NCBI RefSeq assembly: GCF_030269365.1
Contig: NZ_BSTF01000005.1
Coordinates: 248,001-312,000, forward strand
Length of the DNA stretch: 64,000 nucleotides
Source: Lentzea sp. NBRC 102530
GTDB taxonomy: Bacteria; Actinomycetota; Actinomycetes; Mycobacteriales; Pseudonocardiaceae
Direction: 5' to 3'
The stretch's first letter is position 1. Each line of letters opens with the position of its first letter. Below, in pieces: positions 1-64,000 of this stretch. The notes beneath the pieces were generated by a model. It searched no databases and was not told the DNA's origin. It saw nothing but the letters and a program-made list of their open reading frames with translations. A program made the translations under genes and the position numbers.

Positions 1-491
1 GACGTCACCAAGGTGATCGCCTACGAACCACCGATCGGGGCCCACAAACGCAAGGCCAAGGTCATCGCCCGCTTCGAAAGGGAAATCGCCGCAGGCGAAC
101 CGGAAGCCGCCGCAGTCACCCTCGTCAAGGGTCTGGAAATAGGTCCGCGCGCACTCCGCTGGATCCCCCGCACCCTCTTCACCGCGGTGCTGCGCAAGAG
201 CGACGACGAGGAAAGCAGGAAATGGCCGAGATCCTGCCGACCCTGAGCCATGACTTCCGGCTGGCACGCGAGGCGAGCGAGAACCCGGACCGGTTCAGGG
301 CCCTCACACCGAAGGTGATGCTGGTGGGCGGCGCGAAATCACCGAAGTACCTCACCGAGGGCCTGCACCTGCTGGCAGGCCTCCTGCCGCACGCCGAGAA
401 AGTGCTCGTGGAGGAAGCCCACCACCTCTCCCCGAGCGGCCACCCGCACCACGTCCTGCCGGCGTTCGAAAGCTTCCTCGGCAAGCCCTAG
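1..491 (+). pseudogene. alpha/beta hydrolase, 5'-truncated by the window edge and frame-disrupted
   Basis: Reading from base 1 gives DVTKVIAYEPPIG and continues to a TGA at 244-246. The rest of the same fold continues in another frame from about 222 (MAEILPTLSHDF) to the TAG at 489-491. Both pieces match the layout of small alpha/beta hydrolases: a YEPP segment after the nucleophile elbow, then LPTLSHDFRLARE, a PKVMLVGG strand and a late VEEAHHLSPSG segment carrying the likely catalytic His. The nucleophile region lies left of the window. Joining them needs one -1 shift at the AAA of 220-222. It may be a true frameshift, a sequencing error or, less likely, programmed slippage. The family call is good; the intactness is uncertain. 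Confidence 0.6.
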
Positions 492-1192
492 TTCGGACTC
501 GGAACGTGCCCGAACTCCGTCAACGGCACCGGAACCGCCTTCAACGCGCTCAAGATCCCGGTCTCGCGGTGCAGCATCTTGCGCACCAACCGCAACCGCC
601 GAGCAGGCGACCGTTCCTCCAGCAACCGCTGCCGGTCCTCGACCGGCAACAAACAATCCGCCGCCAGCAGGTAGGACAACGCTCCCAGGGACACGTCATC
701 GGAGGGAGCCGACCAGTCCTCCTGGTGCCAGGCCGCGCCGCAGTACCGTTCGTGGGCCGCCCGGGCCCCGCGCTCCAGCAGCGGCACGACCTCCAGCGCC
801 GCCTCGGGCACGGCGGCGTCGTCCAGGTAGTCGACGTGCGCCAGCAGGTAGGGCGCGGTCGTGGTGTCCACGTCCAGCAGCCGGAACCGGCGCACCCCGC
901 GCGTCACGATGTCGAAGCGCCCCTCGGGCAACGGCCGGGCGTCGAGCAGGTCGGCCGAGCAGCCGATGTCCTGCAACGAGCGGACGTTGTCGGCGCCGAC
1001 CTCCCAGCCCTCCTTGATGCACACGACCCCGAACGTGCGCCCGAACAGCGAGCCCGTCATCAGGTCCACGACGAGCTGGCGGTAGCGGGGTTCGAAGATG
1101 TGCAGCGGCAAGGACGCGCCGGGCAGCAGCACGGTGCCCAGGGGGAACAACGGAAGCGTCTCTGCCACGCGTGCAACGTTACGTGGTGCCAC
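488..1192 (-). CDS. LON peptidase substrate-binding domain protein
   Basis: A 234-aa protein with the N-terminal LON motif LPLFPLGTVLLPGASLPLHIFEPRYRQL near residues 13-40, i.e. the substrate-binding (PUA-like) domain of Lon without ATPase or protease domains. Such stand-alone proteins are common in actinobacteria; their exact role is not settled. The start shown is a GTG at 1192, which overlaps the upstream Nudix gene by 14 bases; internal GTG codons at 1177 and 1168 are alternatives that would still keep the first beta strand. The stop codon overlaps that of the convergent hydrolase in a CTAG (488-491). Likely co-transcribed with the Nudix regulator. Confidence 0.85.
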   Translation of the reverse strand: MAPRNVARVAETLPLFPLGTVLLPGASLPLHIFEPRYRQLVVDLMTGSLFGRTFGVVCIKEGWEVGADNVRSLQDIGCSADLLDARPLPEGRFDIVTRGVRRFRLLDVDTTTAPYLLAHVDYLDDAAVPEAALEVVPLLERGARAAHERYCGAAWHQEDWSAPSDDVSLGALSYLLAADCLLPVEDRQRLLEERSPARRLRLVRKMLHRETGILSALKAVPVPLTEFGHVPSPN

Positions 1193-1883
1193 CTCCGCCT
1201 GCTGGACGGCCGGATCCCGGCGGCCTCAGCACGGCGAACGGATCGGTGACTTTGATTCCCTTGGCGCTGAACCGGAACAGCGCGGCGGGCCTGCCGCCGG
1301 ACGGGCCGGGGGGAGCGGTGCCCCCCGTCGGTTCCAGCAACAACCGCCGCGACAGCACCCGTTGCAGGTTCGTCGCGGACACCCGGTACCCCAGCGCGGC
1401 CGAGTAGTGGTCGCGCAGCAGCGAGATCGTGAACTCGGGCGGGGCCAGGGCGAACCCGAGGTTCGTGTACGACAGCTTCGAGCCGAGCCTGTGCCGCGCT
1501 CGATGCACGATCGACGCGTGGTCGAACGCCATGGCGGGCAACTTCTCGGTGCAGTGCCAGGAAGTGTCCGAGGGCACCTCGGGATCGACGTCGGAGGGCA
1601 CCAGCCCGAGGAACGCGGTCGCCACGACGCGGGGTCCGGGGACGCGGTCCGGGGCGCTGAAGACGGCCAGCTGCTCGACGTGTGACAACTGTCGCACGTC
1701 GACTTTTTCCGCCAGCTGACGGCGGATGGAGGACTCGACGTCCTCGTCCACCCGCAGCTCCCCGCCGGGCAGCGACCAGCGGTGAGCGTGTGGCTCCCGA
1801 GCGCGCTCCCACAGCATGACCTGGAGTGACGCACCTCTCACCCGCAACACAGCGGCCAGAACTTCGTGCCCCACACCTGCCAC
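1179..1883 (-). CDS. nrtR: NrtR-type Nudix-domain transcriptional regulator of NAD synthesis
   Basis: A 234-aa protein with an N-terminal Nudix-like domain ([20 protein letters not shown]) and a C-terminal winged-helix half containing [18 protein letters not shown]-like and ATNLQRVL segments, the pattern of NrtR proteins that repress NAD-biosynthesis genes and sense ADP-ribose. The Nudix box appears degenerate, as expected for a regulator rather than a hydrolase. It is divergent from nadABC, the usual NrtR context. I start it at the GTG of 1883, which lies 7 bases after a TAGTAT -10-like hexamer (1896-1891), suggesting a leaderless mRNA; GTG 1874 is an alternative. Longer upstream reading would run through the shared promoter region and into nadA. 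Confidence 0.85.
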
Positions 1884-1904
1884 CTGGCTGATACTATCGG
1901 CCAC

Positions 1905-1927
1905 GTTTTCGACCAATAGGCGAAAAC
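1905..1927. promoter_or_regulatory. Candidate NrtR operator between nrtR and nadA
   Basis: A perfect inverted repeat GTTTTCG-N9-CGAAAAC lies between the divergent starts. On the nrtR strand it covers the expected -35 zone. On the nadA strand it lies just after an ATACTAT box (1891-1897). The assignment to NrtR comes from context, not from a known consensus. Confidence 0.6.
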
Positions 1928-1947
1928 CCCGGATCGAGGAGGCAGTG

Positions 1948-2967
1948 ATGGTCGCTACCGCAACCGTGGAGCGAACCGCGTCAGGCGTGTACGGCGGAGT
2001 CGAGCCGAACGCGGCGTGGCGGGACGAGGTGTTGCGCCTCGCGAAGGAGCGGGACGCCGTCATCCTGGCGCACAACTACCAGCTGCCCGAGATCCAGGAC
2101 ATCGCGCACCACACCGGCGACTCCCTCGCGCTCAGCCGCATCGCCGCGCAGTCCGACGCGCAGACCATCATCTTCTGCGGCGTGCACTTCATGGCCGAGA
2201 CCGCGAAGATCCTCGCGCCGCAGAAGACCGTGCTGATCCCGGACGAGCGCGCGGGCTGCTCGCTCGCCGACTCGATCACCGGCGCGCAGCTGCGCGAGTG
2301 GAAGGCGCAGCACCCCGGCGCCGTCGTCGTGTCGTACGTGAACACCACGGCCGAGGTGAAGGCCGAGACGGACATCTGCTGCACGTCCTCGAACGCCGTC
2401 GACGTGGTCGCGTCGATCCCGGCCGACCGCGAGGTGCTGTTCTGCCCCGACCAGTTCCTGGGTGCGCACGTCAAGCGCGAGACCGGTCGCGACAACCTGC
2501 ACATCTGGGCGGGCGAGTGCCACGTCCACGCCGGTATCAACGGCCCTGAGCTGGCCGAACGCGCCGCCGCGAACCCCGAGGCCGACCTGTTCATCCACCC
2601 GGAGTGCGGGTGCGCCACGTCAGCGCTCTACCTGAGCGGCGAGGGCATCGTCCCGGCGGAGAAGGTCAAGATCCTCTCGACCGGCGACATGATCAGCGCG
2701 GCCCGCAGCACCAAGGCCACCAAGGTGCTCGTCGCGACCGAGGTCGGCATGCTGCACCAGCTGCGCAAGGCCGCCCCGGAGATCGACTTCCGCGCTGTGA
2801 ACGACCGCGCGTCGTGCACCTACATGAAGATGATCACGCCGGCCGCGTTGCTGCGCTGCGTGCGGGACGGCCTGGACGAGGTGCACGTGGACCTGGAGAC
2901 CGCCCAGCGCGCCCAGGGTGCCGTGCAGCGCATGATCGAGATCGGTCAGCCCGGCGGCGGTGAGTGA
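1948..2967 (+). CDS. nadA: Quinolinate synthase
   Basis: A 339-aa NadA. It condenses iminoaspartate with dihydroxyacetone phosphate to quinolinate using a [4Fe-4S] cluster. The three ligand cysteines expected from characterised NadA proteins are visible: Cys104 ([10 protein letters not shown]), Cys191 (AGECHVH) and Cys290 (RASCTYMK), together with the HPECGC motif near 217-222. The ATG at 1948 is preceded by GAGGAGG at a good distance; the reading frame stays open further upstream, but that part is noncoding promoter DNA. First gene of nadA-nadB-nadC; its stop overlaps the nadB start (TGATG). Confidence 0.97.
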
Positions 2968-4580
2968 TGGCCGCGCGCTGGGAGGCGCGAGCCGACCTGA
3001 TCGTGGTCGGCACCGGCGTGGCGGGTCTCACCGCCGCGCTGCGGGCTCGTGAGCTGGGACTTCGGGTCCTGGTCGTCACGAAGGCCGCGGGCGACGACGG
3101 CAACACGCGCTGGGCCCAGGGCGGCGTCGCGGTCGTCATGGAGGACCAGCACGACCCCGGAGACTCGGTCGCCAGGCACATCGAGGACACGCTGACGGCG
3201 GGCGCGGGCCTGTGCGACGACGCGGCCGTGGCGGCCATCATCACCGACGGCCCCGCCGCGGTGGCCCGGTTGCGCGAACGCGGCGCCGTGTTCGACGCCC
3301 AGCCCGACGGCCTGCTGGAACGCACCCGCGAAGGCGGCCACAGCGCGTTCCGGGTCGTGCACGCGGGCGGCGACGCCACGGGCGCCGAGGTCGAACGGGC
3401 GTTGCTCAAGGCCACTGTGGACGGACGGGTTCCCCTGCTGGAGAACCACGTCGCGGTCGACGCGGTGAAGACGCCGCTCGGTGCCGTCGCCGGACTCCTG
3501 GTGCTGGACGGCAACGGCGTGCCCGGCGTGCTCACCGCACCGGCCGTGCTGCTCGCGACCGGTGGCCTCGGCCAGATGTACCAGGCGACCTCGAACCCTT
3601 CCGTGGCAACGGGAGACGGCCTCGCGCTGGCTCTGCGTGCCGGCGCGCTGGCGGCGGACGTCGAGTTCATCCAGTTCCACCCGACCGTTCTGTACACGGG
3701 CCGGGGCGCGCGGGGCCGGTGCCCGCTCGTCACCGAGGCCGTGCGCGGTGAGGGTGCCGTGCTGGTCGACGCGACCGGTGCCCGCGTGATGAAGGGCGTG
3801 CACCCGCTCGAGGACCTGGCTCCACGCGACGTCGTGGCGGCCGCGATCACCCGTCACCTGGCTCTCGAGCCCGGCGGCGTCGACGACCACGTCTTCCTGG
3901 ACGCGACGGCGTTGCACGACATGGCGACCCGCTTCCCGACCGTCTACTCGGCGTGCGTCTCGGTCGGCGTCGACCCGGCGAAGGACCCGATCCCGGTCGC
4001 CCCGGCGGCGCACTTCGCCTGCGGTGGCGTGGTGTCCACCGTCGACGGCCGCACCGGCGTCACCGGCCTGTACGCGGTCGGCGAGGTCGCGCGGACGGGC
4101 CTGCACGGCGCGAACCGCCTGGCCTCCAACAGCCTGCTGGAAGGCCTGGTCTGCGGCACCCGTGCCGCGCAGACCGTCGCCGCGGACCTCGCGATCGGCC
4201 TGATCGCGCCCACCCGCACCGTCGACCCCGTCCTCCCGACGGCCCCGGTCGCGGACCGCGACATGCTCCAGCGCGTGATGTCCCGCTACGCCGCCATCGG
4301 CCGGGACGCCGAGGGCCTGGCCGTCGTCGGCTCGGTGCTGGACGTGTCCACCGTGGACAAGCAGCTGGAGTCCCGCGAACTGGTCGAGGACGCGGCGTTG
4401 ACGACGGCCGCCCGCGCCCTGATCGCCGCCGCGCAGCAACGCACCGAGTCACGCGGCTGCCACGTCCGCACCGACTTCACCGGGCGTTCCGAGACGTGGC
4501 AACGCAGTCAGCTCGTCCGACTCACCCCGACCGGCCAGCCCGTGCTCGCCGATCCCGTCCTCGCGGAGGGTGTCGCATGA
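2967..4580 (+). CDS. nadB: L-aspartate oxidase
   Basis: A 537-aa flavoprotein of the succinate dehydrogenase/fumarate reductase family. It oxidises L-aspartate to iminoaspartate, the substrate handed to NadA. The FAD-binding GTGVAG is at residues 15-20. Further family motifs are RWAQGGVA, EFIQFHPTVL, AAHFACGGV, GLHGANRLASNSLLE and, near the C-terminus, RTESRGCHVRTDF. Start chosen at the ATG overlapping the nadA TGA; a GTG one codon upstream (2964) is possible. It ends in an ATGA overlap with nadC, so the three proteins are translationally coupled. Confidence 0.97.
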   Translation: MAARWEARADLIVVGTGVAGLTAALRARELGLRVLVVTKAAGDDGNTRWAQGGVAVVMEDQHDPGDSVARHIEDTLTAGAGLCDDAAVAAIITDGPAAVARLRERGAVFDAQPDGLLERTREGGHSAFRVVHAGGDATGAEVERALLKATVDGRVPLLENHVAVDAVKTPLGAVAGLLVLDGNGVPGVLTAPAVLLATGGLGQMYQATSNPSVATGDGLALALRAGALAADVEFIQFHPTVLYTGRGARGRCPLVTEAVRGEGAVLVDATGARVMKGVHPLEDLAPRDVVAAAITRHLALEPGGVDDHVFLDATALHDMATRFPTVYSACVSVGVDPAKDPIPVAPAAHFACGGVVSTVDGRTGVTGLYAVGEVARTGLHGANRLASNSLLEGLVCGTRAAQTVAADLAIGLIAPTRTVDPVLPTAPVADRDMLQRVMSRYAAIGRDAEGLAVVGSVLDVSTVDKQLESRELVEDAALTTAARALIAAAQQRTESRGCHVRTDFTGRSETWQRSQLVRLTPTGQPVLADPVLAEGVA

Positions 4581-5413
4581 CCATCGACTGGGACGACGCC
4601 AACAGGGTCATCCAGCTCGCACTGGAGGAGGACCTCCGCTACGGCCTGGACGCGACGACGCTCGCGACCGTGCCGGAGAAGTCCGTCGCGACCGCCGAGA
4701 TCACGCCGCGCTCGGCAGGCGTGCTGTGCGGCGTTTCCGTTGCGCGCACGGCGTTCCAGCGCTACCTGCCGGAGATCGAGGTCGTCGCGGAGGCCCAGGA
4801 CGGCGACAAGGCGGTGCCGGGCGAACCCGCCCTGGTGCTGACGGGCCCGACCCGAGGCCTGCTCACCGTCGAACGCACGGCGCTCAACCTGATCTGCCAC
4901 CTGTCCGGCATCGCCACGCAGACGGCCCGCTGGGTCAGCGCGGTCGAGGGCACCGGCGCGGCCGTCCGCGACTCCCGCAAGACGTTGCCGGGCCTGCGTC
5001 TGCTCCAGAAGTACGCGGTCCGCGCCGGCGGCGGCGTCAACCACCGCATGGGCCTGGGCGACGCGATCCTCATCAAGGACAACCACGTGGCCGCGGCCGG
5101 TTCGGTGGGAGCCGCCATCCGTGCCGCCCGCGCGCACGCCCCGGACCTGCTGATGGAGGTCGAGGTGGACAGCCTGGAGCAGCTCGACGAGGCGCTGGCC
5201 GAGGGCGCGGAACTGGTGCTGCTGGACAACTTCACGCCAGAACAGTGCGCCCGGGCCGTCGCCCGGCGTCCTGAGGGAGTGAAGCTGGAGGCGTCCGGCG
5301 GACTCACGCTGGAGGTGGCCCGCGCGTACGCCGAAACGGGCGTGGACTACCTCGCGGTGGGCGGCCTCACGCACTCCTCGCCGTCACTCGACCTCGGCAT
5401 GGACCTGCGCTAG
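4577..5413 (+). CDS. nadC: Nicotinate-nucleotide diphosphorylase (carboxylating), QPRTase
   Basis: A 278-aa type II quinolinate phosphoribosyltransferase that converts quinolinate and PRPP to nicotinate mononucleotide. Visible family motifs are ERTALNLICHLSGIAT, RDSRKTLPGLR, KYAVRAGGGVNHRMGL, DAILIKDNH and KLEASGG. It completes the de novo route begun by NadB and NadA. It starts within the nadB stop (ATGA). A hairpin follows 28 bases after its stop. Confidence 0.97.
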   Translation: MTIDWDDANRVIQLALEEDLRYGLDATTLATVPEKSVATAEITPRSAGVLCGVSVARTAFQRYLPEIEVVAEAQDGDKAVPGEPALVLTGPTRGLLTVERTALNLICHLSGIATQTARWVSAVEGTGAAVRDSRKTLPGLRLLQKYAVRAGGGVNHRMGLGDAILIKDNHVAAAGSVGAAIRAARAHAPDLLMEVEVDSLEQLDEALAEGAELVLLDNFTPEQCARAVARRPEGVKLEASGGLTLEVARAYAETGVDYLAVGGLTHSSPSLDLGMDLR

Positions 5414-5441
5414 CGGCGGCTGGTACCGCTCCACACCCGCG

Positions 5442-5470
5442 GGCGCCGGGGAAGTTCCGCACCCGGCGCC
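5442..5470. terminator. Hairpin between convergent nadC and amidase gene
   Basis: GGCGCCGGG and CCCGGCGCC form a perfect 9-bp stem with an 11-base loop. There is no T-run on either side. The position between convergent genes suggests a bidirectional terminator. Confidence 0.5.
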
Positions 5471-5499
5471 AGTCGGCGGCCTGCGACCCGCTCCTCGTC

Positions 5500-6279
5500 C
5501 TAACTGGAGGTCAAGCGCCGGTTCGCGAGCACCGGCAACACCTCACGGGCCTGCGTGACCACGCCGAAGTCGAGATCCACCACCGTGTCGGACACCTGCT
5601 CCGACAACTGCACCACGACGTTCCCGAACGGATCGGCGACAGTCGAGTACCCGATCCCGGTGGGCGCCGAAGACCCGAGATCTCCGGGATACGCCTGCCC
5701 ACAAGCCACCACGTACGAGGTGCAGTCCAACGCCCGCGCCCGCACCAGCAGCTCCCACTGCTCCTTCTTGCCCGGCCCGGCGCCCCACGACGCACCCATC
5801 AGCACCGCCGAAGCACCGAGGTCCGCCAACGCGCGGAACAGCTCGGGAAACCGCACGTCGTAACAGGTGGCGACACCCAGAGTGACCCCGTCCACCTCGA
5901 AGACCACCGGCGACGTACCGGGCGCGACCGTCCGCGACTCCTGGAACCCGAACGCGTCGAACAGGTGGATCTTGTCGTACCCCAGGTGCAGATCCGGCCC
6001 GGTCACCAGCATCGTGTTCGTCACCCGGTCACCGGAAGGCGTGAACATCCCGGCGACCACCACGACGTCATGTGCGACAGCGATCTCGTGCACGGCGGAC
6101 GCCCACGGCCCGTCCAACGGCTCGGCGACGGGGCCGAGAGGCACCCCGAACCGGCACATCGTCGCCTCGGGAAGCACCACGACCCGCGCGCCCTCGGCCC
6201 GGCGCACCGCGTCCCTCACCAGCTCCAGGTTGGAACGGGGATCGGTGGTCGAGCTGATCTGACTCACGGCGATCCGCAT
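5500..6279 (-). CDS. Carbon-nitrogen hydrolase (nitrilase superfamily amidase)
   Basis: A 259-aa member of the nitrilase superfamily. The catalytic triad is visible: Glu38 (VVLPEAT), Lys103 (GYDKIHLFD) and Cys139 (GVATCYDVRFPEL). The GYDKIHLFD and CYDVRFPEL wording resembles the Nit1/Nit2 branch, which includes deaminated-glutathione and omega-amidases, but the substrate cannot be fixed from sequence. I start at the ATG of 6279; a TTG three codons upstream is less likely. It is convergent with nadC and divergent from the lipoprotein gene at 6322. Confidence 0.88.
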   Translation of the reverse strand: MRIAVSQISSTTDPRSNLELVRDAVRRAEGARVVVLPEATMCRFGVPLGPVAEPLDGPWASAVHEIAVAHDVVVVAGMFTPSGDRVTNTMLVTGPDLHLGYDKIHLFDAFGFQESRTVAPGTSPVVFEVDGVTLGVATCYDVRFPELFRALADLGASAVLMGASWGAGPGKKEQWELLVRARALDCTSYVVACGQAYPGDLGSSAPTGIGYSTVADPFGNVVVQLSEQVSDTVVDLDFGVVTQAREVLPVLANRRLTSS

Positions 6280-6321
6280 GGGGACCAACTGTAGGGTCCT
6301 GGCCAGATAAGGTCTAACACC

Positions 6322-7821
6322 GTGCGTTCCCCACTGCTCCTAGTCGTGTTGCTGGCCGTCGCGGGCTGCACCGAGACCGCCACACCCCGCCCGGACGGTG
6401 GGTCGAACGGCACGTCGATCGTGCTCGCGGACCGCGACGAGCCCACCACGCTGAACCCGCTGCTCGGGTACGGCGCGCAGGGCGTGTCCAAGATCTACGA
6501 CGGCCTCGTCGAGCACCGCCAGGACGGCTCGCTGACCCCGCAGCTCGCGGCAGACCTGCCCGAACCGGCGGCGGACGGGCTGAGCTGGACGGTCAAGCTG
6601 CGCGGCGACGTCAAGTTCACCGACGGCAGCACGTTCGGGGCCGAGGACGTCGTGGCGACGTACACCGCGGCGTTGCAGACGACGGTCAAGGAGCGGTTCA
6701 GCACCCTCAAGAGCGTCGACCAGGTCGACCCGTCGACGGTCCGCTTCACGCTGACGCAGGTGCACGCCGCGTTCCCGCACCTGCTCGTGCTCGGCATCCT
6801 GCCGAGCGAGCAGGCGAACCCGAACGGCCAGCCCGTCGGCACCGGGCCGTACAAGGTCACCGAGTGGAAGAAGGGCGACCGGCTGCTGCTGGAGTCCAAC
6901 GACGGGTACTTCGACGGCGCGCCGAAGGTCAAGAAGGTGACGGTCGTGTTCGTCACCGACGACAACCAGCGCGCGCGCCGCATGCAGGACGGCGAGTTCG
7001 ACGGCACGGTGCTGCCGCCCAAGATCGTCACCCAGTTCGCCGGCAAGTCCGGTCTGCAGGTCCAGTACCACCGCAGCGCCGACTACCGGGCCGTGCGGCT
7101 GCCCGCGGCCAACCCCGTGACCGGCAACGCCGCCATCCGCCTCGCGCTGAACTTCGCCGCGAACCGCCAGGGCATGATCGACAGCCTGCTGGAGGGCAAG
7201 GGCACCGTCGCGTACACGCCGGTGCCGGACGCGCTCGCCGAGGAGTTCGACACGACCGCGAAGTTCCGCTTCGACAAGACCGAGGCGACCCGCCTGCTCG
7301 ACGTCGGCGGCTGGGTGCCCGGCGCGGACGGCATCCGGGTGCGCGAGGGCGTCGCGGCCCGGTTCACGCTGATGTACCCGCTGGGTGACGACCTGCGCGC
7401 CGACCTCGCGACGGCGTTCGCGGCCGACGCCAAGGCCGTGGGCGTGGACGTGCAGCTCGCCGGCCTGTCGTGGGAGGCGATCCGGCCGCGGATGGCGCAG
7501 GACGCGCTGCTGTACGGCGAGGGGTCGCCGTTCGACCCCGACCTGATGCTCTACGACCTGCGCGGCCAGGGCAGTCCCGCCGCCGACGCCGCGCTGGAGA
7601 ACGGCCGCAGGCTGAACGACCCGGCGCAGCGGGCCGTGGCGTACAAGCTCTTCCAGCAGGCGTTCGTCGCGGCGCCGTCGATGGCGGTGCTGGTGTTCCC
7701 GGAGCACGCGTACGTCCTGCGCGACTCGTGGAACGGCTACCAGCCCGTGGTCGACCCGAACTCCTACGGCGCGCTGGCCTGGGGTCCGTGGTGGAACCTG
7801 GAGAAGTGGGAGCCTAAGTAG
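6322..7821 (+). CDS. ABC transporter substrate-binding lipoprotein, peptide/nickel family 5
   Basis: A 499-aa extracytoplasmic solute-binding protein of the OppA/DppA type. A short signal peptide ends in the lipobox VAGC with Cys16. The mature part begins with the family pattern DRDEPTTLNPLLGYG...IYDGLVE and includes LRGDVKFTDGSTFGAEDVVATY and GTGPYKVTEW. No permease or ATPase genes are next to it, so it is an orphan binding protein here and its ligand is unknown. The GTG start lies 8 bases after TAAGGT (6308-6313), consistent with a leaderless transcript. Confidence 0.9.
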   Translation: MRSPLLLVVLLAVAGCTETATPRPDGGSNGTSIVLADRDEPTTLNPLLGYGAQGVSKIYDGLVEHRQDGSLTPQLAADLPEPAADGLSWTVKLRGDVKFTDGSTFGAEDVVATYTAALQTTVKERFSTLKSVDQVDPSTVRFTLTQVHAAFPHLLVLGILPSEQANPNGQPVGTGPYKVTEWKKGDRLLLESNDGYFDGAPKVKKVTVVFVTDDNQRARRMQDGEFDGTVLPPKIVTQFAGKSGLQVQYHRSADYRAVRLPAANPVTGNAAIRLALNFAANRQGMIDSLLEGKGTVAYTPVPDALAEEFDTTAKFRFDKTEATRLLDVGGWVPGADGIRVREGVAARFTLMYPLGDDLRADLATAFAADAKAVGVDVQLAGLSWEAIRPRMAQDALLYGEGSPFDPDLMLYDLRGQGSPAADAALENGRRLNDPAQRAVAYKLFQQAFVAAPSMAVLVFPEHAYVLRDSWNGYQPVVDPNSYGALAWGPWWNLEKWEPK

Positions 7822-8305
7822 TCCTGGCGTTGATCTCGCGGACGGCGCGTTCCGGGTCGTCCGCCCAGAACTCGACGCGCTCGACCCGCTGAACGCCCGT
7901 CTTGCCGAGGTCGACCAGCTGCGGCTCGTGGAACGGCACGGTGACGTTCGTCCTGGTCAGCGACTGGATGACGAGGGCGTCGCCGATCACCTCGACGCTG
8001 CGCTGGCCCTTGTGGCTGCGCTCGGCGATCTGGGCCCGGCCGAGGTCCGCGGTCGGCAGGCGCCAGTCGAAGAAACCCAGCTGGCGCAGCCGCAGTTCGT
8101 CGTCGGAGACAGTGTGCGGCTGCTTCGTCAGCACGTAGAGAGCGCCCACACACACGACGGCGTTCAGCACGCCCAGGATGCTCAGGGTGATGAGCAGCCA
8201 CGGGATGTCGAGTCCGAACGCGACCAGCGCGATCCCGACCGCCGTGATGATCAGGAACCGCACGTACCGCGGCTTCATGCGCTTGCCGTAGGGGATCTCC
8301 ACCAT
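7814..8305 (-). CDS. Small membrane protein of unknown function, paralog A
   Basis: A 163-aa protein with two adjacent hydrophobic helices near residues 16-60 and a cytosolic C-terminal half (RQLGFFDWRLPTADLGRA ... VEFWADDPERAVREI). It is clearly related to its neighbour at 8316-8804 (shared layout, and the ends VEFWADDPERAVREI against IEFWTDDPEGMVRAL), so the two arose by tandem duplication. I do not recognise a function. The ATG follows a TAGGCT box (8318-8313) by 7 bases. The stop overlaps that of the convergent lipoprotein gene. Confidence 0.8.
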   Translation of the reverse strand: MVEIPYGKRMKPRYVRFLIITAVGIALVAFGLDIPWLLITLSILGVLNAVVCVGALYVLTKQPHTVSDDELRLRQLGFFDWRLPTADLGRAQIAERSHKGQRSVEVIGDALVIQSLTRTNVTVPFHEPQLVDLGKTGVQRVERVEFWADDPERAVREINARTT

Positions 8306-8312
8306 GGCCGTG

Positions 8313-8318
8313 AGCCTA
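8313..8318 (-). promoter_or_regulatory. -10 box TAGGCT, 7 bases before the ATG of 8305
   Basis: TAGGCT on the minus strand, spaced for transcription to begin at or next to the ATG. The same arrangement recurs at six other starts in the window. Confidence 0.6.
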
Positions 8319-8804
8319 TTTTCGCAGCGCGCGCACCATGCCTTCGGGGTCGTCGGTCCAGAACTCGATCTTCGTCACGTCGTGCGCGCCCCGGCGGCCG
8401 AGGTCGATCTCCAGCGGTGTGCTGAGGCGCACCGAGACGTTCGTGGAGTGGGAGATCTCCAGCACCAGCGTGCCGTCCACAACGGACCGGGTCTTGCCCG
8501 TCGCCCAGCTCGTCATGCCCTGCGTGACGCTGTCGATGGCGTGCCGCGGGATGCGGTACTCGAACTCCCGCGCGTACCGCAGCCACAGGTGCTCGTCGTC
8601 GACCTCGTGCTTGAACTTGTAGAGCATCCAGAGCTGGTAGCCGAGCAGCAACGCGCTCAGCACGCCGAAAGCGAGGAGCACCGCGCGCAGCCAGAACCAC
8701 GGCACGATGAGTTCCACGAGCAGGATTTCCAGCGGTGTCACCACGAGGAAAACCCACAGGAAAGGTCTTACCTGAGCGCTGTACCCGAACGTGCGATCCC
8801 CCAT
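8316..8804 (-). CDS. Small membrane protein of unknown function, paralog B
   Basis: A 162-aa protein with two hydrophobic helices near residues 14-55 followed by a soluble half (DDEHLWLRYAREFEYRIPRHAI ... KIEFWTDDPEGMVRALRK). It is paralogous to the downstream gene at 7814-8305, 10 bases away on the same strand. I use the internal ATG at 8804 because the extra N-terminal residues of the longest frame are low-complexity and overlap the divergent gene. No function can be assigned; the PH-like alternation of strands in the second half is only an impression. Confidence 0.75.
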   Translation of the reverse strand: MGDRTFGYSAQVRPFLWVFLVVTPLEILLVELIVPWFWLRAVLLAFGVLSALLLGYQLWMLYKFKHEVDDEHLWLRYAREFEYRIPRHAIDSVTQGMTSWATGKTRSVVDGTLVLEISHSTNVSVRLSTPLEIDLGRRGAHDVTKIEFWTDDPEGMVRALRK

Positions 8805-8831
8805 GTATCCGATGGTGGCACAGTGGGGTGA

Positions 8832-9962
8832 GTGAGCGATCTGATCTTCTTGGACAGCGCAGGTTCCTCGATCCCTCCCGCGCCGGTGGTGGACGAGGTG
8901 ATCGGCCATCTCAGGCGGGAAACCGAGATCGGTGGCTATCGCGCCGCGGCGGAACGGCGGGACGACCTGGAGGCGGGGTACGGCGTTCTCGCTGACCTCT
9001 TCGGGTGTCAGCCGTCCGAGGTCGCTTTCACGGACAGTGCCACTCGATCATGGTTGGCGGCCTTCGACGCGGTGCCTCTGTCGGCCGGAGACCGAATTCT
9101 CGTCACCGAGGTTGAATACGCTGGCAACGCGATCCCGGTACTGCGTCGAGCGGCGGAGTCCGGGGCGGTCGTCGAGGTCATCCCGTCCGACAGTCACGGA
9201 CAGGTCGATCTCGGCGCCCTGGACCTTGACAACCGAGTCAAGCTGATCTCGCTCGTGCACGTGCCGACGAACGGCGGCCTGATCAACCCGGTCAACGACA
9301 TCACAGCGGCGGCTCGTGAGGTCGGGGCGCTGGTGTTGCTCGACGCCTGCCAGTCGACCGGTCAACTGGACCTGCGCGGGCTCGACTACGACATGCTGGC
9401 CTGCACCGGCCGCAAGTGGCTGCGAGGCCCGCGCGGTACCGGCGCCCTCGTCGTGCGCGACGAGGTGCGGGAACGACTCCACCCACGCCTGGTGGACCTG
9501 CACAGCGGTGAGTGGACGGGCCCGCGTGAGTACAGGCTGCGCTCGGATGCCCGCGTTTTCGAACTGTGGGAGTGCGGCATCGCCGACCGGCTCGGCATGA
9601 TCGCGGCCGCGCGTCATGCCCTCGAGATGGGGCTCGACGTGATCGAGGCCGAGGTCGCCGACCGCGCCAAGCGCTTGCGCGAGGGGCTCGCCACCATCCC
9701 CGGCATCACCGTGCGCGATCTCGGTGAGCGGCAGTCGGGCATCGTCACCTTCACGTCGGAGCGTGTGCCGGCGCTGGAGTTGAAGGACCGGCTGTGGCAG
9801 CAGAACGTCGCCGTCACCGTGTCGCAGGCCGGGTCGACGTTGCTCGACATGACCCGGCGGGGCCTGGGCGAAGTAGTGCGGGCCTCCCCGCACTACTTCG
9901 TCACTCACGACGAGCTCGACCGGGCCCTGGAGATCATCGGGACGGTCAGCAGGACACGTTGA
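8832..9962 (+). CDS. Class V aminotransferase-fold PLP enzyme (cysteine desulfurase-like)
   Basis: A 376-aa fold-type I PLP enzyme. Visible features are LDSAGSS near the start, the PLP-phosphate region TDSATRSW, VHVPTNGGLINPV, LLDACQSTGQLDL with the cofactor-contacting Asp, and TGRKWLRGPRGTGAL with the Schiff-base Lys. This resembles the SufS/EgtE/isopenicillin N epimerase group. No sulfur-assembly or ergothioneine genes lie nearby, so the substrate is open. The GTG start is preceded by a weak GGGGTGA. The 3' end overlaps the convergent carboxypeptidase gene by 17 bases. Confidence 0.87.
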   Translation: MSDLIFLDSAGSSIPPAPVVDEVIGHLRRETEIGGYRAAAERRDDLEAGYGVLADLFGCQPSEVAFTDSATRSWLAAFDAVPLSAGDRILVTEVEYAGNAIPVLRRAAESGAVVEVIPSDSHGQVDLGALDLDNRVKLISLVHVPTNGGLINPVNDITAAAREVGALVLLDACQSTGQLDLRGLDYDMLACTGRKWLRGPRGTGALVVRDEVRERLHPRLVDLHSGEWTGPREYRLRSDARVFELWECGIADRLGMIAAARHALEMGLDVIEAEVADRAKRLREGLATIPGITVRDLGERQSGIVTFTSERVPALELKDRLWQQNVAVTVSQAGSTLLDMTRRGLGEVVRASPHYFVTHDELDRALEIIGTVSRTR

Positions 9963-11241
9963 TGACCCGCTTCACGCAGTCCGAGTAGCCGACGAACAGG
10001 TCGACGGCGCGGTCGTTGCGGCTCGTCTGGGCCGCGATGACCGTGTCCCGCGGGTAGAAGCCGTTGAGGCCGCCGCTGCTCGGGTACATCTCGAAGGTGT
10101 AGGACCAGATCTTGTGCTGGCCCCACATCCAGTCGTCGATGCTGCCGTCGGTGATGTACAGGTCGCTCGCCTGCTCCGGCGTGTAGCCGTTGGTGGCGGC
10201 CATCTGCTGGCCGAGCGTGCGGAACGCGCGTTCCTCGGTCGCGTCGAGGCCCGGTGCGGTGTTCGCGGTGGTGTAGCCGAAGGGCCACAGCACGAGCTCC
10301 GAGAACGAGTGGAAGTCGATGTTCGTCTTGATCTGCTGAACGCCGCCGACCACGCGCGAGTCCACGAAGTTCTTGACGGCCGTGGTCTCCGGAGCGGAGA
10401 ACGCCGACGGGCCCCGGTAGGTGTCCGAGGTCGTGCTGCCGCTGGAACCGCCGCAGCAGCCCCACTTGTAGCCCCAGTTGCGGTTGAGGTCGGTGCCGTT
10501 GCCCTGGCGGTTCTTGCGCCAGCCGCGGAACGAGCCCGTGGCGATGTCGTACTCGACGCCGTCCGGGTTGACCATCGGGACGAACCACACCTCGCGGCTG
10601 TCCACCAGGTTCTTGATGGCCGGCGTGGAGTAGTTGTCGGTGTAGCGCTTGATGATCTGCAGGCACTGCTCGACGGTGATGTGCTCACGCGCGTGCTGGT
10701 TGCAGGTGAAGATCACCTCGGGCTCCGCCTCGTCGGTCGCGACGTTGTCGCTGACCTTGAGGGCCCAGATGTCCCGGTTCTGCGCGCTCTTGCCGATGCT
10801 GCGCAGGCTCGCGAGCGTCGGGTGGTCCCGCACGGTCTGCTGGAGCTCCGCGGTCATCTCCGCGAAGTTGTGGTAGCCCGCGTAGCCGGACGGGAAGTCC
10901 TGCGTGCCGATCTGGCCCGGCTGCGGATCGGTGAAGTCGACCTTGCCGAGTGCCTTGAGCTCCTTCTCGAAGTCGCCGACGTACTTGATCGGCAGTCCGG
11001 TGGCCTGCAGGGCCCGGTACTGCGCCTTGTCCGCGACGACCGAGACGGTGGTGAGCTTCACCGCACCGAGCACGTCGACGCCGCTCTGGGCGATCTTGGT
11101 GCGTTCGGCCGACGTGTTCGCGGTGATTTCCAGCAGGTAGCGGCCGGAGTCGGCCGTGCTGGGCGTCGCCATGCCCGCGACCAGCACGGGCAGGCATATG
11201 GCGAGCATCGCGGCGATCTTGCCGCGGCGCTTGGTGAACAT
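9946..11241 (-). CDS. Secreted zinc carboxypeptidase, M14 family
   Basis: A 431-aa protein with a Sec signal peptide (MFTKRRGK plus a hydrophobic core ending near ATPSTADS). The M14 catalytic set is visible: zinc ligands His183 and Glu186 in NQHAREH and His311 in FHSFSEL, substrate-binding Arg254 in DLNRNWGY, and the catalytic Glu384 in YTFEMYP. An N-terminal propeptide-like segment (about 32-110) precedes the catalytic domain. It probably trims peptides outside the cell. A strong GGAGGA site precedes the ATG. It is divergent from hisD. Confidence 0.93.
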   Translation of the reverse strand: MFTKRRGKIAAMLAICLPVLVAGMATPSTADSGRYLLEITANTSAERTKIAQSGVDVLGAVKLTTVSVVADKAQYRALQATGLPIKYVGDFEKELKALGKVDFTDPQPGQIGTQDFPSGYAGYHNFAEMTAELQQTVRDHPTLASLRSIGKSAQNRDIWALKVSDNVATDEAEPEVIFTCNQHAREHITVEQCLQIIKRYTDNYSTPAIKNLVDSREVWFVPMVNPDGVEYDIATGSFRGWRKNRQGNGTDLNRNWGYKWGCCGGSSGSTTSDTYRGPSAFSAPETTAVKNFVDSRVVGGVQQIKTNIDFHSFSELVLWPFGYTTANTAPGLDATEERAFRTLGQQMAATNGYTPEQASDLYITDGSIDDWMWGQHKIWSYTFEMYPSSGGLNGFYPRDTVIAAQTSRNDRAVDLFVGYSDCVKRVINVSC

Positions 11242-11339
11242 GGGTCCTCCATCATCAGCAGGGGTTTGCGACGGAGTTGTGCTCGACCGAGCGTGGCCGG
11301 GGCGTCACAGGCTGAGTAGCGCCGATAGCGGGCTGACCG

Positions 11340-11366
11340 TTGACAGATTTCTGCAGGAACTAGGCT
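11340..11366 (+). promoter_or_regulatory. hisD promoter: TTGACA and TAGGCT
   Basis: A consensus TTGACA at 11340-11345 is followed after 15 bases by TAGGCT at 11361-11366. The hisD ATG begins 7 bases later, so the his transcript is probably leaderless. Confidence 0.7.
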
Positions 11367-11373
11367 GTGAGTC

Positions 11374-14388
<3,015 letters not shown>

Positions 14389-14389
<1 letters not shown>

Positions 14390-14544
14390 TGCCGAAGGAA
14401 GTCGTCGTCATCGGCCTGCTGGCCCTCGCGGGCTTCCTGGCCGGTGGCGTCTACACCACCTGGAAGACCGCCAAGCTCCTGGCGATCATCCTGCTGGTGC
14501 TGACCGTCGTCGCCGTGGGGGGCGCCGTCCTCTGGCTGCTCTAA
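14389..14544 (+). CDS. 51-aa membrane protein in the his operon
   Basis: An open frame starting in the hisB stop (TGATG) encodes MPKEVVVIGLLALAGFLAGG followed by a turn with VYTTWKTAK and a second hydrophobic stretch ending in VLWLL. Two membrane helices of 16-20 residues are predicted by eye. The one-base overlap with hisB argues for real translation. The TAA overlaps the convergent methyltransferase stop (CTAA). No function is known to me. Confidence 0.65.
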
Positions 14545-15146
14545 CCCTTGCGGGCGAGCACCCAGTGGAACGCCACCGGGCCCGGCTCGTGCATGGTCAC
14601 CAGGTCGTCGACGACGAGCTCCAGGTGTTCGGCGATGAGCGCCCGGTTCTGCTCGGGCGTGTTGCTGCCGAAGAACATGTCCACGCCGAGCCAGGTCTCG
14701 GTGACGTCCGGCGTGCCGGTGCCCAGCGAGGCGAGGAACAGGCCGCCGGGCTTCAGCCAGCCCGCGATCTTCGCGAGGAGCGCGGGCTGTTCGGCGCGCG
14801 GCACGTGCAGGATCGAGTAGAACGCGGCGATGCCGTCGAACTCGCCTTCCGGCAGGTCGAGCGCGGTCATGTCGGCCTTCTCGAACCGCGCGCCCGGCAC
14901 GTTGGCGCGGGCGAGCTCGACCTGGCGCCGGGACAGGTCGACGCCGAGCAGGTCGTGCCGTTCGGCGAGCTTGCGGCCGCAGGGGACGCCCGCACCGCAG
15001 CCGAGTTCGAGGACCTTCGCGCCGTCGGGCAGCCGCTCGTCGAACTCGGCGAGGTAGCGCAGCCGCGGGTCGTCGGTGATCTGGGCGGACCAGTCGACGT
15101 ACCGCTCCGCGATGACGTCGTAACCGGCCTCGACGATGTGCTTCAC
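14541..15146 (-). CDS. SAM-dependent class I methyltransferase
   Basis: A 201-aa Rossmann methyltransferase. The SAM-binding motif I is KVLELGCGAGVPCG (about 44-57), followed by LLGVDLSRRQVELAR, FEKADMTALDL and FDGIAAFYSILHVPR. Similar proteins are annotated as UbiE/Cyclopropane-type methyltransferases; the substrate cannot be told. The GTG start overlaps the kptA TGA by 4 bases, so it is the second gene of a kptA operon. Confidence 0.85.
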   Translation of the reverse strand: MKHIVEAGYDVIAERYVDWSAQITDDPRLRYLAEFDERLPDGAKVLELGCGAGVPCGRKLAERHDLLGVDLSRRQVELARANVPGARFEKADMTALDLPEGEFDGIAAFYSILHVPRAEQPALLAKIAGWLKPGGLFLASLGTGTPDVTETWLGVDMFFGSNTPEQNRALIAEHLELVVDDLVTMHEPGPVAFHWVLARKG

Positions 15147-15667
15147 GAGGTCTGAAGGTAGCGGGCGGGGACGTGCTGCGTGAGCCACACGCCGTTCGCG
15201 CTGAGCCGGAACTCGTGGCCGTCCGCGTGCATGGCCGCGGCGTCGACGGTGAGGATCAACGGCCGTCCGCGCCGTGAGCCGACGCGGTGGGCGGTCTCGC
15301 GATCGGGCGAGAGGTGCACGTCGTGGCGGTTCATCGGGCGCAGGCCCTCGCGCATGATGTCGTCGAGGTACCGCGCCACCGTGCCGTGGAACAGCTGCCC
15401 GGGCGGGACCGCGGTGGGCAGGCCGAGGTCGACCTCGACGCTGTGGCCCTGGTTGGCGCGGATGCGGTCGCCGTCGATCGTGAAGCGCTTCTTGTCGTTG
15501 CGGGCGACGACCTCGCGCACGTCGGCCTCGGAGACGCCGAGGGCGCTCAGTAGGTCGGCCAGGGGTACCCAACCAGCCGGGTCGAGGGTGAGACCGATGC
15601 GCTCGGGCTGGTGCCGCAGTGCCTTGGACATCCGCTTGGAGAGGCGGATCATTCTTTCGTCTTCCAT
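15143..15667 (-). CDS. kptA: RNA 2'-phosphotransferase (Tpt1/KptA)
   Basis: A 174-aa KptA. The family moves an RNA 2'-phosphate to NAD+, releasing nicotinamide. Recognisable pieces are SKALRHQPE with Arg18, GWVPLADLL, a KKRFTIDGDRIRANQGHS block with His75, LFHGT with His94, and HLSPDRETAHRVGSRRGRP. In bacteria without 2'-phosphorylated tRNA introns its natural substrate is unsettled. The ATG at 15667 is chosen because the family N-terminus begins there. Confidence 0.92.
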   Translation of the reverse strand: MEDERMIRLSKRMSKALRHQPERIGLTLDPAGWVPLADLLSALGVSEADVREVVARNDKKRFTIDGDRIRANQGHSVEVDLGLPTAVPPGQLFHGTVARYLDDIMREGLRPMNRHDVHLSPDRETAHRVGSRRGRPLILTVDAAAMHADGHEFRLSANGVWLTQHVPARYLQTS

Positions 15668-15711
15668 TTGGTCACCAGCAAACCACAGCGCGTCCAGCGG
15701 TTTTGCCGTTC

Positions 15712-16176
15712 CTAGTCGGTGCCGCCCTCGCCCACGGGCTTGAGCTTGGGCGCGCCCGGCCCGTGCGACGCCTGCTCGTCGTCGATGTTCTGCAGCGCGC
15801 AGCTGCGCAGCGACAGGCACCCGCAGCCGATGCACCCGGTGAGGCGGTCGCGCAGCCGGTACAGCGCGTCGATCCGCGCGTCGAGCTCCGACTTCCACGA
15901 GCGCGAGAGGCGTTCCCAGTCGGACTTCGTCGGCGTGCGGTTGTCCGGGAGTTGGGCGAGGGCGTCGCGGACGTCCTCCAGCGTGAGGCCCACGCGCTGG
16001 GCGGTGCGGATGAACGCGAGCCGGCGCAGCACCGAGCGCAGGTAGCGGCGCTGGTTGCCCGCCGTGCGCACCGAGGCGATCAGGCCCCTGTCCTCGTAGA
16101 AGCGCAGCGCCGTGTGGGGGACGCCGCTGCGTTCGGCGACCTGGCCGATGGTCAGCATTTCCGGCAGCTTGCTCAC
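15712..16176 (-). CDS. soxR: Redox-sensitive transcriptional activator SoxR
   Basis: A 154-aa MerR-family activator. The N-terminal winged helix (LTIGQVAERSGVPHTALRFYEDRGLI) is followed by a dimerisation helix and the diagnostic [2Fe-2S] motif CIGCGCLSLRSC at about 115-126. In actinobacteria SoxR is typically switched on by redox-cycling compounds. The GTG start lies 6 bases after TACCAT (16188-16183). It is divergent from a two-gene transketolase, and the gap holds a SoxR-type dyad. Confidence 0.95.
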   Translation of the reverse strand: MSKLPEMLTIGQVAERSGVPHTALRFYEDRGLIASVRTAGNQRRYLRSVLRRLAFIRTAQRVGLTLEDVRDALAQLPDNRTPTKSDWERLSRSWKSELDARIDALYRLRDRLTGCIGCGCLSLRSCALQNIDDEQASHGPGAPKLKPVGEGGTD

Positions 16177-16194
16177 CAGATCATGGTAACGGTC

Positions 16195-16225
16195 TTGACC
16201 TCCAGCATGGTCGAGGTTGAAGAGT
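16195..16225 (+). promoter_or_regulatory. SoxR-type promoter of the transketolase operon
   Basis: TTGACC (16195-16200), a 19-base spacer and AAGAGT (16220-16225) lie 7 bases before the transketolase ATG. The spacer holds ACCTC-N10-GAGGT (16198-16217), which matches the outer arms and spacing of known SoxR boxes such as that of soxS. A 19-base spacer is the hallmark of MerR-family targets. Confidence 0.65.
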
Positions 16226-16232
16226 TGGTGCC

Positions 16233-16895
16233 ATGCAACGGATACCAGAGCTCTTCGCGAGGATGACCGGGGACGAGAAGCACGAGTGGGCTGCGGCTTC
16301 CACCATCGACGTGCTCTGGGTCCTCTACGACAAGGTCCTCAACGTCACACCGGCGACCGTCGACGACCCCGATCGCGACCGGTTCCTGCTCTCCAAGGGA
16401 CACGGCCCGATGGCGTACTACGCCGTGCTCGCGGAGAAGGGCTTCATCCAGGAATCCATTTTGGACGGCTGGACGTCGTGGGACAGCCCGCTCGGCCAGC
16501 ACCCCGACCGGGTGCTCGTGCGCGGCGCCGAGATCAGCAGCGGCTCGCTCGGCCACGGCCTGCCGATCGCGGTCGGCACGGCCATCGGCCAGCGGATCGC
16601 GGGCAGCCGGGGCCGCACGTTCGTGCTGGTCGGCGACGGCGAACTGGACGAGGGCAGCAACCACGAGGCCATCGCGGTGGCGGCGCGGCGCGGCGTCTCG
16701 AACCTCACCACGATCGTGGTCGACAACCAGTCCGCGATGTACGGCTGGCCCGGCGGCATCGCCCGCCGGTTCGCCGTCGAGGGCTGGCAGACGGCCGAGG
16801 TCGACGGCCGCGACCACGAGGCGATCTTCACCACACTGACCGCGCCGCACGACCGCCCCTACGCCGTCGTCGCCAAGGTAGAGAGGAGCTGCTGA
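16233..16895 (+). CDS. Transketolase, N-terminal (TPP-binding) subunit
   Basis: A 220-aa protein covering only the pyrophosphate domain of transketolase: LSKGHGPMAYYAVLAEKG, GSLGHGLPIAVGTAIG and the thiamine-diphosphate motif GDGELDEGSN with the later Asn in VVDNQ. The pyrimidine domain is the next gene. Two-subunit transketolases occur in archaea and many actinobacteria. They interconvert sugar phosphates in the non-oxidative pentose phosphate pathway, or a related ketol transfer. Stop and next start overlap (TGATG). Confidence 0.9.
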   Translation: MQRIPELFARMTGDEKHEWAAASTIDVLWVLYDKVLNVTPATVDDPDRDRFLLSKGHGPMAYYAVLAEKGFIQESILDGWTSWDSPLGQHPDRVLVRGAEISSGSLGHGLPIAVGTAIGQRIAGSRGRTFVLVGDGELDEGSNHEAIAVAARRGVSNLTTIVVDNQSAMYGWPGGIARRFAVEGWQTAEVDGRDHEAIFTTLTAPHDRPYAVVAKVERSC

Positions 16896-17788
16896 TGACC
16901 ACCATGCGCCAGGCCTTCGTGAAGACGGTCAACGACGAGATCGCCGCCGACCCGCGCATCGCCGTCGTGACCGCGGTGATCTCCAGCAACGAGTTCCCGC
17001 AGGAGAACGAACGCGTCGTGGACGTGGGCATCCGCGAGCAGACCATGGTCGGCGTGGCGAGCGGCCTGGCACTGGCCGGCCTGCGCCCGGTCGTGCACAG
17101 CTACGCGCCGTTCCTGGTCGAACGGCCCTACGAGCAGATCAAGCTCGACATCGGACACCAGGACGTGGGCGCGGTGTTCGTGAGCATCGGAGCGTCCTAT
17201 GACGACCCGGCGTGGGGCCGCACCCACCAGGCACCCGCCGACGTGGCGTTGTTCGACACGCTGCCCGGCTGGACCGTGCACGTGCCCGGACACCCCGACG
17301 AGGTCGTTCCGCTGCTGCGCCAGGCCCTGAAGGACGAGAACCGCGTCTACATGAGGCTTTCGCTGCACGAGAACACCCGGCCCCACCCCGTGGGCGAGGG
17401 ATTCACCACCCTGAAACACGGCAAGCGCGGCGTCGTCCTCGCCGTCGGCCCGATGCTCGACCGCGTGCTCGCGGCCGTCGAGCGCGAAAAGGCCGATGTC
17501 ACCGTGCTCTACGCGACGACGATCCGGCCGTTCGACTCCGACGGACTGCGCAAGGCGGTGCAGGACACCGACCACGCCGACGTGATGGTGGTCGAACCGT
17601 ACCTCGAAGGAACTTCTTCTCATCAAATTTCGGAAACGCTGCAACATATTCCGCACCGTGTGCGTTCTATAGGCGTCAAACGACACGCAGAGCTCCGCAA
17701 CTACGGCACGGCCGAGGACCATGACTCCGCTCATGATCTTGACGTGGTGGGGCTGGGGAGTGCTGTGCGGAGTTTCTTCAGGGGGTGA
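16895..17788 (+). CDS. Transketolase, C-terminal subunit
   Basis: A 297-aa protein with the pyrimidine-binding domain (VVDVGIREQTMVGVASGLALAG with the catalytic Glu in IREQ) and the C-terminal transketolase domain. It pairs with the preceding 220-aa subunit to build the active site. GAGAGGAG within the end of the first gene serves as its ribosome site. The last 60 codons (about 17600-17788) use more A and T than the rest and the reading stays open to the TGA, so the end is somewhat atypical. Confidence 0.9.
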   Translation: MTTMRQAFVKTVNDEIAADPRIAVVTAVISSNEFPQENERVVDVGIREQTMVGVASGLALAGLRPVVHSYAPFLVERPYEQIKLDIGHQDVGAVFVSIGASYDDPAWGRTHQAPADVALFDTLPGWTVHVPGHPDEVVPLLRQALKDENRVYMRLSLHENTRPHPVGEGFTTLKHGKRGVVLAVGPMLDRVLAAVEREKADVTVLYATTIRPFDSDGLRKAVQDTDHADVMVVEPYLEGTSSHQISETLQHIPHRVRSIGVKRHAELRNYGTAEDHDSAHDLDVVGLGSAVRSFFRG

Positions 17789-17857
17789 AGGAACATGTTC
17801 GCCATGGGGGATGACTGGACCGGAGCGCCTTCGCGCGCAGTCCGGCCGTGAGATGAG

Positions 17858-17889
17858 GGGCACGATCAGGCAGGATCCTGATCGTGCCC
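17858..17889. promoter_or_regulatory. Perfect 13-bp inverted repeat around a -10-like hexamer
   Basis: GGGCACGATCAGG and CCTGATCGTGCCC flank the 6-base centre CAGGAT. The right arm contains the GTG start of the gene at 17884. It could act as an operator or block initiation by forming a hairpin, or it could terminate the transketolase transcript; there is no T-run. Confidence 0.6.
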
Positions 17890-18657
17890 AACCCACGTGT
17901 GGTCGTGTGGACCACTGCCGATCCTGAACGCACGAGTGCGGAACTGAGCAGGCGCGCGGCCAGGCCGCGGTTGCTGGTGCCCGTTCCGCACGGCACGTTC
18001 GTGCTCGGCCCCGAGCCGTACACGGCGGAGACGCTGATCGACGGCCTGCGCGTCGTCAAGGGCAGGCGCATTGGTCTCATGTGGACGGAGTCGACGGCGT
18101 GGCTCGTCTACTTCGACGGAGAGGTCCGGGGCTGGAGGTTCGGCCCGGACGACTCGTTCGAACCGGCACCGCCGAGGCGGCTGCCGGAAGGCCTCGGCTG
18201 GCTGGGTGAGGCCGCGGAGACGGTGCGCCGACAAGGTGTGCACGACGGGATCGGCGCGTTGTGCACGGCGTTGGAGGCGGCGGGGTACTTCCTGGACGCC
18301 CAGGCACTGGTGAGGGTCGACGGCGGGGAAGTCGACGACGCCCTTCCACACCACGAGAAGAAGTGGTGGGAGAGCCTCGTGGGCGAGCGCCAGGGCATGG
18401 CCGACACGCCGTGGGTCGACCCGCGGCCGTCGTTCGCCGGTACCGCCGCCGTGGCGTTCCTGCTCGTCTTCTTGCTGGTGGCGAACGATGTTCCGGTCCA
18501 GATCACGGTTCCGGTGTGCGCGCTGCTCGTGTGTGCGTTGGCGTGGTCGGGGGCCGTCTGCGCGGTGGTGTGGAGCCGCCGGCGGCGCACGGATGCGTTC
18601 CCGGTGCGCGATGTTCTGGGCATGTCCGCATGGGCGCGTGAAGCCGACCAGGAATGA
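17884..18657 (+). CDS. Membrane protein of unknown function
   Basis: A 257-aa protein with a soluble N-terminal part (about 1-175; VVVWTTADPERTSAELSRR, LVPVPHGTFVLGPEPYTAE) and two hydrophobic helices near 183-230. I recognise no family. The start is uncertain because it sits inside a perfect inverted repeat; the GTG is 7 bases after a CAGGAT hexamer. It overlaps the next gene by 4 bases (ATGA), and the two proteins share the same plan of soluble N-terminus plus two C-terminal helices, so they may work together. Confidence 0.65.
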   Translation: MPNPRVVVWTTADPERTSAELSRRAARPRLLVPVPHGTFVLGPEPYTAETLIDGLRVVKGRRIGLMWTESTAWLVYFDGEVRGWRFGPDDSFEPAPPRRLPEGLGWLGEAAETVRRQGVHDGIGALCTALEAAGYFLDAQALVRVDGGEVDDALPHHEKKWWESLVGERQGMADTPWVDPRPSFAGTAAVAFLLVFLLVANDVPVQITVPVCALLVCALAWSGAVCAVVWSRRRRTDAFPVRDVLGMSAWAREADQE

Positions 18658-19478
18658 TGTTGGTCGTGAGAATGCTGATCTGGACCCCGTTGAACGCCGC
18701 CGAGCTGCAGAAGGCCATGCACAGCGGCAACGTGGGACCCGCGGCGCTCGTCCCGGTGCAGTCCGGCACGGTGCTCTTGCCCCCGCCGGCCACGAAGCTC
18801 AACGAGGCCGCGTACATGACGAACCGGGTGCGCAAGATCGGCGGCGGCGCCGCGCTGGCCGTGTGGAACGACGACGCCGCGTTGCTCTACATGTTCACGA
18901 CGTCGCTCGGCCGCGCCTCGATGTGGGGGCCGCGCGAGGCGGTGCTGCGGCTGTCGGGACAGGCCAAGCAGTCCGGGCCGGTCGGCAAGGCCTTCGACCG
19001 CATGACCGCGGGCATGGTCGACCTGCGCGAGCGGGAGAAGTGGCAGCTCGACGCCATCGACAAGCTCACCGCGCTGTACCCGTCCGCTAGCCGCAAGGGC
19101 ACGCTCGAACGCATCCGCGACTTCCAGAACGGCCGCGCGGCGATCCCCGACTTCTTCCGCGCCGCCGGGCTGCTGGAGGTCGCGCAGGTGGCCGAACTCA
19201 CCGAGCAGGGCCGGGCGGACGGCGTGCTGACCACGCTGGAGCCGCCGCGCGCGCAGCTGTGGCCGTTGGCGCTGATCTTCCCTCTGATGGTGGTGACGGC
19301 ACTGGTGACCGTCCTGCTCAACATGCCCGCGTTCGTGTACTACCTCGTCGGCGCGTTGCTGCTGGTGCTGCTCGTCGGGCTGTTGGTGATGCTCAGGCGG
19401 CGGCTCGTGCGGACGAAACCGATCAACACGGTGCTGCCGGTCATCCCGGTCACCCAGGGTGCGGTTCCGACCGACTAA
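18654..19478 (+). CDS. Membrane protein of unknown function, partner of the preceding gene
   Basis: A 274-aa protein with a soluble N-terminal region ([38 protein letters not shown]) and two C-terminal hydrophobic helices near 202-250 followed by a basic tail (RRRLVRTK). It starts in the preceding stop (ATGATG, either ATG possible). The phrase [11 protein letters not shown] echoes LVPVPHGTFVL in the preceding protein, suggesting distant relatedness. Function unknown. It ends 10 bases before hisH. Confidence 0.7.
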
Positions 19479-19488
19479 CCTGGACGGC

Positions 19489-20124
19489 GTGGCACGTGTC
19501 GTCGTACTTGACTATGGCTCCGGCAACCTGCGCTCGGCCGAGCGCGCGCTTCAGCGGGTCGGCGCCCATGTCGAGGTGACGTCCGACCCCCGCGCCGCCC
19601 GTGAGGCGGACGGTCTCGTCGTCCCCGGCGTCGGTGCCTACGCGGCGTGCATGGAGGGCCTCAACTCGGTGCAGGGCGCCAGGATCATCGGCGCGCGCCT
19701 CGCCGGTGGCCGTCCGGTGCTCGGCATCTGCGTGGGCATGCAGATCCTGTTCGACCGCGGCATCGAGCACGGCGTGCTGACCGAGGGCTGCGGTGAGTGG
19801 CCCGGCACCGTCGAGCGGCTCGAAGCGCCGATCGTGCCGCACATGGGCTGGAACACCGTGCGCGCGCCCGAGGAGTCGCAGCTGTTCGCCGGGCTGGACA
19901 AGGACACGCGGTTCTACTTCGTGCACTCCTACGGCGTGCGCCGCTGGGAGCTGGAGCCGGCCGACCACCTCAAGGCGCCGCTCGTGACGTGGGCCGACCA
20001 CGCGGGTGACGAGTTCGTGGCGGCCGTCGAGAACGGTCCGCTGTGGGCGACCCAGTTCCACCCGGAGAAGTCCGGCGACGCCGGAGCGCACCTGCTGCGG
20101 AACTGGCTGACCACCCTGTCGTGA
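19489..20124 (+). CDS. hisH: Imidazole glycerol phosphate synthase, glutaminase subunit
   Basis: A 211-aa class I glutamine amidotransferase that supplies ammonia to HisF. The nucleophile Cys81 is in LGICVGMQ; the catalytic His191 and Glu193 are in QFHPEKS. Oxyanion-hole PGVGAY is near residues 46-51. The GTG at 19489 gives the conserved N-terminus [22 protein letters not shown] hexamer lies 7 bases upstream but includes the stop of the previous gene, so a separate promoter is doubtful. Confidence 0.95.
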
Positions 20125-20186
20125 TCACCGTCAACAGGGGCGTCGGAGGTCCGAGAGCACGTGGCCGCCCTCGTCCCCGGTGACGC

Positions 20187-20192
20187 TAGGCT
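20187..20192 (+). promoter_or_regulatory. -10 box TAGGCT, 6 bases before hisA
   Basis: TAGGCT followed by GACCGC and the GTG of hisA, implying a leaderless transcript. No clear -35 was found. Confidence 0.55.
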
Positions 20193-20198
20193 GACCGC

Positions 20199-20930
20199 GT
20201 GACGTTCACACTCCTCCCCGCTGTTGACGTGGCCGACGGTCGTGCCGTCCGGCTCGTGCAGGGCGAAGCCGGTACCGAGACGAACTACGGCGAGCCGCTC
20301 GACGCGGCCCTGCAGTGGCAGCGCGACGGGGCGGAGTGGATCCATCTCGTCGACCTCGACGCGGCGTTCGGCCGCGGCTCCAACCGCGAACTGATCGCGC
20401 GCGTCGTCGGCGAACTCGACGTGAAGGTGGAGCTGTCCGGCGGCATCCGCGACGACGCCTCCCTCGAGGCGGCCCTCGGCACCGGTTGCGCCCGCGTGAA
20501 CCTCGGCACCGCCGCGCTCGAAGACCCGGAGTGGTGCGCGAAGGCGCTGGCCGCGTACGGCGAGAAGATCGCCGTGGGCCTCGACGTCCGCATCACCGAG
20601 CAGGGCCACCGCGTGAAGGGCCGCGGCTGGACGTCGGACGGCGGCGACCTCTGGGAGGTCCTCGACCGCCTCGACCGCGACGGCTGCACCCGCTACGTCG
20701 TCACGGACGTGTCGAAGGACGGCACGCTCACCGGCCCGAACCTCGACCTGCTGCGCGAGGTCTGCGCCCGCACCGACGCCCCGGTCATCGCGTCCGGCGG
20801 CGTGTCCACTGTGGACGACCTGGTGGCCCTGGCCGCGCTGTCCCGCGACGGCGTCGAGGGTTCCATCATCGGCAAGGCCCTGTACGCCGGCGCGTTCACG
20901 CTCCCGGAAGCACTCGCTGCGGTCCGTTGA
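20199..20930 (+). CDS. priA: Bifunctional HisA/TrpF isomerase (PriA)
   Basis: A 243-aa TIM barrel. It isomerises ProFAR in histidine synthesis; in actinobacteria lacking trpF the same enzyme isomerises phosphoribosyl anthranilate for tryptophan. Seen here are [18 protein letters not shown] with the catalytic Asp10, [40 protein letters not shown] and [16 protein letters not shown] with the second catalytic Asp. The [16 protein letters not shown] region is typical of PriA rather than enterobacterial HisA. trpE, trpC, trpB and trpA are present nearby and trpF is not, which supports dual function. Confidence 0.93.
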
Positions 20931-21597
20931 CGACCGACTCGATGTGAGCGGCCGCGGCCGCGTGCGTCACACCCGTGTTGTGGAGCACGTCGGCCGCGGT
21001 CCCGTCGGCCTCCAGCAGCACCCCGAGCAGGATGTGCTCGGTGCCGATGAACATGTGGCCCATCCGCAACGCCTCGCGCACGGCCAGTTCGAGCGCCTTC
21101 TTGCAGTGCGTGGTGTACGGCTGCTTCTCCGGCCGTTGCTTGGCCTCGGCGTCGAGCCGGTTGAGGGTCGCGATGCGCGTGCTGCCGTCACCTGATTCCA
21201 GCTTCGCGATCGTCTTGGCCGCGAGCCCCGCCGACTCGTCGAGCAACCCGAGCAGCAGGTGCTCGGTGCCGATCCGCTCGCTGAACCGCGCGTGGTGCCG
21301 CGCCAGCGCGATGACCCGCCGCGACCGCTGCGTGTAGCGCTCCATCGTCGGCTTGCCGAGCTCCGGCGACTCCTTCGGCACGAACCGCTTCTGCGCCGCC
21401 TGCTTCGTGACGCCGAGGCTCTCCCCGATCTCGGCCCAGCTCGCCCCACCCCGCCGCGCCTCGTCCACGAAGTGACCGATCAGGTGGTCGCCGAGCTCGC
21501 TCAGCTGACCGCTCATCTCGACGGCCTTGGTCAGGCGTACGAGCGCGTCGTCGGCCTCCTGGGCGACGGTGACGATGAGGTCGGTCAACTGGATCAT
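20896..21597 (-). CDS. Helix-turn-helix regulator with two Clp N-terminal repeats
   Basis: A 233-aa protein. Residues about 50-72 ([23 protein letters not shown]) form a helix-turn-helix. Two Clp-N type repeats follow, each with the family phrase: [12 protein letters not shown] near 110 and [12 protein letters not shown] near 183. Clp-N domains bind adaptor or substrate proteins for ClpC/ClpA, but there is no ATPase here. It probably binds DNA and responds to protein quality or ClpC. The ATG lies 6 bases after TAGAGT, and two palindromes sit exactly over its -10 and -35, which implies autoregulation. The 3' end overlaps hisA by 35 bases. Confidence 0.8.
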
Positions 21598-21599
21598 GC

Positions 21600-21793
21600 G
21601 TCAACTCTAGGTTGACATCATGTCGATCGTCAACTTTGGGTTGACGATGACAACGTTGTCTTCGGTGCGCAAACCTTTGGCATGTCCATGTTGACGACCC
21701 ACGTCAACGTTGATTGAACGCAGTCAACGTTGAGCCGACATTGACCAGTCCACTCAACGTTGACCCGGTGTTGACGACTCAACTCAAGCTTGA
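21600..21793. repeat. Operator array of TCAAC/GTTGA palindromes
   Basis: Seven dyads occur in under 200 bases. GTCAAC-N5-GTTGAC is at 21600-21616 and 21629-21645. GACAACGTTGTC is at 21649-21660. TCAACGTTGA is at 21704-21713, 21724-21733 and 21754-21763. TCAAGCTTGA is at 21784-21793. Single arms lie between them (21690-21695, 21741-21746, 21770-21775). The last four centres are 20, 30 and 30 bases apart, so they face the same side of the helix. The first two cover the -10 (TAGAGT, 21609-21604) and -35 (TTGACG, 21633-21628) of the helix-turn-helix/Clp-N gene. Confidence 0.8.
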
Positions 21794-22173
21794 TCGGCGG
21801 GTGCGGTGATGCGGATGCCGACCGATCCGGTCCGCCCGCGCCGCACCTTGCTGCCGAAGACCGTGACCCACCCGAACAGGCCGTACTTCTTCGAGATGCG
21901 CGCCCGGACGTCGTCGCTGGCGTCGTCGTCCAGCAACACGGCGTGCGCCGGCACCGACGGGCCCTGGGGGTTGCCGCGGACGTCGCACGGGCCGACCTCG
22001 ACGGTCCCGCTGCGCCGGATGCGCTTGACCTTCCCGCTGTCCCGCGCGCTCCAGGCGTAGATCACGCCGTCGTTCTCGCCGGCGACGACCCAGACCGGCG
22101 TCGGCACCGCGGTGCCGTCCTTGCGGAACGTCGTCAGCAGCAGGTACTTGCCCTCGCCCAAGTCGCTGATCAT
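21784..22173 (-). CDS. PPOX-class F420-dependent oxidoreductase family protein
   Basis: A 129-aa split-barrel flavin/F420-binding protein. The family pattern is visible: [50 protein letters not shown] and [10 protein letters not shown]. Such proteins are actinobacterial and bind F420 or FMN; the substrate is unknown. Its ATG lies 8 bases after TAGGCT. The final codons overlap the outermost palindrome of the operator array, so transcription of this gene runs into the array. Confidence 0.85.
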
Positions 22174-22181
22174 GGCGCCGC

Positions 22182-22187
22182 AGCCTA
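22182..22187 (-). promoter_or_regulatory. -10 box TAGGCT before the PPOX gene
   Basis: TAGGCT on the minus strand, 8 bases before the ATG at 22173. It is back-to-back with the hisF box 32 bases away. Confidence 0.55.
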
Positions 22188-22218
22188 GTCCTCGGCGCGG
22201 TCTTTCCAGGCTCCCCGG

Positions 22219-22224
22219 TAGGCT
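22219..22224 (+). promoter_or_regulatory. -10 box TAGGCT, 7 bases before hisF
   Basis: TAGGCT followed by TTCCCGC and the hisF ATG. Together with the minus-strand box at 22187-22182 it forms a compact divergent promoter pair. Confidence 0.6.
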
Positions 22225-22231
22225 TTCCCGC

Positions 22232-22990
22232 ATGTCAGTCGCGGTCCGTGTCATCCCCTGTCTCGACGTCGACCGCGGCCGGGTGGTGAAGGGAGTCAAC
22301 TTCACCAACCTCGTCGACGCGGGCGACCCGGTCGAGCTGGCCAGGGCGTACGACGCCGAGGGCGCCGACGAGCTGACGTTCCTCGACGTGACGGCCAGCA
22401 GCGGCGACCGCGAGACGACGTTCGACGTCGTCCGCCGCACCGCCGAGCAGGTGTTCATCCCCCTGACGGTCGGCGGCGGCGTGCGCAGCCCCGAGGACGT
22501 CAACAAGCTGCTCCGCGCGGGCGCGGACAAGGTCAGCCTCAACACCGCCGCCATCGCGCGCCCCGAGCTGCTCAAGGAGTGCTCGGAGCGGTACGGCGCG
22601 CAGTGCGTCGTGCTGTCCGTCGACGCGCGGCGCGTGCCCGGCGGTACCGGCTTCGAGGTCACCACCCACGGCGGCCGCAACGGCACCGGCATCGACGCCG
22701 TCGCGTGGGCCGCGAAGGGCCAGGAACTGGGCGTCGGCGAGATCCTGCTGAACTCCATGGACGCCGACGGCACCAAGGCGGGCTTCGACCTCGAGCTCCT
22801 CGAACTGGTCCGCCGCGAGGTCGACGTCCCGCTGATCGCGAGCGGTGGCGCGGGCGCCGTCGACCACTTCGCGCCGGCCGTCGCCGCGGGGGCCGACGCC
22901 GTGCTCGCCGCGAGCGTCTTCCACTTCGGCCAGCTCCGCATCAGCGAGGTCAAGGACGGCCTGCGCCAGGCGGGCGTCGTGGTGCGATGA
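22232..22990 (+). CDS. hisF: Imidazole glycerol phosphate synthase, cyclase subunit
   Basis: A 252-aa TIM barrel that uses ammonia from HisH to close the imidazole ring, releasing AICAR. The catalytic Asp12 is in [17 protein letters not shown]; other motifs are [50 protein letters not shown] and LIASGGAGA. Its TGA overlaps the ATG of a membrane-protein gene, and hisI follows, so hisF-orf-hisI is an operon. Confidence 0.97.
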
Positions 22991-23346
22991 AACCCGTCGA
23001 GGTGCGGGTCGCCTCGGCGGTCGCGCTCGGTGGCGCGCTCGTGTTCTTCGTCGTGGGCCTGATCATGTGGCGGACGACCGGGGACGCCGACGTGCTGAAG
23101 CTGCCGTCGTTCCTCGCGATCGTGGAGCTGCCGATCGCCGCGGCCCTGCTGCTGCGACTGAGGGTCGTGCACTACCCGGCGATGATCGTCTTCATCCTGG
23201 TGGCGCTGCTGCACCTCGTCATCGTGCTGGCCGACGGACCGGCATGGGCCCGCGTCGCGTCCGGCGTGCTGTCCGCCGTGCACATCTACGGAGTGGTCCT
23301 GCTCAACACCGGACCAGCTCGTGAACACCTGGGAGGTCCCCGTTGA
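22987..23346 (+). CDS. Four-helix membrane protein between hisF and hisI
   Basis: A 119-aa protein with about four hydrophobic helices (near 10-28, 41-58, 62-82 and 88-107). It starts in the hisF stop (ATGA) and its own TGA overlaps the hisI TTG start, so it is part of the his operon by position. I recognise no family and cannot give a role. Confidence 0.75.
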
Positions 23347-23693
23347 GCAACTCGCTCGACCCCGCCGTCGCGCAACGCCTCAAGCGCACCCCGGACGGCC
23401 TCGTGTGCGCCGTGGCCCAGCAGCGCGGCACCGGTGAGGTGCTCATGGTGGCGTGGATGGACGACGAGGCGTTGCACCGCACCCTCACCACCCGTCGCGC
23501 GACCTACTACTCGCGCAGCCGCCAGCAGCTGTGGGTGAAGGGCGAGACGTCCGGCCACACCCAGTACGTGCACGAGGTGCGCCTCGACTGCGACGGCGAC
23601 ACGCTGCTGCTGACCGTCGACCAGCAGGGTGCGGCCTGCCACACGGGCGACCGCACGTGCTTCGACGCCACGGTCCTGCTCGCCGACGCGTGA
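23343..23693 (+). CDS. hisI: Phosphoribosyl-AMP cyclohydrolase
   Basis: A 116-aa HisI that opens the adenine ring of phosphoribosyl-AMP. The zinc-binding set is visible: Cys in [11 protein letters not shown] and the two Cys in [21 protein letters not shown] and [19 protein letters not shown] are also diagnostic. I accept the unusual TTG start: it overlaps the upstream TGA (TTGA), it has GGGAGG 8 bases before it, and it gives the normal N-terminus. The companion hisE function is not in the window. Confidence 0.95.
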
Positions 23694-23717
23694 CGGGTCA
23701 GTCCAGGTCGCCCGTCA
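23691..23717. terminator. Hairpin at the convergent hisI and tetR stops
   Basis: TGACGGG and CCCGTCA make a 7-bp stem with a 13-base loop spanning both stop codons. There is no T-run; a weak bidirectional terminator at best. Confidence 0.3.
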
Positions 23718-24309
23718 GGTAGCGCTGCATGTTCGGGCCGATGGCCTTGACGACGGTCTCCAGGTCGGTCGAGGCCAGCGGCTCGAACCCGACGACGTAC
23801 CGGACGATGCCGAGCCCCACCATCTGCGTCGCGCAGAGCGTGGCGCGCAGTTCGCGTTGTTCGGCGCCGATCTCCGCGAGCACCTTGTTGAAGATCGCGT
23901 TGACGAGGAACCCCTTGAGCGCGCCCGCCACCTCCGGCTGGCTGGTGACGCTGCGGATCAGGGCGGCGAAGGTGCCGCCGCCGGTCGCGTCCCACACCGT
24001 CACGAAGGTGCGGATGACGCGTTCGCCCGCCTCCTCGACGGGGCCGTCCAGCAGGCGCTTGAGGATCTCGGCGGGGTCGAAGGGGAGCTGCAGGACGGAC
24101 TGCGCGAACAGGCCCTCCTTGCCGCCGAACCAGTGGTTGACCATGGCGGCGTCCACGCCCGCCTTGGCGGCGATCGCGCGTACGGTGGCACCGTCGTAGC
24201 CCTTTTCCACGAAGACCTCGCGGGCCGCCGCGACGAGCGCGGCCCTGGTGTCCTCGCCCGCGGCTCGGCGGCCGCGGCGTTTCTGGTTCACTTGCTCCAC
24301 ACGGGCCAT
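23698..24309 (-). CDS. TetR-family transcriptional regulator
   Basis: A 203-aa TetR protein. The N-terminal DNA-binding domain reads TRAALVAAAREVFVEKGYDGATVRAIAAKAGVDAAMVNHWFGGKEGLF (about 21-68). The C-terminal part resembles the common actinobacterial TetR ligand domain and gives no ligand. It is divergent from trpE; a perfect 16-bp palindrome lies 2 bases before its ATG, which points to autoregulation and possibly control of trpE. Confidence 0.92.
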   Translation of the reverse strand: MARVEQVNQKRRGRRAAGEDTRAALVAAAREVFVEKGYDGATVRAIAAKAGVDAAMVNHWFGGKEGLFAQSVLQLPFDPAEILKRLLDGPVEEAGERVIRTFVTVWDATGGGTFAALIRSVTSQPEVAGALKGFLVNAIFNKVLAEIGAEQRELRATLCATQMVGLGIVRYVVGFEPLASTDLETVVKAIGPNMQRYLTGDLD

Positions 24310-24311
24310 AG

Positions 24312-24338
24312 TTCAACAGATGTTGAATTTATGCAACA
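24312..24338. promoter_or_regulatory. TetR-type operator between tetR and trpE
   Basis: TTCAACAGATGTTGAA (24312-24327) is a perfect palindrome. A third CAACA arm at 24334-24338 makes an overlapping TGTTG-N8-CAACA dyad. The first dyad follows a TAAATT -10-like box on the tetR strand; the second lies within 10 bases of the trpE ATG. Confidence 0.65.
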
Positions 24339-24347
24339 ATTGGTGAC

Positions 24348-25886
24348 ATGGTGAGCGTCATCGGGGCTGTGGCCGCCGCTGGTCTGGGGGCCGTGAGCCC
24401 AACGCGTGAGGAGTTCCGCGAGCTGGCGGTCAACCGCCGGGTCATCCCGGTGGTGCGCAAGCTGCTCGCGGACGCGGAGACCCCGGTCGGCCTGTACCGC
24501 AAGCTCGGGGCCAATCAGCCGGGCACGTTCCTCTTCGAGTCGGCGGAGAACGGGCGCTCGTGGTCGCGGTGGTCGTTCATCGGCGTGCGGTCGAGCGCGG
24601 CGCTCACGGCGAACGGCGGCGAGGCGTACTGGACGGGCACGCGCCCCGTCGGCCTGCCCGACGGCGGTGACCCGCTGCAGGTGCTGCGCGAGACCATCGA
24701 GGTGCTGCGCACCGACCCGCTGCCCGGCATGCCCCCGCTGACCGGCGGCATGGTCGGCTACATCGGCTACGACGCGGTGCGGAGGCTGGAGCGGCTGCCC
24801 GTCATCGCCGAGGACGACCTGAAGATCCCCGAGCTCGTGATGCTGCTCGCGACCGACCTGGCCGCGCTCGACCACCACGAGGGCACCGTCACGCTCATCG
24901 CGAACGCGATCAACTGGGACGACTCGCCCGAGCGCGTCGACGCCGCGTACGACGACGCGGTGCGCCGCCTCGACGAGATGACCACGTCGCTGCACACGCC
25001 CGCGCCGCCGACGGCCGCCGTGTTCTCCCGGCCCAAGCCCGAGTTCCGGCGCAAGCGCTCGCAGGCGGAGCACTTCGCCGCCGTCGAGAGGGCCAAGGAG
25101 GCCATCCGGGCAGGCGAGGCGTTCCAGGTCGTCGTGTCGCAGCGGTTCGAGATCGACACGGACGCCGACGCGCTCGACATCTACCGCGTGCTGCGCGCGA
25201 CGAACCCCAGCCCGTACATGTACCTGCTGCGCCTCGACGGGTTCGACATCGTCGGGTCCAGCCCCGAGTCGCTCGTGACGGTGCGCGACGGCAAGGCGAC
25301 CACGCACCCCATCGCGGGCACCCGCTGGCGCAGCGAGGACCCCGAAGAGGACGCCCTGCTGGAGAAGGACCTCCTCGCGGACCACAAGGAACGCGCCGAG
25401 CACCTCATGCTCGTCGACCTCGGCCGCAACGACCTGGGGCGCGTCTGCAAGCCGGGTTCGGTGCACGTCGTCGACTTCTTCAAGGTCGAGCGGTACAGCC
25501 ACGTCATGCACATCGTGTCGACCGTGACCGGTGAGCTCGCCGAGGGCAGGACGGCCTACGACGCCGTCGCCGCCTGCTTCCCGGCCGGCACGCTGTCCGG
25601 TGCGCCCAAGCCGCGCGCCATGGAGCTCATCGAGGAACTGGAGCCCACCCGCCGCGGCCTCTACGGCGGCGTCGTCGGCTACTTCGACTTCGCCGGGGAC
25701 GCCGACACCGCCATCGCCATCCGCACCGCCCTGGTGCGCCAGGGGGTGGCGTACGTGCAGGCCGGTGGCGGCATCGTGGCCGACTCGGACCCGCTGGCCG
25801 AGGACAACGAGTGCCTCAACAAGGCGGGCGCGGTCCTGGCCGCGATCGCCACCGCCCAGACCATGGCGCCGGCAGTTGAACGCTAG
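24348..25886 (+). CDS. trpE: Anthranilate synthase component I
   Basis: A 512-aa chorismate-binding enzyme that makes anthranilate from chorismate with ammonia from a TrpG subunit, which is not in the window. The tryptophan-feedback region is seen in [19 protein letters not shown]. The catalytic domain has [49 protein letters not shown] and VGYFDFAGD. The ATG at 24348 lies next to the TetR operator. It overlaps the next gene (TIGR02234-type membrane protein). Confidence 0.96.
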
Positions 25887-26289
25887 CCGTCCACTGTGGA
25901 TCGCCGCGCTCCTGCTGGTGGGCGCGGCGGGTGCCTTCTGGGGCGCGGACTCCGTGCCGGTGGCGCTGCTGTGCCTCGCGTCGGTCGCGGCGGTCCTCGC
26001 GTTGAGCGGGGTGGTGCGCCGGATCCTCGGAGTGCTGCTGGTCGTCGTGGGCGTCGTGGCGGCGTTCTCGGGTCACTGGCTCGCGATCGCCGGAGGCGTC
26101 CTCGTGGTGGCCTCCGGCGCGCTCCAGGCGGCGCTGGGAGGCCGGATGCCGAAGATCGGGATGGGCGGCCAGAAGACCCGCGCGGCCGACCCGGAGACCG
26201 ACCTGTGGCGCGCTCTGGAGCGCGGCGACGACCCGACCGACGACCCGACCGACGATTCGAAGGCGGGCGAACGTTCCTCGAACGAGTGA
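25876..26289 (+). CDS. Trp-operon membrane protein (TIGR02234/Trp_oprn_chp family)
   Basis: A 137-aa protein with three or four hydrophobic helices in the first 95 residues and an acidic, [12 protein letters not shown]-rich tail. Size, topology and location directly between trpE and trpC match the actinobacterial trp-region membrane protein family TIGR02234; its function is not established. The best start is a TTG at 25876 inside the trpE end, giving an 11-base overlap and keeping the first helix; a GTG at 25918 would remove it. A hairpin overlaps its stop. Confidence 0.75.
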
Positions 26290-26309
26290 AGATCATTCAC
26301 CTGCGTTCG
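26279..26309 (+). terminator. Hairpin at the end of trpE-membrane protein unit
   Basis: Nested arms CGAACG/CGTTCG and GTGAA/TTCAC form an interrupted 11-bp stem around GATCA, overlapping the TGA at 26287-26289. There is no T-run, so it may only attenuate read-through to trpC. Confidence 0.45.
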
Positions 26310-26351
26310 CGCATGTGACACGTGCACAACCTTGGTTAGCTGCAGGGACAG

Positions 26352-26402
26352 GTGAACCCCGGTGGCTGGGGCGTTACTCCGCCGGGGTTAGCATCCCCGT
26401 AG
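26352..26402 (+). promoter_or_regulatory. Possible trp leader: short frame and hairpin before trpC
   Basis: A 16-codon frame GTG...TAG reads [16 protein letters not shown], with one Trp codon. It overlaps a perfect 8-bp stem AACCCCGG/CCGGGGTT (26355-26362 and 26382-26389, 19-base loop). A competing pairing is possible between CCCCG and CGGG downstream (26395-26408). This resembles an attenuator, but one Trp codon is weak evidence. Confidence 0.3.
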
Positions 26403-26421
26403 CGGGAAGGGGAGCAAGACT

Positions 26422-27231
26422 GTGACGGTTCTCGAATCGATCCTCGAAGGTGTGCGTGAGGATCTCGCCGCTCGCGAGGCCCAGTTGCCCTTCGACGTCG
26501 TCAAGGAGCGCGCGGCCAAGACCGCCCCGCCTCTCGACGTGCTGTCGGTGTTGCGCGGGCCGAACGTGGGTGTCATCGCCGAGGTCAAGCGCCGCAGCCC
26601 CTCCAAGGGCGCGCTGGCGGAGATCCCGGAGCCGGCCGAACTCGCGTCCGCGTACGAGGCGGGCGGCGCGTCGGTGATCAGCGTGCTGACCGAGCAGCGC
26701 CGCTTCGGCGGATCGCTGGCGGACTTCGACGCGGTGCGCCGGACGGTGAAGATCCCGCTGCTGCGCAAGGACTTCATCGTGTCGCCGTACCAGGTGCACG
26801 AGGCGCGCATGCACGGCGCCGACCTGGTGCTGCTGATCGTCGCCGCGCTGGAGCAGAACGCGCTCGTGTCGCTGCTCGACCGCGTCGAGTCACTGGGCAT
26901 GACGGCGCTCGTCGAGGTGCACACGGCCGAGGAGGCCGACCGGGCGCTGGAGGCGGGTTCGTCGGTCATCGGCGTCAACGCGCGCAACCTTCACACGTTG
27001 GAGGTCGACAAAGACGTTTTCGGCAGGATCGCTCCGGGGCTACCCTTCGAGACGATCAAGATCGCCGAGTCGGGCGTGACCGGGCCCGGTGACCTGATGT
27101 CGTACGCCGGCGCGGGCGCTGACGCGGTGCTCGTCGGCGAAAGCCTGGTGACCAGCGGTGACCCCAAGGCCGCCGTGAACAAGCTCGTGACCGCGGGCTC
27201 ACACCCCGCGTGCCCCCGGCCGAGCCGGTAG
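26422..27231 (+). CDS. trpC: Indole-3-glycerol phosphate synthase
   Basis: A 269-aa TIM barrel that closes the pyrrole ring to indole-3-glycerol phosphate. Motifs are [13 protein letters not shown] with the catalytic Glu and Lys, [54 protein letters not shown] and [12 protein letters not shown]. The phosphoribosyl anthranilate isomerase that must precede it is probably PriA. The GTG start has AAGGGGAG at a good distance. The last 10 residues ([10 protein letters not shown]) extend slightly past the family end. Confidence 0.96.
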
Positions 27232-27266
27232 GCACGTTCGAAACACAGCTTCAGAGGAGCTACCCG

Positions 27267-28486
<1,220 letters not shown>

Positions 28487-28487
<1 letters not shown>

Positions 28488-29278
28488 TGTCGTCGTTGTC
28501 TGACGTTTTCGCCGCGGCGAAGGCCGAGTCGCGTGCCGCGCTGATCGGCTACCTGCCCGCGGGCTTCCCCACGGTGGACGGCTCCAAGGACCACCTCCGT
28601 TCGATGGTCGAGTCCGGGTGTGACCTGGTCGAGGTCGGCCTGCCGTTCTCCGACCCGGTGATGGACGGCCCGACGATCCAGGCCGCCGCCGAGCAGGCGC
28701 TGTCCGCGGGCTTCCGCGTGAGCGACCTGTTCGACGTGGTCTCCGCCGTGTCCGAGGCCGGCGGTCGTGCGGTCGTGATGACGTACTGGAACCCGGTCCT
28801 GCGCTACGGCGTGGACGCGTTCGCGCGCGACCTCGCCGCCGCCGGCGGCCTCGGCATCATCACGCCCGACCTCGTCCCCGACGAGGCCGACGACTGGATG
28901 GCCGCGTCCGCCGCGCACGGGCTCGACCGGACGTTCCTGGTGGCGCCGTCGTCGACCGAGGAGCGCATCGCGATGACCGCGCGCGCTTCGTCCGGCTTCC
29001 TCTACGCCACCGCGGTCATGGGCGTCACGGGCGCCCGTGACGTCGTGTCGTCCGCCGCGCCCGAGCTCGTCGCACGGGTGCGGGAGCACACCACGCTGCC
29101 CGTCGGCGTCGGGCTGGGTGTGCGGTCCGGTGCGCAGGCCGCCGAGATCGCCGGGTTCGCTGACGGCGTCATCGTGGGGTCCGCGTTCGTGTCGGCCGTG
29201 GCCGAGGGCGACGCCGCGGTGCGTGCGTTGGCCGCGGACCTCGCCAAGGGCGTGCGGTCGGCTGCTGCGACTGTCTGA
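28487..29278 (+). CDS. trpA: Tryptophan synthase alpha chain
   Basis: A 263-aa TIM barrel that cleaves indole-3-glycerol phosphate and channels indole to TrpB. Catalytic Glu and Asp lie in VEVGLPFSDPVMDGPTIQ; other motifs are MTYWNPVLRYG, GIITPDLVPDEA, FLVAPSSTEERI and GVGLGVRSGAQA. Last gene of the trp cluster, followed by a strong terminator. Confidence 0.97.
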
Positions 29279-29296
29279 CCCTCCGTTCCTCGTGAG

Positions 29297-29331
29297 ACCG
29301 CTCGGCCCTCGTGGGCCGGGCGGTTTGCTTT
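29297..29331 (+). terminator. Intrinsic terminator after trpA
   Basis: ACCGCTCGGCCC, loop TCGT, GGGCCGGGCGGT (12-bp stem with one T/G wobble position), then TTGCTTTG. Confidence 0.85.
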
Positions 29332-29677
29332 GTAGCGCTTGGTCAAGCCGCCTCTGCAGCGACGGCTTCACCGTGATGGTTGCCGGGTGGCGCGGAATTG
29401 CTTTCGAAGGTCGAACGTCGTGCCCGTCATCGAGTGGTTGTCGGGATGGCGGGTATTCGGTTGTGGGGGGAGCGCCTGCCTCCTTTCGGAGTCTTTGGAG
29501 TTCCTCCAATATGATTACACAGATTCGAACACCTGATCGAGTGAATTCTGATCGAACGGGGCCAAAACCCCACTTCACCGTCGGTCCGAGCTGCGATCGT
29601 GGCCCTATGCACAACCCAGCTATCCGTCCGGCGTGCCACACTGGTACTCGCCGGGCGGTTTTCGGAGGTGATGCCCT
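29332..29677. other. Noncoding gap before the first Uma2 gene
   Basis: About 345 bases with no convincing gene. The part from 29500 to 29570 is richer in A and T than its surroundings. A GGGGCCAAAACCCC mini-hairpin occurs near 29558. A GGAGGTGA ribosome site near the right end serves the Uma2 gene. An ATTCGAACACCTGATC stretch recalls a tRNA T-arm but no cloverleaf can be built. Confidence 0.5.
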
Positions 29678-30238
29678 GTGGCAGCTCCAGCAGAGACGGC
29701 GCCAGACCAGTACCTGTTGCCGAGGCACGTGGGCCCTTGGTCGCTCGACGACGTCCTGTCGTTGCCCGAGGACAACAGCCAGCGCATCGAACTCGTCGAC
29801 GGGATGCTTCTCGTGAGCCCGCTGGGGTCCGTTCGACACCAGGAAGTGGTGTTCGATACGGCCGCTTGCTTGCGCGCGGCCTGTCCAGGTCACCTGAAGA
29901 CGACGATCGAGCTGAACGTCCTGCTGTCCAGCGGCCGCTTGGTGATCCCGGACTTCACCGTCGTGAAGCCGCGGGAAGCGGGAGTCATGTTCCCGGTGTC
30001 GGACGTCGTCCTGGTCGGTGAGGTGTTCTCGCCGAGCACTCGGCTGAACGACGAGGGCCTGAAGCGCAGCCTGTACGCGGACGCGCGCGTTCCGTACTAC
30101 CTGATGGTCGACCCGAGCGGCCCGGTCGTCGAGGCCACGCTGCTCGAACTGCAGGGAGACCAGTACGTCGAGATCGCGACGAGCGATGCCGGAGTGCTGG
30201 AGGCCGAGCGGCCGTTCCCGGTGACCATCAAGTTCTAG
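29678..30238 (+). CDS. Uma2 family endonuclease (DUF820), copy 1
   Basis: A 186-aa PD-(D/E)xK-fold protein. The Uma2 signature is visible: RIELVDGMLLVSPLGSVRH near the N-terminus, LVIPDFTVVKP with the metal-binding Asp, and LVGEVFSPSTRLND with the acidic residue, then YADARVPYYLMVDP. Uma2 proteins are abundant in cyanobacteria and actinobacteria and their biological role is poorly known. The GTG has GGAGGTGA 9 bases upstream. The stop overlaps the convergent monooxygenase stop in CTAG. A diverged relative lies at 57486-58043. Confidence 0.88.
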   Translation: MAAPAETAPDQYLLPRHVGPWSLDDVLSLPEDNSQRIELVDGMLLVSPLGSVRHQEVVFDTAACLRAACPGHLKTTIELNVLLSSGRLVIPDFTVVKPREAGVMFPVSDVVLVGEVFSPSTRLNDEGLKRSLYADARVPYYLMVDPSGPVVEATLLELQGDQYVEIATSDAGVLEAERPFPVTIKF

Positions 30239-31383
30239 CCGTAGAGCCACTCCAGCCGTTCGTGCAGGTCGGCGACGGTCCACGAGGCGAACATCGCGTC
30301 ACGGGCCAGCGCCGCCTCCCCGGCGAGGTGGTAGACCTCCCGGCCCATGAACCGTGATGCCTGGTGGACGCGCGCGGCCCGCTCCGACCGGAGCGCCACG
30401 TACCGCGCAAAAGAGCCCCGCACGTCACGAGGGTCGAACACGGAGGCGAGGCACACCGCGTCCTCCAACGCCTGGCACGCACCCTGCGCGGCGTACTGCA
30501 ACACGGGATGCGCGGCGTCCCCGAGCAGCACCACGCGTGAGTCCTGCCAGTCCGCGATCGGCGCGCGGTCGCACAACACCCAGGCCCGCCACTCGTCGGC
30601 GAGCTCCATGACCCGGGCCGCGTCATCGCACAACGGCGTGAAGTGCCGCATCACGTCAGCGTGCTCGACGGGCTTGCCGCTCAGGGGGTCCGTGGCCCCG
30701 TTGTCCGCCGTGGCAACGAGGTTCACGTACCGCCCGCCGGCGATGACGTACCAGACCACGTGGTAGCGGGGTCCCGCCCAGAGCGTGACCACGTCCTCCT
30801 TCAACGAGTGCGGCACGTCCCGCGCCGGAATGACCGCACGAAAGGTGGTGTGCCCGGAAACCTGAGGGTCGCCGTCCCCGACGAGCTGCCGCCGCACGGC
30901 GGACCGCAACCCGTCGGCGCCGACCAACGCCGTGCCGTGCACCAGGTCTCCGGACCGCAACACGGCCGTGACGCCGTCCTCGTCCTGCGTGTACGCCTCG
31001 ACCCCGCTGTCGACCCTGAGGTCGATCCGCTCGTCGCTCTGGCAGGCGTGGAGCAACGGCGCGAGCACGTCGTCGCGATGCACCACGGCATAGGTGCCGA
31101 ACCGAGCCCGGAACCCGTCGTCGATCGGCAACCCGGCGATCAGCCTGCCGGACACGCCGCACCGGAGCCGCCACGCGTCGACGTGCACGGCCCGCGACCG
31201 CACCGCCGGACCGACACCGAGGGCGTCGAGCATCCGGAAGCCGTTGGGGCCGACCTGGATGCCCGCGCCGATCTCCTCGAACGCGGGGGCGGCCTCCAGC
31301 ACGGTCACCCGCTGCCCGGCCCGGGCGAGCCCGAGAGCCGTCGCCAGTCCGCCGATACCGCCGCCGACCACCAGGACTGTCAT
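30235..31383 (-). CDS. FAD-dependent aromatic monooxygenase (salicylate/3-hydroxybenzoate hydroxylase-like)
   Basis: A 382-aa group A flavin monooxygenase. The three family fingerprints are present: GGGIGGLATALGLARAG at the N-terminus, the DG motif ALVGADGLRSAVRR, and the GD motif VVLLGDAAHPVLQYAAQGACQALED. Such enzymes hydroxylate aromatic acids with NAD(P)H and O2; the closest wording is to 3-hydroxybenzoate 6-hydroxylase and salicylate hydroxylase. No aromatic-catabolism genes flank it, so the substrate is unknown. Confidence 0.88.
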   Translation of the reverse strand: MTVLVVGGGIGGLATALGLARAGQRVTVLEAAPAFEEIGAGIQVGPNGFRMLDALGVGPAVRSRAVHVDAWRLRCGVSGRLIAGLPIDDGFRARFGTYAVVHRDDVLAPLLHACQSDERIDLRVDSGVEAYTQDEDGVTAVLRSGDLVHGTALVGADGLRSAVRRQLVGDGDPQVSGHTTFRAVIPARDVPHSLKEDVVTLWAGPRYHVVWYVIAGGRYVNLVATADNGATDPLSGKPVEHADVMRHFTPLCDDAARVMELADEWRAWVLCDRAPIADWQDSRVVLLGDAAHPVLQYAAQGACQALEDAVCLASVFDPRDVRGSFARYVALRSERAARVHQASRFMGREVYHLAGEAALARDAMFASWTVADLHERLEWLYG

Positions 31384-31639
31384 GTACGACCCTTCGCGCG
31401 TCCGCCGAGACCGCGTCCGAGTATCTCGGTCGGCCGCGACCGCGGGAAGGCGCGGAACGGCGGGTTCGGGAGGTGAGGTGAAGAACGCGCCCTGCCGCCC
31501 GCCGCCATGCTGCTCACCTGGGGTTTTGGGTGCGGAGGGTGATCTTCGGGTGGCCCGGGCGTGATCGGCGGGGTTCTGGCTCGGTAACGATCGCGCGTCC
31601 GAACGAGGCGCTCACAGCGCGGACGGTACGGTGGTCGCC

Positions 31640-32638
31640 GTGTTGGACGCCCTTCTGGCCACGATCCCGAGTCCCGACCGCGGTGTTTGGTACCTCGGTC
31701 CACTCCCCATCAGGGCCTATGCGCTGTGCATCATCGCCGGCATCATCGTCGCCATCTGGTGGGGTGAGCGTCGCTGGGTCGAACGCGGCGGCATCAAGGG
31801 CGAGGTCACCGACATCGCCGTGTGGGCCGTACCGTTCGGGCTGGTCGGCGGTCGGCTCTACCACGTCATCACGGACAACCAGAAGTACTTCGGGCCCGGC
31901 AAGAACCCGTTGGCGGCGCTGGAGATCTGGAACGGTGGCCTGGGGATCTGGGGTGCCATCGCCCTGGGTGCCGTCGGTGCCTGGATCGGCTGCCGGCGCA
32001 GGGGGATCCCGTTGCCGGCGATGGCGGACGCGCTGGCGCCCGGCATCGTGGTGGCGCAGGCGATAGGGCGTCTCGGCAACTACTTCAACCAGGAGCTCTA
32101 CGGCGGCGACACGACGTTGCCGTGGGGGCTGGAGATCTACCGGCGGGTGACGCCGGAGGGTCGTGAGGACGCGCTGGCGGGCATCGCCATCGACCACACG
32201 CCGATCCAGATCGTGCACCCGACGTTCCTGTACGAGCTCGTCTGGAACCTCGGTGTCGCTCTGCTGATCGTGTGGGCCGACCGGAAGTTCCGGCTCGGGC
32301 ACGGGCGGGTGTTCGCGCTCTACGTGGCCGGGTACACGGCCGGGCGATTCTGGATCGAGCTCATGCGCACGGATGAGGCGACGCTCATCCTGGGCACTCG
32401 GGTGAACGTGTTCGTGTCGGCGCTCGTGTTCTTCGGGGCGGTGGCGTACTTCATCATCGCCAGGTCGCGCGGTGAACGTGAGGACGTCGCGGCGATGCGC
32501 GGGACGACGGAGGCCGGGGTGGCCGGCGAAGCCGAGCCCGACGAAGCCGAGACCGCGGAGACCACGCAAGCAGAGGGTGTCGCCGCAGAAGGCGACGCCG
32601 AGAAGAAGAACTCCCCGGAGTCCGTCAAACCGGAGTGA
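31640..32638 (+). CDS. lgt: Prolipoprotein diacylglyceryl transferase
   Basis: A 332-aa integral membrane enzyme that adds diacylglycerol to the lipobox cysteine of prolipoproteins. Motifs are IPSPDRGVWYLGPLPIRAYALC, the invariant GRLGNYFNQELYG, HPTFLYE and a late GYTAGRFWIE. About seven hydrophobic helices are visible. The C-terminus ends in a charged, Ala/Glu-rich tail of about 50 residues, as in mycobacterial Lgt. I use the GTG at 31640, 7 bases after TACGGT (31627-31632); GTG 31631 is an alternative. It is followed after 3 bases by the response regulator gene. Confidence 0.93.
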   Translation: MLDALLATIPSPDRGVWYLGPLPIRAYALCIIAGIIVAIWWGERRWVERGGIKGEVTDIAVWAVPFGLVGGRLYHVITDNQKYFGPGKNPLAALEIWNGGLGIWGAIALGAVGAWIGCRRRGIPLPAMADALAPGIVVAQAIGRLGNYFNQELYGGDTTLPWGLEIYRRVTPEGREDALAGIAIDHTPIQIVHPTFLYELVWNLGVALLIVWADRKFRLGHGRVFALYVAGYTAGRFWIELMRTDEATLILGTRVNVFVSALVFFGAVAYFIIARSRGEREDVAAMRGTTEAGVAGEAEPDEAETAETTQAEGVAAEGDAEKKNSPESVKPE

Positions 32639-32641
32639 TTT

Positions 32642-33304
32642 GTGCGCGTGCTCGTCGTCGAGGATGACGACCGGGTGGCCAGGGGCCTGCTGACCGCACT
32701 GCGGCACGCGGGTTACGAGGTGCATCGGGTGGCCACGGCCGCCGACGCGCTGCGTGCCGCGCCCGCCGACGTGGTGTTGCTGGACCTGGGCCTGCCCGAT
32801 GGTGACGGCCTGGACGTGCTGCGCGAGTTGCGGCACCGTCCGGGCACCGCCGTCATCACGGTCACGGCGCGCGGCGAGGAACGCGAACGCGTGCTCGGGC
32901 TGAGGGCCGGCGCGGACGACTACGTGGTGAAGCCGTTCGGCACGTCGGAGTTGCTGGCCCGGATCGAGGCCGTGCTCCGGCGCACCCGAACGCACCGCGC
33001 GGGGCCGGAGAGCGAGGCGCCGGTCGAGGTCGGGGCGTTGCAGGTCATCACGTCCACGCGCACGGCCACTTTGGACGGCGAGCAGCTTTCGCTCACCCGC
33101 AAGGAGTTCGACCTCCTGGCGCTCCTCGCGAGCCGCAAGGGCGAGGTCGTGAGCCGCGACTTCATCGTCGACCAGGTGTGGCAGGCACACTGGGAGGCGC
33201 CGTCGCGGACGCTCGACACGCACATCGCGGCCCTGCGCGGGAAGCTCGGGAGCAGCGTGAAGATCGAGACGGTCCGGGGTGTGGGGTACCGCCTCGCCAC
33301 GTGA
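32642..33304 (+). CDS. OmpR-family response regulator
   Basis: A 220-aa regulator. The receiver domain has the acidic pair near 8-10 (VEDDD), the phosphoacceptor Asp48 (VVLLDLGLPDG) and the conserved Lys97 (YVVKPF). The C-terminal winged helix reads LTRKEFDLLALLASRKGEVVSRD...RTLDTHIAALRGKL...ETVRGVGYRL. It pairs with the histidine kinase 3 bases downstream and probably controls the TAXI-protein and dctA genes beyond. Confidence 0.94.
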   Translation: MRVLVVEDDDRVARGLLTALRHAGYEVHRVATAADALRAAPADVVLLDLGLPDGDGLDVLRELRHRPGTAVITVTARGEERERVLGLRAGADDYVVKPFGTSELLARIEAVLRRTRTHRAGPESEAPVEVGALQVITSTRTATLDGEQLSLTRKEFDLLALLASRKGEVVSRDFIVDQVWQAHWEAPSRTLDTHIAALRGKLGSSVKIETVRGVGYRLAT

Positions 33305-33307
33305 CGA

Positions 33308-34726
33308 GTGTCCGAGAGACATCCACAGGCAGGTGCGGAACAATCACGGCTGATGCTCCGCCGACTGCTCGTCATCACCGTTCCGCTGCTCGTCGCCCTG
33401 GTCGCGGCGCTCGGCATCCCTTTGGCGTCCGCGGTCGTGCAGCGCGAGACCCAGACGACGTACCTCGACCGCCTCGGTGACGCGAGCCGGTTCGCGAGCC
33501 TCGGCGAGAGCGCGTTGCAGTCGGACCGGCTGGAGGCGTTGAGCCAGGAGATCCAGCGCTACGACAACCTCTACGACATCCCCGTCGCGCTCGTGAGTGC
33601 GGACAGGCGGATCCTGCTCGCGTCGCGGCAGGGCTTCGACCCGAGCAACGACCCGGAGGTCGTCAAGTCCCTCAACACCGCGCTGAACGGTGGCGTGCGC
33701 CCCGAACCCGAGTACACGGGCTGGCCGTGGCGCACGGGTCCGATGGTCGTGGTCGAGCCGGTCGGACGGGACAGCGAGGTCGTCGCCGCCGTCGTCACCA
33801 TCTCCCAGACCCGCGGGCTCAGGAACGAGGTCCTGCGGCAGTGGGGACTCATGGCGCTCGCGGGTCTCGCGCCGATGCTGGCCGTGGTCGCCGCCGCGTG
33901 GCCCATGTCGCGCTGGGTGCTCCGGCCGGTCGGCAGGCTCGACGAGGCCACGGCCGCCGTCGCCCAGGGCAACCTGGACGTGCGCGCGGACGAGGTCGGC
34001 GGGCCGCAGGAGCTCCGACGGCTCGCGAGAAGCTTCAACACCATGGTCGACGTCGTCGGCAAGGCCCTGAACAGGCAGAAGGCCTTCGTCGCCGACGCCT
34101 CGCACCAGCTGCGCAACCCGCTCGCGAGTCTCCGGCTCGCCGTCGACAACCTCGGCCCGCACGTCGAGGGCGAGGACGCGAAGGAAGCGCATCAGATCGC
34201 GGTCGAGGAGGCAGAGGAGATGGGCCGCGTGCTCGACACGTTGCTCGCCGCGACCAGGCTCGACAGCGCCCGCCAGACCGAGCCCGTCGAGATCGACCAG
34301 CTCCTCACGACGCACCGCCCGGCGTGGCAGGCGCTCGCGAGCAAGACCGGCGTCACCCTCACCATCGACGTCCCGCAGGGCCTCACCATGCAGGAACCGC
34401 CCGGCGGCCTCGGCAGCGTGCTGGACGAACTCGTCAGCAACGCCATCAGGCTCGCCAACGCGACCGAGGTCAGGGTGACCGGCACGCAGGGCGAGCTGCA
34501 CGTCGTCGACAACGGCGACGGCCTCACCCACGAGGAACGCGAACTGGCGCTGCAACGGTTCTGGCGTGCCACCAAGCACCAGAACATCGCGGGCACCGGC
34601 ATGGGCCTCGCGATCTGCGCCGAACTCATCGAGTCGGCCGGCGGCACGCTCACCCTGCACGACGCCGGCCCGGGCCTGGACGTGAAGGTCGCCCTCAGCG
34701 CTTCACGGAACGGAACCAGCGCATAG
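33308..34726 (+). CDS. Sensor histidine kinase
   Basis: A 472-aa kinase with two membrane helices (about 18-43 and 177-200) enclosing an extracytoplasmic sensor domain of about 130 residues, a HAMP segment (200-252), the H-box VADASHQLRNPLASLR with His266, and an ATPase domain with VLDELVSNAIRLA, VDNGDGLTHEE and GTGMGLAI. GTG start 3 bases after the response-regulator stop; an ATG at 33353 is possible. Its 3' end overlaps the convergent TAXI gene by 32 bases. The next gene but one is a dicarboxylate transporter, suggesting the signal. Confidence 0.92.
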   Translation: MSERHPQAGAEQSRLMLRRLLVITVPLLVALVAALGIPLASAVVQRETQTTYLDRLGDASRFASLGESALQSDRLEALSQEIQRYDNLYDIPVALVSADRRILLASRQGFDPSNDPEVVKSLNTALNGGVRPEPEYTGWPWRTGPMVVVEPVGRDSEVVAAVVTISQTRGLRNEVLRQWGLMALAGLAPMLAVVAAAWPMSRWVLRPVGRLDEATAAVAQGNLDVRADEVGGPQELRRLARSFNTMVDVVGKALNRQKAFVADASHQLRNPLASLRLAVDNLGPHVEGEDAKEAHQIAVEEAEEMGRVLDTLLAATRLDSARQTEPVEIDQLLTTHRPAWQALASKTGVTLTIDVPQGLTMQEPPGGLGSVLDELVSNAIRLANATEVRVTGTQGELHVVDNGDGLTHEERELALQRFWRATKHQNIAGTGMGLAICAELIESAGGTLTLHDAGPGLDVKVALSASRNGTSA

Positions 34727-35594
34727 CGCCGTCGTGCAGCGGCACCAGCCCGGTCGCGATCCCGGTGCGGACGTTGATCCGCGACGCCTCGGGGTGCCCC
34801 TCGACGATCCGCGCGGTCTCGGTGAACACCGTCCGCGTCACGACCTCGACCACGTCAACGCTCAACGACTCGCGCGCCAGCAGCAGGTTCGGCACCGCGA
34901 ACGTCTGGTTCGCCGCCACGTCCTCGTAGGTCGTGCTGGGGATCGTCGCCGGGATGTACGGGCCCTTGTACTTCTCGGCGAGCTTGACCGCCTCGTCGGG
35001 GATGTTGATCAGCCGCACGTTGCCCTGGAGGTCCGTTATCGCGGGCGTCGGGATGCCGGTCAACGCGAGCATCGCGTCCAGTGACCCGTTCGCGACCCGC
35101 CGGGACGCCTCCGCGTGCGCCATCCGTTCGTCCATTGCGGACAGACCGAAGAACCCCAGCATCCGTTCGGCGGTGAACTCCGTGCCGGAACCGGCGGGCC
35201 CCAAGGAGATCCGTTTGCCCGCAAGGTCGCTGAAAGTGTGTATCGAAGAGGCAGCCGGGACGGCGATCTGCATGAAGCTGTCGTAGAGCCGGCCGACCGC
35301 GCGAACGCTCTGCGGGTCGTCGATGGGGTCCAAAGAGGACAACGCCAGCTGTGCTTCACCTGATCGCAACAGTTGGAGGTTCTCCACCGACGCAGCCGTG
35401 GGGATCGCGGTGACCTTCGTGCCGGGCAGTTGCTCGGCCAGCGCCGCCGCCAGCGCCCCTCCGACCTCGCGGAACACCGCACCCTCGGGGCCGGTGGCGA
35501 GCACCAGTTCAGCGGGCGCCTCGACCCTGCGCGGGGTGCACCCGGCGAGAGCCAGCCCGGCCCCTAGCAGAAGCGTGCGACGGCTGAACGACAC
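34695..35594 (-). CDS. TAXI-family solute-binding lipoprotein
   Basis: A 299-aa protein of the TAXI branch of TRAP-associated binding proteins (LVLATGPEGAVFREVGGALA, GEAQLALSSLD, DLAGKRISLGPAGSGTEFTAERML). Its N-terminus carries a twin-arginine (SRRTLLLGAGLALAGC) and a lipobox with Cys19, so it is probably a lipid-anchored surface protein, possibly Tat-exported. No TRAP membrane subunits (DctQM-like) are present. It lies between a two-component system and a dctA-like gene, which suggests a sensory role. GTG start 6 bases after TAGGCT. Confidence 0.87.
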   Translation of the reverse strand: MSFSRRTLLLGAGLALAGCTPRRVEAPAELVLATGPEGAVFREVGGALAAALAEQLPGTKVTAIPTAASVENLQLLRSGEAQLALSSLDPIDDPQSVRAVGRLYDSFMQIAVPAASSIHTFSDLAGKRISLGPAGSGTEFTAERMLGFFGLSAMDERMAHAEASRRVANGSLDAMLALTGIPTPAITDLQGNVRLINIPDEAVKLAEKYKGPYIPATIPSTTYEDVAANQTFAVPNLLLARESLSVDVVEVVTRTVFTETARIVEGHPEASRINVRTGIATGLVPLHDGAMRWFRSVKR

Positions 35595-35600
35595 CGATGA

Positions 35601-35606
35601 AGCCTA
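35601..35606 (-). promoter_or_regulatory. -10 box TAGGCT before the TAXI gene
   Basis: TAGGCT on the minus strand, then TCATCG and the GTG at 35594, consistent with leaderless transcription. Confidence 0.55.
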
Positions 35607-35704
35607 GCTGTTACGTCAGGGCTGTCTGAAGTTTCCCTACGTCGGCTTGTCGGTCGTGGTGGCGCGGCTCACTCTCTTCGCAACACGTAGTTCAAGGAGG
35701 AACA

Positions 35705-37063
35705 GTGGCCACCACGACCACAGGGCGCAAACCGATCTACAAGCACCTCTACTTCTGGGTGCTCGTCTCCATCGTGCTGGGCGCACTCGTCGGCTTCCTG
35801 TTCCCCAAACAGGCGTCCGAGATGAAGTGGCTCGCGGACCTGTTCGTGAACCTCGTGAAGGTCGTGATCGCGCCGACCATCTTCGCGACGATCATCGTCG
35901 GCATCGCGGGTCTCGGAAACCTCGCCAAGGCGGGTGGCCTCGCCCTCCGCACGATCCTCTACTTCACCGCGATGACCACGGTGGCGCTCGCCATCGGCCT
36001 CATCGTCGTGAACATCGTGCAGCCGGGTCACCACGGCGGTGAGATCACGCTGAACGCGAGCCAGGCCGACGCGACGCTGAAGTCCGCCTCGACCGCGGAG
36101 ACCGGTGTCACCGGCTTCATCCTGAGCCTGGTGCCGAAGTCGTTCGTCAGCGCCTTCACCGACGGTCAGCTGATCCAGGTGCTCGTGGTCGCGATCCTGG
36201 TGGCCGTCGCGGTCGCCGGCATGGGCGAGCGCGGTGCCAAGGTCGTCTCCGCCATGGAGACGCTGTCGAAGGTCATGTTCGGCATCATCAAGATCGTCAT
36301 GTACGTCGCCCCGATCGGCGCCTTCGGCGGCATCGCCTACACCGTCGGCAAGTTCGGCGGCAGCGTCCTCGGCAAGCTGCTGTGGCTGATGGGTTCCTTC
36401 TACGCCACCTGCATCCTGTTCGTGATCGTGGTCCTCGGCCTCGTCGCGAAGTTCGCGGGCTTCAGCCTCTTCAAGTTCCTGCGCTACATCAAGGACGAGA
36501 TCCTGATCGTCCTCGGCACGTCGTCCTCCGAGTCGGTGCTGCCGCGCATGATGGTCAAGCTGGAGGCGGCGGGCGCCCAGAAGTCGGTCGTCGGCCTCAC
36601 CATCCCGACCGGCTACTCGTTCAACCTCGACGGCACCTGCATCTACCTCACCATGGGCGCCATCTTCATCGCCCAGGCCACGGGTCACGACGTGTCGATC
36701 GGTGTCCAGATCGGTCTGCTGCTCTTCATGCTGATCGCGTCGAAGGGCGCGGCGGGCGTCACCGGTGCCGGCCTCGTCACCCTCGCCGCCTCGCTGCAGG
36801 CCTTCGAGGCCCACTCGGCCATCCCCGCGGTCGGCATCGCGCTGATCGTCGGCATCGACCGCTTCATGTCGGAGGCCCGCGCCATCACGAACGTGATCGG
36901 CAACGGTGTCGGCTCGCTCGTGGTCGCCGCCTGGCAGAAGGGCCTCGACAAGGAGCGCCTGACGCACGTCCTCAACAACCCGGACAGCGTCGACGTCGAC
37001 GACCTGCTCGCGAAGCAGACCGGCGAGAACGACGACAAGAAGGAGCCTGTCGCGGCTCACTAG
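35705..37063 (+). CDS. dctA: Dicarboxylate/cation symporter (DctA family)
   Basis: A 452-aa DAACS-family transporter with eight or so hydrophobic helices. Diagnostic pieces are the serine-rich re-entrant loop GTSSSESVLPRMM, the PTGYSFNLDGTCIYL motif, SKGAAGVTGAGLVTLAASL and the late DRFMSEARAITNVIGN. It imports C4-dicarboxylates or acidic amino acids with H+ or Na+. AAGGAGGA precedes the GTG. Upstream sit the two-component system and TAXI protein that probably control it. Two terminators follow. Confidence 0.93.
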   Translation: MATTTTGRKPIYKHLYFWVLVSIVLGALVGFLFPKQASEMKWLADLFVNLVKVVIAPTIFATIIVGIAGLGNLAKAGGLALRTILYFTAMTTVALAIGLIVVNIVQPGHHGGEITLNASQADATLKSASTAETGVTGFILSLVPKSFVSAFTDGQLIQVLVVAILVAVAVAGMGERGAKVVSAMETLSKVMFGIIKIVMYVAPIGAFGGIAYTVGKFGGSVLGKLLWLMGSFYATCILFVIVVLGLVAKFAGFSLFKFLRYIKDEILIVLGTSSSESVLPRMMVKLEAAGAQKSVVGLTIPTGYSFNLDGTCIYLTMGAIFIAQATGHDVSIGVQIGLLLFMLIASKGAAGVTGAGLVTLAASLQAFEAHSAIPAVGIALIVGIDRFMSEARAITNVIGNGVGSLVVAAWQKGLDKERLTHVLNNPDSVDVDDLLAKQTGENDDKKEPVAAH

Positions 37064-37070
37064 GACGTCC

Positions 37071-37104
37071 GTGGCTGGAGGCGACTCTTCCCGCCTCCAG
37101 CCAC
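37071..37104 (+). terminator. First hairpin after dctA
   Basis: GTGGCTGGAGGCG and CGCCTCCAGCCAC form a perfect 13-bp stem with an 8-base loop. No T-run follows. Confidence 0.6.
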
Positions 37105-37127
37105 GCGACCTGCGACCTCCGTGTATG

Positions 37128-37186
37128 CCGAGGTCCCGCTCTCCCCGCATGCGGCGCGGGGTGAACGGGGCCTCGGTCTTTTGTTT
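37128..37186 (+). terminator. Second, T-tailed terminator after dctA
   Basis: CCGAGGTCCC pairs with GGGGCCTCGG (10 bp, one G-T), enclosing an inner CCCCGC/GCGGGG stem, and is followed by TCTTTTGTTT. Confidence 0.75.
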
Positions 37187-37577
37187 GGTGCGCAACGGTC
37201 GCGGAGGAACGCGCGTGAGCGTCCGCTAACTGGGACGGCAGGCTGCTGAACAGCAAAAACATCTGATTACCCAGCTCAACCAGTGACAAACCGGGAGTGT
37301 CGCGCAACTCTCACTCGACTGGCCGGAGTTGAACGGTCGGTTACGCTTACTCGGCTGTAACGAACCTCGACGTTGGCCGCAATGTCGTTCCCCAGCGGGG
37401 AATCGTTACACATCCATGACCTAGATCACCCATTGGCGGGTGTCCCTGGGTTTCGCGGCTGTTAAAGTCGCGTCAACACGCGGGCCATCGTCGTCCCGTG
37501 CTCCCACCTGTTGGTTCGAGGTCTGAGCACGAGGACTTTCAGTCTTTTACGCGAGGACGACGAAGGAGGTCTGCGCA
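37187..37577 (+). promoter_or_regulatory. gltBD upstream control region
   Basis: About 390 bases with no gene. It holds GTTAC-N12-GTAAC (37340-37361), a third GTTAC at 37405-37409, and a perfect palindrome TTCCCC-AGC-GGGGAA (37388-37402). A TAAAGT -10-like box lies near 37463. AAGGAGGT ahead of the gltB GTG is the ribosome site. These dyads probably bind a nitrogen or amino-acid regulator; no clean GlnR box could be fitted. Confidence 0.5.
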
Positions 37578-40500
37578 GTGATCTTCTCCGCCATCCCCGG
37601 CCCCCAGGGTCTGTACGACCCGTCTGACGAGCGCGACGCCTGTGGTGTCGCGATGGTGGCCGACATCCAGGGCAGGCGTTCCCACGGCATCGTGAGCGAT
37701 GCCCTGACGGCGCTGGCGAACCTGGAGCACCGAGGAGCCGCGGGCGCCGAGCCCACCTCCGGCGATGGTGCTGGCATTCTTCTTCAGCTGCCGGACGAGT
37801 TCCTGCGCGCTGTCGTCGAGTTCGACCTGCCCGAGCGCGGGCAGTACGCGGCGGGAATCGCCTTCCTGCCGTTCGAGACCGAAGAACGCGCCGCCGCGAT
37901 GCAGGAGATCGAACGCATCGCCGAGCAGGAGAGCCTCGAGGTCCTCGGCTGGCGCGACGTCCCGACGGACCCGGAGAAGGCCAACGTCGGCCCGACCGCG
38001 ATGTCGGTGGCACCGCACTTCGCGCAGCTCTTCGTGAAGGGCACGCGCGACGAGGCCGGGATCGCCCTGGACCGCCTCGCCTTCGCCCTGCGCAAGCGGG
38101 TCGAGCACGAGGGCAGCGTCTACTTCCCGTCCCTTTCGGCACGAACGATCGTCTACAAGGGAATGCTGACGACCGAGCAGCTGCCGGCGTTCTTCCCGGA
38201 CCTGCACGACGAACGCCTCTACACGGCGATCGCGTTGGTGCACAGCCGTTTCTCCACGAACACGTTCCCCTCGTGGCCGCTCGCGCACCCGTTCCGGTTC
38301 GTCGCGCACAACGGTGAGATCAACACCGTCCGCGGCAACCGCAACCGCATGCGCGCACGCGAGGCGTTGCTGGACAGCGATCTGATCCCGGGCGACCTCG
38401 CGCGGCTGTTCCCGATCTGCAACCCGGACGGCTCGGACTCCGCGTCGTTCGACGAGGTGCTGGAGCTGCTGCACCTCGGCGGCCGCAGCCTGCCGCACGC
38501 GGTGCTGATGATGATCCCGGAGGCGTGGGAGAACCACGCCACGATGGACCCGAAGCGCCGTGCGTTCTACCAGTTCCACGCGTCGCTGATGGAGCCGTGG
38601 GACGGCCCGGCCTGCGTCACGTTCACCGACGGCGAGCTCGTGGGCGCGGTGCTGGACCGCAACGGCCTGCGTCCCGCCCGCTGGTGGCAGACCGCCGACG
38701 GCCGGGTCGTGCTGGCATCCGAGACGGGTGTGCTCGACGTGCCGTCCGACCAGGTCGTCGCGAAGGGCCGCCTGCAGCCCGGCCGGATGTTCCTCGTGGA
38801 CACCACGCAGGGCCGCATCATCGACGACGAGGAGTTCAAGTCGAACCTCGCGTCGGAGCAGCCCTACGACGAGTGGCTGCACGCCGGCCTGCTCGACCTC
38901 GCGGACCTGCAGGACCGCGAGCACGTCGTGCAGAGCCACGAGTCCGTCGTGCGCCGCCAGCTCACCTTCGGCTACACCGAGGAGGAGCTGCGGATCCTGC
39001 TCACGCCCATGTCGATCATGGGCATGGAGCCGCTGGCCTCGATGGGCACCGACACCCCGGTCGCGGCGCTGAGCCAGCGCTCCCGGTTGCTCTACGACTA
39101 CTTCGTGCAGAACTTCGCGCAGGTCACGAACCCGCCGCTGGACGCGATCCGCGAGGAGATCGTCACGTCGGTCAAGCGCGTGATGGGCCCCGAGCAGAAC
39201 CTGCTCGACCCCGGCCCCGTCTCGTGCCGCCACGTCACGCTCGACTACCCGGTGATCGACAACGACGAGCTCGCGAAGCTCATCCACATCAACGACGACG
39301 GCGACCTGCCGGGCTTCGCCTGCACCGTCCTGTCCGGACTGTACGAGGTGGACGGTGGCGGCGAGGCGCTGACCGCCGCGATCGAGCGCGTGCGCCGCGA
39401 GGCGTCGGAGGCCATCGCGAACGGCGCTCGGACGCTGGTGCTCAGCGACCGGGACTCGGACCACCGCATGGCGCCGATCCCGTCGCTGCTGCTCGTGTCC
39501 GCGGTGCACCACCACCTGGTGCGCACCAAGGAACGCCTGCGCGTCGCGCTCGTCGTCGAGTCCGGTGACTGCCGCGAGGTCCACCACGTCGCCGCCCTGC
39601 TGAGCTACGGCGCCGCCGCGGTCAACCCGTACCTCGCGTTCGAGACGATCGAGGACCTGATCAGCCAGGGCGCCATCACCGGTGTCCCGGCGCACAAGGC
39701 GATCCGCAACTACGTCAAGGCGCTCGTCAAGGGCGTCCTGAAGATCATGTCGAAGATGGGCATCTCGACGGTCGGCGCCTACACCGCGGCGCAGATCTTC
39801 GAGGCCGTCGGCCTGTCGAACGACCTGCTCGACGAGTACTTCACCGGCACGCAGTCGAAGCTCGGCGGCGCCGGACTCGACGTGCTCGCCGAGGAGGTCG
39901 CGGTGCGCCACCGCCGCGCGTTCCCGGACAACCCGACCGAGCGCGCGCACCGCAGGCTCGAGGTCGGTGGCGAGTACCAGTACCGCCGCGAGGGCGAGCT
40001 GCACCTGTTCACGCCGGAGACGGTGTTCCTGCTGCAGCACGCCACGAAGACGCGCAAGGAGGACGTCTTCCGCCAGTACACGGCGGAGGTCGAGCGCATC
40101 TCGCGGCAGGGCGGCACGTTGCGCGGGCTCTTCAAGTTCCGCAACGAGGGCCGCACGCCGATCCCGATCGACGAGGTCGAGCCCGTGAGCTCGATCGTCA
40201 AGCGCTTCAACACCGGCGCCATGTCGTACGGTTCGATCTCGGCCGAGGCGCACGAGACCCTCGCCATCGCGATGAACCGCCTCGGCGGCCGGTCGAACAG
40301 CGGTGAGGGCGGCGAGGACCGCGAGCGCCTGTACGACCCGGAACGCCGTTCGGCGGTCAAGCAGGTCGCGAGTGGACGGTTCGGCGTCACGAGCGAGTAC
40401 CTCGTGAACTCCACGGACATCCAGATCAAGATGGCGCAGGGCGCGAAGCCCGGCGAGGGCGGCCAGCTGCCCGGCTTCAAGGTCTACCCGTGGGTCGCGC

Positions 40501-42093
40501 GCACCCGGCACTCCACGCCGGGTGTCGGCCTGATCTCGCCGCCGCCGCACCACGACATCTACTCGATCGAGGACCTGGCGCAACTCATCCACGATCTGAA
40601 GAACGCGAACGAGCAGGCGCGGGTTCACGTGAAGCTCGTCTCGTCCATCGGTGTCGGCACGGTCGCCGCCGGTGTGGCGAAGGCCCACGCGGACGTCGTG
40701 CTGATCTCCGGCTACGACGGCGGCACCGGTGCCTCGCCGATGAACTCGCTCAAGCACGCCGGCACGCCGTGGGAGATCGGCCTCGCCGAGACCCAGCAGA
40801 CGTTGCTGCTCAACGGGTTGCGTGACCGCATCACGGTCCAGGTCGACGGCGCGATGCGCACCGGCCGCGACGTCGTGGTCGCCGCGCTGCTCGGTGCCGA
40901 GGAGTTCGGCTTCGCGACCGCGCCGCTGATCGTCGCGGGCTGCGTGATGATGCGCGTCTGCCACCTGGACACGTGCCCGGTCGGCGTCGCCACGCAGAAC
41001 CCGGACCTGCGCGCCCGCTACACCGGCCAGGCCGAGCACGTCGTGAACTTCTTCGAGTTCATCGCGCAGGAGGCCCGCGAGATCCTGGCCGAGCTCGGTT
41101 TCCGCACGATCGACGAGGCCGTCGGGCACGCGGAGCTGCTCGACAAGGACGAGGCGATCGAGCACTGGAAGACCGAGGGCCTGAACCTCGCGCCGGTGTT
41201 CGAGGTGCCGGAAACGCCGTACCCGACGGCGAAGCGCAAGGTCCGCGACCAGGACCACGGCCTCGACAAGGCGCTGGACCGCACGCTGATCCAGCTCGCC
41301 GAGGCGGCGCTGGAGGACGCGCACCAGGTGAAGCTGGAGCTGCCCGTCCGCAACGTCAACCGCACGGTCGGCACACTGCTCGGCGCCGAGGTCACCCGCC
41401 GCTTCGGCGGCGAGGGCCTGGAGGACGACACGATCCGGGTCAAGCTGACCGGGTCGGCCGGGCAGTCGCTCGGCGCGTTCCTGCCGCGCGGCATCACGCT
41501 CGAGATGGTCGGCGACGCGAACGACTACGTCGGCAAGGGCCTGTCCGGCGGGCGGATCATCGTCCGGCCGCACGACGACGCGCCGTTCGCCGCCGAGCAG
41601 CAGGTGATCGCGGGCAACGTGATCGGCTACGGCGCGACGTCCGGTGAGGTCTTCCTGCGCGGCCGCGTCGGCGAGCGCTTCTGCGTCCGCAACTCCGGCG
41701 CGCTGCTCGTGGCGGAGGGCGTGGGCGACCACGCGTTCGAGTACATGACCGGTGGCCGGGCCGTGGTGCTCGGGCCGACCGGGCGCAACGTCGCGGCCGG
41801 CATGTCCGGCGGCATCGCGTACGTGCTGGACCTGGATCCCCTGTCGGTGAACCAGGAGATGGTGAATCTGCAGCGCCTCAGCGCCGAGGACCTGCGTTGG
41901 CTCAAGGACGCCGTCACCAAGCACCACGAGGCCACGGGTTCCGCCGTCGCCGCGTCGCTGCTCGGGGACTGGACCCGTCGGGCCGGTGCGTTCACGAAGG
42001 TCATGCCCGGCGACTACCAGCGCGTTCTCGAGGCCATGCGCCTCGCCCGCGCTGAGGGCCGGGACGTTGACGCGGCTGTCATGGAGGCGTCTC

Positions 42094-42101
<8 letters not shown>
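37578..42101 (+). CDS. gltB: Glutamate synthase, large subunit
   Basis: A 1507-aa GltB. It transfers the amide of glutamine to 2-oxoglutarate. The N-terminal amidotransferase nucleophile is Cys22 in ERDACGVAM, exposed after removal of a 21-residue propeptide. The central and FMN domains include [12 protein letters not shown] and [11 protein letters not shown]. The 3Fe-4S cluster region is [20 protein letters not shown]. The C-terminal beta-helix domain contains [14 protein letters not shown] and GGIAYVLD. Typical full length. The GTG start has AAGGAGGT. It overlaps gltD by 8 bases. Confidence 0.98.
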
Positions 42102-43599
<1,498 letters not shown>

Positions 43600-43629
43600 C
43601 AACGGCGTCCGACAGCGGAGAGCAGCATG

Positions 43630-43672
43630 ACGCCCCGCGCGACAACGGAGTCGCGCGGGGCGTTCGCCTTTT
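43630..43672 (+). terminator. Intrinsic terminator after gltD
   Basis: ACGCCCCGCGCGAC, loop AACGGA, GTCGCGCGGGGCGT (perfect 14-bp stem), then TCGCCTTTTCC. Confidence 0.85.
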
Positions 43673-44088
43673 CCGGGAGTCCCGCGCGGTGCACGGCGCC
43701 CGTACCGCATTTCCCGGCTTGAATCCTGTCAACGGGGTGAACTTCCGGGAAAATCGCTTATTCGGTGTGCAACCCCGGTCGGATTGGTGTCAGGATCGCC
43801 ACATTCCACGCGGTGCGCCGATGGCTGACGGGCGGCTGGGGAGTCTCCCGCGAGATTTGGTTACGCATCGCATTGGTTGCCTATGTACCACCGATTCGGT
43901 GAGCACTCTTTCGGCATAGTCCACCCGCTTGGCGATCACTCTGCGCATCCGTATCTTTCCGTGAGACCGGAGAACCTTTCGGGTGAAAGTCGTGTGTGTT
44001 CCGGGCAAAGTTGAGAGCGCATATCGCGGAAGTTGTCCATTTCGGGCGAAACTGATAACTGTAGATCGACTCGGTTGGGGGTGTGACC
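43673..44088. other. Noncoding gap before a small secreted protein
   Basis: About 415 bases, less GC-rich than the genes around it, with many short frames in all directions and none with codon use like the neighbours. It ends with GTTGGGGGTGTG, a plausible ribosome site for the ATG at 44089. No clear dyad or promoter pair was recognised. Confidence 0.5.
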
Positions 44089-44406
44089 ATGCGCAGTGTT
44101 CTTCTCGCTGTCATCGTCGCGCTCTGCGCAGTGCTCACCCCGGCCGTGTCGACCGCGTCGATCGGTGCCCCGCCACCGAAGTCGAAGACGTCCGCCCCCA
44201 AGGAGGAAGCGCCCCGCGAGGAGCGCGAGACGAGCCGCCTGCGCCTGTTGGTGAGTTCCGTCGACCGTTCGTCCAAGGTGGCCGCCCCGACGTTCGTCAC
44301 CGTGTTCACGCCGCGCGCTGTTCCCGGTGTTCTCGTGCTCGTGTCCAACGCCGAACCGATAGCGGTCTGGCGCACACCTCCTGCGTTGCAGGTGTTCCGC
44401 AACTGA
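44089..44406 (+). CDS. Small secreted protein of unknown function
   Basis: A 105-aa protein with a Sec signal peptide (MRSVLLAVIVALCAVLTPAV, likely cut after STA-S), a low-complexity charged linker (PPPKSKTSAPKEEAPREER) and a short C-terminal region without recognised motif. No transmembrane segment remains after cleavage. A GGGGGTG site precedes the ATG; a GTG two codons earlier (44083) is possible. It lies 62 bases ahead of the carbonic anhydrase gene; whether it belongs to that unit is unclear. Confidence 0.6.
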   Translation: MRSVLLAVIVALCAVLTPAVSTASIGAPPPKSKTSAPKEEAPREERETSRLRLLVSSVDRSSKVAAPTFVTVFTPRAVPGVLVLVSNAEPIAVWRTPPALQVFRN

Positions 44407-44468
44407 TCGGACCTGTCTCTCCCCGGGTCTAACCGAACACCTTTTACCTATCGCAGTGAGGGACTCCA

Positions 44469-45041
44469 ATGGACTTCCATCGCTTTGTTCAGCATGCCCG
44501 CGCACACGCCGCTTCGCGTTCGAGTGCGCTCGGCCGCAAGCTCGCGGCAGGTCAGCAACCCACGACGATGTTCATCACGTGCGCGGATTCGCGGATCGTG
44601 ACGGCCGCCATCACCGGCGCCGAGCCCGGTTCGTTGTTCGAGATGCGCACCGCGGGCAACGTCATCCCGCCCTATTCGCTCACCTCGCCATCCAGCGAGA
44701 TGGCCACGATCGAGTTCGCCGTGCTCCAGCTCGGCGTGAGCGAGATCGTCGTCTGCGGCCACTCGCACTGCGGTGCGGTGGGCGCGTTGAACGGCGGCGG
44801 CATCGACCACCTGCCCGCGATGCGCGGCTGGCTGCGTCCCGGACAGCCTCGGCAGGCGTCCGGTCCCGCCATGCGCCCGGAAGGTCAGGAGCACGTCCGC
44901 GCCCAGCTGGAGGTCCTGCTGGCGTACCCGTTCGTGGCGGAGAAGGTCGCCGCCGGGTCGTTGCGCGTCCACGGCTGGTTCTACGACATCGAGACCGGCG
45001 AGGTCTCCGCGTGCGCAGAGCACGCTTTCCTTCCGCTGTAG
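44469..45041 (+). CDS. Beta-class carbonic anhydrase
   Basis: A 190-aa beta-carbonic anhydrase that interconverts CO2 and bicarbonate. The zinc site is visible: Cys38 and Asp40 with Arg in FITCADSRIV, and His plus Cys in VVCGHSHCGAV (about 98-101). GTGAGGGA precedes the ATG. A SulP-family anion transporter follows 13 bases after its stop, forming a bicarbonate uptake/hydration pair. Confidence 0.95.
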   Translation: MDFHRFVQHARAHAASRSSALGRKLAAGQQPTTMFITCADSRIVTAAITGAEPGSLFEMRTAGNVIPPYSLTSPSSEMATIEFAVLQLGVSEIVVCGHSHCGAVGALNGGGIDHLPAMRGWLRPGQPRQASGPAMRPEGQEHVRAQLEVLLAYPFVAEKVAAGSLRVHGWFYDIETGEVSACAEHAFLPL

Positions 45042-45054
45042 GGGTCTCGACGTG

Positions 45055-46383
45055 ATGAAGAAGCATTGGACCGACATCGGCGCGTCGGTCGTCGTGTTCC
45101 TCGTGGCGTTGCCGCTGTGCGTCGGTGTGGCGGTGGCGTCCGGGGTGCCGGCCGAACTCGGCATCGTGACCGGAGTGGTCGGCGGCATCGTCGTCGGCCT
45201 GCTGCCGGGCAGCTCGATGCAGGTGAGCGGACCGGCCGCCGGTTTGACGGTGCTGGTGGCGGATGCCGTCAGCCGGCACGGGATCGCGGCGCTGGGCGTC
45301 ATCGTCCTCGGTGCGGGCCTGCTGCAGGTCGCGCTGGGCTTATTGAGGTGCGGGCGGTGGTTCCGCGCGATCTCGCCGTCCGTCGTGCAGGGCATGCTCG
45401 CGGGCATCGGGCTCGTGCTGATCTTCGGTCAGCTCAGGCACCTGGTGGTCTCGCCCGTCGCCTTCGCGCTGGGCCTGCTCACCGTGCTGATCATGCTGCT
45501 CTGGCAGCGCACCCCGCTGAAGGTGGTGCCGGGCATCCTCGTGGGCGTGGTGGTCTGCACCGCGATCGCGGCGGTGTTCGCCACGCCGGTCGACCGCATC
45601 ACCGTGGGAACGCTCTCCACGGACGTGCACCTGCCGGACTTCTCGTTGATCGGCACCGGGGTCATCGGCACGGCGGTGGTGTTCGCCCTCGTCGCCTCGG
45701 CCGAGTCGATGTTCAGCGCGGCCGCTGTCGACCGGATGCACACCGGGCCGCGCACGCAGTACAACAAGGAACTGGTCGCACAGGGCGTCGGCAACACGAT
45801 CTGCGGTCTGCTGGGCGCGTTGCCCATGACGGCCGTGATCGTGCGCAGCGCGGCCAACGTCAACGCCGGTGCCCGGACGAAGGCGTCCCGGGTGCTGCAC
45901 GGCGTGTGGCTGCTGTTGTTCGTGGTGCTGCTGCCGGGGTTGCTGACGCTGATCCCGGTGGCCGTGCTGGCGGCGGTGCTGGTGCACGCGGGCTGGAAGC
46001 TGCTCGGCCTGCGTGAAGTGGTCTCGTTGTGGCGCACGGACAAGGCCGAGGGCTTCGTCTTCGTCCTGACCGCGGGTCTCATCGTGGGCACCGACCTGCT
46101 GACCGGCACCGTGGCCGGTCTGCTGGCGGCGGTCATCAAGACCGCCTGGGACGTGTCCCGGCTCCAGGTGACCGTGACGCCGGAGGGGGTGGCGTTGCGC
46201 GGCAACGCGACGTTCCTGCGGCTGCCCGTGCTGCTGGACGAGCTCGACCGGGTGGACCGCGAGCACGTCCGGATGGACCTGAGCGGGGTCAGGCACCTCG
46301 ACCAGGCCTGCGGGCAGGCGATCGACCAGTGGGTGGACCAGTCGCGGCGGGCGGGCAAGACCGTCGACCTGGTCGGCAGGTAG
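45055..46383 (+). CDS. SulP-family inorganic anion transporter with STAS domain
   Basis: A 442-aa SulP (SLC26) transporter. Ten to twelve hydrophobic helices with MQVSGPAAGLTVLVA, ISPSVVQGMLAGIGLVLI, ASAESMFSAAAVDRMH and ALPMTAVIVRSAANVNAGARTK, then a C-terminal STAS domain (about 370-442; VRMDLSGVRHLDQACGQAI). Substrate is sulfate or bicarbonate; the adjacent carbonic anhydrase favours bicarbonate. Start at ATG 45055 or the GTG one codon earlier. Followed by a bidirectional terminator. Confidence 0.93.
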   Translation: MKKHWTDIGASVVVFLVALPLCVGVAVASGVPAELGIVTGVVGGIVVGLLPGSSMQVSGPAAGLTVLVADAVSRHGIAALGVIVLGAGLLQVALGLLRCGRWFRAISPSVVQGMLAGIGLVLIFGQLRHLVVSPVAFALGLLTVLIMLLWQRTPLKVVPGILVGVVVCTAIAAVFATPVDRITVGTLSTDVHLPDFSLIGTGVIGTAVVFALVASAESMFSAAAVDRMHTGPRTQYNKELVAQGVGNTICGLLGALPMTAVIVRSAANVNAGARTKASRVLHGVWLLLFVVLLPGLLTLIPVAVLAAVLVHAGWKLLGLREVVSLWRTDKAEGFVFVLTAGLIVGTDLLTGTVAGLLAAVIKTAWDVSRLQVTVTPEGVALRGNATFLRLPVLLDELDRVDREHVRMDLSGVRHLDQACGQAIDQWVDQSRRAGKTVDLVGR

Positions 46384-46386
46384 CAG

Positions 46387-46420
46387 AAAAGCGCCGCGAC
46401 CGCGGGGTCGCGGCGCTTTC
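46387..46420. terminator. Bidirectional terminator between sulP and the CHRD gene
   Basis: AAAGCGCCGCGAC, loop CGCGGG, GTCGCGGCGCTTT: perfect 13-bp stem with A-run upstream and T-run downstream, between convergent genes. Confidence 0.85.
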
Positions 46421-46435
46421 TCATTCAGCCGGCCG

Positions 46436-47677
46436 TCAGTGGGTCGTGAACTGACCGCGGACCGCGCCACCGGGGAACGGTCCCGTGTGGATGTTCGAGT
46501 AGAAGTCCTTGGGGGACTTGCGCAGCGCGTCCAGCGTGGCCCGGTCGGCCTGGGCGGAACCCGAGACCGCGAAGACGCCGTTCGGGACGGCCGTGCCGAA
46601 GAACGTGATCTTGACGTCGCCGTTCACGCCCCGGGCGCCCTGGTGGACGTGGCCGAGGGTCGGCGCGTCGATGTTCACCCACGCCAGCGAGAAGTCGACA
46701 CCGGTCGCGGTGGGCTGCACGAACGTGATGGCCTGGCCGTCCGGGTCACCGACCTTCGGGCCGTTCGCCACCGGGACCTCGTTGCGGCCGTTGGAGAACG
46801 CGCGCAGCTTGCCGCCCTTGACGATGTCGAGCGGGTTGATCTTCCTGGTCAGCGGCTTGAGCTGACCACGCACGGCGCCGCCGGGCTTCTCGGTGCTGTG
46901 CAGGTTCACGTAGAACCCGGCCGGGTTCTTGCGGATGTCCTCGGCGAGCTTCGCGTCGACCACGGTCTGCCCGGCGGCCGCGCTCAGCGTCTCCGGCATC
47001 GGCGTGGTGAACAGGTTGACCTTGACCGCGCCGTTCTGACCGGCCGCGCCCTGGTGGATGTGGCCGAGGGTGAGCTGTGAGGTCTTCTGCCACTGCACCG
47101 CGAACGTCACGCGGTCGCCGCGGACCTCGACCAGGGCCTTCGCCGAGGCGTCGTCGTCACCGACGGCCGGTCCACCGGCCGTAGGGACCTCCTGGCGGCC
47201 GTCGAGGTCGGCTGCGAAGAACAGCGGCTTGCCGGTCGCGGGCTTGACCGGCGGCTGGTTCTGCGCGGGGGGCTGGGCCTGGCTGGGCGGCGGGGGCGTG
47301 CCGTGACCCGCGCCGTGGTCCTGACCGGCGCCCGCCTTCGTGGCGGTGGGCTTCGCGGCCGAGCCACCCGCGTCGACGTTCAGGGTGGTGCCGTCGGCGG
47401 TGAAGTTCTCGAACGCAGAGCCGCCGTTCTTCACGACCACGCGGACCTCGATCTGGCCGCGGCCGGGCTGCACGGTGAAGGTGCGGGTCTCGCCCTTCTC
47501 GGTGCTGTCGAGGCAGCGGCCCTCCAGTTGGTCGGCGGCGCAGAAGCTCGCCTCGTAGCCGGCCGTGTTCGTGATCTTGACGGTCACCGCGTCCTGAGCG
47601 GACGCCGGCGTGACGACGCCGAGGCCGAGTCCGGCCGAGAGAAGGCATGCGGCAGCGACGGTTTTGTTGACAGACAT
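46436..47677 (-). CDS. Secreted protein with two CHRD domains
   Basis: A 413-aa protein. A signal peptide ending near TPASAQD is followed by a small N-terminal domain, a Pro/Gln-rich linker (about 120-150) and two CHRD (chordin) domains. Each repeat shows LTLGHIHQGAAGQNGAVKV / PTLGHVHQGARGVNGDVKI and ends NLHSTEKPGGAVRGQL / NIHTGPFPGGAVRGQF. The function of bacterial CHRD proteins is unknown; location is the cell surface. Start chosen at ATG 47677 because the frame upstream is promoter DNA. Divergent from a lipoprotein with a mirror-image promoter. Confidence 0.9.
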   Translation of the reverse strand: MSVNKTVAAACLLSAGLGLGVVTPASAQDAVTVKITNTAGYEASFCAADQLEGRCLDSTEKGETRTFTVQPGRGQIEVRVVVKNGGSAFENFTADGTTLNVDAGGSAAKPTATKAGAGQDHGAGHGTPPPPSQAQPPAQNQPPVKPATGKPLFFAADLDGRQEVPTAGGPAVGDDDASAKALVEVRGDRVTFAVQWQKTSQLTLGHIHQGAAGQNGAVKVNLFTTPMPETLSAAAGQTVVDAKLAEDIRKNPAGFYVNLHSTEKPGGAVRGQLKPLTRKINPLDIVKGGKLRAFSNGRNEVPVANGPKVGDPDGQAITFVQPTATGVDFSLAWVNIDAPTLGHVHQGARGVNGDVKITFFGTAVPNGVFAVSGSAQADRATLDALRKSPKDFYSNIHTGPFPGGAVRGQFTTH

Positions 47678-47738
47678 GGGATTGGGCTCCAAGGCTCCAC
47701 GAGTGGGAGTCGGGGGGTCTGGCGGACCCGACATGACC

Positions 47739-47807
47739 GACACGGGCCGCGGCCAGGTTCGGTTCAAGAATTCTCCGGCTGAACCGAACCGCGTCTCATC
47801 ACGTGTC
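47739..47807. promoter_or_regulatory. Mirror-image ECF-sigma promoters for the CHRD and lipoprotein genes
   Basis: On each strand TGAACC is followed after 16 bases by CGTGTC: plus 47780-47785 and 47802-47807, minus 47766-47761 and 47744-47739. The -35 arms are doubled (GAACCGAACC) and form a perfect 10-bp inverted repeat with a 15-base spacer. TGAACC-N16-CGTGTC matches what I recall of the mycobacterial SigL consensus. Confidence 0.75.
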
Positions 47808-47843
47808 AACGTCGGAACAGGACACCCCCGCTAGGAGACGAAG

Positions 47844-48299
47844 ATGCGCGTACGTATGGGAATTCTGCCCGCCCTGCCCGCCCTGCTCGCCGGGCTCGCC
47901 GCGTGCGGAGGTGAAGCGCCGCAACAGCAGGGCGCCCAGCAGGGGGTCCCCGCGAACACCGAGGTGAAGATCGCACAGTCCGAGCTCGGCCCGATCCTCG
48001 TCGACCAGACGGGACGGACGCTCTACGCGTTCACCAAGAACGAGAACAAACCCGCCGAGTGCGACGCCGGCTGCATCGCGGTGTGGCCCGCCCTGACCTC
48101 GCAGTCCACAGTGGAGGCGAAGGACGGCGCCGACGCGAAGCTCGTCTCGCAGCTCGACGAGAGCTCGCAGGCCGTCTACGGGAAGTGGCCGCTGTACTAC
48201 TACGTGGGTGACCAGGTCGCCGGTGACGTGAACGGCCAGGGCGTCGACGACGAGTGGTTCGCCATCGCCGCGGACGGGAAACTCGTCAAGAAGAGCTGA
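47844..48299 (+). CDS. Lipoprotein with Yx(FWY)xxD repeats (COG4315)
   Basis: A 151-aa lipoprotein. The signal peptide ends in the lipobox LAAC with Cys21. The mature part has the COG4315 pattern GRTLYAFTKNENKPAECDAGCIAVWPAL and a second PLYYYVGD repeat, then EWFAIAADGKLV. The family is secreted and of unknown function, sometimes linked to metal or redox homeostasis. TAGGAGA lies 5 bases before the ATG. It shares a mirror-image promoter with the CHRD gene. Confidence 0.9.
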   Translation: MRVRMGILPALPALLAGLAACGGEAPQQQGAQQGVPANTEVKIAQSELGPILVDQTGRTLYAFTKNENKPAECDAGCIAVWPALTSQSTVEAKDGADAKLVSQLDESSQAVYGKWPLYYYVGDQVAGDVNGQGVDDEWFAIAADGKLVKKS

Positions 48300-48307
48300 T
48301 GAACACT

Positions 48308-48338
48308 GGGCCGTTCGGGTGTATGCGGCTAACGGCCC
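48308..48338. terminator. Hairpin after the lipoprotein gene
   Basis: GGGCCGTT and AACGGCCC form an 8-bp stem with a 15-base loop. No T-run. It could instead be an operator for the nuclease gene 46 bases on. Confidence 0.4.
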
Positions 48339-48383
48339 CGTGGGAGATGTCGACCCTGCAGGTGAACCAGTAGGGGGCGACAC

Positions 48384-49196
48384 ATGACCAGCGCAGGGTT
48401 TGACCCGAAGTTCCTCGGCACCGAGGCCGGGATCCCGGTCCTGACCGAGTCGGGCACGGCCGACGCGGTCGAGCTCGAGGGCTCGACCACGATCCACTAC
48501 ACGCACTTCTCGCTCGCGATGAGCAAGTCCCGCAAGTTCGCGAGCTGGGTCGCGTGGAACATCGACGGCGGCGAGATGAAGGCGTTGAGCCGCAGCAACA
48601 TCCCGTTCGTCAAGGACCCGCGGGTGCCGGCGCAGTTCCAGACCGGCGACGAGCTGTACCGCGACAACCGGCTCGACCGCGGCCACCTCGCCCGCCGCGC
48701 CGACCTGTGCTGGGGCCCCAAGGCCGAGGCGCAGAAGGCGAACCGGGACTCGTTCTTCTTCACGAACATCACGCCGCAGATGGACGACTTCAACCAGAGC
48801 GCCCGCGAGGGGCTCTGGGGCAGGCTCGAGGACGCGGTGCTCGCCGACGTCGACGTCGACGACCTCAGGGTCAGCGTCTACGGCGGCCCCGTCTTCAACG
48901 CCGACGACCGGCTGTTCCGCGGCGTCGCGATCCCGCGCGAGTTCTACAAGGCGATCGCGTTCGTCGTGGACGGCGAGCTGCGGTGCAGCGCGTTCCTGCT
49001 GACCCAGAACATCGTCCTGGCCGAGGCCCTCGACCTCGACGAGTTCCGGGTGTTCCAGGTGTCGCTGACCGAGTTGGAGAAGCGGGTCAGCCTCACGTTC
49101 CCGGCGGAGCTGCACGCGGCGGACACGGTGTCGGTGCAGTTGCTGGAGGAGGGGGAGCGCAAGCCGCTGGACAGCCTCGCCGACATCAGGTGGTGA
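48384..49196 (+). CDS. DNA/RNA non-specific endonuclease (NucA family)
   Basis: A 270-aa beta-beta-alpha-Me nuclease. The catalytic block is LDRGHLARRAD (Asp98-His101, His101 being the base), with the metal Asn in FFFTNITPQ (Asn128) and a second Asn in MDDFNQSA. YGGPVF completes the fold. No signal peptide or lipobox is visible, so it seems to remain inside the cell, which is unusual for this family and would call for an inhibitor or for tight control. It converges on the NACHT-LRR gene with an 11-base overlap. Confidence 0.9.
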   Translation: MTSAGFDPKFLGTEAGIPVLTESGTADAVELEGSTTIHYTHFSLAMSKSRKFASWVAWNIDGGEMKALSRSNIPFVKDPRVPAQFQTGDELYRDNRLDRGHLARRADLCWGPKAEAQKANRDSFFFTNITPQMDDFNQSAREGLWGRLEDAVLADVDVDDLRVSVYGGPVFNADDRLFRGVAIPREFYKAIAFVVDGELRCSAFLLTQNIVLAEALDLDEFRVFQVSLTELEKRVSLTFPAELHAADTVSVQLLEEGERKPLDSLADIRW

Positions 49197-52053
49197 CGGT
49201 CAGTCCCGGCAGCTGAGCCCTCAGCTCCTCCAGGCGGGACAGCGACTCGGGCTGGCGCACCACCAGGTGTTCCAGTCCCGGCAGCACGCGCAGGTCGTCG
49301 GCAGCGGGCAGTCCGAACACCTCCAGCGTGCGGATGGTCGGCCACCGCTCCAGCCCCGCCAGCGGGTAGGGCGGGCGGTGGTCGATCGCCAGTTCGCGCA
49401 GTCCCGGCAGTGCGGGCAACGCGCCCAGCCCCTCGTCGGTCGCCGAGTCGCGGATCTGCAACCGCCGCAGCGCGCCGCCCTCCAGTGACGCGAGGTCGAC
49501 CCGGCTGAAGTGCAGGTGCAGTTCGTCGAGGTCCTTCACCGGCGCCAGGTCGATCCGGCCGAGCGGGCGGCAACGGCTCAGGTGCAGTTCCTTCAGCGAG
49601 CGCGAGCCGGCCAACGGCGCCAGGTCGCGCAGGACTTCGTTCTGCCACAGCTCCAGCCGGTGCAGTGACGGCATGGCGCCCAGCGGGTCCAGCGGGTTGA
49701 TGTTGCCGATGCACCGCACGTGCCGCAGCTTCTCCAGGTGCATGATGAACTGGATCCGGTGCCAGCCGCGGACGTCCACCCTGCGGTCGCCGAAGTCCAC
49801 CTTGGACAGCACGGACCGCGCGTACTGCTCGGCGTCCGGGGTGTTGCGCCACGCCCGCAGGAGTTCGTCGATGACCATCGCGTGGTCGACCGCCACGAAC
49901 TCCGCGATCCGTTCCCACGCGCCCTCGCCGCCGATGTTCGCGAGCGTCCGCACGACGTAGGCGGCCTCGTCGGACGCCTCCGGGCCGGGCAGCAGGTCGA
50001 CCACGAACGAGCCGGCCTCGGACAGCGCGTCGGCGTGCGCGAAGCTCTTCGGCGGGATCAGCGCGGCCGCGGCGGCCGTGACCTGGGCGCGGGCGGTCTC
50101 CGGTTCGATCACGTCGGCCTGGTCGAGGCACGCCAGCGCGAGCAGTCGCAGCTTGTCGCGGCCGCGTTCGTCCTTGCGCGTGTCGTCGTTGCCCGCCAGC
50201 AGGTCCATCAGCACGCGGGCCCGTTCCCGCGGCCGGGCGTGCGCGACCGCCATCACCACGACGTCGTGCCACTCGTCCAGATGCGCCCTGTCCACCAACA
50301 GGTTCAGGTCACCGGCGTCCACGACCTCCTTGGCCGCCAGGTAGTCCCGGAACGTCCGGTGCACGAACTGCACGCGCTCGCCCGTCACCTCGCGCAGCAG
50401 CCCGGCGCGTTCGAGCAGTCGTTGCATCGCGTCGGACGGGTCGGTCTCGTGCGAACGCAACCCGCGCATCGCGTTGCCGAGCCGGTGCACGGCCTCCTCG
50501 CGCGGCACCATCAGCTCCCGGTTGCGCACCAGCGAGTACGCGAACCGTTGCAGCAGGACGAGTTGTTCCTCCTTGGAGAACGACGGCAGCGCGAGCCCGC
50601 GGTCCTCGTCCCAGCGCACCAGCAGCAGGTCCAGCGCGGCCTCGTAGAGCGACCGCCGATCGCGCGGCAGGTGCATGTTCCGGTCCTGGTGCAACGCGCA
50701 CAGCAGGCCGGCCAGCAACGGGCTCGACGCGAGCCGCCGCAGGTCGGGCCGTTTCGCGAGGGTCGCGACCAGCCGGGCCTCGCAGTCGGTGAGCCACACC
50801 CGTGCGTCGCGGGTCAGCCCCGGTTCGTCGCGGGCCGCGGTGTGCCAGGCCTCCACGAAGTCCCGCACCCCCTTGTCGCTCAACGGCAACAGGTCGAACG
50901 CGGCGAACCCGGCGTCCTCCAGCCAGTCCTCCGGCACGGCGGCGGGCCGCGTCGTGATCGCGTACCGGGCGTCGGGATAGGCCGTGACCAGCTTCTCGAG
51001 CCACTGCCGCGCCTCGGCCCTGCGTTCGGACACCAGTTCGTCCACACCGTCGACGAGGACGAGCGCGCGCCCCTCCTTCAGCCGCGCGGTGACCCAGCCC
51101 GCCGGCTTCTCCTCCTCGATCATCGAGGCGGTCGGGGAGATGAACTCCTCCGGCTTCGGCAGCGACGTGTACTGCCGCAACGGCACGAAGAACGGCACCA
51201 GCCCCAGCCACTCGTTGCCCGACGTCCTGGTCTGGCCGAGGGAGTTCATCGCGAGCCAGCGCAGGAACGTCGTCTTGCCCGCGCCGGCACCGCCCCTGAT
51301 CAGCACCCTCGGGGTGTCCGCGAGCGCCGCCGCCACCGGCAGTCCGGCGCCGGTCAGCTCGTCGGTGTCGCCGACCCGCGCGACCGCCAGCGACACGTAC
51401 GAGGTGTCGAACGACTGCCTGCGCGGTGCCCGGCCCCGCGACACCCCGAAGAGCTCCAGCCCGCCCAGTGCGTGCGCGACCTGGTCGGCGTAGCGGTCCT
51501 CGAAGTCGCGGTGAGCGGTGGTGAGCGCCAGTTGGTGCTGGTCAGCGAGCCGTGCCACGGCGTCGGCGGTCGCCTTGCCCATCCGGAACATCTCCACCGC
51601 GAGCCGGCGCGCGTACTCCGGCTGCGACCACACGAGTTCCACGACCGCGACACAGACCCGCAGCAGCAACGCGTCGTACACGGCCGTCGCCTGCTCCGAC
51701 AGACCGGCCGCCCGCCGGATGCGACCGGACCTCGACAGCACGTGGGCCCGCAACGACTCGGGCGTCAGCATCACCCGCAACGCCTCGTCGGGCCGCAGCG
51801 GGAGCGAGGCCTCGATCGACTCGCGCACCGCGTCCACCGCGGCCTGCCACTCGTGCTGCTCGACACCGCTGAGCTCGCCGCGCGCCAGCTCCCCGCTGAC
51901 CCGTTCGACCAGCGGTCCCGGTCTGGTCAGCTCGCGCCGGCGCTTCTTGTCCCTGGCGCCCTTGTGCACGACGTCGAAGAGACCGAGGAGCACCCGCTCC
52001 AGCACGGTCTCCAGCACCATCAGCAGTCCGGCGGAGAACGGATCGGCCACCAC
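49186..52053 (-). CDS. NACHT NTPase with C-terminal leucine-rich repeats
   Basis: A 955-aa STAND protein. An N-terminal helical region of about 200 residues precedes the NACHT domain with Walker A GGAGAGKTT (254-262), Walker B LVLVDGVDEL (331-340) and the sensor region YAITTRPAAVPEDWL. A helical winged/superhelical part follows, with FVHRTFRDYLAAKEVVD, a phrase common in NACHT proteins. From about 775 to the end, leucine-rich repeats (LHRLELWQN, LKELHLSRC, LDELHLHFSRVDLASLEGG, LRELAIDHRPP) form the probable sensor. Known bacterial NACHT proteins act in antiphage defence. No separate effector domain is evident. GTG start; two consecutive GTGs are possible. Confidence 0.92.
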   Translation of the reverse strand: MVADPFSAGLLMVLETVLERVLLGLFDVVHKGARDKKRRRELTRPGPLVERVSGELARGELSGVEQHEWQAAVDAVRESIEASLPLRPDEALRVMLTPESLRAHVLSRSGRIRRAAGLSEQATAVYDALLLRVCVAVVELVWSQPEYARRLAVEMFRMGKATADAVARLADQHQLALTTAHRDFEDRYADQVAHALGGLELFGVSRGRAPRRQSFDTSYVSLAVARVGDTDELTGAGLPVAAALADTPRVLIRGGAGAGKTTFLRWLAMNSLGQTRTSGNEWLGLVPFFVPLRQYTSLPKPEEFISPTASMIEEEKPAGWVTARLKEGRALVLVDGVDELVSERRAEARQWLEKLVTAYPDARYAITTRPAAVPEDWLEDAGFAAFDLLPLSDKGVRDFVEAWHTAARDEPGLTRDARVWLTDCEARLVATLAKRPDLRRLASSPLLAGLLCALHQDRNMHLPRDRRSLYEAALDLLLVRWDEDRGLALPSFSKEEQLVLLQRFAYSLVRNRELMVPREEAVHRLGNAMRGLRSHETDPSDAMQRLLERAGLLREVTGERVQFVHRTFRDYLAAKEVVDAGDLNLLVDRAHLDEWHDVVVMAVAHARPRERARVLMDLLAGNDDTRKDERGRDKLRLLALACLDQADVIEPETARAQVTAAAAALIPPKSFAHADALSEAGSFVVDLLPGPEASDEAAYVVRTLANIGGEGAWERIAEFVAVDHAMVIDELLRAWRNTPDAEQYARSVLSKVDFGDRRVDVRGWHRIQFIMHLEKLRHVRCIGNINPLDPLGAMPSLHRLELWQNEVLRDLAPLAGSRSLKELHLSRCRPLGRIDLAPVKDLDELHLHFSRVDLASLEGGALRRLQIRDSATDEGLGALPALPGLRELAIDHRPPYPLAGLERWPTIRTLEVFGLPAADDLRVLPGLEHLVVRQPESLSRLEELRAQLPGLTVTT

Positions 52054-52102
52054 CCCAGTATCGGCACGTGCTCAGGTGGTGCGGGGGTACTTCACCAGCT
52101 GT

Positions 52103-54019
52103 TCATCCGGGGAGGGCGACCTTGCGGACGTGGCCGATCTCGAAGTCCCTGCTGGTGCCGTCCGCGAGGTCCGCGCTGACGATGCCTTCGAGGTGCTTGG
52201 TCGGCACGATCACGTGGGTCTCGGTGTTGCGCGGCCCGGTGGCGTACTTGATCTCGACGCGGCTGCCGTCGACCAGTGCCGACGACAGCAGCACGACCTC
52301 CTCGTCGCGCAGGAAGACGTTCTGGTCGCGCAGCATCCGCGCCGCCGTCGCCCTGGGCGAGCCCCGTCCCGCGCTCGGCCGTTCCTGCTCGACCAGCCGG
52401 ACCGCGAGCTGCGTCAGCTCCAGGTCGTCCACCTCGGTCCGCCGATGGTCGGGCCTGCGTTCGCCGCGCGCGTGCGCCCGCTTGCGCTCAACGGTCTCCA
52501 CAATGGACTGTTCACCCGCATCGAGTCCCGTAGGCGCGTACCCGCAGCGGCGCAACGCGGTGAGGGTCTCCGCCATCGGCTGGGCCGAGGCCAGCACGGT
52601 CGGCGCGAGGAACCGCAGCTTCAGCGACGCGAGCCGCTTCGACTTCACGATCTCCTGCAGCAGCACCGGATCGGTGGCCCGCACGCAGCTCGCCACGTCC
52701 GTCACCGTCAGGTGCCCGTGCCGCCGCGCCACGTCGTGGACCTGGTACTCGATCACCTGCGGCAGCGCGGCCTCCGACACCGCCGCGAGTCGCCCGAGCA
52801 CCTCGTCGGCCGACAGCCCGGTGTCGAGAGCGCGCCGCACCGACCCGGCCGACATCCGCCACACCCGTGCGGCGTCGTTGTCCTCCAGGTCCGCCACCAG
52901 GTTCAGCGTCGCGCTCAGCTCCGGCGACGGCAGGCCGTTCACCACGGCCGTCATGTCCGTCTGGAACGCGGCCTTCTCCGTCGCCGGCGGCATCAACTCG
53001 ACCGCGGCGGCCTCGACGTCACCGCCGTCCCGCACCGCCACCCCCAGCGGCGTGAGCGCGCCACCGGCCACCATGCCCAGCGACTCCAGCTCGCTGATCA
53101 CCGCCGCCGTGGCCCGCTCGTCGTGCACCGCGGGCCGTTCCCACGAGAGGTCCGCGACCAGTTCGCTGGTGTGGGTGAACGCCTCGTCGGCTTGGAAGCG
53201 CTCCAACGTACTGCGCCGCAACAGCAGCCCGGCCGCCCCGGGGTAGTCGCGCAACGCGGCCCGCGCCTGGTCCGGTTCCGGCCGCCAGTCCATCCGCTGC
53301 CACGCGTGGACCAGCGCCGCGAGCCGCGGTCCCGGTTGCGAGTCGAGCCACGCGTCCCCGTGCCTCGTGGGCAGCAACCGCCCCCTGTCCACCCCGACGA
53401 GCTGGGCCTCCGCCGCCAGTTCCAGCCACAACCGCAGCACGCCGTCCGCGACCCGCAACGCCCGCGCCACCCGGCGGATCTCCACGGTCGCCACGCCGCC
53501 GGTGTAGCGGGCGTCGAACGTGTCCTGCTCGCAGTGCGCCAGCAGTCGCGCGACACCGTCCACAGTGGACATGGCGGGCACGATCGGCGACACCGCGGAC
53601 GCCTTGCGCCTGCCCGGCGCCGGAGGGCGTAACGTCAACTTCCCCTGCGTGGCCCCGCTGGTGCGCACGGAGTTGATCGCCGCCAGCCGGGACCCCTCCG
53701 GCCACGCCAGCGCCCGTTGCTTGAGCTCGCCGAACGCCCGCTCGAAGTCGCCGAGCGAACACCGCAGTTCCGCGCAGACCGTGTCGACCGTCCCGGAGTT
53801 CCCCTGCGCCACGATCGCCCCGAGCACGTCGAGCGCGCCTTGGTCCAGCGTGTCCTCACCGGCGTGCACCGAATCCGCGTCGGTCAGCTGTGTCGCGAGG
53901 TCCTTCAACGTCCGGAGGTAGCGGTCGGCGACGTCGCGGCGGTGCAGCAGGATCGCGGCCACCTCGTCCGGCTCGAGTTGGAGGAGCCAGGTCGCGAGCG
54001 CGTTGATACGGCGTGGCAT
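52103..54019 (-). CDS. Helicase-associated (Helicase_C_3) domain protein
   Basis: A 638-aa protein of the type that lies beside the XPB helicase gene in mycobacteria (Rv0862c-like). The N-terminus (INALATWLLQLEPDEVAAILLHRRDV) and the C-terminal Helicase_C_3 part (PQVIEYQVHDVARRHG, LTVTDVASCVRATD, LRRCGYAPTGLDAGE) are typical, followed by a WYL-like end (VEIKYATGPRNTETHVIVPTKHLEG). No XPB helicase gene is in the window. Possibly involved in DNA repair or regulation. Its ATG is 7 bases after CATAAT (54032-54027). Confidence 0.8.
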   Translation of the reverse strand: MPRRINALATWLLQLEPDEVAAILLHRRDVADRYLRTLKDLATQLTDADSVHAGEDTLDQGALDVLGAIVAQGNSGTVDTVCAELRCSLGDFERAFGELKQRALAWPEGSRLAAINSVRTSGATQGKLTLRPPAPGRRKASAVSPIVPAMSTVDGVARLLAHCEQDTFDARYTGGVATVEIRRVARALRVADGVLRLWLELAAEAQLVGVDRGRLLPTRHGDAWLDSQPGPRLAALVHAWQRMDWRPEPDQARAALRDYPGAAGLLLRRSTLERFQADEAFTHTSELVADLSWERPAVHDERATAAVISELESLGMVAGGALTPLGVAVRDGGDVEAAAVELMPPATEKAAFQTDMTAVVNGLPSPELSATLNLVADLEDNDAARVWRMSAGSVRRALDTGLSADEVLGRLAAVSEAALPQVIEYQVHDVARRHGHLTVTDVASCVRATDPVLLQEIVKSKRLASLKLRFLAPTVLASAQPMAETLTALRRCGYAPTGLDAGEQSIVETVERKRAHARGERRPDHRRTEVDDLELTQLAVRLVEQERPSAGRGSPRATAARMLRDQNVFLRDEEVVLLSSALVDGSRVEIKYATGPRNTETHVIVPTKHLEGIVSADLADGTSRDFEIGHVRKVALPG

Positions 54020-54082
54020 TCATCGGATTATGTCCTGGTTGTGTGCGCTCAAACGAATTTTCACCGGCATGGGCGATCCGCC

Positions 54083-54088
54083 TAGGCT
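54083..54088 (+). promoter_or_regulatory. -10 box TAGGCT before the DUF2461 gene
   Basis: TAGGCT, then GACTCG and the GTG at 54095; leaderless arrangement. Confidence 0.6.
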
Positions 54089-54094
54089 GACTCG

Positions 54095-54742
54095 GTGACG
54101 TTCAGCGGTTTCGGCGAGTACGCCATTGACTTCTACGACGGTCTGGTCCTGGACAACTCGAAGGCGTACTGGGACGACCACAAGGAGACCTACCTGCGCG
54201 ACGTGCGCGCGCCGATGGAGGCGCTGCTGCTGGCGCTGGAGCAGGAGTTCGGCGAGGGCAAGGTCTTCCGGCCGTACCGCGACGTGCGGTTCGCCAAGGA
54301 CAAGACCCCGTACAAGGACCACTGCGGCGGCGTGGTCGAGAAGGGACGTGGCGGTGGCGCGTACTACGTGCAGATCAGCCCCGAGGGCCTGATGACCGGC
54401 GGCGGCTCGTTCCACATGCAGTCCGACCAGCTCGCCCGCTACCGCGCCTCGGTCGACGCGCACGGCGTCCTGCTGCGCAAGATCGTGGACAAGCTCGTGA
54501 AGCAGGGGTGGGCGGTCGCGGGGGACGTGATGAAGTCGAAGCCCCGCGGGTTCGACGACGACCACCCGCACCTCGACCTGCTCAAGCACCGGTCGATCTA
54601 CGTGCGCAAGGTGTGGGAGCCGGACGACGTGCTGCACGAGCCGGGGTGCCTGGACCGGGTGCGCAAGTCGTGGAGGCAGCTCAAGGACTTCAACGCGTGG
54701 TGCGAGGACCACGTCGGCGTGAGCGAACAGCCGCGGCGATAG
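54095..54742 (+). CDS. DUF2461 domain protein
   Basis: A 215-aa DUF2461 (TIGR02453) protein. Typical phrases are FYDGLVLDNSKAYWDDHKETYLRDVRAPME, VFRPYRDVRFAKDKTPYKDHCGG and YVQISPEGLMTGGGSF. The family is widespread in bacteria and its function is unknown. The 3' end overlaps the convergent VanZ-like gene by 53 bases, a longer overlap than elsewhere in the window. Confidence 0.9.
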   Translation: MTFSGFGEYAIDFYDGLVLDNSKAYWDDHKETYLRDVRAPMEALLLALEQEFGEGKVFRPYRDVRFAKDKTPYKDHCGGVVEKGRGGGAYYVQISPEGLMTGGGSFHMQSDQLARYRASVDAHGVLLRKIVDKLVKQGWAVAGDVMKSKPRGFDDDHPHLDLLKHRSIYVRKVWEPDDVLHEPGCLDRVRKSWRQLKDFNAWCEDHVGVSEQPRR

Positions 54743-55034
54743 CCCAGCCGAGGCCGATGCCGAGCACGTCCACCAGGGCGTCCAGCACGTCGCCGGACCG
54801 GTGCAACGGCGTGATCAGCTGCTGGAGCACCTCCGAAAGGCCTGCGTAGGCGACCAGCCACCACAGGACGTGAGGAATCCTCGCGTACAGGCCGGTGAAC
54901 GCGAGCAGGGCGAACAGCAGCGTGTGGACCACCTTGTCCGTACCGGGTGGCGAGCTCGGCACACCTGACTCGGGGGTGAACAACACGACGACGCTGAGCA
55001 ACGCCGCGATCACAAATGGCAGCACTCGACCCAT
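54690..55034 (-). CDS. VanZ-like membrane protein
   Basis: A 114-aa protein with about four hydrophobic helices. The VanZ-type signature is FTPESGVPSSPPGTDKVVHTLLFALLAFTGL followed by AYAGLSEVLQQLI and SGDVLDALVDVLGIGLGWAI. Such proteins are linked loosely to envelope or teicoplanin resistance, with no proven reaction. I use the ATG at 55034, which lies 7 bases after TAATGT (55047-55042); the longer frame runs into pyk. Confidence 0.82.
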   Translation of the reverse strand: MGRVLPFVIAALLSVVVLFTPESGVPSSPPGTDKVVHTLLFALLAFTGLYARIPHVLWWLVAYAGLSEVLQQLITPLHRSGDVLDALVDVLGIGLGWAIAAAVRSRRRGPRTTR

Positions 55035-55098
55035 TGTCCGAACATTACCGAGGAGTAGTTCGGGATCGGTCCAGGAACGGGGTCTACTCTCTCTAGAC

Positions 55099-56523
55099 GT
55101 GAGTCGACGCGCAAAGATCGTCTGTACCCTCGGTCCCGCCACTGGCACGCCGGACAAGGTCCGCGACCTGGTAGCGGCCGGTATGGACGTGGCCAGGATG
55201 AACTTCAGCCACGGCAGCCATGCCGACCACAAGCAGGTTTACGACATGGTCCGCGCGGCAGCCGACGAGTCGGGCCGCGCCGTGGGCATCCTCGCCGACC
55301 TCCAGGGCCCCAAGATCCGCCTCGGCCGTTTCGCCGCGGGTCCGGTCGACTGGAACACCGGCGACGTGGTCCGCGTCACCGTCGAAGACGTCGAAGGCAC
55401 GCACGACCGCGTGTCGACGACGTACAAGGAGCTCGCGAAGGACGCCAAGGTCGGCGACCGCCTGCTCGTGGACGACGGCAAGGTCGGCCTCGTGGTCATC
55501 GACGTCGAAGGTTCCGACGTCGTGTGCGAGGTCACCGAAGGCGGACCCGTCAGCAACAACAAGGGCCTCTCGCTGCCCGGCATGGACGTCTCCGTGCCGG
55601 CGCTGTCGGAGAAGGACATCGAGGACCTCGAGTTCGCGCTCTCGCTGGGCGTGGACTTCATCGCCCTGTCGTTCGTCCGCTCGCCCGCCGACATCGACCT
55701 GGTCCACCAGGTCATGGACCGCGCGGGCAGCAAGCGTCTCCCGGTGATCGCGAAGATCGAGAAGCCGGAGGCCGTGGACAACCTCGAGGCCATCGTCCTC
55801 GCCTTCGACGGCGTCATGGTCGCCCGCGGTGACCTGGGCGTCGAGCTCCCGCTGGAGCACGTCCCGCTCGTGCAGAAGCGCGCGATCCAGATCGCCCGCG
55901 AGAACGCGAAGCCGGTCATCGTCGCGACCCAGATGCTCGACTCGATGATCACCAACTCCCGCCCGACCCGCGCCGAGACGTCCGACGTCGCGAACGCGGT
56001 GCTCGACGGCGCGGACGCCCTGATGCTCTCCGGCGAGACCTCGGTCGGCCGCTACGCCATCGAGTCCGTCGCGACGATGGGCCGCATCATCGAGGCCGTC
56101 GAGACCGAGTCGGTCGTCGTGCCGCCGCTGACGCACGTCCCGCGCACCAAGCGCGGCGTGATCTCGTACGCGGCCCGCGACATCGGCGAGCGCCTCAACG
56201 CCAAGGCCCTGGTCGCGTTCACGCAGTCCGGTGACACGGTCCGCCGCCTGGCTCGCCTGCACACGCACCTCCCGCTGCTGGCGTTCACGCCGGAACCCGC
56301 GGTGCGCTCGCAGCTCGCCCTGACGTGGGGCACCGAGACGTTCCTGGTGCCGCGCGTCGAGTCCACCGACGAGATGGTCCGCCAGGTCGACGTGGCCATG
56401 ATCGAGATCGGTCGTTACCAGGCTGGTGACCTCATGGTGGTCGTCGCCGGATCGCCTCCTGGCACCATTGGGTCGACGAACCTCATCCGGGTGCACCGGC
56501 TGGGGGAGGACGACCACGCGTAG
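55099..56523 (+). CDS. pyk: Pyruvate kinase
   Basis: A 474-aa pyruvate kinase converting phosphoenolpyruvate and ADP to pyruvate and ATP. Motifs are RRAKIVCTLGPATGTPDKV, MNFSHGSHADH, ILADLQGPKIRLG, the catalytic Lys region VIAKIEKPEAVDNL, VMVARGDLGVELP, ATQMLDSMI and DGADALMLSGETSVGRY. The GTG at 55099 gives the family N-terminus and lies 8 bases after TACTCT (55085-55090); the frame extends upstream through noncoding DNA. tesB follows after 9 bases. Confidence 0.97.
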   Translation: MSRRAKIVCTLGPATGTPDKVRDLVAAGMDVARMNFSHGSHADHKQVYDMVRAAADESGRAVGILADLQGPKIRLGRFAAGPVDWNTGDVVRVTVEDVEGTHDRVSTTYKELAKDAKVGDRLLVDDGKVGLVVIDVEGSDVVCEVTEGGPVSNNKGLSLPGMDVSVPALSEKDIEDLEFALSLGVDFIALSFVRSPADIDLVHQVMDRAGSKRLPVIAKIEKPEAVDNLEAIVLAFDGVMVARGDLGVELPLEHVPLVQKRAIQIARENAKPVIVATQMLDSMITNSRPTRAETSDVANAVLDGADALMLSGETSVGRYAIESVATMGRIIEAVETESVVVPPLTHVPRTKRGVISYAARDIGERLNAKALVAFTQSGDTVRRLARLHTHLPLLAFTPEPAVRSQLALTWGTETFLVPRVESTDEMVRQVDVAMIEIGRYQAGDLMVVVAGSPPGTIGSTNLIRVHRLGEDDHA

Positions 56524-56532
56524 GAGTTTGTC

Positions 56533-57435
56533 GTGACCGAGGCCGCCCGAGCCGCCGCAACCTCGCCTTCGGGCCTGAGCGGACAGTCCGCAGTGGACGA
56601 CCTGGTCGCGCTGCTCGACCTGGAACGCATCGAGGAGAACATCTTCCGAGGCGTCTCGCCCGCCGAATCGCCAGTGCGCGTGTTCGGCGGGCAGGTGGCG
56701 GGACAGGCCCTGGTGGCCGCCGGTCGCACGGTCCCGGTGGAACGGCGGGTGCACTCGCTGCACTCGTACTTCATCAGGCCCGGCGACCCCCGCGTGCCGA
56801 TCGTGTACGAGGTGGACCGCATCCGCGACGGCCGCTCGTTCACCACCCGCCGCGTCGTGGCCGTGCAGCACGGCAAGGCGATCTTCACGTTGTCGGCCTC
56901 CTTCCAGCTGGAGGAGCAGGGCAACGAGCACGCCTCCGCGATGCCCTCCGTGCCCGACCCGGAAACGCTGCCGACGTGGCGTGAGGCGACCGCGGACTTC
57001 CCGTTGATGAACGCGAAGTTCCCGCGGCCGATCGACGTGCGGTACGTCACCGAGCCGCCGTGGGAGTCCCGTGAGGACGGTCCGGGCGAGGCGGCGTCAC
57101 GGGTGTGGATGAAGGCCGACGGCAAGCTGCCGGACGACCCGATGCTGCATCTCTGCATCATGACCTACGCCTCGGACATGACGTTGCTGGACGGGGTGCT
57201 GGCCAAGCACGGTGTCTACTGGGGACTGGACAAGGTGCTAGGGGCTTCCCTCGACCACGCGATGTGGTTCCACCGGCCGTTCCGGGCCGACGAGTGGTTG
57301 TTGTACGACACCGCTTCGCCTTCCGCGTCTGGGAATCGGGGGCTGGCCACCGGGCAGTTCTTCACCCGGGACGGGGCCTTGGTGGCGACCGTCGTGCAGG
57401 AAGGGCTCATCCGGGTGATCAAGCCGTCCGAGTGA
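56533..57435 (+). CDS. tesB: Acyl-CoA thioesterase II
   Basis: A 300-aa double hot-dog thioesterase. Visible are RVFGGQVAGQALVAAGRTVP, LHSYFIRPGDP, VDRIRDGRSFTTRRVVA, SASFQ and, in the second hot-dog, LGASLDHAMWFHRPFRADEWLLYD with the catalytic Asp, then GNRGLATGQFFTRDG. It hydrolyses medium- to long-chain acyl-CoA. The pyk-tesB order is conserved in mycobacteria (pykA, tesB1), consistent with co-transcription. Confidence 0.95.
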   Translation: MTEAARAAATSPSGLSGQSAVDDLVALLDLERIEENIFRGVSPAESPVRVFGGQVAGQALVAAGRTVPVERRVHSLHSYFIRPGDPRVPIVYEVDRIRDGRSFTTRRVVAVQHGKAIFTLSASFQLEEQGNEHASAMPSVPDPETLPTWREATADFPLMNAKFPRPIDVRYVTEPPWESREDGPGEAASRVWMKADGKLPDDPMLHLCIMTYASDMTLLDGVLAKHGVYWGLDKVLGASLDHAMWFHRPFRADEWLLYDTASPSASGNRGLATGQFFTRDGALVATVVQEGLIRVIKPSE

Positions 57436-57485
57436 TGGCATGGAGGATTTCCAAGCAGGAAGCTGGTGGCGGAAGGGGTGATCAC

Positions 57486-58043
57486 ATGACCGAGAAAGCG
57501 TGGCCTGATCACCTGGTGAGCCTTGGCGTGTGGGACGCGATGCCAGAGGACAAGAACCTCGAAGTCGTGGATGGAGTCCTGCACGTGGTGGCCGCGGCTG
57601 TTCCCGCTCATCAGAAAGCCCGAAGTCGGCTGACCTATTGGCTCGACGAACAGCTTCCAGACGATTTCGACGTGTACGCCTACGTCGACGTGGTGATCGA
57701 CAACTCGAACCGGCCCACCGTGCGCAAGCCGGACGTCGTCGTGGTGACGACGGAGGCGGCTGACCGCGATCCCAAGCGTTTCGACGCGGAGGACGTGGTC
57801 CTCGCGGTGGAGATCGTGTCTCCAGGCTCCGAGCGCGATGATCGCGTCACCAAGCCCATGCAGTACGCCGAAGCGGGAATCGCGCACTACTGGCTGGTCG
57901 AACTGGGCGACCCGATCAGCCTGACGGCTTTCGAACTCGTTGACGGCATCTACAAGCTGGTGGAAGACGGTGTGGGCGAGGTGCGGCTGACGCGGCCTGC
58001 TCCGCTGGTGTTCGACCTGGACGCACTGACCCGCCGCCGCTAG
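57486..58043 (+). CDS. Uma2 family endonuclease (DUF820), copy 2
   Basis: A 185-aa Uma2 protein. The signature reads NLEVVDGVLHVVAAAVPAHQKA, TVRKPDVVVVT with the metal-binding Asp, VVLAVEIVSPGSERDDRVTKP with the Glu, and YAEAGIAHYWLVELG. It is related to the gene at 29678 but well diverged. GGAAGGGGTG precedes the ATG at 57486. The stop overlaps the convergent Lrp stop in CTAG. Its role is unknown. Confidence 0.88.
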   Translation: MTEKAWPDHLVSLGVWDAMPEDKNLEVVDGVLHVVAAAVPAHQKARSRLTYWLDEQLPDDFDVYAYVDVVIDNSNRPTVRKPDVVVVTTEAADRDPKRFDAEDVVLAVEIVSPGSERDDRVTKPMQYAEAGIAHYWLVELGDPISLTAFELVDGIYKLVEDGVGEVRLTRPAPLVFDLDALTRRR

Positions 58044-58546
58044 ACCTTCCGCCGCCGGTGGGTCGGACGCAGGTTCGCCGGCGGCGTCAGAGCGCGCGTC
58101 TCCACCCGCTCCAGCACCACCGAAGAAGTCAGGTTCCGCACCTCCGTCCGCACCGCGATCTTGTCCATCAGGAACGCCTGCAGGTGCGTCGAGTCGGCCA
58201 CCGCGATGTGGATCAGGAAGTCGGCCTGCCCGGAGACGTGGAAGATCGACCGCGTCTCCGGCTGCGCCATCACGAACGCCCGGAAACCGGCCACGACGGG
58301 CCGGGTGTGGGGGCGCACGTTCACCGAGATCACCGCTTCCAGGGGCAGCCCCGTGGTGGCCGGGTCGACCACGGCGTGGCTGCCGGTGATCACGCCGAGG
58401 TCGCGCAGCCGGCGGACCCGTTGCAGGCACGACGAAGGGGCCAGGCCGACGATCTCGGCCAGCGCGCGGTTCGGGAGGGTGGCGTCGTTCTGCAACTCCT
58501 CCAGGATGTGCCAGTCGACCGAATCCAGTTCGGCTTGTTCGCGCAT
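58040..58546 (-). CDS. Lrp/AsnC-family transcriptional regulator
   Basis: A 168-aa regulator. The helix-turn-helix lies in LDSVDWHILEELQNDATLPNRALAEIVGLAPSSCLQRVRRL; the C-terminal RAM/effector domain has GLPLEAVISVNVRPH and VSGQADFLIHIAV. It is divergent from a LysE-type exporter, the classic Lrp-exporter pairing, so it probably activates export when an amino acid is in excess. The ATG lies 8 bases after TAGGAT (58560-58555). Confidence 0.94.
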   Translation of the reverse strand: MREQAELDSVDWHILEELQNDATLPNRALAEIVGLAPSSCLQRVRRLRDLGVITGSHAVVDPATTGLPLEAVISVNVRPHTRPVVAGFRAFVMAQPETRSIFHVSGQADFLIHIAVADSTHLQAFLMDKIAVRTEVRNLTSSVVLERVETRALTPPANLRPTHRRRKV

Positions 58547-58606
58547 GACCGAACATCCTACTGAGCTGCTGGAATCGGCACGAACGAACGACAGACGATC
58601 TGCGGC

Positions 58607-59200
58607 ATGCACATCGCGTGGACGTCGTTCCTGCTGGCGCTCGTGGTCATCACGGTCGTGCCCGGCCCGGACTTCGTGCTGGTCATGGGGAACGCGGTCC
58701 GGAGCTTCCGCAAGGGCGTCGAGGCCGCGCTCGGCGTGCTCACCGGGTTGTTGATCCACGGCACGCTGGCGACGGTCGGGCTGTCGGCGCTCGTGGCGGC
58801 CGCGCCCACGGCGTTGTTCGTCATCAAGGCGATCGGCGCGGTGTACCTGGCCTACGTCGGCTTCATGACGTTGAAGGCGGCCAACAAGCCGATCGAGGAA
58901 CAGCCGCAGCAGAAGAACGTGTTCCTGCGCGGCATGTTGTGCGACCTGTTGAACCCCAAGGTGATGCTCACGTTCCTGAGCCTCATCCCCCAGGCGATGG
59001 ACCCCCACGCGGCTCCGCTGCCCCAGGCGGCGTTGCTCAGCGCGGTGACGGTCGGCGTGTTCGCGGTGTTCTGGGTGATCGTGGTGCCGAGCGCGCGTCA
59101 ACTGGGCAGGCTGCTGGGCAAGCCCAAGACCCGCGCGCACTTCGAACGGGTCTGTGGGACCGCTCTCATCGGGTTGGCGGCGTCAGTTCTCGCTACCTGA
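58607..59200 (+). CDS. LysE/RhtB-family amino-acid exporter
   Basis: A 197-aa membrane protein with about six helices. The family start TSFLLALVVITVVPGPDFVLVMGNAV and the middle KAIGAVYLAYVGFMTLK and LLNPKVMLTFLSLIPQ are diagnostic. It exports amino acids or derivatives; the substrate is unknown. Divergent from the Lrp gene, 60 bases between starts. Its stop region overlaps the convergent DUF2218 gene by 18 bases. Confidence 0.93.
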   Translation: MHIAWTSFLLALVVITVVPGPDFVLVMGNAVRSFRKGVEAALGVLTGLLIHGTLATVGLSALVAAAPTALFVIKAIGAVYLAYVGFMTLKAANKPIEEQPQQKNVFLRGMLCDLLNPKVMLTFLSLIPQAMDPHAAPLPQAALLSAVTVGVFAVFWVIVVPSARQLGRLLGKPKTRAHFERVCGTALIGLAASVLAT

Positions 59201-59485
59201 GTCCCACGTGACGCTCAGCTCGTCACGGGTGCCGAACCGGACCAGGTGCCGTTCCACGACATCGCGAAGACGCGCCACGTCCTCCTCCGACGTGCACGCG
59301 ACGCGCATGATCAACGCGTCGTCGGCGGCCTCGAACTCGGCCAGGCCGAACGAGAAGCGCACGAAACCGCGGGTGTCCTCCCAGGACCCTTCCACGTCCT
59401 TCGCCGTGAAGTGCTTCACCAGCTGTGAGCCGTACCTGGAGGCACGGCCGGTCGCCGAGCGTCCCACGCTCGTGAATTCCGTCAT
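59183..59485 (-). CDS. DUF2218 domain protein
   Basis: A 100-aa protein with the DUF2218 pattern: TGRASRYGSQLVKHFTAKDVE and GFVRFSFGLAEFEAADDALIMRV, then DVVERHLVRFGTRDELSVTW. Members are small cytoplasmic proteins, often near siderophore or metal genes, with unknown function. The ATG lies 6 bases after TAAGTT (59497-59492). Confidence 0.85.
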   Translation of the reverse strand: MTEFTSVGRSATGRASRYGSQLVKHFTAKDVEGSWEDTRGFVRFSFGLAEFEAADDALIMRVACTSEEDVARLRDVVERHLVRFGTRDELSVTWDSGSEN

Positions 59486-59605
59486 GAAGCCAACTTACGC
59501 CTAGCCATACGTACCGGCACGTGACGCGGTTCACCTGGCAAAACGGAGTCTGAGAACACGCTGTGACGTCTCGCGTAAACCTGAAGAACACGGCAGGCTG
59601 TGCGC

Positions 59606-61036
59606 ATGACGGAAGGCAAAGCACGTATCGCGGTCACCGGTCTGGCCACCATGGGCAGCAACCTCGCGCGCAACCTGGCGCGCCACGGCTTCAAAACCGC
59701 CGTGCACAACCGGACCCCCGCGAAGATGAAGGCCCTGCTCGAAGAGCACGGCCACGAGGGCGACTTCGTCGGCGCCGAGACGCTGCAGGACCTGGTCGAC
59801 AGCCTGCAGACGCCGCGCCAGATCATCATCATGGTCAAGGCCGGTGGCCCCACCGACGCCGTCATCGACGAGCTCAGTGACATCCTCGAACCCGGCGACA
59901 TGGTGATCGACGGCGGCAACGCCCACTACGCCGACACGCGCCGCCGCGAGGCCGCCCTGAAGGAGAAGGGCCTGCTGTTCGTCGGCGCCGGCATCTCCGG
60001 CGGTGAGGAGGGCGCGCTCAACGGCCCCAGCATCATGCCGGGTGGTCCGGCGGAGTCGTACCGGCACGTCGGCCCGGTCTTCGAGGAGATCGCGGCCAAG
60101 GTGGACGGTCAGCCGTGCTGCGTGCACGTCGGGCCGGACGGCGCCGGGCACTTCGTGAAGATGGTCCACAACGGCATCGAGTACGCCGACATGCAGCTGA
60201 TCGCCGAGGCGTACGACCTGCTGAGCCGCATCGGCGGGCAGACGCCGGCGGAGATCTCCGAGGTCTTCACGCAGTGGAACTCGGGTGACCTGGAGTCGTA
60301 CCTGGTCGAGATCACCGCCGAGGTGCTCAAGCACGTCGACGCGAACGGCACGCCGCTCGTGCAGGTCATCGAGGACGCCGCGGAGCAGAAGGGCACCGGC
60401 CGCTGGACCGTGCAGGAGGCGCTGGAACTCGGCGTCCCGGTCACCGGCATCGCCGAGGCCGTGTTCGCGCGCAGCCTGAGCGGCCACACCGACCAGCGCA
60501 AGGCCGTGCGCGACGCGTTCGGCGCCGGCGAGGTCGTCGCGAAGCCGGACGCCGACCTGGTCGACGACGTGCGCCAGGCGCTCTACGCGTCGAAGGTCGT
60601 CGCGTACGCGCAGGGCTTCGACATGATGCGCGAGGCGTCGAAGAACTTCGACTGGAACATCGACCTCGGCGCGATGGCGACGATCTGGCGCGGTGGCTGC
60701 ATCATCCGCGCGCAGTTCCTCAACCGCATTCGCGAGGCGTACGACAAGAACGCCGACATCGCGTCTCTTTTGGTGGACGACTACTTCCGCGACGCCGTGC
60801 GCGACGCGGAGGCCGCTTGGCGCAGGGTTGTGGTCCGTGCGGTCGAATCCGGTGTGCCGACGCCGGGGTTTGTGTCCGCTTTGGCCTACTACGACGGACT
60901 TCGCTCTGAGCGACTGCCCGCCGCGCTCGTGCAGGGACAGCGGGACTTCTTCGGGGCGCACACGTACAGGCGCACCGACAAGCCCGGTAGCTTCCACACG
61001 TTGTGGTCGGGTGATCGATCAGAGGTGGAAGCGTGA
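59606..61036 (+). CDS. gnd: 6-phosphogluconate dehydrogenase, decarboxylating
   Basis: A 476-aa long-form enzyme that oxidises 6-phosphogluconate to ribulose 5-phosphate with NADP+ in the pentose phosphate pathway. Motifs are IAVTGLATMGSNLARNLARHGF, VIDGGNAHYADT, FVGAGISGGEEGALNGPSIMPGG, VGPDGAGHFVKMVHNGIEYADMQ with the catalytic Lys, and the C-terminal QRDFFGAHTYRR. I use the ATG at 59606, 6 bases after CAGGCT (59594-59599); a GTG two codons upstream is possible. The 4-base overlap with the next gene (GTGA) indicates an operon. Confidence 0.97.
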   Translation: MTEGKARIAVTGLATMGSNLARNLARHGFKTAVHNRTPAKMKALLEEHGHEGDFVGAETLQDLVDSLQTPRQIIIMVKAGGPTDAVIDELSDILEPGDMVIDGGNAHYADTRRREAALKEKGLLFVGAGISGGEEGALNGPSIMPGGPAESYRHVGPVFEEIAAKVDGQPCCVHVGPDGAGHFVKMVHNGIEYADMQLIAEAYDLLSRIGGQTPAEISEVFTQWNSGDLESYLVEITAEVLKHVDANGTPLVQVIEDAAEQKGTGRWTVQEALELGVPVTGIAEAVFARSLSGHTDQRKAVRDAFGAGEVVAKPDADLVDDVRQALYASKVVAYAQGFDMMREASKNFDWNIDLGAMATIWRGGCIIRAQFLNRIREAYDKNADIASLLVDDYFRDAVRDAEAAWRRVVVRAVESGVPTPGFVSALAYYDGLRSERLPAALVQGQRDFFGAHTYRRTDKPGSFHTLWSGDRSEVEA

Positions 61037-62565
61037 AATTTCGTGTTCTGGGGGCGGTCGTCGCTGTGGCGGCAGGGTTGAACCTGACGTCCAGCGGCGG
61101 CGCCGTGGCAGTCGGAAACGAGGCTCTCACGGCTGATCTCGACGCGATCCTCGCCGACAACGCGCTCAAGGGCGCGGACGTCGGCTTGGTCGTGCGGGAC
61201 GCCAACTCCGGAGAAGTGATCTACACCAGGCAGAGCAGCAGGCGTTCCCAGGTGGCGTCGAACATCAAGCTGCTCACCACGACGACGGCGCTCGACCTGC
61301 TGGGCTCGGACTTCCGCTGGAAGACCGAGCTCGTCTCGTCGGGCACGAAGTCCGGCTCGACGCTCAACGGCGACCTGGCGCTGCGCGGTGGCGGCGACCC
61401 GACGATGTCCCGGCTGCGTTACCAGCAGCTCGCGGACGCGCTGAAGGCCAGTGGGGTCACCACGGTCAACGGCGCGTTGGTCATCGACGACACCAAGTTC
61501 GACGCGCAGCCGTACGGCACGGGCTGGGCGTGGGACGACGAACCGTTCTCGTACAGCGCGGAGACGTCGGCCCTCACGCTCTCGCCGGACGCGAAGTTCA
61601 GCGCGGGCACGGTCGTCGTGCGCGTCAAGCCGGGCGCCGCGGCGGGCGCCCCGGCCGTGGTGACGACGGAACCGGCGAACGACCACGTGCAGATCGTGTC
61701 GACGGCGACGACCGGCAACGCCGGCATCACCGTGGAACGCGAGCACGGCACCAACCGGATCATCGTCGCCGGGTCGACGAGCGTCGAGACCACCAGGCTC
61801 TCGACGGTCAAGGACCCGACCGGGCTCGTGACGTCGGTGTTCCAGAAGGCCCTGCAGGCCAGCGGGATCACCGTCACCGGTGGCGTCAAGCGGCAGAAGG
61901 CGCCCGCGGGTGCCGCCGTCCTCGCCACCGACACGTCGATGAAGCTCAGCGAGCTGAACGTGCCGCTGCTCAAGGACAGCAACAACATGCTGGCCGAGGT
62001 GCTGGTCAAGACCGCGGGTGGTTCGTTCACCAACGGCGTCAACCAGCTCAGCACCAAGTGGTCCGGTCTGGGCGTCGACCCGAACGCGGTCGAGGTCTTC
62101 GACGGCTCCGGCATGTCGAGGCTCGACCAGTTCTCGCCGGACGACCTCACGTCGGTGCTGATCAAGGCGAAGACCAAGCCGTGGTTCTCCGGGTGGCAGG
62201 CGTCGCTGCCGGTCGCCGGGGTCGACGGCACGCTCGCGAACCGCATGAAGAACACGGCGGCCGCGGGCAACGTGAAGGCCAAGACCGGGTCGCTCTCGGG
62301 CGTCTCCGGCCTGTCCGGCTACGTGACGACGGCCGCGGGTCGTGACCTGGTGTTCTCGGTGGTGCAGAACAACGTTCTGCTGTTCAACAACCCGAAGAAC
62401 ATCGAGGACCGCATCGCCGTGCGGCTGGCCTCGGACGGCGGCAGCTCGATCGCGCCGCAGGTCCAGTCGGTGCCGCAGCAGCGCAAGGCTCCGGCGCAGG
62501 ACCGCGCCAAGGTCCCCGCGCAGGAACGGTTCGACGTGGAGTGCTCGTGGATCGGCACCTGCTGA
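61033..62565 (+). CDS. dacB: D-alanyl-D-alanine carboxypeptidase/endopeptidase (PBP4, S13 family)
   Basis: A 510-aa secreted penicillin-binding protein that trims peptidoglycan cross-links. A signal peptide (VLGAVVAVAAGLNLTSSGGA) leads. The active-site motifs are Ser76-Lys79 (SNIK), SNN in KDSNNMLAE, and KTG in VKAKTGSLSG. The large insertion between the first two motifs is typical of PBP4. A low-complexity tail (PQVQSVPQQRKAPAQDRAK) and a terminal Cys pair (ECSWIGTC) are unusual additions. GTG start in the gnd stop. A long hairpin follows. Confidence 0.94.
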   Translation: MKFRVLGAVVAVAAGLNLTSSGGAVAVGNEALTADLDAILADNALKGADVGLVVRDANSGEVIYTRQSSRRSQVASNIKLLTTTTALDLLGSDFRWKTELVSSGTKSGSTLNGDLALRGGGDPTMSRLRYQQLADALKASGVTTVNGALVIDDTKFDAQPYGTGWAWDDEPFSYSAETSALTLSPDAKFSAGTVVVRVKPGAAAGAPAVVTTEPANDHVQIVSTATTGNAGITVEREHGTNRIIVAGSTSVETTRLSTVKDPTGLVTSVFQKALQASGITVTGGVKRQKAPAGAAVLATDTSMKLSELNVPLLKDSNNMLAEVLVKTAGGSFTNGVNQLSTKWSGLGVDPNAVEVFDGSGMSRLDQFSPDDLTSVLIKAKTKPWFSGWQASLPVAGVDGTLANRMKNTAAAGNVKAKTGSLSGVSGLSGYVTTAAGRDLVFSVVQNNVLLFNNPKNIEDRIAVRLASDGGSSIAPQVQSVPQQRKAPAQDRAKVPAQERFDVECSWIGTC

Positions 62566-62566
62566 T

Positions 62567-62626
62567 CTGAGAAGTCCACAGTGGAGCCGCCCCGGACGCG
62601 TTCCGGGGCGGCTCCTCGCTTCTCAG
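62567..62626. terminator. Bidirectional terminator after dacB
   Basis: An inner perfect 14-bp stem GGAGCCGCCCCGGA/TCCGGGGCGGCTCC (loop CGCGT) sits inside outer arms CTGAGAAG/CTTCTCAG. The outer right arm includes the stop of the convergent SulP-carbonic anhydrase gene. Confidence 0.75.
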
Positions 62627-64000
62627 GCCGGCGACGGCACGGGCTCGAGCCCGTTGCGGTCGGGGTCGACCAGGTACACGCGGGCGTTCGAGATGTCGAA
62701 GTACAGGCCCTTCAACGTCAGCGTGCCCGCCGCTATCGCCTCCCGCACGCTCGGGAAGCCGAGCAGGTTGTCGAGCTGCTGCGCGACGTTCGCGACCGCG
62801 AGCCGGTCGGCCACCGGCAGGTCCGCGCAGCCCGGTGCCGTCGGCGCGTGGAACCTGATCAACGACGGTTCGGCGTTGCGCAGCCACGAGCGCAGGTGCG
62901 AGCCGCGCGCGGCCGATCCCTTCACCAGTGCCTTCATCGCGCCGCAGTCGGAGTGTCCACACACGACGATCGTGCTGACGTTGAGGATCTCCACCGCGTA
63001 CTCGATCGCGGCGCCGACCGAGCTGTCGTCCGCGGACGGCGTCGGCACCAGGTTGCCGATGTTGCGCACGCAGAACAGGTCGCCGGGTCCGGACGTGGTG
63101 ATCAGGTTCGGCACCACGCGGGAGTCCGCGCAGGTGATGAACAGCTGCTGGGGCCGTTGCCCGTGCACCGCCAGCTCGTGCAGGAACGGCCGCACCAACG
63201 GCGCCGAGCGGCGTTCGAACTCGTGCATCCCGCGCAGCATCGGATCGCCCTCAGCGGACGCGCGCTGGGCCGGCAACGTGACGGCGTCCGGCTTGCCCTG
63301 CCAGTGCGACCACGGCGCGAACCAGCGCGGCAACGGGCCGGGCAACGTCTTGCGCCGCCCCGGCTTGCCCTGGTTCGCCCGGTCGTACCAGGTGTCGTGC
63401 ACCTCGTCGACCCGCACCCGGCCGCCGAGCCGTTCGTAGCCCTCGCGCCAGTCGTTGATCGCCTCGTAGGAGGCGTGGTCCAGGTAGTCGACGTGCAGTT
63501 CCAGCACCACGGTCTGGCCCTGCGACATCCGGCGCAGCTCCCGCACCAGCCGCCCGACACCGAGGAACACCAGCGATCCGCGCACGCACACCCGGTTGCC
63601 CTCGACCCGCACCGAGCAGTGCGTCAACCGGTACAACGCGCGCAGCAGCGCGACCGCGAGCCCCGCGACCACGCCTTCGAGCAGTCCGAAGAGGACCACG
63701 CCGAACACGGTCGTCGCGTAGACCACGAACTCCCGGTGCTGCAACAGGTTCTTCATCCGCTGCACCGACACGAGCTTCAGGCCGACGACGAACAGCACGC
63801 CGGCCAGTGCCGCCAGCGGGATCAGCTCCAGCGTCGGCGCGAACGCGAGCACGGCCACCGCGATCCACGCGCCCTGGAAGATGGCGGCGTACCGGGTCTT
63901 CGCGCCCGCCGCGACGTTCGTCGAGCTCCGCGCCAGGCCGCCGCTGATCGGGAACCCGCCGAGCGCGCCCGCGAGCACGTTGCCGGTGCCCTGCGCGATG
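62623..64000 (-). CDS. SulP transporter-STAS-beta-carbonic anhydrase fusion, N-terminus cut by the window edge
   Basis: The visible 459 or so codons continue beyond the right edge (the frame is open through 64000, reading AQGTGNVLAG). They hold the last part of a SulP membrane domain (GGFPISGGLARSSTNVAAGAKTR, FVVGLKLVSV), a STAS domain (QTVVLELHVDYLDHASYEAIN), a linker and a complete beta-carbonic anhydrase with LFITCADSRVV and VVCGHSDCGAM zinc-site motifs. Such fusions are known in actinobacteria and are taken as bicarbonate transporters. It joins in one chain what 44469-46383 encodes as two genes. Confidence 0.93.
   Translation of the reverse strand, partial: IAQGTGNVLAGALGGFPISGGLARSSTNVAAGAKTRYAAIFQGAWIAVAVLAFAPTLELIPLAALAGVLFVVGLKLVSVQRMKNLLQHREFVVYATTVFGVVLFGLLEGVVAGLAVALLRALYRLTHCSVRVEGNRVCVRGSLVFLGVGRLVRELRRMSQGQTVVLELHVDYLDHASYEAINDWREGYERLGGRVRVDEVHDTWYDRANQGKPGRRKTLPGPLPRWFAPWSHWQGKPDAVTLPAQRASAEGDPMLRGMHEFERRSAPLVRPFLHELAVHGQRPQQLFITCADSRVVPNLITTSGPGDLFCVRNIGNLVPTPSADDSSVGAAIEYAVEILNVSTIVVCGHSDCGAMKALVKGSAARGSHLRSWLRNAEPSLIRFHAPTAPGCADLPVADRLAVANVAQQLDNLLGFPSVREAIAAGTLTLKGLYFDISNARVYLVDPDRNGLEPVPSPA

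Follow-up and report, generated by a model that had tools for sequence, protein, structure and literature searches.

The window, that is, the whole stretch of 64,000 nucleotides of Lentzea sp. NBRC 102530 that was analysed, carries on its minus strand a gene for a protein of 233 amino acids, and sites of two kinds lie between this gene and the gene upstream of it. The genes and the elements next to the start codon are as follows.

20896..21597, minus: clpC2 ortholog, 233 aa, start codon 21597-21595; product with a dimerisation/HTH part at about residues 1-75 (N-terminal) and a double Clp_N at about residues 85-225
21599..21617, minus: proximal ClpC2 operator, TGTCAAC-N5-GTTGACG on the gene strand, over the -10 (TAGAGT)
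21604..21633, minus: predicted sigma-70 type promoter TTGACG-18-TAGAGT (promoter scan: one found against a mean of 0.0 in shuffles)
21628..21646, minus: distal ClpC2 operator, CGTCAAC-N5-GTTGACG, containing the -35 (TTGACG); 14 of 14 fixed letters
21784..22173, minus: upstream gene, 129 aa, with a weak pyridoxamine-phosphate-oxidase-like match (PNPOx_N, E 5.6e-4, below the curated cut-off)

ClpC2 and its operators

Clp_N is found in the 233-residue reading frame by Pfam in two stretches (E 1.6e-18). The earlier note had read the product as a helix-turn-helix (HTH) fused to two Clp_N domains, and the double Clp_N is borne out by Pfam, the HTH being weak by profile (matches below cut-off at about residues 48-72). 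In a phmmer search of solved structures, residues 2-63 aligned with 8ADA, the N-terminal fragment of Mycobacterium tuberculosis ClpC2 (Rv2667; E 1.6e-14), and the C-terminal part matched ClpC1 and ClpC2 domains. The protein has the N-terminal homology to ClpC2 4-72 (8ADA) and a double Clp_N without the AAA+ ATPase module, since it stops at residue 233. An AlphaFold model built with 25 sequences (mean pLDDT 85.7, pTM 0.61, residues 76-83 below 50) puts helices 54-61 and 65-72 in the position of the HTH. With this model, Foldseek matched the C-terminal part to ClpC1 NTD structures, including lassomycin complexes, and to the ClpC2 C-domain; 8ADA was absent among the best 50 of 257 matches. The published dimer salt bridge D46-R57 corresponds to D37 and R48, and the published C-domain arginines R185/R189 to R174 and R178, by a numbering that we infer from the alignment offset to 8ADA; all are invariant in 25/25 aligned sequences. 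Judged by its sequence, the window protein is a ClpC2 ortholog, and the link to ClpC supposed earlier holds in this form. ClpC2 orthologs were found at E 1e-40 in 146 of 200 genomes of the family.

In mycobacteria, ClpC2 represses its own promoter and cyclomarin relieves the repression, according to the portion of Taylor et al. 2023 (PMC10030653) drawn on here. The same portion describes ClpC2 as an antibiotic sponge that takes up antibiotic directed at the ClpC1 protease, and gives its operator as CGTCAAC-n5-GTTGACG, located 1-2 bases 5' of the ORF; in many species a second copy covers the -35, and the transcript is putatively leaderless. Both operator form and position are found at the window locus. 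The proximal operator has 13 of the 14 fixed letters (an outermost T instead of C) and ends one base ahead of the clpC2 start codon; the distal one lies 29 bp upstream of it, the TCAAC-N5-GTTGA inverted repeats of the two occupying 21601-21615 and 21630-21644. A transcript from the predicted promoter would be leaderless or nearly so. Dyads had been placed earlier over the -10 and -35: sites are indeed there, but their geometry is TCAAC-N5-GTTGA and not that of TCAACGTTGA dyads.

The likeness to mycobacterial ClpC2 (Rv2667; M. tuberculosis and M. smegmatis), as far as the portion of PMC10030653 drawn on here describes it, thus covers the domain order with an 8ADA-like N-domain and a Clp_N C-domain, the residues of the dimer pair and the C-domain arginines (placed by offset), and the layout of GTCAAC-N5-GTTGAC just before the start with a second copy over the -35 and a leaderless arrangement. 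The ClpC2 autorepression core of this locus is an already known system. Since the autorepressor has been published (PMC10030653, same portion), the central claim of novelty in the earlier note, that no system of this kind had been described, falls.

The double operator is kept far beyond the window. Two exact TCAAC-N5-GTTGA repeats were found in 37 of 39 clpC2 promoters and one in the other two, and all 39 have two N5 sites if a changed outer arm base is accepted; the spacing is 29 bp in 38 promoters and 28 bp in one. These 39 are the window and 38 of 40 collected loci, with L128 (a gene fragment) and L136 omitted; by eye, L136, on a Gordonia contig, has two N5 sites too. In a wider set, read by eye, 26 of 29 loci have two exact N5 sites and three (L194, L195, L204) have one exact and one changed; this set is the best 30 loci of the 146-genome search, less L205, which was left unread, and many of its members are the same Lentzea and relatives.

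The published work credits the C-terminal domain of ClpC2 with DNA contact, and 8ADA is a proteolytic fragment (both from the portion of PMC10030653 drawn on here). The 8ADA chain ends ...IGKSMGV, directly before the HTH recognition helix, and the segment that follows, TKQAAQKRF in the window protein, is among the most conserved parts of ClpC2. Because the fragment stops short of the recognition helix and the next segment is so well conserved, the DNA is most likely read by the N-terminal HTH (helices 54-61 and 65-72); the effect of the C-domain arginines in the paper may be indirect or additional. A related HTH (phmmer E 5.1e-5, residues 38-76) occurs in the RelI antitoxin of M. tuberculosis (9SDC), a short antitoxin which, in the part of PMC13284704 drawn on, lacks Clp_N, unlike the window ClpC2. 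No toxin gene was noticed next to clpC2 in the window.

Other genes of the same genome are related to clpC2. At G000:C19:157787-158415 (L138/L006, minus strand), a small HTH gene is followed by a separate Clp_N gene, and two TCAAC-N4-GTTGA repeats lie 27 bp apart before the HTH start; on its sequence, this pair is a split ClpC2 relative with an operator spacer one base shorter. A further HTH like the ClpC2 N-domain (E 8.2e-4) is at G000:C6:511090-511275 (L139), divergent beside what by eye is an Hsp20-like reading frame. At and around G000:C9:259177-259575 (L004, minus strand) there is a protein of 221 aa with an RHH-like N-end, CcdA-like at a score below cut-off, joined to a double Clp_N.

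An array of a second motif upstream of the operators

Between the distal operator and the upstream gene lie further repeats, none with a strand assigned.

21646..21660: palindrome GATGACAACGTTGTC, which includes GACAACGTTGTC
21647..21783: lineage-specific array, from the upstream stop codon to the distal operator
21685..21694: array dyad TCCATGTTGA, a two-mismatch relative of TCAACGTTGA
21704..21713: array dyad TCAACGTTGA, exact
21724..21733: array dyad TCAACGTTGA, exact
21735..21744: decayed array dyad (TCAATGTCGG on the minus strand), seen by eye, dividing a 30-bp gap into 11 + 19
21754..21763: array dyad TCAACGTTGA, exact
21784..21793: variant dyad TCAAGCTTGA, within the final codons of the upstream gene and including its stop codon

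The 139 bp from the upstream stop codon to the distal operator hold four dyads of the form TCNAYRTNGA against 0.04 expected (200 shuffles). The whole window contains 38 matches to TCAACGTTGA within two mismatches, with 17.7 expected, and none of 100 shuffles reached that number; two-mismatch relatives stand at 21606, 21630, 21650, 21685 and 21784. The dyad distances of 20, 30 and 30 given in the earlier note are correct, and another of 19 precedes them. Its last dyad, at 21784-21793, does contain the stop codon of the upstream gene. The two-mismatch relative at 21650-21659 differs from the earlier description in belonging to another palindrome, GATGACAACGTTGTC. We take this palindrome to be similar to LacI-family operators. 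Its part GACAACGTTGTC recurs in 12 of 14 Lentzea arrays and is absent from L010 and from the array of L. indica. The array was rejected as an RNA element or terminator: Rfam gave one match at the locus, at chance level (E 0.14, far below the gathering score), and the terminator scan found none there.

The supposition that one motif fills the gap proved half right: the repeats are real, but they are of two different motifs, N5 operators and an N0 array. Array dyads are zero-spaced with a looser third base (TCNAYRTNGA), whereas the operators carry a five-base spacer. In the 14 arrays, TCAAY-N0-RTTGA occurs 49 times and the N5 form twice; in the 39 promoters, exact TCAAC-N5-GTTGA occurs 76 times and N0 twice. 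Among 140 array dyads, 86 have A at base 3 and 77 have T at base 8. Operator arms keep A at base 3 (a relaxed search fits 39/39 promoters with A), and in 37/39 the TCAAC and GTTGA arms of the two operators are all exact. The array dyads and the ClpC2 operators are two separate motifs, whatever protein reads them.

An array was found in 14 of 24 genomes of the Lentzea genus, with a gap of 123-425 bp from stop codon to distal operator and 4-13 TCNAYRTNGA dyads; the 14 arrays have 133 dyads in total against 0.9 expected from shuffles. It is an extra feature with respect to mycobacterial ClpC2, for which the portion of PMC10030653 drawn on here does not mention it. The searches of open-access literature found no description of the array, and a search with the letters TCAACGTTGA gave no bacterial-operator paper among the matches listed. 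The commonest dyad distances in the genus are 19 (43 pairs), 30 (27) and 11 (25). Of nine helical periods tried, 10 fitted best (0.62) and 10.5 poorly (0.15). Strict helical phasing was dropped: the placement of the dyads on one helix face is not maintained across the genus.

In the remaining 10 genomes, the gap ranges from a 22-base overlap to about 37 bases, no dyad was found past the upstream stop codon and the N5 operators are kept; one of these, NEAU-D7, retains a dyad across the stop codon. The exact array dyad TCAAYRTTGA is also missing from the 330 bp upstream of all 16 clpC2 orthologs of other genera. The array looked for beside orthologs, as the earlier note had proposed, is thus present in 14/24 Lentzea-genus genomes but in 0/16 of other genera. 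Orthologs with no repeats upstream, named there as a refutation, do exist as far as the array is concerned (10/24 and 16/16), but not for the two N5 operators.

Where the array is present, identity between species is 86% (1333/1543) at dyad positions and 61% (1489/2432) in spacers, in 18 directed comparisons from 9 hand-chosen species pairs that are not independent; the difference is possibly inflated, because the aligner is free to pair one repeat with any other, a misalignment in favour of this outcome. The gene tree was calculated from 26 of 41 rows (L128, L133, L136 and 12 Saccharothrix/Umezawaea rows omitted). Array presence takes five changes on the best tree and 4-6 on bootstrap trees, three being forced by well supported branches; a single clade of array bearers was rejected (p-AU 7.5e-39). 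In some array-free Lentzea, the distal operator overlaps the upstream stop codon, as in the outgroups, which fits their never having had an array. Other array-free forms (L. terrae, NEAU-D7) resemble deletions. The history is either one gain with repeated losses or several gains.

The same dyad at other loci

A genome search for such clusters had been proposed earlier. Exact TCAACGTTGA occurs 12 times in the own genome (3 in the reversed-pattern control), three of them in the clpC2 array. Clusters of at least three dyads occupy only 3 places, window included, in a 464-kb sample chosen partly to contain known sites. A pervasive genome repeat was rejected on this count. Among the places with dyad clusters in the own genome are the upstream side of a citrate synthase pair, the interior of a ferredoxin-reductase-like coding sequence, the region preceding an NmrA-like gene and a convergent gap; of these names, citrate synthase alone was verified by profile. 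The first three places recur with the same spacing in 5/5 other genomes (G001-G005) and the convergent-gap cluster in 4/5, its dyads changing, all taken from among the matches listed.

The dyad also stands before genes for HTH-citrate synthases (L090, L208-L221). The exact form TCAAYRTTGA lies at -160 to +15 of 12 of 14 such genes (3/3 in the Lentzea genus, 9/11 in others); the remaining 55,531 bases of the citrate synthase loci contain no copy. This is a small set: a match at the chosen cut-off came from 14 of 60 genomes in the family. The array shares this 10-bp dyad and has three exact copies of it in the window. The citrate synthase sites differ in holding one or two dyads, doubled 15 bp apart in 5/14 loci, and no distance of 15 is found among the array pairs. 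Dyad spacing varies by place: 15 at citrate synthase, 19/11 at clpC2, and 19 + 15 or 25 elsewhere, so no single cooperative geometry is evident. Since citrate synthase promoters of several genera share the dyad, it is most likely the operator of something other than ClpC2. As a guess, the citrate synthase might read it through its own HTH, a natural candidate.

Some individual places deserve mention. The three dyads inside the ferredoxin-reductase-like sequence (L091 1855-1898; G000:C25:11354-11397; spacing 19 + 15) have counterparts in five further Lentzea genomes, where one dyad is sometimes changed and the reading frames differ by eye. In a gap that separates convergent reading frames (L146 1501; G000:C29:66370-66383), the perfect 18-bp palindrome GATGACAACGTTGTCATC adjoins a run of GTTGA/ATTGA repeats and resembles the core of the clpC2 array. 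Another, TACGTCAACGTTGACGTA, stands before a reading frame that is LacI-like by eye (L038; G000:C6:273690-273707) and is probably an ordinary LacI-type operator.

Control of clpC2 and its possible ligand

The locus would probably be explained by the ClpC2 autorepression switch together with a separate, added control platform. Dimers of ClpC2 on the two TCAAC-N5-GTTGA operators would cover the -10 and -35 and hold clpC2 off. With a ClpC1-directed peptide or an unfolded protein in its Clp_N domain, ClpC2 would leave the DNA, and the extra ClpC2 made would soak up the ligand and spare ClpC1. The release and sponge steps are carried over to Lentzea because of the orthology and the operator identity; they were published for mycobacteria with cyclomarin (portion of PMC10030653 drawn on here). 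The TCNAYRTNGA array, present in part of Lentzea, is most likely a platform added to this autorepression for another dimeric regulator, which would tune or insulate clpC2 transcription and perhaps is the one acting at HTH-citrate synthase promoters. That clpC2 in part of Lentzea is under a second regulator which reads TCNAYRTNGA arrays and otherwise controls central-metabolism genes, such as those of HTH-citrate synthases, is a tentative idea and on balance doubtful.

With two unrelated readers, the half-site letters TCAAC/GTTGA common to operators and array would be a coincidence, which counts against a separate regulator. The same letters speak for coverage of the array by ClpC2 itself, nucleating at the two N5 operators and spreading over the TCAACGTTGA dyads cooperatively or as a filament, much as the earlier note proposed. 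The array also adjoins the operators in 14/24 genomes, and the N4 repeats standing twice before the related HTH gene of the same genome indicate that HTHs of this family may tolerate spacers of different length. However, arms with no spacer are half a turn apart and not one turn, base 3 is frequently C or G in array arms where operator arms keep A, dyads occur at loci without a link to ClpC2, and the 10 array-free genomes retain their operators. Coating of the array by this one protein is thus quite unlikely.

An unlikely reading of a different sort takes the array for a non-functional, fast-changing repeat, a decayed minisatellite or inserted element in a permissive gap. It agrees with the number of changes on the gene tree (five on the best tree, 4-6 on bootstrap trees, three forced) and the rejection of one clade, in the 26/41 rows used, with the array length of 123-425 bp and its commonest distances of 19, 30 and 11, and with similar dyads in a convergent gap and within a coding sequence. 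It agrees poorly with dyads that are kept as spacers drift (given the caveat of misalignment), with the rarity of clusters of at least three dyads in the partly preselected 464 kb, and with conservation of the same dyad at citrate synthase promoters across genera. Far less probable still is binding of the array by the RHH-Clp_N protein of the same genome (C9), by which two DNA-binding Clp_N proteins would control one gene. Such a fusion exists (Clp_N E 9.4e-19; CcdA-like N-end E 7.8e-4, below cut-off), and 10-bp palindromes 11 bp apart suit the RHH style of binding. RHH regulators are usually self-controlling, but the 500 bases before its own gene have no dyad, and this candidate was rejected for that reason. 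The reading preferred here remains autorepression by ClpC2 with an added platform for another regulator.

The ligand of the Lentzea protein may differ from that of the mycobacterial one. In place of the cyclomarin-gripping F96 and F172 of ClpC2, the window protein has M85 and Y161; this bears on the ligand and not on the autorepressor class. At the positions of ClpC1 F2/F80, each of the 10 core Lentzea-genus ClpC2 rows, window included, carries M or T at the first and Y at the second; of the 15 remaining aligned rows, 12 carry phenylalanine at both. ClpC1 of the own genome keeps both F2 and F80. Mycobacterial ClpC2 and ClpC1 hold cyclomarin with phenylalanine (portion of PMC10030653 drawn on here), in contrast to the core Lentzea rows. 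Among the matched ClpC1 structures, PDB titles mention F2Y and F80Y together with cyclomarin. ClpC1 R21, which by title is K in the lassomycin complex 8IBP, corresponds to R104 in the window ClpC2. The absence of the phenylalanines suggests, at most, that the ClpC2 sensor was retuned in the Lentzea lineage. Lassomycin, a ClpC1 inhibitor, is assigned to Lentzea kentuckyensis by a table in the part of PMC6784204 drawn on, and the clpC2 of this species (L115) has an array. A lasso-peptide link to the array itself was rejected: Transglut_core3 (PF13471), a stand-in for the lasso B2 enzyme that is not specific to it, occurs in 17 of 24 genomes (9/14 with and 8/10 without an array), without association. 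The lassomycin link is a plausible, putative reason for Lentzea to refine clpC2.

The ClpC2 self-repression layout, described before in other species, now takes in Lentzea and its relatives, where the double operator is almost invariant; the N-terminal HTH, not the C-domain, is indicated as the DNA reader. The dyad array is a new addition to this known core. It is recognised as a second, separate operator array, carried by some species and missing from close relatives, which gives a natural experiment: relatives with and without the array can be compared directly. If the second regulator does belong to central metabolism, proteostasis and carbon state would meet at one clpC2 promoter.
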